Assembly (NCBI GenBank): GCA_946482575.1
Contig: CAMLRZ010000010.1
Coordinates: forward strand, 1-43,794
Reading direction: 5' to 3'
DNA: 43,794 nt
Source: an uncultured Candidatus Saccharibacteria bacterium
GTDB lineage: Bacteria > Patescibacteria > Saccharimonadia > Saccharimonadales > UBA4665
Shown here: positions 1-43,794 of the stretch, one piece after another
Layout of the letters: every line of letters starts with the position of its first letter
Position numbering within the stretch: position 1 is the first letter of the stretch
Program-made: the position numbers and the translations under genes
The notes under the pieces: generated by a model
The model's input: the letters and a program-made list of their open reading frames with translations, nothing else
What the model was told of the DNA's origin: nothing
Database searches by the model: none

Positions 1-750
1 CACCAGCACCAATTGCAGATTGGCGTAATTGCCAAATACCTAGACAATCAAGACACGTATATTTCGGTGTTCGAGGCGATCCGCGCCGCGGGGTGGAAAC
101 ACGAGGCTGACGCTAACATTACCTGGATTGATGCCGAAAAGCTCGAGGATCCAGCGTGTGACATCGCTGCAGAGCTGGCTGGTATCGACGGCATTGTGGT
201 GCCCGGAGGATTTGGCTCGCGTGGCGTAGAGGGCAAAATCCGCGCCGCACAGTACGCGCTGGACAACAAAATCCCGTACCTGGGTCTTTGCCTGGGGATG
301 CAGGTGGGCGTTATTGCTGCGGCACGACGCGCTGGGCTGGCAGACGCTAACTCGGCAGAATTCGCACCCCAGTCTCACGACGTGGTGATCCACACTATGT
401 CTGACCAAAAAGGCAAAGAAAACACCGGCGGCACGATGCGCTTGGGCGCCTATCCCTGCGTGCTCGAAGAAGGCAGCATAGCGGCTCAGCTATACAAGAC
501 GCCTGAAATTTCTGAGCGTCATCGCCACCGTTACGAGTGTAATAACGACTACCGTGATCAGTATGAATCGTGGGGAATAAAGGCAGTTGGCCTGTCTCCA
601 GACCGCCACTTGGTGGAGATAATCGAAGCCGTTGATCATCCGTTCTTTGTGGCAAGTCAGTTCCACCCGGAATTTGCCTCTCGCCCCAATAAACCACACC
701 CAATGTTCGACGGCCTAATCGCGCATTTGTTGCAAAATAACGGTAAATAA
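1..750 (+). CDS. pyrG: CTP synthase, C-terminal glutamine amidotransferase part (5' truncated)
   Basis: CTP synthase makes CTP from UTP, ATP and glutamine in the cytosol. Only the class I glutaminase half is present: the frame is open from base 1, so the synthetase half lies outside the window and the first in-frame TTG (position 13) is not a start. Counting from that TTG, the nucleophile elbow GLCLGMQ carries Cys93 and the segment SQFHPEF gives the His218/Glu220 pair of the catalytic triad. The PGGFGSRG loop is also typical of CTP synthase rather than other amidotransferases. The response regulator starts 15 bp after the stop, so the two may be co-transcribed. Identity is secure. Confidence 0.96.
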   Translation, partial: HQHQLQIGVIAKYLDNQDTYISVFEAIRAAGWKHEADANITWIDAEKLEDPACDIAAELAGIDGIVVPGGFGSRGVEGKIRAAQYALDNKIPYLGLCLGMQVGVIAAARRAGLADANSAEFAPQSHDVVIHTMSDQKGKENTGGTMRLGAYPCVLEEGSIAAQLYKTPEISERHRHRYECNNDYRDQYESWGIKAVGLSPDRHLVEIIEAVDHPFFVASQFHPEFASRPNKPHPMFDGLIAHLLQNNGK

Positions 751-765
751 GGTAGCGTAAGCAGT

Positions 766-1170
766 ATGGATACACAAAAATCGGTACCCCCCACACACAC
801 CAAGCGAATTCTGTTAGTCGAAGACGACGATGCGCTCGCGAGCGTATATCAGGTTCGTTTGCAGGCCGAAAGTTTTGACGTACGCCGAGTAGAAAATGGC
901 GAGGATGCCCTCGCGGCAGCCATCAGCTACAAGCCTGACTTGGTACTTTTGGACGTAATGATGCCAAAGGTGAGTGGCTTTGACGTGTTGGACATTTTGC
1001 GCAACACGCCCGAGACCGCCAACCTCAAAATTGTCATCCTTACGGCACTGAGCCAAGAAAGCGACAAAAAACGCGCCTATGATCTGGGCGTGGACGACTA
1101 CTTGGTAAAGTCACAGGTGGTAATCACTGATGTGATCGATCGCATCAAGCAACACTTGGGCCTAAAATAA
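766..1170 (+). CDS. Receiver-only response regulator (CheY-like)
   Basis: A 134-residue single REC domain with no output domain. All phosphorylation residues are present: acidic cluster Asp20-Asp22, phospho-acceptor Asp63 in LLDVMMP, Thr93 and Lys115 (LVKS). It starts with a 13-residue N-terminal tail. It follows pyrG by 15 bp and is closed by an intrinsic terminator at 1183-1212. No kinase is adjacent, so its phosphodonor and target are unknown; single-domain receivers act by protein-protein contact or phosphorelay. This intact receiver contrasts with the degenerate one at 7386-7766. Confidence 0.9.
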   Translation: MDTQKSVPPTHTKRILLVEDDDALASVYQVRLQAESFDVRRVENGEDALAAAISYKPDLVLLDVMMPKVSGFDVLDILRNTPETANLKIVILTALSQESDKKRAYDLGVDDYLVKSQVVITDVIDRIKQHLGLK

Positions 1171-1182
1171 CCTACGCGAAGC

Positions 1183-1212
1183 AAAAAATACCTCCGTATG
1201 GGGGTATTTTTT
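1183..1212 (+). terminator. Intrinsic terminator after response regulator
   Basis: Six-base-pair GC-rich stem (1190-1195 with 1200-1205, one G-T pair), a 4-nt loop, extended by an A-run before and a T-run after. Placed 13 bp after the receiver stop codon. Confidence 0.85.
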
Positions 1213-1235
1213 GTGGAATGACCTATAGGGCCAAC

Positions 1236-1264
1236 AAAAAACGACCGGGAGATCCGGTCGTTTT
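1236..1264 (-). terminator. Intrinsic terminator of rpmA
   Basis: Stem CGACCGG (1242-1248) with CCGGTCG (1254-1260), 5-nt loop, and an A-run at 1236-1241 that is the U-tract on the minus strand. It lies just downstream of the rpmA stop, so pyrG/response regulator and rpmA converge on two back-to-back terminators. Confidence 0.88.
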
Positions 1265-1281
1265 AGTACCCAAGCGATGGG

Positions 1282-1620
1282 CTATTTTGCAGCTACTTTT
1301 TTAGCGGCTGGCTTTGCTGCTTTCTTTGCAGGAGCTTTTTCAGCTGGCTGCTCAACAGTAACTTCTACGCGCTTTACGCTACGGCCAGTAAATAGACGAA
1401 CGCGGCGAGTAGTGTACTTTACGATACCTTCAGCGTGTGCGTGAATAGTAAAGTTGCGGCTCAACTTGGTGCCTTTACCAGCACGCTTAGTCATGCCAAC
1501 CTGGCGAACGATTACATTGCCGGTGCGAGTTTTTTGACCACCGTACAACTTAACACCAAGGCGTTGACCTGGGGAGTCGCGGAGGTTTTTGGCGGTACCG
1601 CCAGCTTTGACGTGTGACAT
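1282..1620 (-). CDS. rpmA: 50S ribosomal protein L27 with Ala/Lys/Pro-rich tail
   Basis: L27 binds 23S rRNA near the peptidyl-transferase centre. The N-terminus MSHVKAGGTAKN and the segment RLGVKLYGGQKTRTGNVIVRQ are diagnostic. There is no Firmicutes-type cleavable N-terminal extension. At 112 residues it is longer than the usual about 85; the extra C-terminal 25 or so residues (after VEVTVEQ) consist almost only of Ala, Lys and Pro. The usual partner rplU (L21) is not next to it. A GGAAG motif lies about 9 nt before the ATG. It sits 6 bp downstream of the methyltransferase gene on the same strand and ends in its own terminator. Confidence 0.95.
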   Translation of the reverse strand: MSHVKAGGTAKNLRDSPGQRLGVKLYGGQKTRTGNVIVRQVGMTKRAGKGTKLSRNFTIHAHAEGIVKYTTRRVRLFTGRSVKRVEVTVEQPAEKAPAKKAAKPAAKKVAAK

Positions 1621-1626
1621 AAATTA

Positions 1627-2805
1627 TTACTTCCTTGTTATTACCAGCAGTTCACGAGCGACAATCTGATCGGGTCGGTAGTAGACCAACTCCTGCTCAC
1701 TGCTATGTCTAAAACTCACTCGATTGTACCCTATTTTCTCGAGGTGGTCAAGTAGGGACAGGTGATGAATTTTGCCGTCTGGAGATTTCCAGGCTGGAAC
1801 CGCCAAACAGAGACGCGTACCGCTGGGCATTTGGCTGGCAATATTGACCATAAACTTCTCGATAATAGTGTTACAGGTGCCGATGATTTGTTTGAGTTTC
1901 TCGGGGCGAGGCCAATTGGCTAGGGGATGACCCAAGTAGGCTTCGCAGGCCACCGCACTAAAAGGTTGATCCCAGGTAAAGTTGGTGGCGTCGCCGACTT
2001 CCAGCGGCGGAGTGCCGTGTGTGCCATGTGTTTCGCCAAGCCATGCTAGGTTAACGCTGGAGTAGTCGATCATGCGCGGTTCCAGGTCGGTGCCGTAGGC
2101 GCCATAGCCCATCAGCAGAGCTTCTTGTAGCAAAACGCCGGTGCCGCAGAACGGATCAAGCACTACAAAGTCAGAGGTAGGCTGGGTGTGGCCGGTGGCC
2201 AAATTAATAATGGTTTGCGCCAGTTTTGGTGGCAGCATGCCTACGAATGCGTCGCGCTTGGGGCGATCCTGGTCGCGTCGTGCATAGGCGGTAATATCTT
2301 GCACGGCAACAGTGCGGCCAACGGCGATTTGGTCGCCGCTGCGCACCAAAATTACCTCAATGCCACGCTCACCCGTCAGGTGATTGTGCAAAACTTGCGC
2401 GCTGGAAAGCTCATTTTCTTGGTTGGGTGTAAGCCGCACCGAATAGCCGGCAGAACGGAGGGCTTTTTTTAGGTTCAGGCCAATTGCCATCAGTTGTTTG
2501 GGCGACGTTTTGATATCGTAGGCGCTAATGCCCAGCTGAATTTTGCCTTCGGCAATATCTTGCGCTTGTTGCAACACCATCTTTTCCAGCGATTGGTGCA
2601 GAGAGGCCACAGGGCCGCTCGCAGTCCCCATAAAGGCCGCCAGCTTAACACTGCTGCCCAAGCGGGCAAAATCAATCTGGGAGGGCTCCAGATCGCTCAC
2701 TGCAGCCACATTACCGAGCGGTGCTAGGTGATCGGCGCCGTACAAACTTTCCAGCTCGGCACGACCAATAGCTGGCTGACGCCCAAAAATAAACATACTC
2801 TTCAT
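1627..2805 (-). CDS. THUMP-type TRM11/TrmG10-like methyltransferase, variant active site
   Basis: A 392-residue protein with an N-terminal THUMP-like region (to about residue 170) and a C-terminal Rossmann methyltransferase domain. Motif I is D217-PFCGTG and the second acidic residue is in GTDLEP (Asp240). Enzymes of this architecture methylate guanosine N2 in tRNA (position 10 in Trm11/TrmG10). The catalytic D/N-P-P-Y motif expected after strand 4 is replaced by ACEAYLG (286-292), so activity or base specificity may differ. The ATG at 2805 sits 8 nt after a consensus extended -10 box; a second ATG at 2796 is possible. rpmA follows after 6 bp. Confidence 0.75.
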   Translation of the reverse strand: MKSMFIFGRQPAIGRAELESLYGADHLAPLGNVAAVSDLEPSQIDFARLGSSVKLAAFMGTASGPVASLHQSLEKMVLQQAQDIAEGKIQLGISAYDIKTSPKQLMAIGLNLKKALRSAGYSVRLTPNQENELSSAQVLHNHLTGERGIEVILVRSGDQIAVGRTVAVQDITAYARRDQDRPKRDAFVGMLPPKLAQTIINLATGHTQPTSDFVVLDPFCGTGVLLQEALLMGYGAYGTDLEPRMIDYSSVNLAWLGETHGTHGTPPLEVGDATNFTWDQPFSAVACEAYLGHPLANWPRPEKLKQIIGTCNTIIEKFMVNIASQMPSGTRLCLAVPAWKSPDGKIHHLSLLDHLEKIGYNRVSFRHSSEQELVYYRPDQIVARELLVITRK

Positions 2806-2813
2806 CTGAGGTC

Positions 2814-2819
2814 ATTATA
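2814..2819 (-). promoter_or_regulatory. Extended -10 box, predicted leaderless start of the TRM11-like gene
   Basis: On the minus strand TGG then TATAAT, with 8 nt between the box and the ATG at 2805, so transcription should begin at or within a base or two of the start codon. There is no Shine-Dalgarno sequence. Confidence 0.7.
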
Positions 2820-2911
2820 CCACTGATGGGTTGTAGATACCACAGCAGAGCATGGCGTATGCTTCTGCAGTAAAAAGTGCAACGGCCCAAGCGACCAAGC
2901 GACGTTTAAGC

Positions 2912-2917
2912 TATAAT
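2912..2917 (+). promoter_or_regulatory. -10 box, predicted leaderless start of the flippase-like gene
   Basis: Perfect TATAAT with 8 nt to the ATG at 2926. The expected transcription start coincides with the start codon. It forms a divergent pair with the promoter at 2814-2819. Confidence 0.7.
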
Positions 2918-2925
2918 GAACCCGT

Positions 2926-3996
2926 ATGAGTGAAACAGAAACATCATTCTTTAAACGCCGCTGGAAATTGCTTCTGAACATCGCAACCGTAGTGGCGCTA
3001 GTGGTGTTGGTGTACGCTGTTCGCCACCAGCTGGTGGAGACACTCGATAACTTACGCAAAGTTCACGTGTGGGCGCTGCTGTTACTCCTGCCAATCGAGT
3101 GGATCAATTACGATGCCCAAACGCGCATGTATCGCGGCCTATTCAAGGTGGTAGGGAACAAACTGAGCTATAAGTTTTTGTTTAAGGCGTCGTTGGAGAT
3201 GAATTTTGTAAATAGCGTGTTCCCAAGTGGCGGCGTATCGGGTATTTCGTATTTTGGCGTGCGCATGCGCAGCAAAAATATTACAGGCGGCAAGGCAACG
3301 GTTGTGCAAATGATGAAACTGCTGCTGCTGTTCTTGTCATTCGAAATTGTGCTGATTTTTGGTTTGCTGTTTATGGCAATTGGCGGCCACGTAAACAATA
3401 TAGTCATTTTGGTTACCAGCTCGCTGTCGACACTTATGGTTGTGGGCACCTTTGCGTTCGTAATGATCATTGGCAAAGAGCGCCGCATTAACGCAACGTT
3501 TGCCTTTGTGACCAAAGTGCTGAATGGAATCATTCGCATGGTTCGTCCAGGTAAACCAGAGGCGATTAATACCGAAAAATGGCGTTCCACGGTTGAAGAG
3601 CTGCACAAAAACTACAAATTAATTGAGTCACAGTACAAAGAGCTCAAGTGGCCGTTCTTTTGGGCGCTGATCGCGAATATCAGCGAAGTGCTGGCTGTGT
3701 ACGTGGTATACATTGCGTTTGGCCAGTTGGTAAACCTGGGGTCCGTTATTTTGGCTTACTCTGTTGCCAACTTTGCCGGTTTGGTGTCGGTGTTGCCAGG
3801 CGGCGTGGGTATTTACGAGGCGTTGATGACAGCTGTCTTGGTAGCTACCGGCGTGCCAGCAGCTGTAAGCATCCCGGTAACGGTGATGTATCGTGTGCTC
3901 AGTATGCTGGTACAGCTGCCTCCGGGCTATTACTACTACCACAAAACCATTCATTCCAACGGTAATATCGACGAGCAGGCTAAGCTTCATGCCTGA
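2926..3996 (+). CDS. Lysylphosphatidylglycerol synthetase TM-region / flippase-like membrane protein
   Basis: A 356-residue polytopic inner-membrane protein of the family that forms the transmembrane domain of MprF (Pfam PF03706, formerly UPF0104). Seen directly: about seven or eight hydrophobic segments, the conserved NSVFPSGGVSG motif near residue 93 and the LPGGVGIYEA motif near the C-terminus. The cytosolic lysyl-transferase domain of MprF is absent, so a lipid flippase or transport role is more likely than lipid aminoacylation; the substrate cannot be told. The stop codon overlaps the xseA start by 8 bp, so the two are translationally coupled. Confidence 0.8.
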   Translation: MSETETSFFKRRWKLLLNIATVVALVVLVYAVRHQLVETLDNLRKVHVWALLLLLPIEWINYDAQTRMYRGLFKVVGNKLSYKFLFKASLEMNFVNSVFPSGGVSGISYFGVRMRSKNITGGKATVVQMMKLLLLFLSFEIVLIFGLLFMAIGGHVNNIVILVTSSLSTLMVVGTFAFVMIIGKERRINATFAFVTKVLNGIIRMVRPGKPEAINTEKWRSTVEELHKNYKLIESQYKELKWPFFWALIANISEVLAVYVVYIAFGQLVNLGSVILAYSVANFAGLVSVLPGGVGIYEALMTAVLVATGVPAAVSIPVTVMYRVLSMLVQLPPGYYYYHKTIHSNGNIDEQAKLHA

Positions 3997-5113
3997 CACT
4001 CCTGCATTTACCGTTACTGAATTTGTTGCGGTGGTAAATCAAACTCTGGAATATGCCTATGCCAACGTTGTAGTAACCGGCGAAATTACTAATTTTAGGG
4101 TTAGCAAAAATCGATGGGTGTATTTTGACCTAAAAGACGAATCATGCTCGGTGCGATTTTTTGGCACGGTGTATCAAATGCCGGGACCCCTGGAAGATGG
4201 CATGACCGTAGCGGTGCGGGGAGTGCCCAAATTGCACCCGCAGTACGGTTTTAGCGTGACGGTGCAGGCAATTAAGCCCACGGGCGAAGGATCGATCAAA
4301 AAAGCAGCAGCATTGCTCGAGAAAAAGCTGCGTGCAGAGGGGTTATTTGACGAATCACGCAAGCGCGCAATTCCGTATCCGCCCACCCATATTGGCCTGA
4401 TTACCTCCGGTGAGTCAGCGGCTTTTCGCGATTTTACCAAAATTTTGAATGCTCGCTGGGGCGGCGTAACTGTGACGCTCATTGATGTACAAGTACAGGG
4501 TGATCCTGCGCCAGCGCATATTGTGAGCGCGCTCAAACAATTCAATGCTATGCCCGATCCGCCTGAGGTGCTGGTGGTGACGCGAGGCGGAGGTAGCGCT
4601 GATGATTTGCAGGCGTTTAGTACGGAGCAAGTTACCCGAGCCGTAGCAGCCAGTCGCATTCCTACGGTGGTGGCAATTGGTCACGAGGTAGATATTAGTT
4701 TGGCCGAACTTGCCGCCGACCAACGGGCGAGCACGCCAAGCAATGCTGCTGAGTTACTTGTGCCTGATCGCGCTGCCGTGTTGCGCCATGTGCAGGTCCA
4801 GCGTGAGCGGATCTCGCACTCTGCCGAGCACGCGCTTCACAATGCGCACAAGCACATCGGCACGCAAATTGATCATTTAGCGCGGGCGGTGGATCATTCG
4901 TTTTCGCAGGCCCATCAGCAACTCCAGCTTCGCACGCAGGTGCTGCAGGCTTACAATCCTCAAGCTGCATTGCAGCGAGGGTATGCGCTGGTTCGTAAGT
5001 CCCAGACGGTGGTGCGCTCTGTGCAGAGCACGCAGCCTGGCGATGAAATTACCGTGCAGCTGGCCGACGGCACGCTTGCGACAACAGTGAAACGCGTTAT
5101 ACTACAGCAGTAA
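3989..5113 (+). CDS. xseA: Exodeoxyribonuclease VII large subunit
   Basis: Exonuclease VII degrades single-stranded DNA in both directions; XseA is the catalytic subunit. The ATG at 3989 (MPDTPAFTV) is chosen because it begins the OB-fold domain and overlaps the upstream stop by 8 bp. Visible signatures are the OB domain (about residues 1-100), TRGGGSADDL, and GHEVDISLAELAADQRASTP in the nuclease domain, followed by a helical coiled-coil region that binds XseB. The 374-residue length is shorter than the E. coli protein (about 456), with a reduced C-terminal helical part. xseB follows after 10 bp. Confidence 0.95.
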   Translation: MPDTPAFTVTEFVAVVNQTLEYAYANVVVTGEITNFRVSKNRWVYFDLKDESCSVRFFGTVYQMPGPLEDGMTVAVRGVPKLHPQYGFSVTVQAIKPTGEGSIKKAAALLEKKLRAEGLFDESRKRAIPYPPTHIGLITSGESAAFRDFTKILNARWGGVTVTLIDVQVQGDPAPAHIVSALKQFNAMPDPPEVLVVTRGGGSADDLQAFSTEQVTRAVAASRIPTVVAIGHEVDISLAELAADQRASTPSNAAELLVPDRAAVLRHVQVQRERISHSAEHALHNAHKHIGTQIDHLARAVDHSFSQAHQQLQLRTQVLQAYNPQAALQRGYALVRKSQTVVRSVQSTQPGDEITVQLADGTLATTVKRVILQQ

Positions 5114-5123
5114 AGGACTTATT

Positions 5124-5336
5124 ATGGCTCAAAAAGAATCGTCCAAAACCTACCAGGAACTTAGTAGCGAGCTCGACCATGTGCTGGCCGCATTGCAGCA
5201 GCCCGACATTGCAGTTGATGAGGCTGTGAAATTATACGAGCAGGGGATTAAGCTTGCGCACGAGCTGGAAAAACATATTACTAAGGCCGAAAACAAGTTG
5301 CAGAAAGTTCGTTTGCAGCTCAGCGAGGAGCAATAA
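5124..5336 (+). CDS. xseB: Exodeoxyribonuclease VII small subunit
   Basis: A 70-residue helical protein with the family pattern: YQELSSELDHVLAALQQPDIAVDEAVKLYEQG can be read as the two antiparallel helices that coat the XseA helical domain (quoted in parts: TYQELSSELD, then AVDEAVKLYEQGIKLAHELE). The length is normal. It lies 10 bp after xseA and its TAA directly abuts the GTG start of the next gene. Confidence 0.93.
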   Translation: MAQKESSKTYQELSSELDHVLAALQQPDIAVDEAVKLYEQGIKLAHELEKHITKAENKLQKVRLQLSEEQ

Positions 5337-5903
5337 GTGGCACTTGCGATCCTGATTATCGGATCAATTGTGCTGGTGTTCGGCGCCGTGGTGGTCGTGG
5401 GGCCGCCGTTTGTACCTACCCTAAGCAAGCAAATCACTACAGCGCTCGATATGCTCGACCTCAAAAAAGGCCAGACACTGCTAGAACTAGGGTCCGGCGA
5501 CGGGCGTGTTATGAAAGCTGCCGCCGAACGCGGGTTGCATGTAGTGGGCGTGGAATTGAATCCGTTTTTGGTAATTATTTCGCGGCTGCGTTGTTGGCGG
5601 TATCGTCGGCAAGTCACCGTAATTTGGGACGACCTATGGAAGGCGCGTTGGCCGCAAGCCGACGGTATTTTTACGTTTATGTTGCAGCGTCAAATGACAC
5701 GGCTCGATCGTAAAATTGTTGTTTGGCAGACCAAGCCCGTTAAGCTGGCGAGTTTTGCATTTCATATTCCAGACCGCGCTCCCAAGGCCAAATATAACGG
5801 TATTTTTTTGTACGAATATAAGCATGTAGGTGCGCCGCAGCCGGCTCGAAAATCGCATAAAAAGCGAATCGAAGATTATCTTCCAGATGAGGCCAAAGCC
5901 TGA
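5337..5903 (+). CDS. Membrane-anchored class I SAM-dependent methyltransferase
   Basis: A 188-residue protein starting at GTG immediately after the xseB TAA. Residues 3-22 form one hydrophobic helix, followed by a small Rossmann methyltransferase domain with motif I LLELGSGDGR and the acidic end of strand 2 in VGVELNP. The target is not evident from sequence; neighbours (exonuclease VII upstream, an anchored hypothetical downstream) do not settle it. The lack of a spacer from xseB implies translation by coupling. Confidence 0.75.
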   Translation: MALAILIIGSIVLVFGAVVVVGPPFVPTLSKQITTALDMLDLKKGQTLLELGSGDGRVMKAAAERGLHVVGVELNPFLVIISRLRCWRYRRQVTVIWDDLWKARWPQADGIFTFMLQRQMTRLDRKIVVWQTKPVKLASFAFHIPDRAPKAKYNGIFLYEYKHVGAPQPARKSHKKRIEDYLPDEAKA

Positions 5904-5934
5904 GGGTTGCGCACGAATACCAAAATAAGTTACC

Positions 5935-6618
5935 ATGAGCAATATGAAAACCAGTCTTTCCGATCAACGTGGCGCCCTCAATGGGTTGCTTATTCCGTTA
6001 ATCCTGGTTGTGGTGCTGTTTTTGGGCGCTGCTGGCTTTGGGTTCTGGGCATTTTCGAGCCGCGAAGATTACAAAAACAACAGTGACGCCAAAGTTGCCG
6101 TTGCAGTAACCGCTGCCGAAAAGCGCACCGAGGCTACAGCCGCCAAGACATACGCCGAAGCCGCCAAAAAGCCACTCAAAACCTATACCGGTCCGTCGTC
6201 GTTCGGTGCTATTACCGTACAATATCCCAAGACCTGGAGTGCCTATGTTGTAGAGGCTTCGGGCAGTAGCAGTATTCCGGTGGATGGCTACTTCCAGTCA
6301 GACTTTGTGCCTGACGTCGAGAGCGACGAGAATTCGTTTGCGCTGCGCATGCAGCTCGTATCCCAGTCGTACGACCAAGTTATGAACCAATTTAGTGGTA
6401 ATGTGACTGCTGGCAAAGCATCGGTAGCGCCCTATAAGCTCGCCAAAGTACCGTCGGTAGTTGGCTCCAAGATTACCGGCCAGCTTACCTCAACCAAGCA
6501 AGGAACAATGATTGTATTGCCGCTGCGTAACATGACGCTCAAGTTGTGGGTAGACTCTTCGGAGTACCTTGCCGACTTCAATAACATTATTTTGCCAAAC
6601 TTTAGCTTCACACCGTAG
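5935..6618 (+). CDS. Single-pass membrane protein with external domain, function unknown
   Basis: A 227-residue protein: a short cytoplasmic segment containing QRGALNGLL, one transmembrane helix at about 18-40, an Ala/Lys/Glu-rich linker to about residue 80, then a roughly 145-residue extracytoplasmic domain beginning near SSFGAITVQYPKTW. The YPKTW opening resembles PsbP-like or surface-protein domains in Gram-positive bacteria, but I cannot assign a function. Starts at 5935 and 5944 are both possible. Confidence 0.7.
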   Translation: MSNMKTSLSDQRGALNGLLIPLILVVVLFLGAAGFGFWAFSSREDYKNNSDAKVAVAVTAAEKRTEATAAKTYAEAAKKPLKTYTGPSSFGAITVQYPKTWSAYVVEASGSSSIPVDGYFQSDFVPDVESDENSFALRMQLVSQSYDQVMNQFSGNVTAGKASVAPYKLAKVPSVVGSKITGQLTSTKQGTMIVLPLRNMTLKLWVDSSEYLADFNNIILPNFSFTP

Positions 6619-6666
6619 TTTACGGATGACCGTACGCCCCAGCGATGGTATACTAATGCTATCGTT

Positions 6667-7383
6667 ATGAGGGTTAATACTACCGATATGTCAGACATTG
6701 CACAGGAGCGGCTTCTGGTTTCTGTTGCCGAGCAACTCAAAGTGCCACTGACACAGATTGCTCGCCGTGCAGAGCTGGGGGAGGCTAGTATTTTGCCCAT
6801 TGATGCACGTGCGGTTCATACCGAGGCTACAGCTGCGCTGGCCTTGGTGGACAGCTATTTGTTAAGTTTGGAATTATTGGGATCGCAGCAATCGCTGGAG
6901 TTGGAGCCGGTGTCTGTCTCGTCGCTTTTAACCGATGTCGCGCACCAGCTGCAACCCTACGCCAAACACTACGATGTGGTGTTGCAAATGAAGCTGGCGG
7001 GCAAGTACGGCCCTGTCATGGCACATCGCGCCGCCCTAAAGGCCGCCCTCATTAGCTTGGGTCATACGTTAGTAGTGTCCAGTGGCGCCAAGGAGCAGTC
7101 TAAAGATCGACATGTTATTTTAGCTGGCCACAAAAACGCCCAAGGCATTGCCGCTGGGCTCTACGGAAGTTTGGATGTTGAGCCTGCCGATTTGCGTACG
7201 GCGCTTGCGTTGCACAGCAAAGCTCGTCAGCCTTTGGCGAGCCTGCACGATAGCGGAGCTGGTATTTTTGTGGCAGATGCGTTAGCGCATGCCATGGAAA
7301 GTCGCTTGCGTATTGGTCGCCATAACAGATACGCAGGCCTGGCCATGACACTATTACCAAGCCAACAATTACAGTTTATTTAG
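6667..7383 (+). CDS. Degenerate histidine kinase-like protein (pseudokinase)
   Basis: A 238-residue protein without membrane segments that keeps the outline of a HisKA-HATPase module. The H-box region reads VAEQLKVPLTQI, aligning Glu22 with the phospho-accepting His of H-E-L-R-x-P-L. The N-box region (ALISLGHTLVVSS) lacks the catalytic Asn residues. Only the G2-like DSGAGIFVADALAHAM segment near the C-terminus is well kept. ATP-dependent autophosphorylation therefore looks unlikely. It is followed after 2 bp by an equally altered receiver, which in turn overlaps recO. The internal ATG at 6688 (MSDIAQ) is an alternative start. A TATACT box lies 12 nt before 6667. Confidence 0.65.
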   Translation: MRVNTTDMSDIAQERLLVSVAEQLKVPLTQIARRAELGEASILPIDARAVHTEATAALALVDSYLLSLELLGSQQSLELEPVSVSSLLTDVAHQLQPYAKHYDVVLQMKLAGKYGPVMAHRAALKAALISLGHTLVVSSGAKEQSKDRHVILAGHKNAQGIAAGLYGSLDVEPADLRTALALHSKARQPLASLHDSGAGIFVADALAHAMESRLRIGRHNRYAGLAMTLLPSQQLQFI

Positions 7384-7385
7384 CT

Positions 7386-7766
7386 ATGCATATTTTACTT
7401 ATCGAACCCGATGCCGTTGCTGCACCGCTGTACGCGGCAGGACTTAGCGCGGCCAAGCACACAATGGCTACGGCTTCCTCGGCGCAAGCAGCAATTGGCG
7501 CCGCCGATACAACATTGCCCGATCTGGTGATTATGGAAATGCAGTTAGGTGCACACAATGGCATTGCGTTTTTGCAGGAGTTCCGCTCGTACGCAGAGTG
7601 GCAGCGCGTGCCGGTGCTGGTGCATTCGTTCCAAAAGCCGCCCATGGACGCCGCGATTCTTGCTGTATTGCAGCGTGAATATGGCATTCACTCCTGGCTG
7701 TACAAGCCGCAAACCTCTATTGCGATGTTGGTGTCAGCTGTGCACCGCCTAAAGGTTCCAGCATGA
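7386..7766 (+). CDS. Degenerate receiver-domain protein (phospho-acceptor Asp replaced by Glu)
   Basis: A 126-residue REC-fold protein. Glu51 (VIMEMQLG) takes the place of the phosphorylated Asp, the acidic pair is broken to Glu7-Pro8-Asp9, while Ser81 and Lys107 (YKP) remain. A Glu in this position can mimic the phosphorylated state in some receivers, so it may be constitutively in one conformation. It pairs with the degenerate kinase 2 bp upstream, and its TGA overlaps the recO ATG by 4 bp, so the three proteins are made together. Confidence 0.75.
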   Translation: MHILLIEPDAVAAPLYAAGLSAAKHTMATASSAQAAIGAADTTLPDLVIMEMQLGAHNGIAFLQEFRSYAEWQRVPVLVHSFQKPPMDAAILAVLQREYGIHSWLYKPQTSIAMLVSAVHRLKVPA

Positions 7767-8431
7767 AGCAATTAGTAACCACGGGGATTATTTTGGGCCG
7801 CACCGACTACGGCGAGGCAGATCGAATTTTGACGCTCATTACGCCTGACCAAGGTAAGTTGCGACTGCTGGCTCGCGGGGTTCGTCGTATCAAGTCCAAA
7901 CTTGCCGGCGGTATAGAGCTGTTCAGCGTGAGCACTATTACCTTTGCTCCTGGTAGGGGAGAGCTAGGCACGTTGGTGTCTACGCGGCTGGTACAGCATT
8001 ACGAAAATATTGCCAAAGACCTGCAGCGCACCATGACCGGGTATGATCTGATAAAACAGCTCAACAAAACCACCGAGGATCAGCCGGAGCCAGAGTATTT
8101 TGCGCTACTCAAAGAATCATTTGAAGCCTTGAACGATGCCGACATCCCGCTGCCATTGATTCAGTTTTGGTTTGCCGCTCAATTGCTGCGGCTTGGCGGC
8201 CATGGCCCTAATTTGCATACTGACGATCAGGGAAAAAAGCTGGTGCCAGATCAGCTATACGACTTTGACTTGGATCGCATGTGTTTTGTGGCTAATCCGC
8301 TGAGCGGGCGGTTTAACGCTAATCACATCAAGTTTTTGCGCTTGGTATTTGCTGGCAATTCGCCCAAAGTGCTGACGCAGGTGCAGGGCATGGGGCAGTT
8401 GTTGTACGACTGCCAGCCTCTGTTCGCATAG
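7763..8431 (+). CDS. recO: DNA repair protein RecO
   Basis: RecO loads RecA onto SSB-coated single-stranded DNA in the RecFOR pathway. The N-terminal OB-fold signature is clear (IILGRTDYGEADRILTLIT, then GKLRLLARGVRR), followed by the all-helical domain with GHGPNLHTD near residue 150. The Cys4 zinc-binding site found in many RecO proteins is absent here. At 222 residues it is a little short. The start overlaps the upstream receiver by 4 bp (ATGA), which implies coupled translation. Confidence 0.9.
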   Translation: MKQLVTTGIILGRTDYGEADRILTLITPDQGKLRLLARGVRRIKSKLAGGIELFSVSTITFAPGRGELGTLVSTRLVQHYENIAKDLQRTMTGYDLIKQLNKTTEDQPEPEYFALLKESFEALNDADIPLPLIQFWFAAQLLRLGGHGPNLHTDDQGKKLVPDQLYDFDLDRMCFVANPLSGRFNANHIKFLRLVFAGNSPKVLTQVQGMGQLLYDCQPLFA

Positions 8432-8443
8432 CCTATTGTAGGG

Positions 8444-8449
8444 TATAAT
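8444..8449 (+). promoter_or_regulatory. -10 box, predicted leaderless start of glyS
   Basis: Perfect TATAAT with 9 nt to the ATG at 8459 and no Shine-Dalgarno sequence. Confidence 0.65.
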
Positions 8450-8458
8450 AAGCCCAAT

Positions 8459-9820
8459 ATGAGTAAAAAAGACGTTAGTTTAGAAGACATTGCCAGCCTG
8501 TGTAAGCGCCGTGGATTTATTTTCCAGGGCAGCGAGATTTACGGCGGTTTGGCCGGTACGTGGGACTACGGCCCGTTGGGCGTGCAGCTCAAGCGCAACA
8601 TTACCGACCTCTGGTGGAAGACATTTGTAGAAAATCGTGCTGACATGTATGGCATTGATGCTGCAATTCTGATGAACCAAAAAGTCTGGCAGGCCAGCGG
8701 TCACGTGGGCGGCTTTCACGACCCATTAGTGGAAGACCTGAAGACCAAAAAGCGCTATCGTGCTGACCACTTACTAGAAGATGCTGGCATCGAAGGCGTG
8801 GCCGCTATGAACCTTGAGCAAATGGACGCTGTGATCAAAGAAAAGGGCATTAAAAGCCCCGACGGCAACGCTTTGGGCGATGTTCGCCAATTCAACATGA
8901 TGTTTAAAACTCAAATTGGTGCCACCGACGATGCCACCAGCATCAGCTACCTTCGCCCCGAGACCGCCCAAGGTATGTTTGTGAACTTCAAAAACGTGGT
9001 CGACAGCTTTTACCCCGACATTCCATTTGGCATGGGTCAGATTGGTAAGGCCTTTCGTAACGAAATTAGTCCGCGCGATTTTATTTTCCGCGTGCGTGAA
9101 CTTGAGCAAATGGAAGTCGAGTACTTTGTACATCCCGACACCTGGAAAGAGCACTTTGACTACTGGCTCGAACAGCAAAAGCAATTCTTGTTGGCGCTCG
9201 GCTTGCCGGAAGAAAAAATCCACCCGGTAGAAGTTCCCGAGGAAGACCGCGCTCACTACAGCAAATGGTCTGTAGACACCGAGTTTGACTTTCCGTTTGG
9301 CCAAAAAGAGTTGCTGGGCTGTGCGTATCGTACCGATCACGACCTGAACGCCCACCAACAAGCATCGGGCAAGAGCATGGAGTACCGCCCCAAAGACGGT
9401 GGCGCGCCATTTATGCCACACGTTATTGAGCCAACCTTTGGTTTGGACCGCGTATTGCTGGCTGTATTGTCTAGCGCATATACCGAAGACGAGCTGAACG
9501 GCGAAAAGCGCTTGTACCTCAAACTTCCTAAAAACTTGGCGCCAATTAAGGCTGCTGTAAGCCCGCTGCTCAAGAACAAGCCCGAGCTGGTGGCCAAGGC
9601 ACAAGAAGTGTACCAAATGCTGCAGGCCGAGTTGGGTGCTGTAACGTGGGACGACAACAGCAACGTTGGTAAGCGCTACCGTCGCTCAGATGAGATCGGT
9701 GTGCCCGCGCATATTACTATCGACTTCCAAACCCTGGAAGACAACACCGTCACCGTCCGCGACCGCGACACCGCGCAGCAAACCCGCGTCAAAATCGAAG
9801 ACCTCACCAAAGGAATCTAA
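8459..9820 (+). CDS. glyS: Glycyl-tRNA synthetase, alpha2 type
   Basis: A class II aminoacyl-tRNA synthetase of 453 residues that charges tRNA-Gly. Class II motifs are visible: motif 2 in KAFRNEISPRDFIFRVRELE and motif 3 in EPTFGLDRVLLAVL, followed by the HGTP anticodon-binding domain. It is the single-chain homodimeric type (archaeal, eukaryotic and some bacterial lineages), not the alpha2beta2 GlyQ/GlyS type. It is preceded by its own -10 box. The HIT gene follows after 4 bp. Confidence 0.96.
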   Translation: MSKKDVSLEDIASLCKRRGFIFQGSEIYGGLAGTWDYGPLGVQLKRNITDLWWKTFVENRADMYGIDAAILMNQKVWQASGHVGGFHDPLVEDLKTKKRYRADHLLEDAGIEGVAAMNLEQMDAVIKEKGIKSPDGNALGDVRQFNMMFKTQIGATDDATSISYLRPETAQGMFVNFKNVVDSFYPDIPFGMGQIGKAFRNEISPRDFIFRVRELEQMEVEYFVHPDTWKEHFDYWLEQQKQFLLALGLPEEKIHPVEVPEEDRAHYSKWSVDTEFDFPFGQKELLGCAYRTDHDLNAHQQASGKSMEYRPKDGGAPFMPHVIEPTFGLDRVLLAVLSSAYTEDELNGEKRLYLKLPKNLAPIKAAVSPLLKNKPELVAKAQEVYQMLQAELGAVTWDDNSNVGKRYRRSDEIGVPAHITIDFQTLEDNTVTVRDRDTAQQTRVKIEDLTKGI

Positions 9821-9824
9821 TCCC

Positions 9825-10310
9825 ATGGTGAATTGTAGCCTTTGCGAAGAGCTCGCCGACAGTAACCATCCTACGCTCATTCTTGACACACCACACTGGC
9901 GGGTAGTACTGAGCCACTATCAATCATATGCGGGACGGCTATTCATTATGCTTCGTCAACATAAAGCCAGCCTTAGCGAACTGAGCCAAGAAGAATGGAA
10001 AGATTTCACTACGTTAGTTCCTTTGCTCGAAAACGCGAACCGTACGACACTGGGCGGTTCACCGTTCAATTGGCTATCGATGATGAACGATTCTTATAAG
10101 AATGATCCACCCAACCCACATGTACACTGGCACATGATACCGCGATATGACCACGATGTAGTTGTTGCGGATCATACGTTTACAGATCCTGAGTTTGCGC
10201 ACCACTACGATGCGTCTCGTCAGCAAAAAATATCTCCTGAAGTCACCCAAGCACTTATAGAAAAGATAAAACATGGACTAGAGGACGCACGCCGCCCAAC
10301 GTTTCCTTAA
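9825..10310 (+). CDS. HIT-family nucleotide hydrolase
   Basis: A 161-residue histidine-triad protein. The triad is H99-V-H101-W-H103 in PHVHWHMIPRY, and a CSLC pair at residues 4-7 may form half of a zinc site as in related bacterial HIT proteins. These enzymes hydrolyse nucleoside-phosphate links (Ap4A, AMP-amidates); proximity to glyS would suit removal of adenylated by-products, but that is inference. The ATG at 9825, 4 bp after the glyS stop, is preferred because an upstream start would overlap glyS by 150 bp. Confidence 0.88.
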   Translation: MVNCSLCEELADSNHPTLILDTPHWRVVLSHYQSYAGRLFIMLRQHKASLSELSQEEWKDFTTLVPLLENANRTTLGGSPFNWLSMMNDSYKNDPPNPHVHWHMIPRYDHDVVVADHTFTDPEFAHHYDASRQQKISPEVTQALIEKIKHGLEDARRPTFP

Positions 10311-10317
10311 TTTCTGG

Positions 10318-10323
10318 TATCAT
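10318..10323 (+). promoter_or_regulatory. Extended -10 box before the 10330 gene
   Basis: TGG-TATCAT ending 6 nt before the ATG at 10330, with no Shine-Dalgarno sequence: a predicted leaderless start. Confidence 0.5.
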
Positions 10324-10329
10324 GAGTAC

Positions 10330-11361
10330 ATGATCAACCTGCAAGCGCGGCTGGAAAAAGTTGGAGCAGCAAAGCCCGGCGGTTTCAGACGGTTTGCACA
10401 AGTCGAATATTCTCTCTCTGTATATGGGGTGGTGGCTTCAGCCTTGCTGTTCGTGTTTCCATTGGGGCTACTGCTGGCGCCACTGAAGTTCTGGAGCCTA
10501 TACAGCCGCACAGCAGTGGGCGTGGGCATATTGTTCTTGCTGCTTGTTGGTGCACGCGTAGCTCAATTGGTCATTGGCCGCTTGCGCCGCGCCAAATTGC
10601 TGCAAGCCTACGCGCTCAGGCACTCGTACAATTACGGTGTAGCAAGCCAGCATGAGTTTGTTGACTCGCTGGGCGTTATTGCCGGCACAGCGGTGGACTA
10701 TAGCGATTTTGACCTGCAAAACACGCTTAAAACTCCACATTGGGTGTACTCTGACTTTGCCTACATCCGCCGCACCAGCCCCAACTATGGTGCCCCAGAA
10801 TTGTGGCGGGCCAATTACGGTGTAGTGTCGGTTGAGCTGCCACGCCAATTTCCCAATATTTTCTTTGATTCCACCAAAGCGTTCGGCAGTCAGTTCAAGC
10901 GTCGCATTAGTCCACACCAGATTCGTCGTTTAGAAAGTTATTTTGACAAATATTTTACCAGTTACTTTCCGCAAGATTTCAGCGCCAACCCATTACAGAT
11001 CATTGATGCCGACGTTATGGTCGCGCTCATCGAGGCCGCCAATTACGATGTGGAAATTTTTGGCAATCACGTCATGTTGTATGGTGCGCAGGTAAACTCG
11101 GTTCAGCAACTGGAAGACATGGCCGAAAAGGCAAAGAATATCAGCGCGGCACTGCAAAAAAGCGTCGCAGGTGCAGAGCCTATTCCTCAGGGACGATTGG
11201 CGGTGTCTGCTAGTCCCAATATCCTTAAGCAAACTTCGTTTTGGACGTCGGTGGCAGCCTGTCTGGTAGGGTTGTATTTGTTGCCATACGCCGTCATGTT
11301 AATGGATATTTTGTATGTCTGGGCTACCGAAGGCTGGTCGGCTGCCATAGGGCTATACTAA
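10330..11361 (+). CDS. Conserved membrane protein of unknown function
   Basis: A 343-residue protein that I do not recognise. It has two hydrophobic helices at about 35-57 and 62-82, a soluble region of about 210 residues rich in aromatic residues (HWVYSDFAYIRR; FFDSTKAFGSQFKRR), and one or two C-terminal hydrophobic helices at about 302-325. The central part is the likely functional domain, on the cytosolic face if the helices pair as hairpins. It has a predicted leaderless promoter, separating it from the HIT gene. Confidence 0.65.
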   Translation: MINLQARLEKVGAAKPGGFRRFAQVEYSLSVYGVVASALLFVFPLGLLLAPLKFWSLYSRTAVGVGILFLLLVGARVAQLVIGRLRRAKLLQAYALRHSYNYGVASQHEFVDSLGVIAGTAVDYSDFDLQNTLKTPHWVYSDFAYIRRTSPNYGAPELWRANYGVVSVELPRQFPNIFFDSTKAFGSQFKRRISPHQIRRLESYFDKYFTSYFPQDFSANPLQIIDADVMVALIEAANYDVEIFGNHVMLYGAQVNSVQQLEDMAEKAKNISAALQKSVAGAEPIPQGRLAVSASPNILKQTSFWTSVAACLVGLYLLPYAVMLMDILYVWATEGWSAAIGLY

Positions 11362-11372
11362 CGCAAACACTG

Positions 11373-11402
11373 TAGACAAACGCACCACATTTGGCGCATA
11401 AT
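11373..11402 (+). promoter_or_regulatory. Sigma-70-type promoter of the DUF1761 gene
   Basis: TAGACA (11373-11378), 18-bp spacer, CATAAT (11397-11402). The leader is about 20 nt and carries an AGGG motif before the ATG at 11431. Confidence 0.45.
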
Positions 11403-11430
11403 TAAGCAAAACATAAGCGAGGGTAGGGCA

Positions 11431-11847
11431 ATGGATGTAGACATTAACTGGATGGCGGTAGTGTTGGCTGCGGCGTCGACCATGATAGTGGGATCAATCT
11501 GGTACACGCCTAAAGTATTTGGTAACACCTGGATGAAGCTGGCCAAAGTGAAGCCAACCGGCAAGGCAAGCGACGGCACCGGGGCAATGATTTTGGCGTT
11601 TCTGGGTAGCTTGGTGACAGCCTACGTCTTGGCACACGTTACATTCCTGGCCCACGACTACTTTGGTAATTCGTATATGCACGACGCCTTAAGTACTGCC
11701 TTCTGGGTTTGGCTGGGCTTTACGGCTGCACGATTTATCACGCATGACGCGTTCGAGATGCGTCCGTTCAAGCTCACCTTTTTGAACGTCACCCACGAAC
11801 TGGTCACCTTTATGGTGATGGGCGCCATAATTGGCTGGATTCAGTAG
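11431..11847 (+). CDS. DUF1761 family membrane protein
   Basis: A 138-residue protein with four hydrophobic helices. The family pattern is visible: NWMAVVLAAASTMIVGSIWY at the start, followed by a short W-M-K-L-A loop, a central helix, and a C-terminal VTHELVTFMVMGAIIGWI helix. DUF1761 proteins are small integral membrane proteins of unknown function. The PNPOx-like gene begins 42 bp later with its own -10 box. Confidence 0.8.
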   Translation: MDVDINWMAVVLAAASTMIVGSIWYTPKVFGNTWMKLAKVKPTGKASDGTGAMILAFLGSLVTAYVLAHVTFLAHDYFGNSYMHDALSTAFWVWLGFTAARFITHDAFEMRPFKLTFLNVTHELVTFMVMGAIIGWIQ

Positions 11848-11877
11848 TATTCGGTAGTTTCCAGCGGTAATACATGG

Positions 11878-11883
11878 CATACT
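11878..11883 (+). promoter_or_regulatory. Extended -10 box before the PNPOx-like gene
   Basis: TGG-CATACT ending 6 nt before the ATG at 11890; no Shine-Dalgarno sequence. Confidence 0.45.
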
Positions 11884-11889
11884 AAAGGC

Positions 11890-12357
11890 ATGGAAAACGC
11901 AGAAATCGAACGAATCATCAGAGAATACATTGATCAAGTGGTGCACATGTCATTAGGCACTTGTGTAGATAATAAGCCATGGGTGTGTGAAGTGCATTTT
12001 GCCGTCGACGACGAGCTGAACATTTACTTCCGTTCCGTAAAAAATAGCCGTCATGGCCAGGAAATTTTGCAGAATCCACATGTGGCCGGCAACATCATTA
12101 CGCAACATTTTAAAAATCAAAAAATTCGCGGTGTGTATTACGAGGGCACGGCTGAAGTCCTGACCGACCTTACCCAGGACCATCCCGGTGTGCAGGCCAC
12201 TGCCGCTCGCTTTGGTGCACAGTCAGCAATTCAGGCGGTAAAGCCCGAGGACGACAAGCCGCACTACTTCAAAATTACTGTCAAAAATTGGTACCTGTTT
12301 GACACCTACGGTCCTGCGCCGGTGGGCAAGTACCACCTGCCGTGGAAACAAGCATAA
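11890..12357 (+). CDS. Pyridoxamine 5'-phosphate oxidase-like flavin-binding protein
   Basis: A 155-residue split-barrel protein of the PNPOx-like superfamily. Visible features are MSLGTCVDNKPWVCEVHFA (first strands and FMN-phosphate region), YFRSVKNSRHGQEILQNPHV and the KIRGVYYEGTAEVL strand pair. Family members bind FMN, F420 or haem; true PdxH function is unlikely at this length and without its substrate residues. The TAA is followed without a gap by the ATG of the AlkD-like gene, so the two form one operon. Confidence 0.8.
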   Translation: MENAEIERIIREYIDQVVHMSLGTCVDNKPWVCEVHFAVDDELNIYFRSVKNSRHGQEILQNPHVAGNIITQHFKNQKIRGVYYEGTAEVLTDLTQDHPGVQATAARFGAQSAIQAVKPEDDKPHYFKITVKNWYLFDTYGPAPVGKYHLPWKQA

Positions 12358-13068
12358 ATGGCTGATGAGATTTTGCAGGCGTTGGAGCGCTATGCACGTC
12401 CTAATGACGCAGCGGCTATGGGGAAGTTTTTTAAGGCGTATGAGGGCGGCTACAGCCAACACGACCAGTTTTTGGCCATTACCGTTCCCGCCATACGCAT
12501 AGTTTCAAAACAATATGCCGACCTCTCAATTAAAGACATTGAGGCAGTGCTGGAGAGCCCGTTTCACGAAATGCGTTTGCTGGCCGCCATCATTATGGCC
12601 AACCAGGCTAAGGCTCGTCGCACGCCTGAGGCGCAAAAAACGGCGCTGTTTGACTTGTACTTGCGTCGCACAGATCGCATCAATAACTGGGATATCGTGG
12701 ACTCCAGCTGCCGTGACGTTGTGGGCGAGTATATTCTGCGCCATCCTCAAAAGGCCGATGTATTGCGCACATTAGCGCTGTCTTCGGATCTGTGGGAGCG
12801 CCGCATTGCCATGGTTAGCACCTGGGCTATGATCCGCCAAAATCAGCTAGATTTGCCGTACGAAATTGCCCAGACGCTGCTTACCGACAAACACGATTTG
12901 ATCCACAAAGCCGTGGGCTGGATGCTGCGCACCGCTGGCGACAAAGATCCGGATCGGCTCCGTGAATTTTTAACTAAGCATATCGCCTACATTCCACGTA
13001 CTGCGCTCAGATACGCCATTGAGCACTTTGATGCCGAAGAGCGTCGTCACTTCTTAGAGCTCCGTTAG
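12358..13068 (+). CDS. AlkD-like DNA alkylation repair protein
   Basis: A 236-residue all-helical HEAT-repeat protein of the DNA alkylation repair family (PF08713), which excises bulky or cationic N3/N7-alkylpurines. Matching segments are HEMRLLAAIIM, RINNWDIVDSS (conserved W-D with Asp) and LWERRIAMVSTW. It begins directly after the stop of the PNPOx-like gene (TAAATG), with no room for its own Shine-Dalgarno sequence, which implies coupled translation. Confidence 0.88.
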   Translation: MADEILQALERYARPNDAAAMGKFFKAYEGGYSQHDQFLAITVPAIRIVSKQYADLSIKDIEAVLESPFHEMRLLAAIIMANQAKARRTPEAQKTALFDLYLRRTDRINNWDIVDSSCRDVVGEYILRHPQKADVLRTLALSSDLWERRIAMVSTWAMIRQNQLDLPYEIAQTLLTDKHDLIHKAVGWMLRTAGDKDPDRLREFLTKHIAYIPRTALRYAIEHFDAEERRHFLELR

Positions 13069-13105
13069 CATCTGGTATCATACATACATAACTAGGAGGG
13101 GTGCT

Positions 13106-13843
13106 ATGGCGAAAAACAGCGAACACGCGCACGATTTTAGCGGTTTAAAAGCGATATTTTTTAACGGTACGCTTACAAAATCCCCAGAATCGAGCCACAC
13201 TGACTTGCTCATTGATATCAGTAAAACAATCATGGAAAAGCAGGGCGTGCAGACCGAAGTTATCCGCACAATCGACCACGACATTGCAACGGGTGTATGG
13301 CCAGATATGCGCGAACACGGCTGGCAGACCGACGAGTGGCCGGAGATCTACAAAAAAGTGCAGGGCGCCGATATTATTGTGTTAGCAGGTCCCATTTGGC
13401 TGGGCGACAACAGCTCGCAAACCAAAAAAATAATCGAACGTTTGTATGCCTGTAGCGGCGAGCTGAACAAGCAAGGCCAGTACGCCTATTACGGAAAAGT
13501 AGGCGGCTGCCTGATTACCGGCAACGAAGACGGCGCCAAGCACTGCGCCATGAACGTTTTGTACAGCCTGCAGCACCTTGGTTGCGTTATTCCACCGCAG
13601 GCTGATGCTGGCTGGGTAGGCGAGGCTGGTCCTGGTCCTAGTTATGGCGACAAACTGCCCAATGGCAAGCACGCTGGAACCGACAACGACTTTACCAATC
13701 GCAACGCCACTTTTATGACATGGAACTTGATGCACATGGCACACATGATTCAAAAAGCTGGCGGCATTCCGGCGTATGGTAATCAGCGAACCAAATGGGA
13801 CGCTGGCGCACGGTTTGACTTTGAGAACCCAGAATACCGTTAA
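13106..13843 (+). CDS. Flavodoxin-like NAD(P)H-dependent FMN reductase
   Basis: A 245-residue protein of the NADPH-dependent FMN reductase/WrbA-like fold. The phosphate-binding loop is FFNGTLTKSPESSHT, and the flavin-contact loops are LAGPIWLGDNSSQTK and TGNEDGAKHCAMN. The C-terminal segment GRHAG-like GKHAGTDNDFTNRN is common to flavodoxin-family oxidoreductases of this length. It has the best Shine-Dalgarno site in this part of the window (AGGAGGGG, 13093-13100) and an extended -10 box TGG-TATCAT at 13076-13081. Confidence 0.8.
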   Translation: MAKNSEHAHDFSGLKAIFFNGTLTKSPESSHTDLLIDISKTIMEKQGVQTEVIRTIDHDIATGVWPDMREHGWQTDEWPEIYKKVQGADIIVLAGPIWLGDNSSQTKKIIERLYACSGELNKQGQYAYYGKVGGCLITGNEDGAKHCAMNVLYSLQHLGCVIPPQADAGWVGEAGPGPSYGDKLPNGKHAGTDNDFTNRNATFMTWNLMHMAHMIQKAGGIPAYGNQRTKWDAGARFDFENPEYR

Positions 13844-13878
13844 TATTCTGGTGTGCAAAACACCGTGAATGTGAGATC

Positions 13879-14304
13879 ATGCCTAGCATGAGTACTTACT
13901 ATACCGATGGCAGCGCCAGTCCAAATCCTGGGCCTGGCGGGTTTGCTGTGATCAAAGACATGCAGGTGTGCTACCTGGGCGCTGAAGCCGATTCTACCAA
14001 TATCCGCATGGAGGGCTTTGCGATTATCGCTGCGCTCAGAGATGCTAACGGCGAGCCGTGCACCATTTATACCGACAGCGAATTTTGGATCAACGTTATC
14101 ACTAAGTGGTCATTAGCATGGGAAAAGAACGGTTGGGTCAAAAAGAACGGCGAAATCAAAAATCTGGACATCGTAAAAGAGGTTTGCCCGTTGTATCGCC
14201 AATCACAGGCAACACTGGTGTGGGTTCGAGGTCACAATAACGATGCTGGCAACGAATTAGCAGACCATTGGGCCAACGAAGCTCGCAAAGGCAAACGCGT
14301 TTAG
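13879..14304 (+). CDS. rnhA: Ribonuclease HI
   Basis: RNase HI cleaves the RNA strand of RNA-DNA hybrids. The four catalytic carboxylates are present: Asp10 (YYTDGSASPNPGPGG), Glu45 (RMEGFAII), Asp66 (YTDSEFW) and Asp129 (NELADHWAN), with the mobile-loop His119 (VRGHN). The length of 141 is typical of the minimal enzyme. The second ATG at 13888 (MSTYYTDG) may be the true start since it sits 7 nt after a GATCAT box. Confidence 0.93.
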   Translation: MPSMSTYYTDGSASPNPGPGGFAVIKDMQVCYLGAEADSTNIRMEGFAIIAALRDANGEPCTIYTDSEFWINVITKWSLAWEKNGWVKKNGEIKNLDIVKEVCPLYRQSQATLVWVRGHNNDAGNELADHWANEARKGKRV

Positions 14305-14368
14305 TATTTTACAGCAGCTTTTTGCGTCGCTTTCGGTTAGAATAAGCGGTATACATAAATAATAGTGT

Positions 14369-14392
14369 GATAACCGAGGGTGAGCGGTTATC
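14369..14392. promoter_or_regulatory. Perfect inverted repeat in the leader of the KwaB-like gene
   Basis: GATAACCG (14369-14376) and CGGTTATC (14385-14392) flank an 8-nt spacer AGGGTGAG that repeats most of the real Shine-Dalgarno region GTGAGGGT just downstream (GAGGG at 14395-14399). It follows a TATACA box at 14350-14355. It could be an RNA hairpin regulating translation or a dyad operator. Confidence 0.6.
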
Positions 14393-14404
14393 GTGAGGGT
14401 ACAT

Positions 14405-15580
14405 ATGGACACAGACGCCACCGAAGAAGTGCAGGCTAATACTGCCGATAAGCTAGCTGATGACGCAGCAAGCAAATCAGACAACAACGAGTTAACTGAA
14501 CAAGTTTTGGATGCAGAAAAAGTAGATCTGGACAAGGATGTACCAGATCAGGAACGCATTGCACACAAATCCGACGAGGAAGTTGCCGCGGCCAAAGCCA
14601 CCGCCACTGATTCTGATGACATTGATATTTTTGCCTGGGCAAACAATATGTTCCAGCACGTTGACCAGCTCAAAATCGATCTGTTTTTATTGAACAAAAA
14701 CAATGTATTGTATCGAACCAAAACGTCGCCGGACATCGAAAAGCAATTGTTGCCACTGTTTATTAACCCTATGTTGGAATTTTTGATGATGGGTGCAGGC
14801 TCAGGCATGGTAGTTCGAGCCTTTGAGGATGCCGAAGCCGAAGATAACGTGTTGCAGTACACCAAGTGGGAAAATATTTTGCGCCTGACCGAAGTTATGC
14901 ACTGGCTCCATACTCAAGAGCACGAAATGGAATTCTTCAAAGAAGATGAACATGACCTAAAGCGCATCAAAGGCGTTGTAGCTCGTTGTAGCCACCCGTC
15001 AATGAAAGAACCTTTTTACGTTATGAAAGCGCTGCCAAGCGCGCAGACCTTTAAGGGCGAAGGTGCCTGGATGGCGCAAGGCGAGCGGTTTGTGCCATTT
15101 GAGGCGCCAGCCTTCCGCATTCCAGCTGACAATCAAATGCTGGTAATCAACAAGGACGTTTTTGTGTTCAACCAGGCTAAGCTAGATCGCCTCTTTGGGT
15201 ACAATGCCAAGAAAAACAGTATTGCCGAACAAAAAGTTAAAGAGATCGAAGAAGCATTTAAGCTGCGTTTTGCCGAAGGCATGGACATGCAGAGCTTAGT
15301 GAAAGGCAACAAAGCCACCATTAACAAACTCCAAAAACTTGAGGTGGGCGAAATTCAGCAGGACTCGCTGGTGGATCACGCTGAAGAAATTGGCGTTGAC
15401 CTGATGGTCGACGACGATGGCGCCATTATTATCGAAGGCACTAAAGATCTGGCGACCTTTGTAAACCTGCTGAATGACGATTATTACGAGTCCCAGCTTA
15501 CCGGAATTAAATACGAAATCAGGGGCAAAAAGCCACTGCGTCCGCCAAAAGACGCAGATGCTGCTGAAATAGCACTGTAA
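14405..15580 (+). CDS. KwaB-like (DUF4868) protein, orphan
   Basis: A 391-residue soluble protein. After an acidic, low-complexity N-terminal 65 residues it carries the pattern of DUF4868, the family of KwaB from the Kiwa anti-phage system: FRIPADNQMLVINKDVFVFN, then KLDRLFGY, a helical stretch with INKLQKL, and the C-terminal LLNDDYYESQLTGIKYEI-RGKK. KwaB binds DNA and acts with the four-helix membrane protein KwaA; no KwaA-like gene is adjacent. The ATG at 14405 is chosen over the GTG at 14393 because GAGGG lies 5 nt before it. The assignment comes from motif reading only. Confidence 0.65.
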   Translation: MDTDATEEVQANTADKLADDAASKSDNNELTEQVLDAEKVDLDKDVPDQERIAHKSDEEVAAAKATATDSDDIDIFAWANNMFQHVDQLKIDLFLLNKNNVLYRTKTSPDIEKQLLPLFINPMLEFLMMGAGSGMVVRAFEDAEAEDNVLQYTKWENILRLTEVMHWLHTQEHEMEFFKEDEHDLKRIKGVVARCSHPSMKEPFYVMKALPSAQTFKGEGAWMAQGERFVPFEAPAFRIPADNQMLVINKDVFVFNQAKLDRLFGYNAKKNSIAEQKVKEIEEAFKLRFAEGMDMQSLVKGNKATINKLQKLEVGEIQQDSLVDHAEEIGVDLMVDDDGAIIIEGTKDLATFVNLLNDDYYESQLTGIKYEIRGKKPLRPPKDADAAEIAL

Positions 15581-15581
15581 A

Positions 15582-16109
15582 ATGAACGCGGAACTATACA
15601 ATTTTGAAGCGCCGCAGGCTGAGCTTTTAATTGATGGCCAGCCGCAAACGGGCCAGAGCCGACTACTTGAGATTCCTGATGACCCTAATCGTGCTCCGGC
15701 CTACGCGCAGCTGCACCTGGGTGAGGTTGCCAGCGGTGCCCAGGCAATAGTATTTTACGAGCAGGGCGACAATACTGGTACCGCCGTTATTGAGCGCACT
15801 TCAGCCACCAGCGGTTCACACGATTGGCGCTTGCGTGACACACGAATGACTGCCGAAGGCCCTCACTACAGCGAGCAAGCCAGCGTACATATCGCCACCC
15901 AAGACGCCGACGGTTTTATGAACCGCCATCTGTTCCTGCAGCCCGGCAACACACTTTTGGCAGCGCAGGCTGAACCAATGGCTCGGCTCAGAACATTGGG
16001 TACTATTATGGCAGTGCACTTGGTACGAACACCGCATCAAATGCAGCGAAGCATCGCGGCTCTCCCTGTAAGCCCTGACGCCGCCCAAGAGTTCGCAAAA
16101 GCCGCCTAA
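15582..16109 (+). CDS. Hypothetical protein coupled to the KwaB-like gene
   Basis: A 175-residue soluble protein that I do not recognise. It begins 1 bp after the KwaB-like stop, so it is almost certainly co-translated. The first two-thirds look beta-rich (AELLIDGQPQTGQSRLLEIP; ASGAQAIVFYEQGDNTGTAVIE; SEQASVHIATQDADG), and the last 45 residues are helical. There are no membrane segments, so it is not a KwaA equivalent. Confidence 0.6.
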   Translation: MNAELYNFEAPQAELLIDGQPQTGQSRLLEIPDDPNRAPAYAQLHLGEVASGAQAIVFYEQGDNTGTAVIERTSATSGSHDWRLRDTRMTAEGPHYSEQASVHIATQDADGFMNRHLFLQPGNTLLAAQAEPMARLRTLGTIMAVHLVRTPHQMQRSIAALPVSPDAAQEFAKAA

Positions 16110-16168
16110 GTCCTTGGGCTTTTATGAAAACATCGGTACAATAGAAACGACAAGAGGGTAAAACAGAG

Positions 16169-17431
16169 ATGGATCAGCAACTGGCACTGGATATTATGAT
16201 GCGCGGCGAAAGCGTATTTTTGACGGGGCCGGCAGGGTCCGGAAAAACCTATGTTCTGAATCAATTTATTGATCAAGCACGCAAAGCTGGCATGGTGGTT
16301 GCGGTCACTGCCACCACTGGTTTGGCTGCAACTCATTTGAATGGAACAACCATTCACGCCTGGAGCGGGATTGGCGTACGTGATGAGTTAGAAGAAGCGT
16401 TCTTCGAGAACTTTCGCAAAGACCGTCGCAAGCAGATAAAAGAAGCCGACGTTTTAGTAATTGACGAAATTTCGATGCTGCACGACTACCGTTTGGACAT
16501 GATTGACGACATTTGCCGGCACGTGCGCCGTAACGCCAAGCCATTCGGCGGCCTGCAAATTGTTTTGTGTGGTGACTTCTTTCAGCTGCCGCCGGTGAAT
16601 CGGCCGGGCAGCAGGGGAGGGGGCTTTGTGGTAGGCTCACGTGCGTGGGATGATCTGTCTCCAGCTATATGTTACCTAGAGGAGCAGCATCGTCAGGATG
16701 ATCAAACATTTTTGGAGATTCTGAATGCCTTACGCGCGGGGGATGTGCGCCGTCACCATGCCGAAGCGCTCCTGGAACGAGTAGATGCCGAATTGCCCAG
16801 TCACCATGACACCACGGAACTCCATACCGTAAACGTTGATGTGGACGCCATAAATGCCAAAAAACTAGCATCATTACGGGCAGACGAACATCGCTACACC
16901 GTGTCTACCGCTGGCTCCGACAATTACGTAGATACGCTTAAGCGGTCCTGCTTGGCTGTGGAAGATTTAGTGCTCAAAAAAGGCGCATTAGTCATGTTCC
17001 TAAAAAACAATAGCGAACAGCGCTATGTAAATGGCACACTGGGCACCGTGATCGGTTTTGACAAAGCCATGGATTACCCAATAGTGGAGCTCATGGACGG
17101 ACGTAAAATTACCGTAGAGCCTGACACCTGGGAGCTCATGGACGGCGACGTAAAGCGCGCCTCACTGGCGCAGATCCCGTTACGCTTGGCGTGGGCAATT
17201 ACCGTGCACAAAAGCCAGGGAATGACGCTGGACGCAGCTCGCATTGATCTTCGCCGTGCGTTTGTAGAGGGTATGGGGTACGTAGCGCTCAGCCGCGTGC
17301 GCAGTTTGGATACGCTTAGCCTTGCGGGCATCAATAAAACCGCCTTGCGAATTAGTTCCGAAGCACTGGCAATTGACTCGCAGCTCCGAAAAAAATCAGA
17401 GGCCGACCGCGCTCGTTTTGCGGTTGCGTAA
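16169..17431 (+). CDS. PIF1-like superfamily 1B DNA helicase
   Basis: A 420-residue SF1 helicase. Walker A is GPAGSGKT (20-27), Walker B VLVIDEISML (Asp99-Glu100), motif III LCGDFFQLPPV, motif V/VI TVHKSQGMTLD and ALSRVRSLDTL. The spacing and the VNGTLGTVIGF strand match PIF1/RecD2-type 5'-3' helicases that unwind G-quadruplexes, R-loops or stalled-fork structures. There is no RecD N-terminal domain. A TACAAT box (16138-16143) precedes it and GAGGG lies about 10 nt before the ATG. Confidence 0.9.
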   Translation: MDQQLALDIMMRGESVFLTGPAGSGKTYVLNQFIDQARKAGMVVAVTATTGLAATHLNGTTIHAWSGIGVRDELEEAFFENFRKDRRKQIKEADVLVIDEISMLHDYRLDMIDDICRHVRRNAKPFGGLQIVLCGDFFQLPPVNRPGSRGGGFVVGSRAWDDLSPAICYLEEQHRQDDQTFLEILNALRAGDVRRHHAEALLERVDAELPSHHDTTELHTVNVDVDAINAKKLASLRADEHRYTVSTAGSDNYVDTLKRSCLAVEDLVLKKGALVMFLKNNSEQRYVNGTLGTVIGFDKAMDYPIVELMDGRKITVEPDTWELMDGDVKRASLAQIPLRLAWAITVHKSQGMTLDAARIDLRRAFVEGMGYVALSRVRSLDTLSLAGINKTALRISSEALAIDSQLRKKSEADRARFAVA

Positions 17432-17454
17432 AGCAGCCCTACAGCCGCACATGG

Positions 17455-17460
17455 TATACT
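17455..17460 (+). promoter_or_regulatory. Extended -10 box, predicted leaderless start of the CarS-like gene
   Basis: TGG-TATACT with 8 nt to the ATG at 17469, no Shine-Dalgarno sequence. Confidence 0.6.
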
Positions 17461-17468
17461 GGAATTAA

Positions 17469-18023
17469 ATGCACGAACTATTATTTGCACTGTGGTTTTT
17501 TCTGCCAGCGGGACTCGCCAATGCAGCGCCCATCTTTGCAGCTAGCCTACCGTGGTTGCGTAAATTTAATGCACCAATTGACGGCGGCAAAACCTATCGA
17601 GGGCAGCGAATTCTGGGATCGCACAAAACATGGCGCGGCCTGATTGTGGGCATTGTGGTAGCCACCGCAACGTTGTGGGCTCAGCAGCTGGCTCTTGCGC
17701 ATAATACGTGGCTTCACGACTTTTTGAATCAAGTTGATTACGCCACGCTGCCGGTGCTTATTGTCGGTCCACTTTTTGGTATTGGCGCATTGGGCGGTGA
17801 TGCGTTAGAAAGCTTCTTTAAGCGTCAGCGAAAAATTGCTCCCGGCAGAGGGTGGTTTCCATTTGACCAAACCGATTACATTATTGGTGGCGCTCTGTTG
17901 ACCTATCCATACGTTCAGCTCAGCATTGTGCAATACGCGGTGCTGCTACTGCTCTGGCTACTAGTGCACGTTGTGGCTAGCTACGTTGGCTACCTGCTGC
18001 ACCTCAAAGAGCATCCCATTTAA
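17469..18023 (+). CDS. CDP-archaeol synthase (CarS)-like membrane protein
   Basis: A 184-residue integral membrane protein of the PF01864 family, named for the archaeal enzyme that makes CDP-archaeol from CTP and an unsaturated ether lipid phosphate; it is distantly related to CdsA. Visible motifs are GGKTYRGQRILGSHKTWRG near residue 40, GDALESFFKRQ near residue 113, and GWFPFDQTDYIIGG near residue 132. Bacterial members exist with unproven substrates. Its last 20 bp overlap tail-to-tail with the convergent gene 18004-18999. Confidence 0.82.
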   Translation: MHELLFALWFFLPAGLANAAPIFAASLPWLRKFNAPIDGGKTYRGQRILGSHKTWRGLIVGIVVATATLWAQQLALAHNTWLHDFLNQVDYATLPVLIVGPLFGIGALGGDALESFFKRQRKIAPGRGWFPFDQTDYIIGGALLTYPYVQLSIVQYAVLLLLWLLVHVVASYVGYLLHLKEHPI

Positions 18024-18999
18024 GAGTAGGGAAGATCGGACTTTCGCTAGCCTGCATAAACGTGGCGTTGCTCATGGCACGAGCTAGCGCCGTTCGTCCT
18101 GAAGCTCGATGGCGAGCCACTGCTTGCGCCAACGTTTCCCCGTAGGCCAATAAATACTCCCGAACACGGTCGTACAAAAAGAATGTATCGTCTTCAAAGT
18201 AAGACTCCAGAAAGCGTTGCGAGTACGTGCTGCTAGCCAGGGCCTGTACACGATGCGCCAGCAGAATCACCGTGTCGTATTGCGCGCGCACATCAGCATT
18301 AATACGAAGCGGGCGGGCTAGTTCAAGCGCACGTTGAAAACCATTCGCCGCCTGTATAAACCGATGCCCGATGCCCAATAATGTGTCCAGCGCATCGTCC
18401 ATGGCGTCTATATTTGTGCCTTTTCCTTGCAACAACTTCTTGGGGTGCACATCGTATTTTCGTAAAAATTCCAGCATCACATGCCACTGTTCAACAACTT
18501 GAGTCTCGAGCTGCTTTTTGGGGAGCAGACCATACTTTTTCCAGTTTGTACCATGATCGTAATCCACTAAAAGACTATCGGCTGGCATGCCGCTGGCAAT
18601 TTTTTGTGCATTTATGCTGCCAACAGGGTGCACCAGATAAAACGTAAAGCAATTCGCTGGAATCGTGTCCAGCTGACTGGGCTTTAGAAAGTAAATATCT
18701 GCATCTGGTCGCTCTAACGGATGTTTCATGGTAAAGCGCATACGCTGCATGCGGGCAATAGTGTGCGTAAACTTCAAAATTTTGTCAGCATTGAGCGTGC
18801 TGGCTCGTTGTTTTTGAATGCTTCGGGCAAGCTTGAGCCACTGCTTTCGCGAAGCACTGAGCATAACCACCGGGTTACCCTCACATAAAACAATAGCTTT
18901 TCCCAAATGTTGGCGTGCGTGCAGGTGACGCATAACATCAGCTGCAACACTGTCCGTACCCCGAGCCGAAGATATGCGCTGTTCAAAATATACTGCCAT
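18004..18999 (-). CDS. Conserved hypothetical soluble protein
   Basis: A 331-residue protein with no membrane segment and no motif that I can name. The N-terminal 60 residues (VADVMRHLHARQHLGKAIVLCEGNPVV in part) look like an alpha/beta fold, residues 110-160 hold beta segments (DSLLVDYDHGT), and the C-terminal half is helical. GGAG sits 6 nt before the ATG. It converges on, and overlaps by 20 bp, the CarS-like gene. Confidence 0.6.
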   Translation of the reverse strand: MAVYFEQRISSARGTDSVAADVMRHLHARQHLGKAIVLCEGNPVVMLSASRKQWLKLARSIQKQRASTLNADKILKFTHTIARMQRMRFTMKHPLERPDADIYFLKPSQLDTIPANCFTFYLVHPVGSINAQKIASGMPADSLLVDYDHGTNWKKYGLLPKKQLETQVVEQWHVMLEFLRKYDVHPKKLLQGKGTNIDAMDDALDTLLGIGHRFIQAANGFQRALELARPLRINADVRAQYDTVILLAHRVQALASSTYSQRFLESYFEDDTFFLYDRVREYLLAYGETLAQAVARHRASGRTALARAMSNATFMQASESPIFPTLKWDAL

Positions 19000-19083
19000 A
19001 ATTACTCCATAAGACGTTGGTTGGTTTATTTTGGGCGCATGATATCACAGGTTCCTTCGAAGTGCACAATTTACGAAACATGA

Positions 19084-19752
19084 TTACAAATAATGATGTT
19101 GCTGGAAGCTAAAATACTCGGTTTTGCTTACAATAATATGATCCCGAAGCGTAATGCCCACCAGATGTCCGGCAGCAGCAAGTTGCTGCGTAAGCGTAAC
19201 GTCTTGCTGGCTGGGTTTGGGGTCACCCGATGGGTGATTGTGGGCCAGCACAACGCTAGCTGCGCGATCAGTGATGGCGTCGGCAAACACCTCACGCGGA
19301 TGCGCCATAACCGAATCGAGCAAACCCACCGTAATAGTGCGCTGAGCAATCAGACGCTGGCCACCGTCCAGGCTCAGGCATACAAAATACTCTTGTTGTT
19401 TTGTGCGGATGTCGTCCAGCCGCGCCAGAATATCCTGCTGTGTCTTGAGAGGTTCAATATCACGCACCAGATAACGCTGGGCTACCTCCAGCGATGCCAG
19501 AATTTTACAGGCGGCGGCCGGCCCAATGCCGCGGATCGCCGTGAGATTTTCAAAATTTACCGTGCCGGTACCTTTACTGAGCAGCTTCTGTACTTTATTG
19601 GCCATATATGATACGTCGGCTGCCGCCGTTCCGTTGCCCAATATTATTTCGAGCAGCTCAAAGTCGCTGAGCGCGGCCGGTCCTTTGCGGCAAAGCTTTT
19701 CTCGCGGTCGGTCAGCTAGATCTAATTGGTGAATGCGTTTCTTGTGTGTCAT
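19084..19752 (-). CDS. radC: RadC-like JAB/MPN domain protein
   Basis: A 222-residue RadC family protein. An N-terminal helix-hairpin-helix-like part (LTAIRGIGPAAACKI, about 70-84) precedes the JAB domain with metal ligands H171-N-H173 and Asp184 in HNHPSGDPKPSQQD, and Glu154 as the probable catalytic acid. RadC proteins were linked to DNA repair historically, but that role is disputed; JAB domains are usually metallo-hydrolases. No Shine-Dalgarno sequence is evident. Confidence 0.92.
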   Translation of the reverse strand: MTHKKRIHQLDLADRPREKLCRKGPAALSDFELLEIILGNGTAAADVSYMANKVQKLLSKGTGTVNFENLTAIRGIGPAAACKILASLEVAQRYLVRDIEPLKTQQDILARLDDIRTKQQEYFVCLSLDGGQRLIAQRTITVGLLDSVMAHPREVFADAITDRAASVVLAHNHPSGDPKPSQQDVTLTQQLAAAGHLVGITLRDHIIVSKTEYFSFQQHHYL

Positions 19753-19815
19753 TTGGGCGCTGTAAGTCTACAAGAAGTTCGTCCCAAAATGCAACCTTGA
19801 TAGTACGCCATAAAG

Positions 19816-19844
19816 TTGACAAAAAGCTAATGTTTTGCTAAAGT
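19816..19844 (+). promoter_or_regulatory. Consensus promoter of the 19873 gene
   Basis: TTGACA (19816-19821), 17-bp spacer ending in TGC (extended -10), TAAAGT (19839-19844). One of the best -35 elements in the window. Confidence 0.8.
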
Positions 19845-19872
19845 AAGCTTATTAAAACAACAAAACAAAAAT

Positions 19873-20124
19873 ATGCAACATCATCTTGAACAAACCATCC
19901 ACCAACGTATTGAGTCGCTGCTGCGCCACCGCGCACTTATTGCAACAGCTGTAGTGGTGCTGTTTGGCGCGCTCATCTTATCGGACCGTCGTTTGAATAA
20001 CCTGTGGCAGCATGCGTATGCTCACGGTGCTAACTGGATTGGGGCATACATGCACCACGAGCATCCACGACACGACGTGTCTCATGTAGCAATTGCTCGC
20101 GTTCCAACTATATCGGGGTACTAG
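19873..20124 (+). CDS. Small single-pass membrane protein
   Basis: An 83-residue protein with one hydrophobic helix (about 22-38, LIATAVVVLFGALIL) and a His-rich tail (MHHEHPRHD). It has no Shine-Dalgarno site but a strong consensus promoter ends 28 nt before the ATG, and a terminator-like hairpin follows at 20202-20222. Function unknown. The promoter supports a real gene. Confidence 0.55.
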   Translation: MQHHLEQTIHQRIESLLRHRALIATAVVVLFGALILSDRRLNNLWQHAYAHGANWIGAYMHHEHPRHDVSHVAIARVPTISGY

Positions 20125-20197
20125 GGAAGTCTATGGTGTGCACAAGCAGGCTCACCACTACATGTTGCGCCCAACCTGTGGAAAACTCATATCTGTG

Positions 20198-20228
20198 GAA
20201 AAGTGGTGTAGGAAACACCACTATTTTC
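20198..20228 (+). terminator. Terminator-like hairpin before the mraZ promoter
   Basis: Perfect 8-bp stem AGTGGTGT (20202-20209) with ACACCACT (20215-20222), 5-nt loop, followed by ATTTTC and preceded by an A-run, so it could work in both directions. Confidence 0.6.
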
Positions 20229-20240
20229 ATGCAAAATGAC

Positions 20241-20270
20241 TTGTGCGTGGGTAATCGTGGGTAGTATGAT
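20241..20270 (+). promoter_or_regulatory. Putative promoter of the mraZ cluster
   Basis: TATGAT (20265-20270, 5 of 6 matches) with a weak TTGTGC at 20241-20246, 18-bp spacer. The spacer contains the first pair of MraZ boxes, and the second pair lies just after the expected start site, an arrangement suited to autorepression. Confidence 0.6.
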
Positions 20271-20295
20271 GTCGTCAGTGGGTAATCGTGGGTAG
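20247..20295 (+). promoter_or_regulatory. MraZ-box array (operator)
   Basis: The 18-bp unit GTGGGTAATCGTGGGTAG occurs twice, at 20247-20264 and 20278-20295. Each contains two GTGGG boxes separated by 5 bp. The four boxes start at 20247, 20257, 20278 and 20288, so spacings are 10, 21 and 10 bp and all face one side of the helix. MraZ is known to bind TGGGN direct repeats with 5-nt spacers upstream of its own gene. Confidence 0.85.
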
Positions 20296-20373
20296 CCCAA
20301 CAAGCAGAAGCTTCAAACAGGACTACTCAGCAAAATAAAAAATGACCACTAGAAATTTAAAGCAACCAAGGGA

Positions 20374-20736
20374 ATGGCTACAGTAGACTATTTTCAGCGT
20401 AAACTCGATGACAAGCGACGGTTAACAATACCGGCAGAGCTTCGAGACGAGTTTGAGAGCGGGGTAGTTATCACTCGTGGATTCCAAAAGTACCTGCACG
20501 TGTACCCTAAATCGGTATGGAACGAGCTGGTCGAGCCGCAACTTCAGGGTAATATCCTGGACGAGCACATCGCCGACTTGAACGTAAAATTCCGAATGGG
20601 GAAGACCGAAGGCATTTGCGACCAAAAACAAGGCCGCATTGCTATCGAGCAGCACTTGCTAGAGTACGCAGGAATCGACAAGGACGTTGTAGCGGTCCGG
20701 GTTGGAAAGTATTGGCGGCTTATGGCGAACGCGTAG
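20374..20736 (+). CDS. mraZ: Transcriptional regulator MraZ
   Basis: A 120-residue protein with two SpoVT-AbrB half-barrel DNA-binding motifs: KLDDKRRLTIPAELR near residues 10-24 and CDQKQGRIAIEQHLLEYAGI near residues 82-101. MraZ forms ring oligomers and represses or tunes the dcw cluster by binding GTGGG repeats, which are present upstream. It is shorter than E. coli MraZ (152). An AAGGG lies right against the ATG, too close to be a good Shine-Dalgarno site, and the leader is about 100 nt. Confidence 0.93.
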   Translation: MATVDYFQRKLDDKRRLTIPAELRDEFESGVVITRGFQKYLHVYPKSVWNELVEPQLQGNILDEHIADLNVKFRMGKTEGICDQKQGRIAIEQHLLEYAGIDKDVVAVRVGKYWRLMANA

Positions 20737-20780
20737 CGCAAACCTAACCTCAATCACAGCACCTTAACAATTTAGCAAGA

Positions 20781-20819
20781 CAGATAGCACACATCGGTAC
20801 AACCGAGGTCAGCTATCTG
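20781..20819. promoter_or_regulatory. Two-stem hairpin between mraZ and rsmH
   Basis: Outer arms CAGATAGC (20781-20788) and GCTATCTG (20812-20819), a symmetric 6/6 internal loop, and inner stem CGGT/ACCG (20795-20798, 20802-20805) around ACA. There is no T-run, so it is not a standard terminator. The 370 bp from 20737 to 21106 otherwise hold only an AT-rich hairpin at 20948-20964. Confidence 0.5.
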
Positions 20820-20947
20820 GCAGTCAACATGTGGATCGATGGCACCACTTGAAAAACCATAGTACTTTTTTTGGAAAACACCTCCCAAAACTCCACCTCA
20901 CACATAAGTCTCTCAACCTTTGATTGCTTGCACAGTTAAGAAGTTCG

Positions 20948-20967
20948 AAGATTTTTCAAATCTTTTT
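20948..20967 (+). terminator. Weak AT-rich terminator-like hairpin downstream of mraZ
   Basis: AAGATTT (20948-20954) pairs with AAATCTT (20958-20964) around TTC, followed by TTTCGC. Low GC makes termination uncertain. Confidence 0.3.
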
Positions 20968-21092
20968 CGCTCAAAAATTCTTCTTTACCTACCGGCAAGT
21001 GATCATACACAAAAACAAAAACTACAAAAAACAAATAGTTGACTGCTGGATAGGTGACCTTGCCAAAACAAAAACACCAAAAACAAAAATGG

Positions 21093-21098
21093 TATTAT
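21093..21098 (+). promoter_or_regulatory. Extended -10 box, predicted leaderless start of rsmH
   Basis: TGG-TATTAT with 8 nt to the ATG at 21107. This supports the short form of rsmH and a promoter inside the dcw cluster. Confidence 0.6.
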
Positions 21099-21106
21099 AT
21101 ACAGGC

Positions 21107-22006
21107 ATGCACCAAAACGATCACCTTAACCAAAATCATCATATTCCAGTTCTGCTTGAGCACGTGCTCACATATCTGAACCCACAGGCGGGGGAAACAT
21201 ACCTTGACCTAACGGGCGGATACGGAGGCCACGCAAGCGCGGTACTGGAAAAAACCAACAACCCAAGCGGCGCCACGCTTGTAGATCGCGATAGCAACGC
21301 AATTGCCGAGCTTACCGCAAAATTTGCAGGGCAGGGGACTCGCATTATGCAGGCCGACTTTTACACGGCCAGCCGCGAGCTAGCAGAGCAGGGGAGTACG
21401 TTTGATCTGATTTTGGCCGATTTAGGCGTATCGTCACCGCACCTTAACCAAGCAAGTCGTGGATTTTCCATAATTCAAGACGGGCCACTGGATATGCGCA
21501 TGGATCAAACCCAAACGCTCACTGCGGAAATTATGGTTAATACCTATGCAGAAGATGAGCTTGCGGCATTGATCAAACGCTACGGCGAAGAGCCTAAAAG
21601 TAGGCAGATAGCTTCGCTGATCGTCCAGAATCGTCCGTTCCACACCACCACGCACCTTGCGCAAGTCGTTAAACAGGCTTGGCCAGGGTACAGTAAAGTT
21701 CATCCGGCAACACGCACGTTTCAGGCGTTGCGCATCGCCGTGAATGACGAGCTGGAGCTCTTGCGCAAAAGTCTGCCCATCTGGATAGAAAATCTGTTGG
21801 CGCCGAACGGTAGAATTGCTATAATTAGCTTCCACAGCCTAGAAGACCGCATCGTAAAAGAAGCGCTCAAACAGGCGAGTGGCGACCGGTACGACGCAAC
21901 ACTACAGCTACTGACCAAAAAACCAGTTGTGGCCGACGAAAATGAAATCGTTTTTAATCCGCGAGCAAGGAGTGCAAAACTCCGCGCCGCATTGAAACAA
22001 AAATAA
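21107..22006 (+). CDS. rsmH: 16S rRNA (cytosine1402-N4)-methyltransferase RsmH (MraW)
   Basis: RsmH methylates N4 of C1402 in 16S rRNA. The ATG at 21107 gives MHQNDHLNQNHHIPVLLEHV, matching the family start (HIPVLL); the frame stays open 183 bp further upstream, but those residues are lysine-rich and unlike the family. Visible motifs are SAM-binding DLTGGYGGHA, DLILADLGVSSPHLN, RGFSI-DGPLDMRMD and NGRIAIISFHSLEDRIVK. The 299-residue length is normal. Confidence 0.94.
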   Translation: MHQNDHLNQNHHIPVLLEHVLTYLNPQAGETYLDLTGGYGGHASAVLEKTNNPSGATLVDRDSNAIAELTAKFAGQGTRIMQADFYTASRELAEQGSTFDLILADLGVSSPHLNQASRGFSIIQDGPLDMRMDQTQTLTAEIMVNTYAEDELAALIKRYGEEPKSRQIASLIVQNRPFHTTTHLAQVVKQAWPGYSKVHPATRTFQALRIAVNDELELLRKSLPIWIENLLAPNGRIAIISFHSLEDRIVKEALKQASGDRYDATLQLLTKKPVVADENEIVFNPRARSAKLRAALKQK

Positions 22007-22034
22007 TAAAAAACAAAAAGAAAGGGCCAACTTT

Positions 22035-22097
22035 ATGAAAATCGAAGTTAAGAGCCGCTCATACACACACCGCATCACTGTTACTCGCGTAGCCTAA
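22035..22097 (+). CDS. Possible 20-residue leader peptide before ftsL
   Basis: ATG-initiated reading frame MKIEVKSRSYTHRITVTRVA with AGGG 8 nt upstream, in the 248-bp gap between rsmH and ftsL. It is followed 28 bp later by a strong hairpin (22126-22150). The peptide is basic and has no run of one amino acid that would mark a classic attenuator. Confidence 0.35.
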   Translation: MKIEVKSRSYTHRITVTRVA

Positions 22098-22125
22098 TAC
22101 GTTTTAACAGAATGTACCCAGGGAA

Positions 22126-22150
22126 GGCGGCGCTCAAAATTAGCGCCGCC
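22126..22150. promoter_or_regulatory. Strong GC hairpin in the rsmH-ftsL gap
   Basis: Perfect 9-bp stem GGCGGCGCT (22126-22134) with AGCGCCGCC (22142-22150), 7-nt A-rich loop, no following T-run. Probably an RNA processing, pausing or attenuation element in the leader of ftsL. Confidence 0.6.
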
Positions 22151-22254
22151 CGACCTCACCAAATACCTATCGTGCTTGGTCTGCTTCAACGCACTATGAA
22201 TCTGACCTAGCTCGATACCCTCACACAAAAAATAAACACAAAAAAGAGAAAAAA

Positions 22255-22605
22255 ATGACATACTCAAGTTCACTCGCAGTCGGGCGAAAAAGCGCCGGGC
22301 TCAGCCGGAACCAGAATACGGCCAGCTTCCGCGGTCGCGAGCGAGCACTCGGCCCCGTTAGCAACACGGTAATTTTGATCGTATTGGCTTGTTTGTTGGG
22401 TCTGCTGTACCTGACCCAGGTTACCAAAACTAACGCCTACGGCTACAAAATTAACAGTCTGCAAGAAAAGCAGTCGCAGCTTGCCGAAGAGCACGACGAC
22501 CTTGAGGTTGCCTCAGCTCGCCTCCAATCTGTTGACCGCGTACAAAGCAGCGCTGTTGCACAGAGCATGGCAACAGTAACTCCTACCGCAACAGTTCAAG
22601 ACTAA
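22255..22605 (+). CDS. ftsL: FtsL-like cell division protein
   Basis: A 116-residue bitopic protein: basic cytoplasmic tail (1-36), one transmembrane helix (about 37-54), and a short external coiled coil (about 60-95, INSLQEKQSQLAEEHDDLEVA). Sequence identity in this family is low; the call rests on topology and on the position between rsmH and ftsI, where ftsL lies in nearly all dcw clusters. FtsL joins FtsQ and activates the FtsWI synthase. Confidence 0.75.
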   Translation: MTYSSSLAVGRKSAGLSRNQNTASFRGRERALGPVSNTVILIVLACLLGLLYLTQVTKTNAYGYKINSLQEKQSQLAEEHDDLEVASARLQSVDRVQSSAVAQSMATVTPTATVQD

Positions 22606-22621
22606 CATACCACTTTTGGTA

Positions 22622-22627
22622 TATACT
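22622..22627 (+). promoter_or_regulatory. -10 box, predicted leaderless start of ftsI
   Basis: TATACT with 8 nt to the ATG at 22636 and no Shine-Dalgarno sequence. Confidence 0.6.
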
Positions 22628-22635
22628 ATTTAGCA

Positions 22636-24408
22636 ATGGGGCCAGCAGCCGATCCAAATATTCACGTTGTGCGTCGTACACGCTTAGTGTATGTGTTATT
22701 GGCGCTCATTTTTGGTGTATTTATCCTGCGAGCCTTTTATCTGCAAGTCGTTAAGTACGAGTACTACCACAAAGCGGCACTTAGCGACCAGCTCAAAGAA
22801 TACGAGATTCCTGCTGAACGCGGAACTATCAAGGCGCACATGGGCGACAGCACCGTGTCCATTGTCTTGAACGAGAAGCTATACACTATTTACGCCGATC
22901 CTTCGATGGTGAAAGCGAATCAGGCCGATAAAGTTGCTAATACGCTCTCGCAGCTCTTGGGCGGTAACGCGGCCGACTACAAGAGTAAAATTACCCAAAA
23001 AGACACGCGATATGTGATACTTGGCAAAAAAGTTTCCAAAGACGCCAAAGTCAAATTGATGAGTCACAAATATCCTGGCATTGGATCAGAGGAACAATCG
23101 TATCGTACCTATCCAAATAGCTCGCTTGCGTCACAGCTGCTGGGTTTTGTAAATAACGAAGGCCAAGGTGTATATGGAGTAGAGCAAGAACTTAACAGTA
23201 AGCTGGCAGGCACCAATGGTCAGCTAAAGGCTGTGACTGACATTAATGGCGTGCCGCTGGCAGCTAACACTGGTAATATCCTCAAGGAGCCAGTGGCTGG
23301 CGACGACATTACGCTTACTATTGACGTGGGCATGCAAAAGCAGCTAGAGGATATCGTCAAAAAAGGCTACGACAAGTCCAAAGCACAAGGTGTGAGCGCG
23401 GTTATTATGGATCCTTACAGCGGCGCTGTAAAAGCAATGGGCAACTATCCTACGTACAATCCGGCTGATTACGGAAACGTGGAAGACAGCAGCGTGTTTA
23501 ACAACGCAGCCGTGACTCACGCAATCGAGGTAGGATCAATCATGAAAACGCTTACTACCGCTGCGGCACTGGACAGCGGGGCGGTAACTCCTACGCAGAC
23601 CTATTATGACCCAGCTTCGTGGACGGTGGACGACTTTAAGATCACCAACATCGAAGAAGACGGCGGTCCAGGAACCAAGGGACTTAAAGAAGTCTTGAAC
23701 TTGTCACTGAACACCGGTGCCACGTGGGAATTGATGCAAATGGGCGGTGGCCAACTGAACCTTAAAGGCCGTCAAACATGGTACAACTACATGACGCAGC
23801 ACTACATGATGGGCAAAACGACCGGTATTGAGCAGGGGTATGAATCTGAAGGCTACGTACCCAAGCCCGAGGACAATGGCGCCGGCATTAATCTGACCTA
23901 TGCCAACACCTCATTTGGACAAGCTATGACCGCTACGGCGATTCAGATGGCCGGGGCAATGTCGGCAGTAGTTAACGGCGGCACGTATTACAAACCGTAT
24001 CTGGTGGATAGCACCACTAATGCCAGCAATAAAACCACCGTTACCAAGCCAACAGTGGTCAAAAAAGACGTGGTCTCTCAGGCTACCACTGATACTATTA
24101 TCCCGCTTTTGGAATATGTGGTGCAGCACCACAAGTTTTCGCGCTCCTTTGACGAGTCAACTTATGCCGTGGGTGGTAAAACCGGAACCGCACAGATCGC
24201 AAAGCCCACCGGTGGTTACTACGAGGACGAATTCAACGGTACCTATCTGGGGTTTGTGGGCGGCGATAAAGCGCAATACGTGATCGCCGTTTTTACCTAT
24301 CGGCCTAAAGTCGCTGGCTACGCCGGAACCGCGGCAGCCCAGCCAATTTTTGGCGATTTGGCGCACATGTTGATAGATAATTTCGCGGTCACACCGAAGT
24401 CAAAATAA
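22636..24408 (+). CDS. ftsI: Septal peptidoglycan transpeptidase (class B PBP, FtsI-like)
   Basis: A 590-residue class B penicillin-binding protein. It has one N-terminal membrane helix (about 16-36), a pedestal dimerisation domain, and the transpeptidase domain with S301-I-M-K304 (nucleophile), S357-L-N359 and K515-T-G517. It cross-links septal peptidoglycan together with FtsW. The dcw position between ftsL and mraY supports FtsI rather than PBP2. Confidence 0.93.
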   Translation: MGPAADPNIHVVRRTRLVYVLLALIFGVFILRAFYLQVVKYEYYHKAALSDQLKEYEIPAERGTIKAHMGDSTVSIVLNEKLYTIYADPSMVKANQADKVANTLSQLLGGNAADYKSKITQKDTRYVILGKKVSKDAKVKLMSHKYPGIGSEEQSYRTYPNSSLASQLLGFVNNEGQGVYGVEQELNSKLAGTNGQLKAVTDINGVPLAANTGNILKEPVAGDDITLTIDVGMQKQLEDIVKKGYDKSKAQGVSAVIMDPYSGAVKAMGNYPTYNPADYGNVEDSSVFNNAAVTHAIEVGSIMKTLTTAAALDSGAVTPTQTYYDPASWTVDDFKITNIEEDGGPGTKGLKEVLNLSLNTGATWELMQMGGGQLNLKGRQTWYNYMTQHYMMGKTTGIEQGYESEGYVPKPEDNGAGINLTYANTSFGQAMTATAIQMAGAMSAVVNGGTYYKPYLVDSTTNASNKTTVTKPTVVKKDVVSQATTDTIIPLLEYVVQHHKFSRSFDESTYAVGGKTGTAQIAKPTGGYYEDEFNGTYLGFVGGDKAQYVIAVFTYRPKVAGYAGTAAAQPIFGDLAHMLIDNFAVTPKSK

Positions 24409-24442
24409 TGCTATACTGGGCACAAAGGCAAACGGAAACACA

Positions 24443-25480
24443 ATGAATACTATCCACTTTCTTATTGAGACAAACACGCTCATCCGCATTTTTTTACTAG
24501 GGCTCATGGGATTCTTGATCAGCATGCTGATCACCCCGCTATACACTACGCTAGCGTACAAATATAAATGGTGGAAAAAGGCCCGTACAGACGCCTGGAG
24601 CGGGGGAACGGCTACCGTCTACAACAAACTGCACGCTGCCAAGCACAAACGTCACATTCCTACCATGGCAGGTGCTATTTTTGTGCTTTCGACCATTCTG
24701 GTCACCCTGTGTTTTAACATGAGCCGTGGGGAAACCTGGCTGCCATTGGCTGCAATGGCAGGCGCCGGCTTTGTAGGGCTCATTGATGACATCATGAATA
24801 TCCGCAGTAATGGCGGCATTGCAGGCATGCAGTCCAAGCTCAAATTTGCGCTGTATAGCGTTGTGGCATTGGTGGGCGGCTGGTGGTTCTTTGCAAAATT
24901 GGACGTAACCACGCTGTATTTGCCGGGCATTCAAGACTGGCATGTGGGCTGGCTGATCATTCCTATCTTTTGGTTTGTAGTAATCGCCACGGCTAACTCC
25001 GTAAACATCAGCGACGGTCTAGACGGATTGGCCGGCGGCTTACTGAGCTCGTCATTCCTGGTGTACGCAGTTATTGCCAGCATTGAGGGCAAGTACGCGC
25101 TTGCGGCCTTTTGTTTGACTATCGTGGGCACATTGCTTAGCTACACCTGGTTCAACATCAATCCTGCGCGGTTCTTTATGGGGGACGCGGGGGCCTTTGC
25201 GCTAGGAACGGCGCTCGGCGTCATAGCCATGCTCACTGATACCGTGTATGTGCTGCCGATTATTGGCGCCGTCTACGTTATGGAGACCGGTTCAGTCATT
25301 ATTAACCGTATTTCCAAAAAGTTACGCAACGGCAAAAAAGTCTTTTTATCATCGCCAATTCACCATCATTTTGAAGCAATTGGTTGGCCTGAGACCAAGG
25401 TCACCATGCGCTTTTGGATTATTGGTCAAGTTTCAGCTGTCCTGGGTTTGATCGTATTCTTGCTCGGGAGATACGCATAG
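24443..25480 (+). CDS. mraY: Phospho-N-acetylmuramoyl-pentapeptide transferase
   Basis: MraY transfers phospho-MurNAc-pentapeptide to undecaprenyl phosphate to make lipid I. This 345-residue polytopic protein has about ten helices, the GLIDDIMNI loop, NSVNISDGLDGLAGG, the catalytic FMGDAGAFALG and the PIHHHFE loop. A TATACT box (24412-24417) gives a leader of about 18 nt. Its TAG overlaps the GTG of ftsW by one base. The genes murE and murF, normally just upstream, are missing. Confidence 0.95.
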   Translation: MNTIHFLIETNTLIRIFLLGLMGFLISMLITPLYTTLAYKYKWWKKARTDAWSGGTATVYNKLHAAKHKRHIPTMAGAIFVLSTILVTLCFNMSRGETWLPLAAMAGAGFVGLIDDIMNIRSNGGIAGMQSKLKFALYSVVALVGGWWFFAKLDVTTLYLPGIQDWHVGWLIIPIFWFVVIATANSVNISDGLDGLAGGLLSSSFLVYAVIASIEGKYALAAFCLTIVGTLLSYTWFNINPARFFMGDAGAFALGTALGVIAMLTDTVYVLPIIGAVYVMETGSVIINRISKKLRNGKKVFLSSPIHHHFEAIGWPETKVTMRFWIIGQVSAVLGLIVFLLGRYA

Positions 25481-26712
25481 TGGCTGAACTGCTGCGCCGC
25501 GATTTGCGGCCTTCAATGGTGGGGCAGCCTCGCCGGCATCGTCCGGACTATCTGTTGGTCATCCTGATGGCCATTTTGGTGTCGGTAGGCATGATTGTGG
25601 TGTACGCCATCAGTCCTGCGCTGGCCGCCACCAATGGAACCAGCGATAACTACTACATCATGCACCAGCTTATCGCTATTGCGTTGGGCATTGGCATGTT
25701 TGTACTGACCTCTCGCATTCCACTGAGCCACTGGCGAAGTATGTACAAAGTTTTGCTGATTATAGCCGGCATCGCCACTGTTATTGCACTGTTATTGCCG
25801 GTGAACCCCAATTATCCGGCACATCGCTGGATCCGGCTGGGCGGCTTTTCTTTTCAGTCCGTAGAGTTGCTTAAGTTTGCACTTTTGATTTGGATAGCTG
25901 GCTTGCTGGCGCAGCGTATGCAAGAAGGCACCGTGGGCGACGTCAAAAAGACACTCCGACCACTGGCATACACACTTATTGCCGTAGGTGTTGTGGTGGC
26001 AGGTATTCAGAGCGACCTGGGCTCTACCGGTGTCGTTATTTTGATGATGGGTGCTATGGCATTTGTGGCCGGCATGCCTATGAAGCGCATTATGGTAATC
26101 GCTTGTATGATCGCGATATTGTTGGTAGTCGCCATAGCCTCCACGCCATATCGCCGCGAGCGCTTAGCGACTTTTTTGAATCCGAGCGCCAACTGCTTAA
26201 CCACGGGTTATCAAGTGTGCCAGGCGCTTATTGCTGTGGGATCAGGTGGTGCTACAGGGCTTGGCCTGGGTCGCAGTGTGCAGGCCTACGGCTATCTGCC
26301 AGAGGCCGAGAACGATTCCATCTTCGCTATTTACGCCGAAAAGTTTGGGTTCTTAGGAGTTACTGCGCTCATCGGCTTGTTTTTGGCCTTTTTTATGCGC
26401 ATTAAACGCATTGCCGAGCGAGCGCCCGATAACTTTAGTAGATTGGTCGTAATTGGTATTCTGGTATGGCTGAGCGTGCAGGCGATGGTTAACATTGGGG
26501 CCATGTTGGGCCTGTTGCCGCTCAAAGGTATTACGCTGCCGCTCATCAGTTATGGTGGTAGTAGCGTATTGCTGGTTATGGCCACGCTCGGATTAGTTTT
26601 TCAGGTATCGCACTATACAAGTTTTGCATCAGGAGGAGACACCTATGAAGATCGTCGTGACAGGCGGCGGCTCCGGGGGGCATATCACCCCAGTTCTAGC
26701 AGTCGCACATGA
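25480..26712 (+). CDS. ftsW: SEDS peptidoglycan glycosyltransferase FtsW
   Basis: A 410-residue ten-helix SEDS protein that polymerises lipid II at the septum. GTG at 25480 is the start (MAELLRRDLRPSM), overlapping the mraY stop by 1 bp. Conserved SEDS segments are HRWIRLGGFSFQSVELLKFALL, IQSDLGSTGVV, AENDSIFAIYAEKFG and LPLISYGGSSV. The C-terminal about 23 residues (Arg- and Ser-rich) are encoded within the first 68 bp of murG in another frame. Confidence 0.94.
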   Translation: MAELLRRDLRPSMVGQPRRHRPDYLLVILMAILVSVGMIVVYAISPALAATNGTSDNYYIMHQLIAIALGIGMFVLTSRIPLSHWRSMYKVLLIIAGIATVIALLLPVNPNYPAHRWIRLGGFSFQSVELLKFALLIWIAGLLAQRMQEGTVGDVKKTLRPLAYTLIAVGVVVAGIQSDLGSTGVVILMMGAMAFVAGMPMKRIMVIACMIAILLVVAIASTPYRRERLATFLNPSANCLTTGYQVCQALIAVGSGGATGLGLGRSVQAYGYLPEAENDSIFAIYAEKFGFLGVTALIGLFLAFFMRIKRIAERAPDNFSRLVVIGILVWLSVQAMVNIGAMLGLLPLKGITLPLISYGGSSVLLVMATLGLVFQVSHYTSFASGGDTYEDRRDRRRLRGAYHPSSSSRT

Positions 26713-27814
26713 GCTAAAAAAGCAACAGCCCAACGCTGAAATTATTTACATTGCCTTGCAGGGTGACACCTTGGCGGATTTGCCAGCGCAACATCCTAGC
26801 ATCGATAAAGTTATTTTTATTCGTGCTGGCAAATTGCGCCGCTATCATGGCGAAGGGTGGAGGCAGCTATTTGACCTACCGACCATGTTTAAAAACTTCG
26901 TAGATATCTTCAAGACGCTTGCCGGTATCTGGCAGAGTTTTTGGCTGTTGCGTCAGTTGCGACCTAGCGTCGTGTTCATTAAGGGCGGCTTTGTAGGTGT
27001 GCCGGTCGGCTTAGCCGCAGCCCTCTGGCGCATCCCCTACGTTACGCACGACTCTGATGCCTTGCCAGGCTTAGCTAATCGCATCGTAGCTCCATGGGCT
27101 CGCAAACACGCCGTAGCGCTACCCAAGGAGGTTTATGCGTATCCTGCCAAAAAAACCGAAACCGTAGGTGTGCCAGTTTCGCACAAATACCACGTAGCCA
27201 CCAAGGCCGAGGTGGCCGAAACGCGTAAACATTTGGGGCTTGAGCAAGCTGGCCAAGTGCTGTTTATTACCGGCGGTGGTTTGGGCGCTCAACGCTTGAA
27301 CGATGCGGTGGCCGACTGTGCGCCCGATCTTTTGGAGCGGTATCCTAAGTTGTATATTGTGCATCTTGCGGGGCGCAACAAAGATCAGAGCTTACGACAA
27401 ACCTACCAAAAACACGTCGCCAGCAAAGACCTAAGCCGCGTTATTATTAAAGACTTTGTAACTAACCTCTACGACTACAGCCAGGCCGCCGATGTGGTGA
27501 TTACTCGTGCTGGCGGCACCAGTATGGCCGAGTTTGCCGCTCAGGCCAAGGCCTGCGTGGTTATTCCCAACCCGTACTTGACTGGCGGTCATCAATTGAT
27601 CAACGCCAAGGTATGGACAGAGCGCAAAACTATCAAGATGGTTCGCGAGGACGTGCTCATGGGTGACCATCACGCCTTAATGCCGCCTTTGGTAGAGTTG
27701 CTGGACAATCCAGGCATGGCTAAACAACTGGGCCAGCGCTTGCACGAACTGGCGCAACCTGACTCGGCTCGCCAGCTGGCAATGATATTATTAGAAGTAG
27801 CGAACGACGCATAA
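26645..27814 (+). CDS. murG: UDP-GlcNAc:lipid I GlcNAc transferase MurG
   Basis: MurG adds GlcNAc to lipid I to make lipid II on the inner membrane face. ATG at 26645 is set by an excellent Shine-Dalgarno site AGGAGGAG (26631-26638) and the family start MKIVVTGGGSGGH. Further motifs are ITGGGLGAQRLN, TRAGGTSMAE and PYLTGGHQLINA. It is 389 residues long. The gene starts 68 bp inside ftsW. murC/ddl, often next, are absent and ftsQ follows after 22 bp. Confidence 0.95.
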   Translation: MKIVVTGGGSGGHITPVLAVAHELKKQQPNAEIIYIALQGDTLADLPAQHPSIDKVIFIRAGKLRRYHGEGWRQLFDLPTMFKNFVDIFKTLAGIWQSFWLLRQLRPSVVFIKGGFVGVPVGLAAALWRIPYVTHDSDALPGLANRIVAPWARKHAVALPKEVYAYPAKKTETVGVPVSHKYHVATKAEVAETRKHLGLEQAGQVLFITGGGLGAQRLNDAVADCAPDLLERYPKLYIVHLAGRNKDQSLRQTYQKHVASKDLSRVIIKDFVTNLYDYSQAADVVITRAGGTSMAEFAAQAKACVVIPNPYLTGGHQLINAKVWTERKTIKMVREDVLMGDHHALMPPLVELLDNPGMAKQLGQRLHELAQPDSARQLAMILLEVANDA

Positions 27815-27820
27815 GCACTA

Positions 27821-27826
27821 TACAAT
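27821..27826 (+). promoter_or_regulatory. -10 box before ftsQ
   Basis: TACAAT with 10 nt to the ATG at 27837 and no Shine-Dalgarno sequence; predicted leaderless or nearly leaderless start. Confidence 0.5.
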
Positions 27827-27836
27827 AGAAACAAAC

Positions 27837-28763
27837 ATGTTGGGTAAAAAGAAGCAACCAGAACAGCGGGTCCGGCAACGCATATCGGCTCATCCACCAC
27901 AGAATGCGAGTGTTTTTTCGTATCATGCCAACCGATCTGCCACCCTGGAGGCACGTGAACGTACGATGCCTACCGAGCAGCCCGCTCCCAAGCGGTTGCC
28001 GCGTGGTATCCGACGCATTAAGGCTAGGCATGTACTGACTGGCATCTGTGCGTTGATTGTCTTTTTGTTGCTGGTTGGGCTTAGCAGTACGCCAAAAATA
28101 GTAATTACCGGTAGTAAATCAAGCCAACTAGCTTTGCAAAACACCGCTGTCTATGCGGATACCGTACATCAAATGTTGGGCAAATCCATGTCCAACAATA
28201 ACAAACTTACCATCAATACAGAGGCAGTAGCGACTGAGCTCAAGGCGCGTTATCCCGAGCTGCATACCGTAACCGTATCATTGCCATTTTTTGGTAGACA
28301 ACCAATTGTGTATCTCCAGCCAGTAGTGCCGCAAATGGTGCTTTCTACCTCAAGTGGGCAGTTTATTCTGGACACCAATGGCCGAGCCCTTTCTACCTAT
28401 GCCAACCAAAAGTTAGGCGAGGACGGTAGCCAGCCAATCCCTATCGTTACTGACCAAAGTGGTCTGGCCGCTCAAAAAGGTCAAATTATTCTTCCCAGTA
28501 AGACAGTTGCGTTTATCACCGAAGTTGCAGGCCAGCTGCACGCCAAAAAAATAGCCGTAGAAACATGGACGTTGCCTGCCGGGGGAGGCGAGTTAACGGT
28601 GAAGCCAGCAGGGGCCTCTTATTTTGTGAAGTTTAGCTTACAAGGCGTTGCCAGGGAAGAAGCTGGCACGTATCTAGCAACCAAACAATATCTGGATACG
28701 CATCACATCTCTCCAAAAGAATATGTTGATGCGCGGGTGAGTGGCCGAGCTTACTACAAATAG
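27837..28763 (+). CDS. ftsQ: Cell division protein FtsQ/DivIB-like
   Basis: A 308-residue bitopic protein: long basic cytoplasmic tail (1-65), one membrane helix (about 66-84), then an external POTRA domain (ITGSKSSQLALQ through the PIVYLQP strand) and a beta domain. FtsQ/DivIB connects early and late divisome proteins with FtsL. Assignment rests on topology, the POTRA-like pattern and its position after murG. No ftsA or ftsZ follows. Confidence 0.8.
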   Translation: MLGKKKQPEQRVRQRISAHPPQNASVFSYHANRSATLEARERTMPTEQPAPKRLPRGIRRIKARHVLTGICALIVFLLLVGLSSTPKIVITGSKSSQLALQNTAVYADTVHQMLGKSMSNNNKLTINTEAVATELKARYPELHTVTVSLPFFGRQPIVYLQPVVPQMVLSTSSGQFILDTNGRALSTYANQKLGEDGSQPIPIVTDQSGLAAQKGQIILPSKTVAFITEVAGQLHAKKIAVETWTLPAGGGELTVKPAGASYFVKFSLQGVAREEAGTYLATKQYLDTHHISPKEYVDARVSGRAYYK

Positions 28764-29593
28764 CCCCCCTGTTACTCTGCTTGCTGTTCGTTTTTTGTTC
28801 TATATGTTCGCCCCATGGCTGGAGTACATAAAAAACATATAAATACACCAAACTACGTAAATGTCAAAAAACAGGGAAATGACAGAGAAGGAGAGGAGGG
28901 GTAGTGTTTTGAAATAAAACGAACAAAAAAGCAAATAATAGGTAATTTCACGACATTGCTGTGGAAAAGTCAAACTTCATACACGGACTTACGTGAAATG
29001 AAACGTGAAACGCTAGCCAGCGACCAACGACTGTTGGTAACGACATGCTTTGAGCCACGATGAGTCCAGAGGTCTTAGCTTAATTAATAAGATAGTTGAA
29101 CGAATAAAAGACTGAAAAATCATGGTGCGTATTATTTTTAGAAATAAAACTTTTTTGTGTCACTATGGACTTATTGGCAAAGTCCCCCACTTTTAACTCA
29201 CTTTTAAAAGGTATGGTTGGACCTCTTAGAATGCTATATTAGAGTCGCAAAATATACATTGTGCGACATTGAATATGACCCTGCGTGTGTGACCTATTTC
29301 ACTAGACTTTGCGGCTTGATATTGTTATTCTGCCCGACTTGTTCACAACTTCCCGATTGCGCTACGCAAAATTTGCATAACTCTCCTGCCGTCCGTTGCT
29401 AGTCAAAGTTCGTCTGACCCTTGTTGGCCTTGTATATGGCATGTACGTGGTTCACACGCCTAGTTAACTAATCGGTCGTATTTGTTCGTGTTTTGTACAT
29501 AATAACGTTGACGGTAAAATTGAGCGTTTCTCTCTAGCAAATCTTGCTGACTGGGGCTTTGGGCTAAATTCGCAGCTGAACATTGCCACTCCT
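28764..29593. other. 830-bp AT-rich region without a credible gene
   Basis: Stop codons are frequent in all frames. It contains tandem small hairpins at 29011-29037 (CGCT/AGCG, then CCAAC/GTTGG), AT palindromes near 29127-29150, one TGTGGAAAA motif (28960-28968) and scattered -10-like boxes, but no complete promoter-gene-terminator unit. Genes such as ftsA and ftsZ would normally follow ftsQ here. It may be a degraded gene or an insertion scar. Confidence 0.5.
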
Positions 29594-30133
29594 CTACTGG
29601 GAGATTAGCGCTGCGTATTTTTCTTCGGAAAATGAGTACAGCCCGAAGGGAATAATGCTTCCCTGTGCTGGCGCCAAAGGAATAAGGTCCTGGAGATCAA
29701 ATAGCTGCGTTGTAAAATCATTGTGATCGTTAGTAAGAACCAACGTTTTGGTGGCATATCTCTTGAGAGCGGCAGTAATCATGAAATCTATTGCTTTGAA
29801 ACTGTTCGCCTGTTTACCAAACGCGTAGATCAAGGCAGGGTCGTTAAACAGATGCTCAAAGGTACGATTGGTCATTTCGGAAGAAGTTAAAGCTGAATTA
29901 TAGAAGGCTAATTTTTTTGCAAGCTCCTCTTTACTCCTGCTCTTGCTAAGGAATTCGAGGCGAACTGCGCCGATGGCTGTTATGTCGCAGTTGCACCTAG
30001 TGAGCTCCTCAAGCAATTCAGAGAAAGCCTCTGAATTTCGGTACCCTTCCACTAGTGCATTGGTGTCAAGGAAGATCGTTTTGTCGTGGATCTTCACTCC
30101 CCGTAATGGGTTTGGGAGTATGCTCGCGGTCAT
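29594..30133 (-). CDS. PIN-domain RNase, probable toxin
   Basis: A 179-residue PIN domain protein. Conserved acidic residues are Asp23 (IFLDTNALVEGY), Glu60 (RLEFLSKS), Asp116 (KAIDFMITAAL) and Asp136/Asp139 (LTNDHNDF), the Mg-dependent RNase set seen in VapC toxins. It overlaps the upstream small gene by 68 bp on the same strand, the usual order antitoxin then toxin. AGGAG lies 13 nt before the ATG; a GTG at 30097 is a shorter alternative. Confidence 0.8.
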   Translation of the reverse strand: MTASILPNPLRGVKIHDKTIFLDTNALVEGYRNSEAFSELLEELTRCNCDITAIGAVRLEFLSKSRSKEELAKKLAFYNSALTSSEMTNRTFEHLFNDPALIYAFGKQANSFKAIDFMITAALKRYATKTLVLTNDHNDFTTQLFDLQDLIPLAPAQGSIIPFGLYSFSEEKYAALISQ

Positions 30134-30281
30134 TTGCTTCTATGATCTCCTGCAATTCTTGGGCAGACTTTAGAAAAAGCTCTTTGTTGAACTTGGTATT
30201 ACCAGCGCCAATTTCACCTTGGCGAACTTTAGGCAGGTCCTTGTTAAACTCCTTCTCCAGCTGCTTTGTTTTATCTGTCAT
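30066..30281 (-). CDS. Putative antitoxin of the PIN toxin
   Basis: A 71-residue charged protein starting at ATG 30281 (MTDKTKQLEKEFNKDLPKV), with a GGGAG Shine-Dalgarno site about 7 nt upstream and a TATAAT box at 30303-30308 on the minus strand. It is mostly helical with a disordered, Pro-rich C-terminus, which fits toxin-wrapping tails of antitoxins, but no DNA-binding fold is recognisable. The role comes from its position and its overlap with the PIN gene. Confidence 0.55.
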   Translation of the reverse strand: MTDKTKQLEKEFNKDLPKVRQGEIGAGNTKFNKELFLKSAQELQEIIEANDREHTPKPITGSEDPRQNDLP

Positions 30282-30302
30282 TGAGTGCTCCCTATGACTA
30301 TG

Positions 30303-30308
30303 ATTATA
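30303..30308 (-). promoter_or_regulatory. Extended -10 box of the toxin-antitoxin operon
   Basis: On the minus strand TGG-TATAAT, 21 nt before the antitoxin ATG; the short leader contains the Shine-Dalgarno site. Confidence 0.6.
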
Positions 30309-30355
30309 CCAGATTTTGTCCGGGTGCATCTCAGCTACAACTGCCAATAAGGGAC

Positions 30356-30389
30356 TAAAAAACGCGAACACCGTGTTGGTGGTCGCGTT
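30356..30389 (-). terminator. Second intrinsic terminator downstream of the sigma4/HARE-HTH gene
   Basis: AACGCGA (30361-30367) with TCGCGTT (30383-30389), continued inward by CACC/GGTG across one mismatch, and an A-run at 30357-30362 that is the U-tract on the minus strand. It insulates the toxin-antitoxin operon from the upstream gene. Confidence 0.8.
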
Positions 30390-30463
30390 CTGCGCATGAT
30401 AGTATCACAACCTGATCCTAAAGTACACGCCTTTTCTCTGAAGCTATTGCAGAGTTTTTGTAT

Positions 30464-30493
30464 ATAAAACAAAAGAACCAGTTTCCTGGTTCC
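30464..30493 (-). terminator. Intrinsic terminator of the sigma4/HARE-HTH gene
   Basis: GAACCAG (30475-30481) with CTGGTTC (30486-30492), 4-nt loop, then T-rich sequence on the minus strand. It lies 24 bp past the stop codon. Confidence 0.85.
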
Positions 30494-30516
30494 TTATGAA
30501 GCGGTCAGCTAATGAA

Positions 30517-31560
30517 TTATTCGGCTTCTGCAAGCTCGTACGTGGCCTTAGCAACGCGTTTGAACTGGTTTTTGCCCTGTAGGTTAAGCAAGATAGTCGT
30601 TTCTTTGACAAAGCGGCTCTTAAGTACGCGCTTAACGATTTCGTCGCGGTGCAATGGCTCGCCTGCTTCGCGCAGCACTTCGGTAATGATGTCAGCAACG
30701 GTGCCTTTTTGGTAGCCCCATTCGCGCAGCGCGTAAATGCCGCGGCCGATCAATACAAATCGCTTGTCTTTGATGAGCTCGTTGTGAATGGCTTGCGTGG
30801 TTACATCTTTGCGTTTGAAGTCGGAATCCTTGATAGCTTCGGCGATTTCGCTAAAGTGCATGTGCTTGCCATTGTTCTTTAAGATAACGTAGATCTTGTC
30901 GCGGATGTTCTTGGGATTTACGGTAGGCCATTTAACAAGGCCCCACAGGCCGTTTAAGGTGGCTAGGTCCTTAGAGATGCTTGCCAACGCGTCGATGGCT
31001 GCAGAGTCGCAAGAGAGCTCCTGAGCAAGGTCTTCGGCGGTCTGAGGCTCGCCGGCCTTTTTAACAGCTGCAATAACAGCGTGAATAGTTTCTTTAACAG
31101 CCTTTTCGTCGTAGTTAACACGAACAACAGCAGCTTGATTAAAGCGATCGGTGTCTTCTACTAAGATCAGTTGTGGGCAGAGTGCCGACAAGAATGCGAC
31201 GCGAGATTGGTCGGTACGGCTGTTTTCACCAGTAAATTCGGCGCTTAGGGTAGCGATACGAGCGGCACCACCGTTATTTTGCAGATAAGAGATCAGACGG
31301 GCTTCAACTTCGATGACATGTGGAATCTGGCCCTGCTCTGTTTGGGCTTTTAGGCGGGCAATAACCGCCTTTTCAAGCTGGCGGACGCGCTCTCGGGTGA
31401 TGCCTAGGAGTTCACCGATTTGCTCAAGTGTCTCCTTTCGATCGAAGAGTCCAAAACGACGAGCAATAATTTCGCGCTCACGTTCACGGTCGATGGTACT
31501 CAGAATGTCTTGCACAAATTGCTCTGTGTTGAGAGTGGTCACTGTGTTGGCTTGTGCCAT
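30517..31560 (-). CDS. Sigma-70 region 4 plus HARE-HTH transcription regulator
   Basis: A 347-residue protein. Residues about 22-72 copy sigma-70 region 4 (REREIIARRFGL, then TLEQIGELLGITRERVRQLE), the part that reads the -35 element, but sigma region 2 is absent, so it cannot be a full sigma factor. Residues about 217-282 look like a HARE-HTH domain, as in the RNA polymerase delta subunit, and 285-345 another winged helix. It probably acts at promoters or on RNA polymerase. ATG 31560 is chosen for its AGGGA site; it has a near-consensus promoter and two terminators. Confidence 0.8.
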   Translation of the reverse strand: MAQANTVTTLNTEQFVQDILSTIDREREREIIARRFGLFDRKETLEQIGELLGITRERVRQLEKAVIARLKAQTEQGQIPHVIEVEARLISYLQNNGGAARIATLSAEFTGENSRTDQSRVAFLSALCPQLILVEDTDRFNQAAVVRVNYDEKAVKETIHAVIAAVKKAGEPQTAEDLAQELSCDSAAIDALASISKDLATLNGLWGLVKWPTVNPKNIRDKIYVILKNNGKHMHFSEIAEAIKDSDFKRKDVTTQAIHNELIKDKRFVLIGRGIYALREWGYQKGTVADIITEVLREAGEPLHRDEIVKRVLKSRFVKETTILLNLQGKNQFKRVAKATYELAEAE

Positions 31561-31602
31561 GAAGTCTTCCCTGTCTGTTAAAATTTGGTAACTTTTAATG
31601 TT

Positions 31603-31631
31603 ATTATACAACTTTAAATTCTAAAAGTCAA
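31603..31631 (-). promoter_or_regulatory. Near-consensus promoter of the sigma4/HARE-HTH gene
   Basis: On the minus strand TTGACT (31626-31631), exactly 17 bp, TATAAT (31603-31608). This implies strong vegetative expression. Confidence 0.85.
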
Positions 31632-31789
31632 ACCAGTTGCCTATTACATTATTGTAGCACGAAATGGACAGAATACCAGAATACATGGCATAAAATACAA
31701 CTACACAACATATGTGTATATAGAGGAGAAATGCGTAAATAACAGGGGTAATCCAAATAGATCACCTGGCTTATATAAAGACAAAAACG

Positions 31790-34081
31790 TTATTTTTTAG
31801 GAGCGCGACGACGAGTAATTTTTTTGCGGGCGGGCGCTTCATCGAGTAGTTTTTTGCACTGCTCTTCAGTCAAATCTTTGGGTTCGACGTCTTTTGGAAT
31901 CTTGGCGTTCTTTTTGCCATCGGTAATATACGGGCCATACGGGCCGTTAACTACCTTAATGCCGCTCTTGAATTCCTGAATGTACTTATTTGCCTCTTTT
32001 TCAAGCTTTTCTTTGTACATTTGGAGGGCTTCGTCCAGTGTAATGCTAAATGGATCCAGCGGTTTTATGGATACAAACAGTTTCCCTACCTGAATGTATG
32101 GGCCAAAACGGCCAATATTTGCCTTGATCTCTTCCCCGTCGCTGGTTTTGCCGACTACGCGTGGAAGTTTGAACATTTCTAGTGCTTGTTCTAGGGTGAC
32201 TTCTTCTAGGCCGACACCGGCGGGCATGGGCGCAAAGGTGGGTTTGTCTTCGGATTCAGTACTTCCCCGTTGCAGCATGGGGCCGTAGCGACCAAAACGG
32301 GCTAGGATTGGCAGTTTTGTCTTGGGGTCGATGCCTAATTCGCGGGCTTGGCTTACTTCGGCACGCGAAATGCCGCCCGCTGCGTCAATAAGGGGGCGGA
32401 AATCTTTGTAGAATTCGCCGATCATTTTATTCCATGACTCTTTGCCTTCGGCAACTTTGTCGAATTCATCTTCAACGGTAGCTGTGAAGTCGTAGTCGAC
32501 GATGCTTGGGAAGTGCTTGACCAAGAAGTCGGTGGTGATCTCGGCCAAGGCGGTCGGCAGCAGTTTATTGCGATCCGCACCGGTGATTTCGGTGGTTTCT
32601 TCTTCGGCTACAGCGCCGGCAATAAGGGTCAGTGTCTGAACGGTGCGTTCTTTGCCTTCTAGATCCTTCTTTTCAATGTAATCACGTGCCTGAATGGTGG
32701 AGATGGTTGGGGCGTAGGTACTTGGGCGGCCAATGCCGAGCTCTTCAAGCTTCTTTACCAACGCAGCTTCAGAATAGCGTGCTGGCGGACGAGTGAACGT
32801 CTCGGTGGCGCTCATGGTGGTTAGATCAAGCTTCTGGCCTTTTTCTACTGGAGGAAGTAGCGTGTCGTCCTTGATTCCGCCGTAAACTTTCATAAAACCG
32901 TCAAATTTTAACACTTCGCCCTTGGCCATGAGCTTCTCGCTGCGGGTGGAAATATCAATGGTGATCTCAGTTTTTTCAGTTTGAGCACTAGCCATTTGGC
33001 TGGCGAGCGCGCGTTGCCAAATCAACTGATAGAGCTTCTTTTGCTGAGCATCAGCACCGGCGGCTAAAGTGTTGAAGTCGGTAGGACGAATGGCTTCGTG
33101 AGCTTCTTGAGCGGACTCGTTCTTGGTTTTGTACTGACGTACTTGATGGTAATTGTCGCCGTATTCTTTCTTGATGTGTTCCTCGGCAGCCTTGATTGCA
33201 AAGCCCGAAAGCGTTGTGCTGTCGGTACGCATGTAGGTGATTTTACCCTCTTCGTACAGGCGCTGTGCGAGCGTCATGGTCTGCTTTACGCTAAAGCCCA
33301 AGCGCCGAGCAGCTTCCTGTTGCAAGGTACTGGTGGTAAACGGTGCGCCAGGGCTGCGGGTGCCGGGCTTGGTGGCAATGTCGACCACGCTAAATAGAGC
33401 ATTGGCGGCTGCCTCTAAGAAGGTGCGGGCATCATCTTTGGTAGGTAGTTTGGTGGCTAGCTCAGCCTTTAGCTCTTGGTCATCTACCGTAAAAATAGCA
33501 ATAACTTTATAGCTACTTTCGGGGGTGAAGTCGCGGATTTCACGCTCACGCTCAGTAATAAGACGTACGGCAACAGACTGTACGCGACCAGCGCTCAGGC
33601 CGGTGCGAACTTTTTTCCATAATACCGGTGACAGCTCGTAACCAACGAGGCGGTCCAATACGCGGCGGGCCTGCTGAGCATCAACCAACTTGAGGTCAAC
33701 GGTTCGAGGTGTTTTAATGGCGTTCTCGATAGCTGATTTAGTAATTTCGTGGAACACAATGCGCTTGGTCTTTTTGGGGTCCAATTTAAGCGCTTGCGTC
33801 AGGTGCCACGCAATTGCCTCTCCTTCGCGGTCTTCATCGCTTGCGAGCCAGACGTCATTGGCTTCTTTGGCTGCCTTGCGAAGTTCGGCAACGACTTTCT
33901 TTTTGTCGGAGTTAATTTCGTAGGTCGGAGCAAAGTCGTGTTCGATGTCTATATTAAGACCTTTTTTTGGCAAATCACGAATATGACCGAAGCTACTTTT
34001 AACGGTGTAATCTTTGCCTAAATATTTTTCGATTGTTTTGGCCTTGGCGGGGCTCTCTACGATAACTAAGTTTTTGCTCAT
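31790..34081 (-). CDS. topA: DNA topoisomerase I (type IA)
   Basis: TopA relaxes negative supercoils. This 763-residue protein has the TOPRIM domain (Glu9 in VIVESPAKAKT; Asp82-Glu83-Asp84 in SDEDREGEAIAWH), the type IA core and active-site Tyr283 (ITYMRTDST). The C-terminus has three topo C-terminal repeats (RFGRYGP, GRFGPY, NGPYGPY) without zinc-finger cysteines and ends in a basic KKITRRRAPKK tail. A 178-bp gap to the downstream gene holds that gene's promoter only. Confidence 0.96.
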   Translation of the reverse strand: MSKNLVIVESPAKAKTIEKYLGKDYTVKSSFGHIRDLPKKGLNIDIEHDFAPTYEINSDKKKVVAELRKAAKEANDVWLASDEDREGEAIAWHLTQALKLDPKKTKRIVFHEITKSAIENAIKTPRTVDLKLVDAQQARRVLDRLVGYELSPVLWKKVRTGLSAGRVQSVAVRLITEREREIRDFTPESSYKVIAIFTVDDQELKAELATKLPTKDDARTFLEAAANALFSVVDIATKPGTRSPGAPFTTSTLQQEAARRLGFSVKQTMTLAQRLYEEGKITYMRTDSTTLSGFAIKAAEEHIKKEYGDNYHQVRQYKTKNESAQEAHEAIRPTDFNTLAAGADAQQKKLYQLIWQRALASQMASAQTEKTEITIDISTRSEKLMAKGEVLKFDGFMKVYGGIKDDTLLPPVEKGQKLDLTTMSATETFTRPPARYSEAALVKKLEELGIGRPSTYAPTISTIQARDYIEKKDLEGKERTVQTLTLIAGAVAEEETTEITGADRNKLLPTALAEITTDFLVKHFPSIVDYDFTATVEDEFDKVAEGKESWNKMIGEFYKDFRPLIDAAGGISRAEVSQARELGIDPKTKLPILARFGRYGPMLQRGSTESEDKPTFAPMPAGVGLEEVTLEQALEMFKLPRVVGKTSDGEEIKANIGRFGPYIQVGKLFVSIKPLDPFSITLDEALQMYKEKLEKEANKYIQEFKSGIKVVNGPYGPYITDGKKNAKIPKDVEPKDLTEEQCKKLLDEAPARKKITRRRAPKK

Positions 34082-34229
34082 GCTTATTCAACTAGCTTAT
34101 ATGTAAATGACGGTTTTATGCAAATGATTACAGAACCGAAAGCTGATTGCACATGATATTGCATTTTGTATAGCAATGCAAGGATGATTCGCAATTTGCC
34201 TGAAACATCTTTATATAAGAGGGCTCGGG

Positions 34230-34299
34230 GAAACTGCGAGAGGACAACACGGGTGCGCGGAAGGCGCGGGTGTTGTCCTCTCTGTGAAGATGCAGTTTC
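34230..34299 (-). repeat. Long two-step inverted repeat after the GC-rich gene A
   Basis: Inner perfect 13-bp arms at 34238-34250 and 34270-34282 and outer perfect 8-bp arms GAAACTGC (34230-34237) and GCAGTTTC (34292-34299). It begins 5 nt beyond the stop of the 34304-34972 gene. There is no clear U-tract, so it may stabilise or process the mRNA instead of terminating it. Confidence 0.8.
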
Positions 34300-34303
34300 G
34301 TAA

Positions 34304-34972
34304 TTAACAGGCGGTGGGAAGGTTGTAAGCCGCCTTGAGCGGGAAGCACGTAGCTGTCTCCTGCTCGTTGGGGTTGGGGTTGCCGCGTAGAACGACGACC
34401 TGCTGGTAAGTGCGGAGGTTGAGCCGCTTGCAGGACAGCGAAACATCGCCGTCGTTGATCCATTCTTCGATGCTCTTGCCAGGGCTGAGTACGGTCTCGG
34501 AATCGGGAATAGCGGTGTCGAAGAACCTCGACCAGAAGTTGAGCTGCTGGCCCACGGAATCCTGGGCGGGCCCACGGCCATTGCCGAAGAACTCTCGGTC
34601 GAAGATGGTCACTTCTGCGATCAGTTCGGCGCCGTTGGGGCCGAACACGACGTAGCGATCCGACGCGGCATCCTGGACAACGACGCGTATGCGCCGCGTC
34701 TCTCCGACCTGCTCGGTCCACTCCCTCCAGGACTGATTGAAGTCCGAAGAGCGCTCCATCTGGAAGAAGCTGAGAGTGGGCGCCGCAATAGCGACTCCCT
34801 GCCAGCGACCGGCAGCCTGCTGGATGTCGCTCCATGCCATGATGGTTTCCACCGTCTGGGGGAGCCACGTGGCGCTGTCGGTAAAGAAGCTCGCCAGGTC
34901 AGGCACGATCACCAGCCGCGGCGGTACGACGTTATCCCTGCCCATGAGGGCTGGAATACTGTGGTCCTTCAT
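34304..34972 (-). CDS. GC-rich hypothetical protein A
   Basis: A 222-residue protein with no signal or membrane helix and no motif I can name. It is rich in Trp and Phe (WLPQTVETIMAW; LNFWSRFFDTAIP). Codon choice is strongly C/G-ending (GTC, CTC, AAC, TTC), unlike topA and dprA on either side, which suggests transfer from a GC-rich organism. Its AT-rich promoter and 70-nt leader resemble those of genes at 38535, 39506 and 41121. Confidence 0.65.
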   Translation of the reverse strand: MKDHSIPALMGRDNVVPPRLVIVPDLASFFTDSATWLPQTVETIMAWSDIQQAAGRWQGVAIAAPTLSFFQMERSSDFNQSWREWTEQVGETRRIRVVVQDAASDRYVVFGPNGAELIAEVTIFDREFFGNGRGPAQDSVGQQLNFWSRFFDTAIPDSETVLSPGKSIEEWINDGDVSLSCKRLNLRTYQQVVVLRGNPNPNEQETATCFPLKAAYNLPTAC

Positions 34973-35040
34973 AAGGCATCACAGTCCCTTCTGCGTGTAA
35001 ATACGAAACTTGCGTGTGCACGAGGAATTACTCCACGATG

Positions 35041-35051
35041 ATTATATTATA
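35041..35051 (-). promoter_or_regulatory. Promoter region of GC-rich gene A
   Basis: Two overlapping TATAAT boxes on the minus strand. The transcript would begin close to a small hairpin (CG-GGA / TCC-CG arms at 35021-35026 and 35032-35037). Confidence 0.5.
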
Positions 35052-35069
35052 CAATAAACGTTGCATTTT

Positions 35070-35936
35070 TCAATTTCTAAGTTGCCACTGGTTTGCGCCT
35101 AACGCCTGAATGACGCCCTGTATTTCAAGCATCGTGAGCGCTTGGTTGAACTGCTGTACGGTGAGACCACTCTGCTGCAAGAGCTGGGAGCCCTCGCGGT
35201 AGCCTTGATATATAAGCGTTATAATTGCTTGCTCCTGCGGATTATTGCTGTGTGGTTGTGGCTTCTTTGCTCCTGCAATACCTAATACCTGCAAAATATC
35301 GTTCGCACTTGTAACGGGAGTGGCGCCAGTCTTTATGAGATTATTGGTGCCAGCGGAAAGTGGGCTGGTTATATTTCCGGGCACCGCTAATACTTCTCTT
35401 CCCTGATCCAAAGCAAAGCTTGCCGTGTGGAGTGTGCCGCTTTTTTGCGCCGCCTCGGTGACTAAGAGAGCGTGGGCTAGGCCCGAAACTAACCGATTCC
35501 GTTCTACAAAAAACCATTTCTGAGGGTGTACATCAGGGGCGTATTCGCTTACTAATGCCCCACCCTGCTGCAACAGACGCTGGGCAAGCTGGTGATGTGA
35601 CGATGGATAAATCTGCCCTAGACCACCGGGCAGTACTGCCAGACTGATGCCACCCGCATCAAGCGCCGCCTGGTGTGCAATGCTGTCTACACCGATAGCC
35701 AAACCGCTAATAACAACCACGCCCGCTCGCGCCAGATCAGTGGCTAACTGCCGAGTTACTTCTTTGCCGTAGGCGGTTACTTTGCGACTGCCCACAATAG
35801 CGACCCGGGGTCGTTGCATAATATCTTCCCAGTTATTTGAGCGAATAAATAGTTGTGAAGGTGGCTGATCTATCTGTAGTAATTCTTGTGGAAATGCTGG
35901 GCTTTGCGGTTGTAGCTGCTGTATACTAACGGTCAT
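35070..35936 (-). CDS. dprA: DNA processing protein DprA
   Basis: DprA loads RecA on incoming single-stranded DNA during natural transformation. The Rossmann core is clear: RVAIVGSRKVTAYG, VVISGLAIGVDSIAH, LAVLPGGLGQIYP and ERNRLVSGLAHALLVTEA. A C-terminal winged-helix domain is present (QEQAIITLIYQGYREGSQLL onwards). At 288 residues it is compact and lacks the N-terminal SAM-like domain. AAGGA lies about 7 nt before the ATG. Competence genes are widely kept in CPR bacteria. Confidence 0.94.
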   Translation of the reverse strand: MTVSIQQLQPQSPAFPQELLQIDQPPSQLFIRSNNWEDIMQRPRVAIVGSRKVTAYGKEVTRQLATDLARAGVVVISGLAIGVDSIAHQAALDAGGISLAVLPGGLGQIYPSSHHQLAQRLLQQGGALVSEYAPDVHPQKWFFVERNRLVSGLAHALLVTEAAQKSGTLHTASFALDQGREVLAVPGNITSPLSAGTNNLIKTGATPVTSANDILQVLGIAGAKKPQPHSNNPQEQAIITLIYQGYREGSQLLQQSGLTVQQFNQALTMLEIQGVIQALGANQWQLRN

Positions 35937-36052
35937 ACGCGTTCCTTTTACTTTGCCGAGTATACTTTCATACGTTCCCTAGCATGTCTAGCGCTTATGC
36001 TAAAAATGGTTATGCTTAATACTGGTAAAAAAGTCAAAAAGATGGAAAAGTA

Positions 36053-36081
36053 TTGACACGACCACATCTTTTTGTTAGAAT
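36053..36081 (+). promoter_or_regulatory. Consensus promoter of the structured RNA
   Basis: TTGACA (36053-36058), exactly 17 bp, TAGAAT (36076-36081). The expected start is near 36088. No open frame with a plausible start follows. Confidence 0.85.
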
Positions 36082-36087
36082 TGCAAA

Positions 36088-36471
36088 TTGTAAGCGTTAG
36101 TACGACGTTTACGTACCTTATATCCCCCATTTCTAACAATTTGTTAGATTGCTCTAGAGCGTGCTGCGCGCCAAAGTTGTTACCCTCCACTTTCAGTTCA
36201 GCGTTTGTCTTAGGACTAACATGCGCTCTAAAGCAAACTAACCCCTTTAAGCACCGTACTTGCTTCGGCAGATACGGCGACCTAACAAGAGTGAGTCCAA
36301 AAAGATGGTCCTCTGCGACCGGCACGCCGCTTTATGGAGTTTTGGCGCGCGATGCTTCACTTAGGTGGGCTTGAAGGGTCGGGTTCTTCGGAATCCTTCG
36401 GGGATGTTGCCTCGGTAACGTCCCCACTAACAGGCCTCTGAGCGGTGCCCACCCCCTCTCGGAGGCCTTTT
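36088..36471 (+). ncRNA. Candidate structured non-coding RNA, about 385 nt, unassigned
   Basis: Bounded by a consensus promoter and a terminator hairpin. Foldable elements: UUCG-capped hairpins at 36254-36277 and 36381-36396; a 9-bp hairpin at 36400-36425; a 6-bp hairpin in 36132-36148; a perfect 10-bp long-range match between 36166-36175 and 36341-36350; and a 7-bp match between 36155-36161 and 36224-36230 that crosses it, a possible pseudoknot. Size suits RNase P RNA or tmRNA, but I find neither the RNase P GAGGAAAGTCC region nor tmRNA's T-arm or CCA end. Confidence 0.55.
36432..36471 (+). terminator. Terminator of the structured RNA
   Basis: 11-bp stem AGGCCTCTGAG (36432-36442) with CTCGGAGGCCT (36458-36468), 15-nt loop, then TTTT up to 36471. 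The -10 box of the next gene follows immediately. Confidence 0.7.
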
Positions 36472-36488
36472 AGTATACAAGAATTATT

Positions 36489-38435
36489 ATGAGCGAATTT
36501 ACTACTGACACTTTCCCTAACGACGACGGTTTTCACCCTGGCGAAAATCTGCTTTACTCTAATGAGCAGCTTGCGCCCGCGTGCGAATTGTTGGCTGAGG
36601 TATCCGACCATCCCGTAGAGGAATTTTGGCAGCTAATTGGCGATTTTCGTACGCAGACACACCGTGGCGACGGAACTATGTCGGATGCGCGATGGAATGC
36701 GGCCGACCGTGAGCTGGCGTCTCGTACACCAAGAGGCGATTTTACTCCGTATGAAATCCCAGAAAAGTTGGCTCGTACGTGGGCGAGCGTTCTTTCGGGT
36801 GCCACCTATACGGAACGCATTATTAGAGTAGATGAGCTAGCCGGTGACGATCACAAACACATTACACACTCGCTGTTATTTGATGAAAATAGCACCGCCT
36901 ATGTTGGCGAGCAGCTAACCCGAGCCACGCAAGACTTACCGGCGTTTCGTGAACGCGTCGCTGAATTGGGCGGAGCCACGGCTGTGGTGGAAAGTTTGCA
37001 AAAATTACAGCTTGAGCTACAAACTCAGTTTGATTGGGCGTTCGTGGTGCAAGGCATTAACTTGCACGGCGGTTTTGGGCTTTCCATTGCCTCGTTTTCG
37101 AGCATGCGTAAGCGGTATGTAGAGCTGGCGGAAGACGCTTTGAACACGCTTCGCCTAGAAAGCGTTCAAGATCGTGTGACCAAAATTGCGGCCATGAAAC
37201 AGAGTATTGCTGCTAGTTTTGCCGGCACGGATGAAAGCTGGAATAGAAAAGACCCCCTGTACTACTACCTGGTGGCTTGCGAGCGTAACGCCAACAATGA
37301 ACCATCTGTCTACGACCTCCATGCACGAATATTGAACAACGTATGCGAATATGTCCCCCGTCGCATCAGCGAAGAGGCGGAGCAAGCTCGTGAACAGCAG
37401 CGCACAGCTCGGGCAGCCGAGATTCAAGCTGCGTATAAAGATCATACGGAGCAATCTGTTCCTACTTTGAGCGGCAAAGCTCGCAAGCGCGCAGGTTATG
37501 ATGGGTTGTGGAACGCCCTCATTGGCCGCACCGAAGACAAAGACGTACAGCCCATGCTCGACAATGAGGCAATCCGTGTGCTTTCTACGCTTCATGCTTT
37601 GCGCACGATGGTTGAACCGTCATTCGATGGTGTTCACGACGCACACACTTGGCAGCAAGAAGTTCGCGATTACGAGCAAACACTTACAGAAGAATATGCT
37701 GCGCTCGGGTATCAGAAAGGGCTGCCGTACAAAGAGAGCGTGGGTGCTCGTTTGGATTGGCTTAGTAGTAACTGGGATTTTGTTGCCAGCCAGGCCCGCG
37801 CGATTCCGGAATTTCCGGTGCAACGGGTTGCTGCCGCGCTATTTCCAGAGGTAGCCTCCACGATTCAACAGCAAGAACAAACAGCCGAGACCGAACGCAC
37901 TGCTGCCGTGGCGCAACGCTTGGGCGCAGTGGCTCTGGAGCAATTACGCGTGCGAGAGGTGGATTGGGAAATTCTGCCGGTGGAACATATTGGCGAACGA
38001 ATCCGTCAAGAGGTAGCGCAGATGACCAAAGGCAAACGCCAGGACGGCGGCCGCCGTGAGCTGCAAGAGGTACGCGTGCGGGATCTGATTGAACTAAGCA
38101 CTCTATTTGATGATGTCGTGGTACACGTTTCCAGAGAGAAAGACGGTATTACGCGCCGCAAAAATGAGCCCTATTTTGTAATCGACTTTACCTATGGTGG
38201 CCAAAAATTTGCTTTGGCCGAGAACTTGGTGCTCGATAACGCTACATTTATACTGCCCGAATCTGATTTTTCGTGGCAGGATGTCTTCTCGTTACCCCGC
38301 GGTGCTGTGGGTGAATTTGGCGCGCAGCGCATTAACCACCCCGCTGTGGATGAATCGGGCGAATACGAAGGCGGTCCAAGCGCCCATGTTAATGCCATTT
38401 TCGCAAAACTCGACAAAGCTTTACAGCAAGCGTAG
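36489..38435 (+). CDS. Large soluble protein of unknown function
   Basis: A 648-residue protein that I do not recognise. It is acidic and mostly helical, with charged coiled-coil stretches near residues 292-325 (EEAEQAREQQRTARAAEIQA) and 455-475. The last 120 residues look alpha/beta (VVVHVSREKDG; PYFVIDFTYGGQKFALAENLVLD). There is no signal peptide, membrane helix or known catalytic motif. A TATACA box ends 9 nt before the ATG, so it may be read from a leaderless transcript distinct from the upstream RNA. Confidence 0.65.
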   Translation: MSEFTTDTFPNDDGFHPGENLLYSNEQLAPACELLAEVSDHPVEEFWQLIGDFRTQTHRGDGTMSDARWNAADRELASRTPRGDFTPYEIPEKLARTWASVLSGATYTERIIRVDELAGDDHKHITHSLLFDENSTAYVGEQLTRATQDLPAFRERVAELGGATAVVESLQKLQLELQTQFDWAFVVQGINLHGGFGLSIASFSSMRKRYVELAEDALNTLRLESVQDRVTKIAAMKQSIAASFAGTDESWNRKDPLYYYLVACERNANNEPSVYDLHARILNNVCEYVPRRISEEAEQAREQQRTARAAEIQAAYKDHTEQSVPTLSGKARKRAGYDGLWNALIGRTEDKDVQPMLDNEAIRVLSTLHALRTMVEPSFDGVHDAHTWQQEVRDYEQTLTEEYAALGYQKGLPYKESVGARLDWLSSNWDFVASQARAIPEFPVQRVAAALFPEVASTIQQQEQTAETERTAAVAQRLGAVALEQLRVREVDWEILPVEHIGERIRQEVAQMTKGKRQDGGRRELQEVRVRDLIELSTLFDDVVVHVSREKDGITRRKNEPYFVIDFTYGGQKFALAENLVLDNATFILPESDFSWQDVFSLPRGAVGEFGAQRINHPAVDESGEYEGGPSAHVNAIFAKLDKALQQA

Positions 38436-38462
38436 ACGCTTTACTTTTTTCTAAAAAGATAG

Positions 38463-38468
38463 TATAAT
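38463..38468 (+). promoter_or_regulatory. -10 box of GC-rich lipoprotein gene B
   Basis: TATAAT, with a 5-bp hairpin (38481-38494, loop GTTT) at the start of the predicted leader. The leader is about 60 nt. Confidence 0.55.
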
Positions 38469-38534
38469 AATACAAATGTGATGGCGTTTGCCGTTGCTGC
38501 ACACCGCGAAAATCTACATGATCGGAGCTTCATC

Positions 38535-39206
38535 GTGAAGTCTTCTGTTCTGCGTGCTGCCCTTCCCGTCGCCCTCCTGAGCCTGGCTCTGGTGACCGGC
38601 TGTTCTGGCAGCACCGAAAACACTGTCGACAATGATTCGGCCCAACACTCCAGCCCCCAGCCCACGTCTACCTGGCAGCCGGCTCCGGAGAACAAGTACG
38701 ACCCCTGCGCCATCGTCCACCAGGCGGAAGCTGCCCGCATCACCGGCACCTCGCTGCGCTGGATCGACCCCAACGAGGCCGACCCCTACGACTGGACCGA
38801 GCCCTCAAGCACACGAGCCTGCATCTTCACCGACCACAAGCCCGGCACCAAGTGGAAGAAGTCCGATGAGGACCTCACCGTCACCACCAAGGTCCTGGCC
38901 AAGCACGACGACGGCCGCGATAGCGCCACCGAGGCCTACGGCAGTACGGGCACCATGCTTCGGGGCATCGCCTCTGGCGAGCTGGGTCTGAAAGACAAGG
39001 ACACGGAAGTCCTCCTGCTGGTTCGTGGATCGGCTGACCCCGGTAACTTCTACCCGGACCCCACCGCGCATGACCTGGCTCACCCGCTGGGCGTCTTCAT
39101 CTGGCAGGGCAACATCCGCCTGACCATCCGGTCCACCACGCCCGCGCCGCGCGCCGATCTGCTGGCTCTGGCCACCAAGGCGGCCGCCCGCATGAACCTC
39201 AAGTAG
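38535..39206 (+). CDS. GC-rich lipoprotein-type exported protein B
   Basis: A 223-residue protein starting at GTG 38535, with GGAG 8 nt upstream. The N-terminus is a lipoprotein signal peptide with lipobox L-V-T-G-C23, followed by a Ser/Thr/Pro/Gln linker (to about 48) and a globular domain beginning DPCAIVHQAEAARITG. That opening resembles DUF3558-type actinobacterial lipoproteins, a tentative match. Two further Cys could form a disulphide. Codons are strongly GC-ending, unlike the gene before it. A long hairpin and a terminator follow. Confidence 0.72.
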   Translation: MKSSVLRAALPVALLSLALVTGCSGSTENTVDNDSAQHSSPQPTSTWQPAPENKYDPCAIVHQAEAARITGTSLRWIDPNEADPYDWTEPSSTRACIFTDHKPGTKWKKSDEDLTVTTKVLAKHDDGRDSATEAYGSTGTMLRGIASGELGLKDKDTEVLLLVRGSADPGNFYPDPTAHDLAHPLGVFIWQGNIRLTIRSTTPAPRADLLALATKAAARMNLK

Positions 39207-39252
39207 AACATCGTGGTGTGAGCCCTTCGTCACAATTGTGACATGGGCCGCC

Positions 39253-39300
39253 TGGAGGTGGAGAGCAGCCAATTTTGGCATACAACGCTCCCCACCTCCA
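39253..39300. repeat. Long hairpin after GC-rich gene B
   Basis: 14-nt arms TGGAGGTGGAGAGC (39253-39266) and GCTCCCCACCTCCA (39287-39300) with one mismatch, enclosing a small GCCA/TGGC hairpin. It lies between the stop codon and the terminator. Confidence 0.8.
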
Positions 39301-39325
39301 AGCACCACCCCACCCGTATATGACG

Positions 39326-39348
39326 CCTCTCAGTTTGAGAGGTTTTTT
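39326..39348 (+). terminator. Intrinsic terminator of gene B
   Basis: CCTCTCA (39326-39332) with TGAGAGG (39336-39342), then six T. Confidence 0.92.
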
Positions 39349-39395
39349 GATGCCCTGTAAATATGAGCTCTATTTACTTTTAAAGCAAAATGTAT

Positions 39396-39401
39396 TATAA
39401 T
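39396..39401 (+). promoter_or_regulatory. -10 box of GC-rich gene C
   Basis: TATAAT; the predicted transcript begins just before a GGGA-GTAT-TCCC hairpin (39415-39426). The local sequence (TATAAT then ATACAAAATGTG-like) resembles that before gene B. Confidence 0.55.
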
Positions 39402-39505
39402 ATACAAAATGTGTGGGAGTATTCCCTTGCGCCAACCGCAACTATTCTGCCGATCAGAGTAGACACCGAACATCCACTTTCCCTGTTTCACCGAAAGGCA
39501 TCTCC

Positions 39506-40174
39506 ATGCGAAACCCTCGTAGGCCCAGTGCCCTACGCATCATCGGGGCCATTCTGGTTGGACTCGCTGCGCTCGTCATTTTGGTGCTCGCCGGTCGTAC
39601 CGACGACAGCAACAAGCAGGACGACCGCCCCGGCGGCACCACGGCCACCCTGGCTCCGTCGCCCGACGCGCTCGACGCCGAGGTTGCCCTGGAGGGCGTG
39701 GACGGTCCGCAGATGTGCAACGACATGCTCGACAAGAGCGTCGTGGAGTACAACACCCAGCGGAAGCCCATCGTGGTCAGCATGACGACCGACGGCGGCA
39801 CCACCACCAGCCTGCGGGAGATGTCCTGCACCTACAGTTCGCCGAACCGGTGGGCCGTGGGTCAGACTTCCTACCAGAAGCTGACGACGCTGGGCGTGGA
39901 GTACTACAACACCATTCGCGCCGGTCGCGACGACATGCTGACCGCCAAGCCCATCCCGGCCCGCGAGATGCCCACCGGCGTCACCAGCGCGTTCTACTTC
40001 ACGCCCACCGCCATGCCTGCCGACATGAGCTCCTGGTACCGGAACCCCGGTGTACAGATGCTGGTCGGTGATGAGCTGGTCGTTGTCTCGTTCGAGGACT
40101 TCGACGTCCTGCCCTCCGACCTCCGGGTGAGGATCATGAACAACGCCCTGAAGGACGTGGTCAGCGCCAAGTAA
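39506..40174 (+). CDS. GC-rich membrane-anchored exported protein C
   Basis: A 222-residue protein. ATG 39506 has AAGG 8 nt upstream; the frame is open further upstream but that part is the leader. One N-terminal helix (about 11-29) acts as anchor or uncleaved signal, followed by a Thr/Pro/Asp-rich linker and an external domain of about 155 residues with two Cys (PQMCNDML, REMSCTYSS). Helix-linker-domain layout and C/G-ending codons match genes B and D. Function unknown; probably surface-exposed. Confidence 0.7.
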   Translation: MRNPRRPSALRIIGAILVGLAALVILVLAGRTDDSNKQDDRPGGTTATLAPSPDALDAEVALEGVDGPQMCNDMLDKSVVEYNTQRKPIVVSMTTDGGTTTSLREMSCTYSSPNRWAVGQTSYQKLTTLGVEYYNTIRAGRDDMLTAKPIPAREMPTGVTSAFYFTPTAMPADMSSWYRNPGVQMLVGDELVVVSFEDFDVLPSDLRVRIMNNALKDVVSAK

Positions 40175-40229
40175 CAGAGAACCGTGGATGCGGCTCGCGT
40201 GAAGCTACACAGTAGCGCACGAGAGCCAC

Positions 40230-40286
40230 GGAGTGGAGAGCACGCAGGCCTCGGCCCGCATGTACATTCGTACAGCTCTCCATTCC
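40230..40286. repeat. Long hairpin after GC-rich gene C
   Basis: 12-bp arms GGAGTGGAGAGC (40230-40241) and GCTCTCCATTCC (40275-40286) with one G-T pair, enclosing TGTAC/GTACA (40261-40274). The arm shares the TGGAGAGC core with the hairpin after gene B. Confidence 0.8.
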
Positions 40287-40308
40287 ACATCCCACCCAAA
40301 AAGAAGAC

Positions 40309-40335
40309 AACAGCCCCGTTATGGAGCTGTTTTTT
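40309..40335 (+). terminator. Intrinsic terminator of gene C
   Basis: AACAGC(C)CC with GG(A)GCTGTT around GTTAT, then a T-run. It ends just before the convergent pth stop and may also serve pth. Confidence 0.85.
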
Positions 40336-40336
40336 G

Positions 40337-40975
40337 TTACACAATAAACGTGCGGGTTTCGGCCAATAGTTGACCCCCAAACACGTACTCACTTAAGATG
40401 GCCGAACTTTCTTTAAAAAGATTGGGCAGCTGCGCTTCTTGCTCTTTGCTAAAACGTGCCAGCACAAAGTCGGCACTGTCTTGCGCGGCGTGCACCTTGG
40501 GTCCAATGCCGATGCGTACTCGGCCATACTCTTCGCCCATGTGTTGGGTGACGGATTTAATGCCGTTGTGCCCAGCTGCCGAGCCGCCCATACGAGTGCG
40601 GATTTGGCCAAAAGGAATGTCCAGTTCGTCGTGCACAACGACGATTTTGCCCGGGTCTACTTTGTAGAACGCTGCGGTTGCCTGCACGGCTTCGCCGCTC
40701 AAATTCATCAAGGTAGTGGGTTTGATCAGGATAACTCGCGTGTCGCCAACGGTATGGCTGGCCAGATGACATTTAAGATCCTTCTTTTCTATCCAGGCAG
40801 GAAAATCGTTGACACGGGCAAAATCGTCTACGGCAGCAAAGCCGATGTTGTGCCGAGTGCCATCGTACTGTTTGCCGATGTTGCCCAGGCCCACGATTAA
40901 GACGGTTTTATTTTGTCCGAGGGTATAAAATTGAATGCTATCGCCCAATTGCGGTCGTTTTTGGAATAATGCCAT
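40337..40975 (-). CDS. pth: Peptidyl-tRNA hydrolase
   Basis: Pth recycles tRNA by cleaving peptidyl-tRNA. The 212-residue protein has IVGLGNIGKQYDGTRHNIGF with Asn32 and catalytic His42, KPTTLMNLSGEAV, VVHDELDIPFGQIR and GGSAAGHNGIKS. There is an extra N-terminal segment of about 24 residues (MALFQKRPQLGDSIQFYTLG and a little more) compared with typical Pth. ATG 40975 is 6 nt after an extended -10 box. Confidence 0.95.
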   Translation of the reverse strand: MALFQKRPQLGDSIQFYTLGQNKTVLIVGLGNIGKQYDGTRHNIGFAAVDDFARVNDFPAWIEKKDLKCHLASHTVGDTRVILIKPTTLMNLSGEAVQATAAFYKVDPGKIVVVHDELDIPFGQIRTRMGGSAAGHNGIKSVTQHMGEEYGRVRIGIGPKVHAAQDSADFVLARFSKEQEAQLPNLFKESSAILSEYVFGGQLLAETRTFIV

Positions 40976-40981
40976 AGGCCT

Positions 40982-40987
40982 ACTATA
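40982..40987 (-). promoter_or_regulatory. Extended -10 box of pth
   Basis: On the minus strand TGG-TATAGT ending 6 nt before the ATG at 40975; no Shine-Dalgarno sequence. Confidence 0.55.
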
Positions 40988-41035
40988 CCACTGTTGCCAG
41001 AGCGGTGAGTAATTGATTTTTACGCAATTTTAGTG

Positions 41036-41041
41036 TATAAA
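41036..41041 (+). promoter_or_regulatory. -10 box of GC-rich gene D
   Basis: TATAAA, followed in the leader by a GTTAC-TCC-GTAAC hairpin (41066-41078). Leader about 70-75 nt. Confidence 0.45.
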
Positions 41042-41120
41042 AGTGAAAATGCACTGCATTTGCAGGTTACTCCGTAACTGCCCGCTTGGGTATGCTGTCC
41101 TTCGCACAGAAAGTCTTGCT

Positions 41121-41807
41121 ATGCACGACGACGGTTTCAACGCGCCGCGCTCATCGCGCAAATCGCGGCGGCTGCGGATGGCCCTTGTGGGCTTCGTGGT
41201 CATGCTGCTTGCCGCACTGAGCACGCTGGCGGGTACAGGACACCTTTCCTTCTCCGGTGCCGCCAGGGACGATGTTGCGCAGTCTGCGTCGCCCACGCCT
41301 TCACCGCAGCCCACCATCACGATCCCCAATGACGCCACGGCCCTGCTCAGCGAGAACGAGGCACGCACCATCGCCGGTGTGGCCAAGCTCCACTGGGTCA
41401 GCAGCGGCGGTATCGAGGACCGTACCGGCAGGCTGAGCAGCGACACACGCTACGCCAACTTCAACTACGCCTACCCGGACCGCTCCCTGCGGTACGTCGA
41501 GGTTGCCATCTTCCGTGGCACCGACGAGTACGTCAACATGCGCAACCAATCCTTCGACGCCAACGTGGGTGAGCTCGACTGGTTCTACGTGAACTCCAGC
41601 GACCACCCGGAGGTGAGCGGTGCCCGTGACCCCTTTGTGTCTTACCGCTACACCCAAGAGGGATCGGTGGTCAGGATGCTGGGGTTCCGGTATCAGGACA
41701 CGAGCCTGAGGATCGAGGTCTGCAACCTGCCGACCGCTGATCTGTACAAGGCTGCCCAGCTGGTCATCGGCAAGCTGAACAACATGTACAAGGTGCTCTC
41801 TGTGTGA
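41121..41807 (+). CDS. GC-rich membrane-anchored exported protein D
   Basis: A 228-residue protein from ATG 41121: a basic head (SSRKSRRLR), one hydrophobic helix (about 19-38), a Ser/Pro/Thr linker (about 54-68) and an external domain beginning LLSENEARTIAGVAKLHW. That start resembles the EAARITG-SLRW segment of protein B, so B and D may be distant paralogues. Strong C/G-ending codon use. It is followed by a long hairpin and a terminator shared with der. Confidence 0.7.
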   Translation: MHDDGFNAPRSSRKSRRLRMALVGFVVMLLAALSTLAGTGHLSFSGAARDDVAQSASPTPSPQPTITIPNDATALLSENEARTIAGVAKLHWVSSGGIEDRTGRLSSDTRYANFNYAYPDRSLRYVEVAIFRGTDEYVNMRNQSFDANVGELDWFYVNSSDHPEVSGARDPFVSYRYTQEGSVVRMLGFRYQDTSLRIEVCNLPTADLYKAAQLVIGKLNNMYKVLSV

Positions 41808-41844
41808 GGGGCTCGCAGCCGCGTCGTCACCTGACGTCTGGCTG

Positions 41845-41893
41845 GGGAGCAAGCGATTTTGTGGTACCTACCACTTTTGCCTCGCTTGCTCCC
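41845..41893. repeat. Long hairpin after GC-rich gene D
   Basis: Perfect 12-bp arms GGGAGCAAGCGA (41845-41856) and TCGCTTGCTCCC (41882-41893), enclosing GTGGT/ACCAC (41861-41874). Confidence 0.8.
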
Positions 41894-41912
41894 GCCCTCC
41901 TCATGAATAAAA

Positions 41913-41938
41913 CCCGGCTGTGAACGCCGGGCTTTTTT
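41913..41938. terminator. Bidirectional terminator between gene D and der
   Basis: CCCGGC (41913-41918) with GCCGGG (41926-41931), T-run after on the plus strand and an A-run before it, so it can serve both gene D and der. Confidence 0.88.
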
Positions 41939-41943
41939 GTGAC

Positions 41944-43392
41944 TTATTTTTTAGGAGAACCTTTGGCTTTGCGAGCTCGTTTGTTCTCGAGTGCGCGCTG
42001 TACCATTTCCATACTTTTGCGCGGTTTGTTCTTGCGCGGCGCCAGCGTTGGGCTGTTGCCGTGTTTGTGGGTTTCGTGCTTTTCGATAAACCATAGCTGT
42101 ACTGGCGTGCCCTCGTAGCCGAAGCGTTCTCGCATGTTGCGCTCTAGGTAACGGCGGTAGCTCCAGTGTACATATTTGGTGTGTGAGCCAAAAATCTTGA
42201 ACGCCGGAATCGGGTTGTCGTCTTCTTGGGTCATGTAGTTGAGCTTTGGTGTGCGGTTTTTAAGACCTGCAGGTGGGTGTTTGTCGACCATTTCGCGGAG
42301 CCAGCGGTTGAGCTCAGATGTTGGGATACGCTTGGCACGTTGTTTGTCGATATCCAAAGCGAGGTCAAACAGTTTAGACACGTTTTGACCGGTAATAGCA
42401 CTGGTGAATACCAATGATGCCCATGGCACAAAGTTGTAGGTGTGAGCAATTTGAGGCGCTAGCGCATCGCGGGTGAAGGCGTCTTTTTCTTCGGCGACAT
42501 CCCACTTGCTGACTACCAGAACCAGCCCCTTGCCAGCTTCTTTGATCATACCGGCAATTTTTTGGTCGAGCTGCACGTTTAGTTCGTTAACGTCCATGAG
42601 CAAGAAACAAACATCTGCCTGCTCAATAGCTGCCAGTGATCGAATAACGCTAAAGTGTTCAATGCCGCGTTCAATTTTGCCCGAGCGGCGAATACCGGCG
42701 GTGTCCATAATCTCGATTTCACGTCCCTCAAACTTGACGGTCGTGCGGTTAATGTCGCGTGTGGTGCCAGCGCGGTCGGCCACAATGGCCTGCTGCTTTT
42801 TGGCTAAGGTGTTAAATAGCTGCGATTTACCCACGTTAGGGCGGCCTAGGAGTGCAATGCGCAAGCGATTATCATCTTCTTGCAATGTAGCTTTAGGAAT
42901 ATGAGCGATCAGCTCGTCTAGCAGGTCGCCAATGCCCTGGCTATGGGTGGTGCTGGTGTGAATGATCGGCTTAATGCCTAGTCGCTGAAAGCCACTGAGG
43001 TCGGCCTTGCGTGCGGTGTCGATTTTGTTGATCACCAAAAAGACCGGCTTCTTGCTTTTGAGTGCCATTTTGGCAACGCGGCGGTCCTCTTCGGTAACTG
43101 GCACGTTTGCTTCTACGACAACCCAAATAACATCGGCGCTGTCCGCCGCCTGCTGAATTTGCTCCTGAATGGTAAACTCAAAATCGTCTTCGGCATCTTT
43201 CATACCAGCGGTGTCAACCATCCAAAAGTCCTGGTCGTTCCAATGGCCCTTGGCCATGATGCTGTCACGAGTAGTACCAGCTTCGCGTGCCACAATGGCT
43301 TCGCGGCGCTTCAGGATGGCGTTAAACAAGCTGGACTTGCCAACGTTTGCGCGGCCGACGATGGCCACAATAGGTAATTTTTTGCTGCTCAT
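41944..43392 (-). CDS. der: Ribosome biogenesis GTPase Der (EngA)
   Basis: Der has two tandem GTPase domains and a KH-like domain and is needed for 50S assembly. Both G1 motifs are seen: GRANVGKS (13-20) and GRPNVGKS (near 188). G4 motifs are NKID and SKWD, and the C-terminal KH-like domain ends in a basic tail. The 482-residue length is normal with a longer basic end (KNKPRKS onwards). ATG 43392 lies 8 nt after TATAAT. Confidence 0.96.
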   Translation of the reverse strand: MSSKKLPIVAIVGRANVGKSSLFNAILKRREAIVAREAGTTRDSIMAKGHWNDQDFWMVDTAGMKDAEDDFEFTIQEQIQQAADSADVIWVVVEANVPVTEEDRRVAKMALKSKKPVFLVINKIDTARKADLSGFQRLGIKPIIHTSTTHSQGIGDLLDELIAHIPKATLQEDDNRLRIALLGRPNVGKSQLFNTLAKKQQAIVADRAGTTRDINRTTVKFEGREIEIMDTAGIRRSGKIERGIEHFSVIRSLAAIEQADVCFLLMDVNELNVQLDQKIAGMIKEAGKGLVLVVSKWDVAEEKDAFTRDALAPQIAHTYNFVPWASLVFTSAITGQNVSKLFDLALDIDKQRAKRIPTSELNRWLREMVDKHPPAGLKNRTPKLNYMTQEDDNPIPAFKIFGSHTKYVHWSYRRYLERNMRERFGYEGTPVQLWFIEKHETHKHGNSPTLAPRKNKPRKSMEMVQRALENKRARKAKGSPKK

Positions 43393-43400
43393 TAGGCTCC

Positions 43401-43406
43401 ATTATA
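43401..43406 (-). promoter_or_regulatory. Extended -10 box, predicted leaderless start of der
   Basis: On the minus strand TGA-TATAAT with 8 nt to the ATG at 43392; no Shine-Dalgarno sequence. Confidence 0.65.
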
Positions 43407-43449
43407 TCAGATAGAGGCCCATTGACGAAATTATAATTTGATGACCAAA

Positions 43450-43794
43450 CTATTGTACTGCAATGTACGCGCCGCGAGCCACGTCGCCAATATGGTACGG
43501 ACCAAATTGTGTGCGATGGAGTGCGGTTACGGTGTATCCCAATGCCGCAAAGGTGCGACGAATCTGGCGATTTCGGCCTTCGTGCATGGTTACGATCCAA
43601 TGAAGGTCGTCGCCCTCGTGAACACGATCAATTGCAAAGGTGCTGACGCCGTCGTCTAGTTGGATACCCATGTCGGCAATCATCTGACGGTGGAGCGGCG
43701 CCAGCGCTGCGCCGAGTGTTACTTCATAAATTTTAGTCTTTTGGCGACTGGGGTGTGTGAGTTCGTTGGCAAGGGCTCCATCGGTGGTCAGCAA
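43450..43794 (-). CDS. RsuA/RluB-family pseudouridine synthase, C-terminal part (truncated by window)
   Basis: The frame is open to the last base, so the N-terminal S4 domain and the catalytic Asp region lie outside. The part seen begins LLTTDGALANELTHPS, a family signature that follows the catalytic RLDxxTxG motif, and includes KIYEV and HEGRNRQIRRTFAALG, which are typical of RsuA/RluB/RluE/RluF. The rRNA target cannot be decided from this fragment. Confidence 0.9.
   Translation of the reverse strand: MLTTDGALANELTHPSRQKTKIYEVTLGAALAPLHRQMIADMGIQLDDGVSTFAIDRVHEGDDLHWIVTMHEGRNRQIRRTFAALGYTVTALHRTQFGPYHIGDVARGAYIAVQ

Follow-up and report, generated by a model that had tools for sequence, protein, structure and literature searches.

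Heat-shock RNA thermometers, such as ROSE and FourU, sit in the leaders of hsp20 genes and act in cis. In Staphylococcus aureus, RNAIII and the Rsa RNAs carry C-rich loops (with a UCCC motif) that bind Shine-Dalgarno sequences and repress translation, as described in PMC3861533. In the Candidate Phyla Radiation, post-transcriptional regulation seems to have received little study; in the open-licence literature, titles and abstract beginnings gave no pointer to a saccharibacterial regulatory RNA, and Hsp20, non-coding, ncRNA and small RNA are absent as terms from the main text of a TM7x transcriptome paper (PMC10768705).

The locus studied here belongs to an uncultured Candidatus Saccharibacteria bacterium, and the whole stretch of DNA that was analysed (43,794 nt) is referred to as the window. 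Judged from its sequence, the region from 36053 to 36471 is a stand-alone structured RNA gene of about 385 nt, which, in our assessment, is probably a trans-acting antisense regulator whose loop pairs with the ribosome-binding site of hsp20 and blocks its translation. With the ROSE and FourU thermometers it would share the control of small heat-shock protein translation via the Shine-Dalgarno sequence; however, thermometers act in cis, whereas the complementary strand belongs here to an RNA gene of its own, at another place on the chromosome (in the relative G084, the RNA gene and hsp20 lie far apart on one contig, about 774 kb against 130 kb). If true, this would be an unusual control of a small heat-shock gene, exerted by a conserved trans RNA instead of a thermometer in the gene's own leader.

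Results

The RNA gene and its surroundings

A reading of the window made from its letters (hereafter, the sequence-only reading) had proposed a structured RNA of about 385 nt with promoter and terminator. This proposal was borne out, and the family is broader than that reading had stated. The gene and its signals are the following:

35070 to 35936, minus strand: dprA, the divergent neighbour (PF02481, E 1.2e-72)
36053 to 36081, plus strand: putative promoter, TTGACA-N17-TAGAAT with TG before the -10 element (site search; same kind of site upstream of 90/90 members)
36088 to 36471, plus strand: RNA gene (fold z -6.56; related RNAs recognised in 91/96 loci), with the start inferred ~7 nt past the -10 element and the end placed at the T run
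36432 to 36471, plus strand: terminator hairpin and TTTT (fold, inverted repeat; TTTT in 84/90 members)

The promoter-like site (TTGACA at 36053-36058, a 17-nt spacer and TAGAAT at 36076-36081) agrees with the consensus at 11 of 12 positions. In the window it is weak on its own, because 1.0 site is expected in the 901 bases scanned (both strands) and the promoter scan gave 2. Among the relatives, a site of the form TTGACn-N16-18-T[AG]nnnT occurs at most 330 nt upstream in 90/90 members, against 4/90 controls (the stretch 900-1230 nt downstream of each member); this count covers 90 of 96 loci, the remaining six being unrecognised or having short upstream sequence. The terminator, an 11-bp hairpin followed by TTTT, is seen both in the fold and as an inverted repeat. 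An automated terminator scan reported none, probably because the T run has only four residues and the loop is long. Together with dprA/topA and pth/der, which lie on the opposite strand in most loci, the promoter-like site and the TTTT point, by sequence only, to an independent transcription unit.

The sequence-only reading had seen no credible frame in the region, and we agree: its two ORFs, of 100 and 125 aa, overlap each other on opposite strands and have no Pfam match. When both were compared by tblastn with 95 member loci, the best E-values were 3e-10 and 6e-14; nevertheless, the matches fall on both strands alike and are mostly short pieces, as a conserved RNA would give, and the spacings between conserved blocks spread over the three frames (30/28/25 and 34/26/24), so a protein-coding reading was rejected. 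A cis-regulatory leader was rejected as well, since pth, the usual downstream neighbour, is transcribed towards the RNA, and the 648-aa gene that comes next in the window is without a relative close to the RNA in any of the other 90 loci.

In the window, dprA, topA and pth were identified from ORFs and Pfam, and a der-like GTPase by eye. Upstream of the RNA, in opposite orientation, DprA lies in 75/91 loci (window counted) and TopA in 76/91; downstream, convergent, Pth lies in 77/91 and Der in 56/91; these counts come from a synteny script that recognised 91 of the 96 loci examined, within a radius of 3.5 kb, and many loci span only 1.5 kb per side. The 648-aa gene itself (36489-38435), directly after the RNA, lacks a Pfam match, and none of the other 90 loci has a relative of it within 3.5 kb of the RNA; in the lineage of the window, it was probably inserted between the RNA and pth. 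Further along, three proteins (38478-39206, 39413-40174 and 41043-41807) look exported by eye and were possibly acquired; the first one shows a sub-threshold DUF3558 match (27.4 vs 34.1 bits) and sits in a GC-rich stretch (up to 0.65). Between topA and dprA, the segment 34128-34972 (~0.61 GC) contains overlapping ORFs, of which a 222-aa one gave no Pfam match and has no relative near the RNA in other loci.

Distribution in the class

The dprA neighbour served to locate relatives of the RNA. The closest DprA relatives come from two MAGs, one of Candidatus Saccharibacteria (55%, L001) and one of Patescibacteria (51%, L002). In L001, 503 bp separate pth from dprA; in L002, there are 540 bp between dprA and a 113-aa ORF. 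Neither gap contains an ORF of 100 aa, and both align with the RNA of the window in the promoter, in identical blocks of up to 19 bases and in the terminator. The longest block, used as a 19-nt pattern with at most three mismatches, matched in 107 of the 294 genomes searched (the class, here and below, is that of L001's genome). The exact and near-exact matches that were examined all fell within the same RNA, and many of the 3-mismatch ones are chance matches, because a reversed control pattern matched several genomes too.

A covariance model built from 46 members (E 0.01, strict filters) found the RNA in 152/294 class genomes, usually in one copy, and this number is a lower bound because of the strict filters. 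Among 40 of the 142 non-hit genomes, re-searched with laxer filters and E up to 1, 11 carry diverged versions (weakly matching, with E between 0.01 and 0.8). In every one of them CCCUCC stands where expected and a CCCUUU strand is present, with 8-9 of 9 pairs to the partner strand, the best of ~145 positions; DprA stands beside ten of them and Pth beside ten. Ten of the 11 (L401-L410) form a third lineage and the other one (L400) stands apart; one further member (L382, in G212) was met by chance. Additionally, a phylum-wide draw of 379 genomes with strict filters gave 24 matches, all in class genomes already known; the RNA's absence outside the class is provisional, because only 10 candidates per genome were scored in this search. 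By these searches, the RNA is widespread in the Saccharibacteria class.

Comparison with known RNA families

At curated cut-offs, the window has no match among the 4227 families of Rfam 15, and neither have 15 related loci; relaxed searches gave only far-below-cut-off matches. The covariance models also agree with the sequence-only reading in finding no match to RNase P RNA, tmRNA, 6S RNA or SRP RNA. For RNase P RNA (RF00010), the RNA gave no match and a full-length, over-cut-off match lies elsewhere in 16/16 relatives; for tmRNA (RF00023), ARAGORN found 0 in the window and a full-length tmRNA lies elsewhere in 16/16 relatives (15 over cut-off). Both are, similarly to our RNA, independent single-copy genes of similar size, but they sit elsewhere in relatives. 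6S RNA and bacterial SRP RNA are independent single-copy genes as well, but their models do not match the RNA: the 6S model (RF00013) gave weak sub-threshold matches at other places in 2/16 relatives, and a 6S-like single long hairpin is not seen in the fold of the RNA; each of the two SRP RNA models (RF00169 and RF01854) matched 0/16 relatives, against 11 and 10 of 14 control genomes. Moreover, a crude search of 800 kb of G084 for SRP54-type GTPase motifs gave no candidate. Since the SRP RNA models fail in 16 genomes and this search found no SRP54, the Saccharibacteria class may lack an SRP or have a very divergent one. A match to the Bacillus sRNA ncr1175 (RF02450; 32.3 bits, E 0.052, gathering cut-off 60) in 1/16 loci was taken as chance. 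Two alternatives had been offered for this region, a lineage-specific RNA and a highly diverged housekeeping RNA; the former fits these results.

Conserved structure

The minimum-energy fold of the RNA (-154 kcal/mol) is more stable than that of shuffled sequences (-116.2 kcal/mol; z -6.56, 0/100 shuffles). The structural features discussed below are:

36090 to 36112, plus strand: 5' hairpin, GUAAGCGU (36090-36097) with ACGUUUAC (36105-36112) (minimum-energy fold)
36115 to 36137, plus strand: C-rich segment ACCUUAUAUCCCCCAUUUCUAAC (81/90 members match ACCTTATACCCCC within 3 mismatches)
36133 to 36147, plus strand: CUAAC (36133-36137), which can pair with GUUAG (36143-36147) (CUAAC 5' of GUUAG in 71/90 members)
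36143 to 36242, plus strand: helix P3 with its outer extension, 36143-36147/36238-36242 and 36150-36161/36224-36235 (covariation, RNAalifold)
36174 to 36192, plus strand: hairpin closed by AAGU/ACUU around the 11-nt loop UGUUACCCUCC (36178-36188), where mRNA is proposed to pair (covariation; hsp20 complement in relatives)
36243 to 36252, plus strand: long-range helix, 5' strand CCCUUUAAGC (878/900 cells paired over 90 members)
36364 to 36370, plus strand: possible pseudoknot, 5' strand GGUGGGC (overlaps the long-range helix by two bases)
36369 to 36378, plus strand: long-range helix, 3' strand GCUUGAAGGG (covariation over 90 members)
36447 to 36453, plus strand: possible pseudoknot, terminator-loop strand GCCCACC (complement mostly kept)

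Aligning the relatives that flank dprA and testing them for covariation, a check proposed with the sequence-only reading, gave a positive result. The two best-supported long helices (36143-36161/36224-36242 and 36243-36252/36369-36378) had not been reported there. In P3, 11 of the 17 pairs show two-sided changes and 98.3% of the cells are paired; unconstrained RNAalifold predicts the same 17 pairs, and the inner P3 strands of lineage 2, although different in sequence, still pair. The loop hairpin has 5 pairs, two of which show two-sided changes (90.0% of cells paired). For P3 and the loop hairpin combined (13/22 pairs with two-sided changes, 96.4% of cells paired), the covariation score is 0.299, against 0.112 for shuffled alignments (0/500) and at most 0.114 for slid partners.

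The long-range helix (CCCUUUAACC/GGUUGAAGGG) has 13 compensated cells over 90 members, against a shuffle maximum of 4, the shuffles leaving the relatedness of the members in place. The pattern used to recognise it fixes part of the 3' strand and, therefore, only its free positions could vary. This count went from 96 to 90 loci, given that L293 and L323 were unrecognised and L100, L118, L125 and L131 lack the 3'-strand pattern. The window itself contributes one compensated pair, G-C for the C-G of the consensus. Between P3 and the 5' strand of this helix, L156 and L382 carry extra sequence, and the RNA seems therefore to tolerate insertions there.

Other pairings fared differently. Both UUCG-capped stems that had been described are present in the minimum-energy fold. 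The perfect 10-bp pairing of the sequence-only reading, with strands 175 nt apart (36166-36175/36341-36350), does exist in the window, but its conservation is unsupported: in the six relatives with the 3' block (the only comparable ones), the best of several registers keeps 7-8 of 10 pairs, and it was dropped as a conserved helix. The crossing 7-bp pairing (36364-36370/36447-36453) is present and mostly kept, but it is nearly invariant and shows no covariation. Its complement GGGUGGG/CCCACCC is kept in most members and broken in L131 (the tally was one base out of register, and only the kept complementarity is used here); because this complement does not vary, we take the pseudoknot as suggested. 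By eye, UUAUACCC pairs with GGGUGUAA in lineage 1 but no longer does so in lineage 2; this pairing was discarded.

At the 5' end, sequence-divergent hairpins occupy the place of the 5' hairpin in relatives (judged by eye only). In the C-rich segment that follows, the predicted unpaired probability is 0.96-0.99 over the first 17 positions and 0.40-0.48 over the last six. The pairing of CUAAC with GUUAG competes with the outer part of P3, and GUUAG, pairable with CUAAC on either side, is a possible switch.

The conserved loop and its complement at hsp20 start sites

The most conserved part of the RNA is the hairpin loop ACCCUCC. The three lineages share little beyond these bases in the loop, the closing stems and flanks being different: the third-lineage loop is UCACCCUCC and that of the lineage-2 member in G074 is ACCUACCCUCC, with the variants UCCCUCC in L400 and CCCUCU in L295. 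The C-rich loop is accessible in predicted folds. In those of eight members from the three lineages, ACCCU is unpaired (probability 0.98-1.0 in the window), and the last two C residues have an intermediate unpaired probability (0.51-0.68) in 5/8 (0.51-0.64 in the window), where G36179 in the loop is predicted to be mostly paired (unpaired probability 0.12).

Some of the pattern matches, in opposite sense, are ribosome-binding sites, and the gene behind them codes for an Hsp20/alpha-crystallin protein (PF00011, E 2.8e-17), whose start in G084 reads MARRNRDDDLLLEEDELTAAFLGDD. The sequence-only reading, right about a structured RNA, had seen neither the anti-Shine-Dalgarno loop nor this target. 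Out of 54 RNA-bearing genomes (seven of which came to notice via their hsp20 site in the pattern search), 47 have an hsp20 match and 45 a close one; the nine without a close match (seven with none, two with a weak one) are MAGs and may be incomplete. Eight of the 45 start sites were misread by the script and left out (G284, G127, G192, G066, G099, G174, G222 and G269), leaving readable starts in 37 genomes; a tally of 38 rows includes one false gene (G174).

Complementarity was ranked over the gene starts of one genome from each of two lineages; a simple script, instead of a gene finder, had picked these starts over 800 kb of the contigs, which measure 821 kb in G084 and 900 kb in G074. Among 832 starts of G084, that of hsp20 ranks first in length of exact complement to the loop hairpin (15 nt, followed by recA with 11 and two others with 10); the complement begins one base ahead of GGAGG and ends directly before ATG. 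The hsp20 start also ranks first in duplex energy (-31.8; mean -10.3, sd 4.0). Among 771 starts of G074, which belongs to lineage 2, hsp20 again has the longest complement (13 nt; next 10), using the 3' side of the hairpin, that is, the other side than in G084; in duplex energy it ranks fourth, three other starts being better. With the whole RNA as query, hsp20 keeps its first place by match length in both genomes.

The same complementarity recurs in other relatives of these two diverged lineages. A complement of at least 9 nt to the genome's own loop is found in 31/37 hsp20 leaders, whereas genome-wide it is found in 7/832 and 4/771 genes of G084 and G074 (hsp20 counted, windows differing slightly); in the other 6/37 leaders the complementarity is weak (at most 8 nt). 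The sequence GGAGGGTA occurs in 25/29 lineage-1 hsp20 leaders vs 4/832 leaders of G084, and AAGTGGAGG in 7/8 lineage-2 hsp20 leaders vs 2/771 leaders of G074. Most lineage-2 hsp20 leaders have a mismatch at the base after GGAGG. Two limits apply to all these hsp20 counts: they are not independent, because the genomes are related, and five bases of nearly every match are the Shine-Dalgarno core GGAGG, where any anti-Shine-Dalgarno loop would pair.

When no gene was targeted, GGAGGGTAACAA-N0-6-ATG gave 39 matches in the 294 genomes and its reversed control gave 0. These are the RNA itself (11), hsp20 (20) and other sites (8); 33 of the matches were read and six were placed by coordinates (five hsp20, one RNA). 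The eight other sites belong to recA (the exact GGAGGGTAACAA before its ATG in G091, L372), an FKBP-type isomerase (exact 12-nt complement in G067), a membrane protein in two genomes (exact 12-nt complement in G113 and G179), a tautomerase-like and a reductase-like protein and two short frames, the names of the membrane, tautomerase-like and reductase-like proteins being given by eye. In G084, the 11-nt loop complement in the recA leader (C2:269919) lies upstream of the Shine-Dalgarno sequence.

Discussion

In the mechanism that we favour, the RNA would be transcribed alone from its own sigma-70 type promoter, and a scaffold formed by P3, the 10-bp long-range helix and, possibly, the terminator-loop pseudoknot would hold out the loop hairpin. 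The loop ACCCUCC, complementary to Shine-Dalgarno sequences, would have hsp20 mRNA as its principal target; together with its 5' or 3' flank it could pair over 9-18 nt with the hsp20 ribosome-binding site in most genomes read, blocking translation initiation, and stress would lift this block. A trans-acting translational repressor is the simplest reading because an exposed anti-Shine-Dalgarno loop is combined with long complementarity to one recurrent start. Under this mechanism, third-lineage hsp20 start sites are expected to carry GGAGGGUGA, following the loop UCACCCUCC. Other targets or a broader role are possible, given that the genomes compared are related, that the Shine-Dalgarno core is shared and that 6/37 leaders have no more than 8 nt of complement.

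A conserved scaffold of 385 nt exceeds the needs of a one-target antisense RNA, and the conserved 5' segment ACCUUAUACCCCC falls outside what the hsp20 model explains. The RNA might instead be a class-wide switch for the heat-shock and repair programme of Saccharibacteria, a reading that we regard as doubtful. GUUAG would here swap between the 5' CUAAC and a CUAAC beyond P3, the 3' domain would tie the long-range helix to the terminator loop, and refolding under stress would expose or hide ACCCUCC, freeing hsp20 and perhaps recA and the FKBP isomerase. If true, this would make it, within the literature searched, the first broadly conserved regulatory RNA of the Candidate Phyla Radiation with a named target.

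A general anti-Shine-Dalgarno RNA, acting on many mRNAs or on the mRNA channel of the 30S subunit, with hsp20 merely as its best-matched client, appears unlikely. Such a role would be in line with the little that the lineages share in the loop beyond ACCCUCC, with the eight other ATG-proximal sites of exact 12-nt complement and the recA match in G084, and with other conserved unpaired segments that could contact further partners; nevertheless, of the 28 matches outside the RNA itself in the search of 294 genomes, 20 are hsp20, which is also the longest match in two genomes, and no other gene appears in more than two genomes. The opposite action, in which pairing stabilises or opens hsp20 mRNA (activation) or the mRNA sponges the RNA, is improbable: RNAIII does activate hla by antisense pairing (PMC3861533), but the complement found here covers the Shine-Dalgarno sequence and often the spacer to the start codon, where pairing normally excludes the 30S subunit. 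Finally, a structural or housekeeping RNA (a ribonucleoprotein scaffold, for instance a replacement of SRP RNA or 6S RNA) with an incidental hsp20 match is highly improbable, for although the RNA is large, single-copy in most matching genomes and kept beside dprA or topA and pth, and the SRP and 6S slots look empty given 0/16 relatives with SRP RNA and 2/16 with 6S matches below cut-off, an SRP helix-8-like core is not seen in it (by eye), the SRP itself may be missing or unusual (no SRP54-type candidate in a crude search of 800 kb of G084), the fold is unlike the single long hairpin of 6S RNA, and a scaffold would not be expected to expose a conserved loop that is complementary to a recurrent mRNA.

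The repressor of hsp20 translation, which we consider the probable role, would be a directly testable regulator where few are known, cultured oral species included. RNAIII and the Rsa RNAs (PMC3861533) resemble it in the accessible C-rich loop, in the complementarity to Shine-Dalgarno sequences and in the proposed block of initiation, RNAIII being also a large, stand-alone RNA. RNAIII encodes a peptide, whereas a conserved reading frame was not found in the saccharibacterial RNA. The latter differs further in having no Rfam match over cut-off, a chaperone gene as target and one such loop recognised. Additionally, the present RNA persists across a large part of a class and its neighbours are conserved, whereas the staphylococcal RNAs are not known to have so wide a range. 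The mode of action that we propose is therefore of a known kind; as far as our searches reach, the family, the breadth of its conservation and its target are new within the literature searched.
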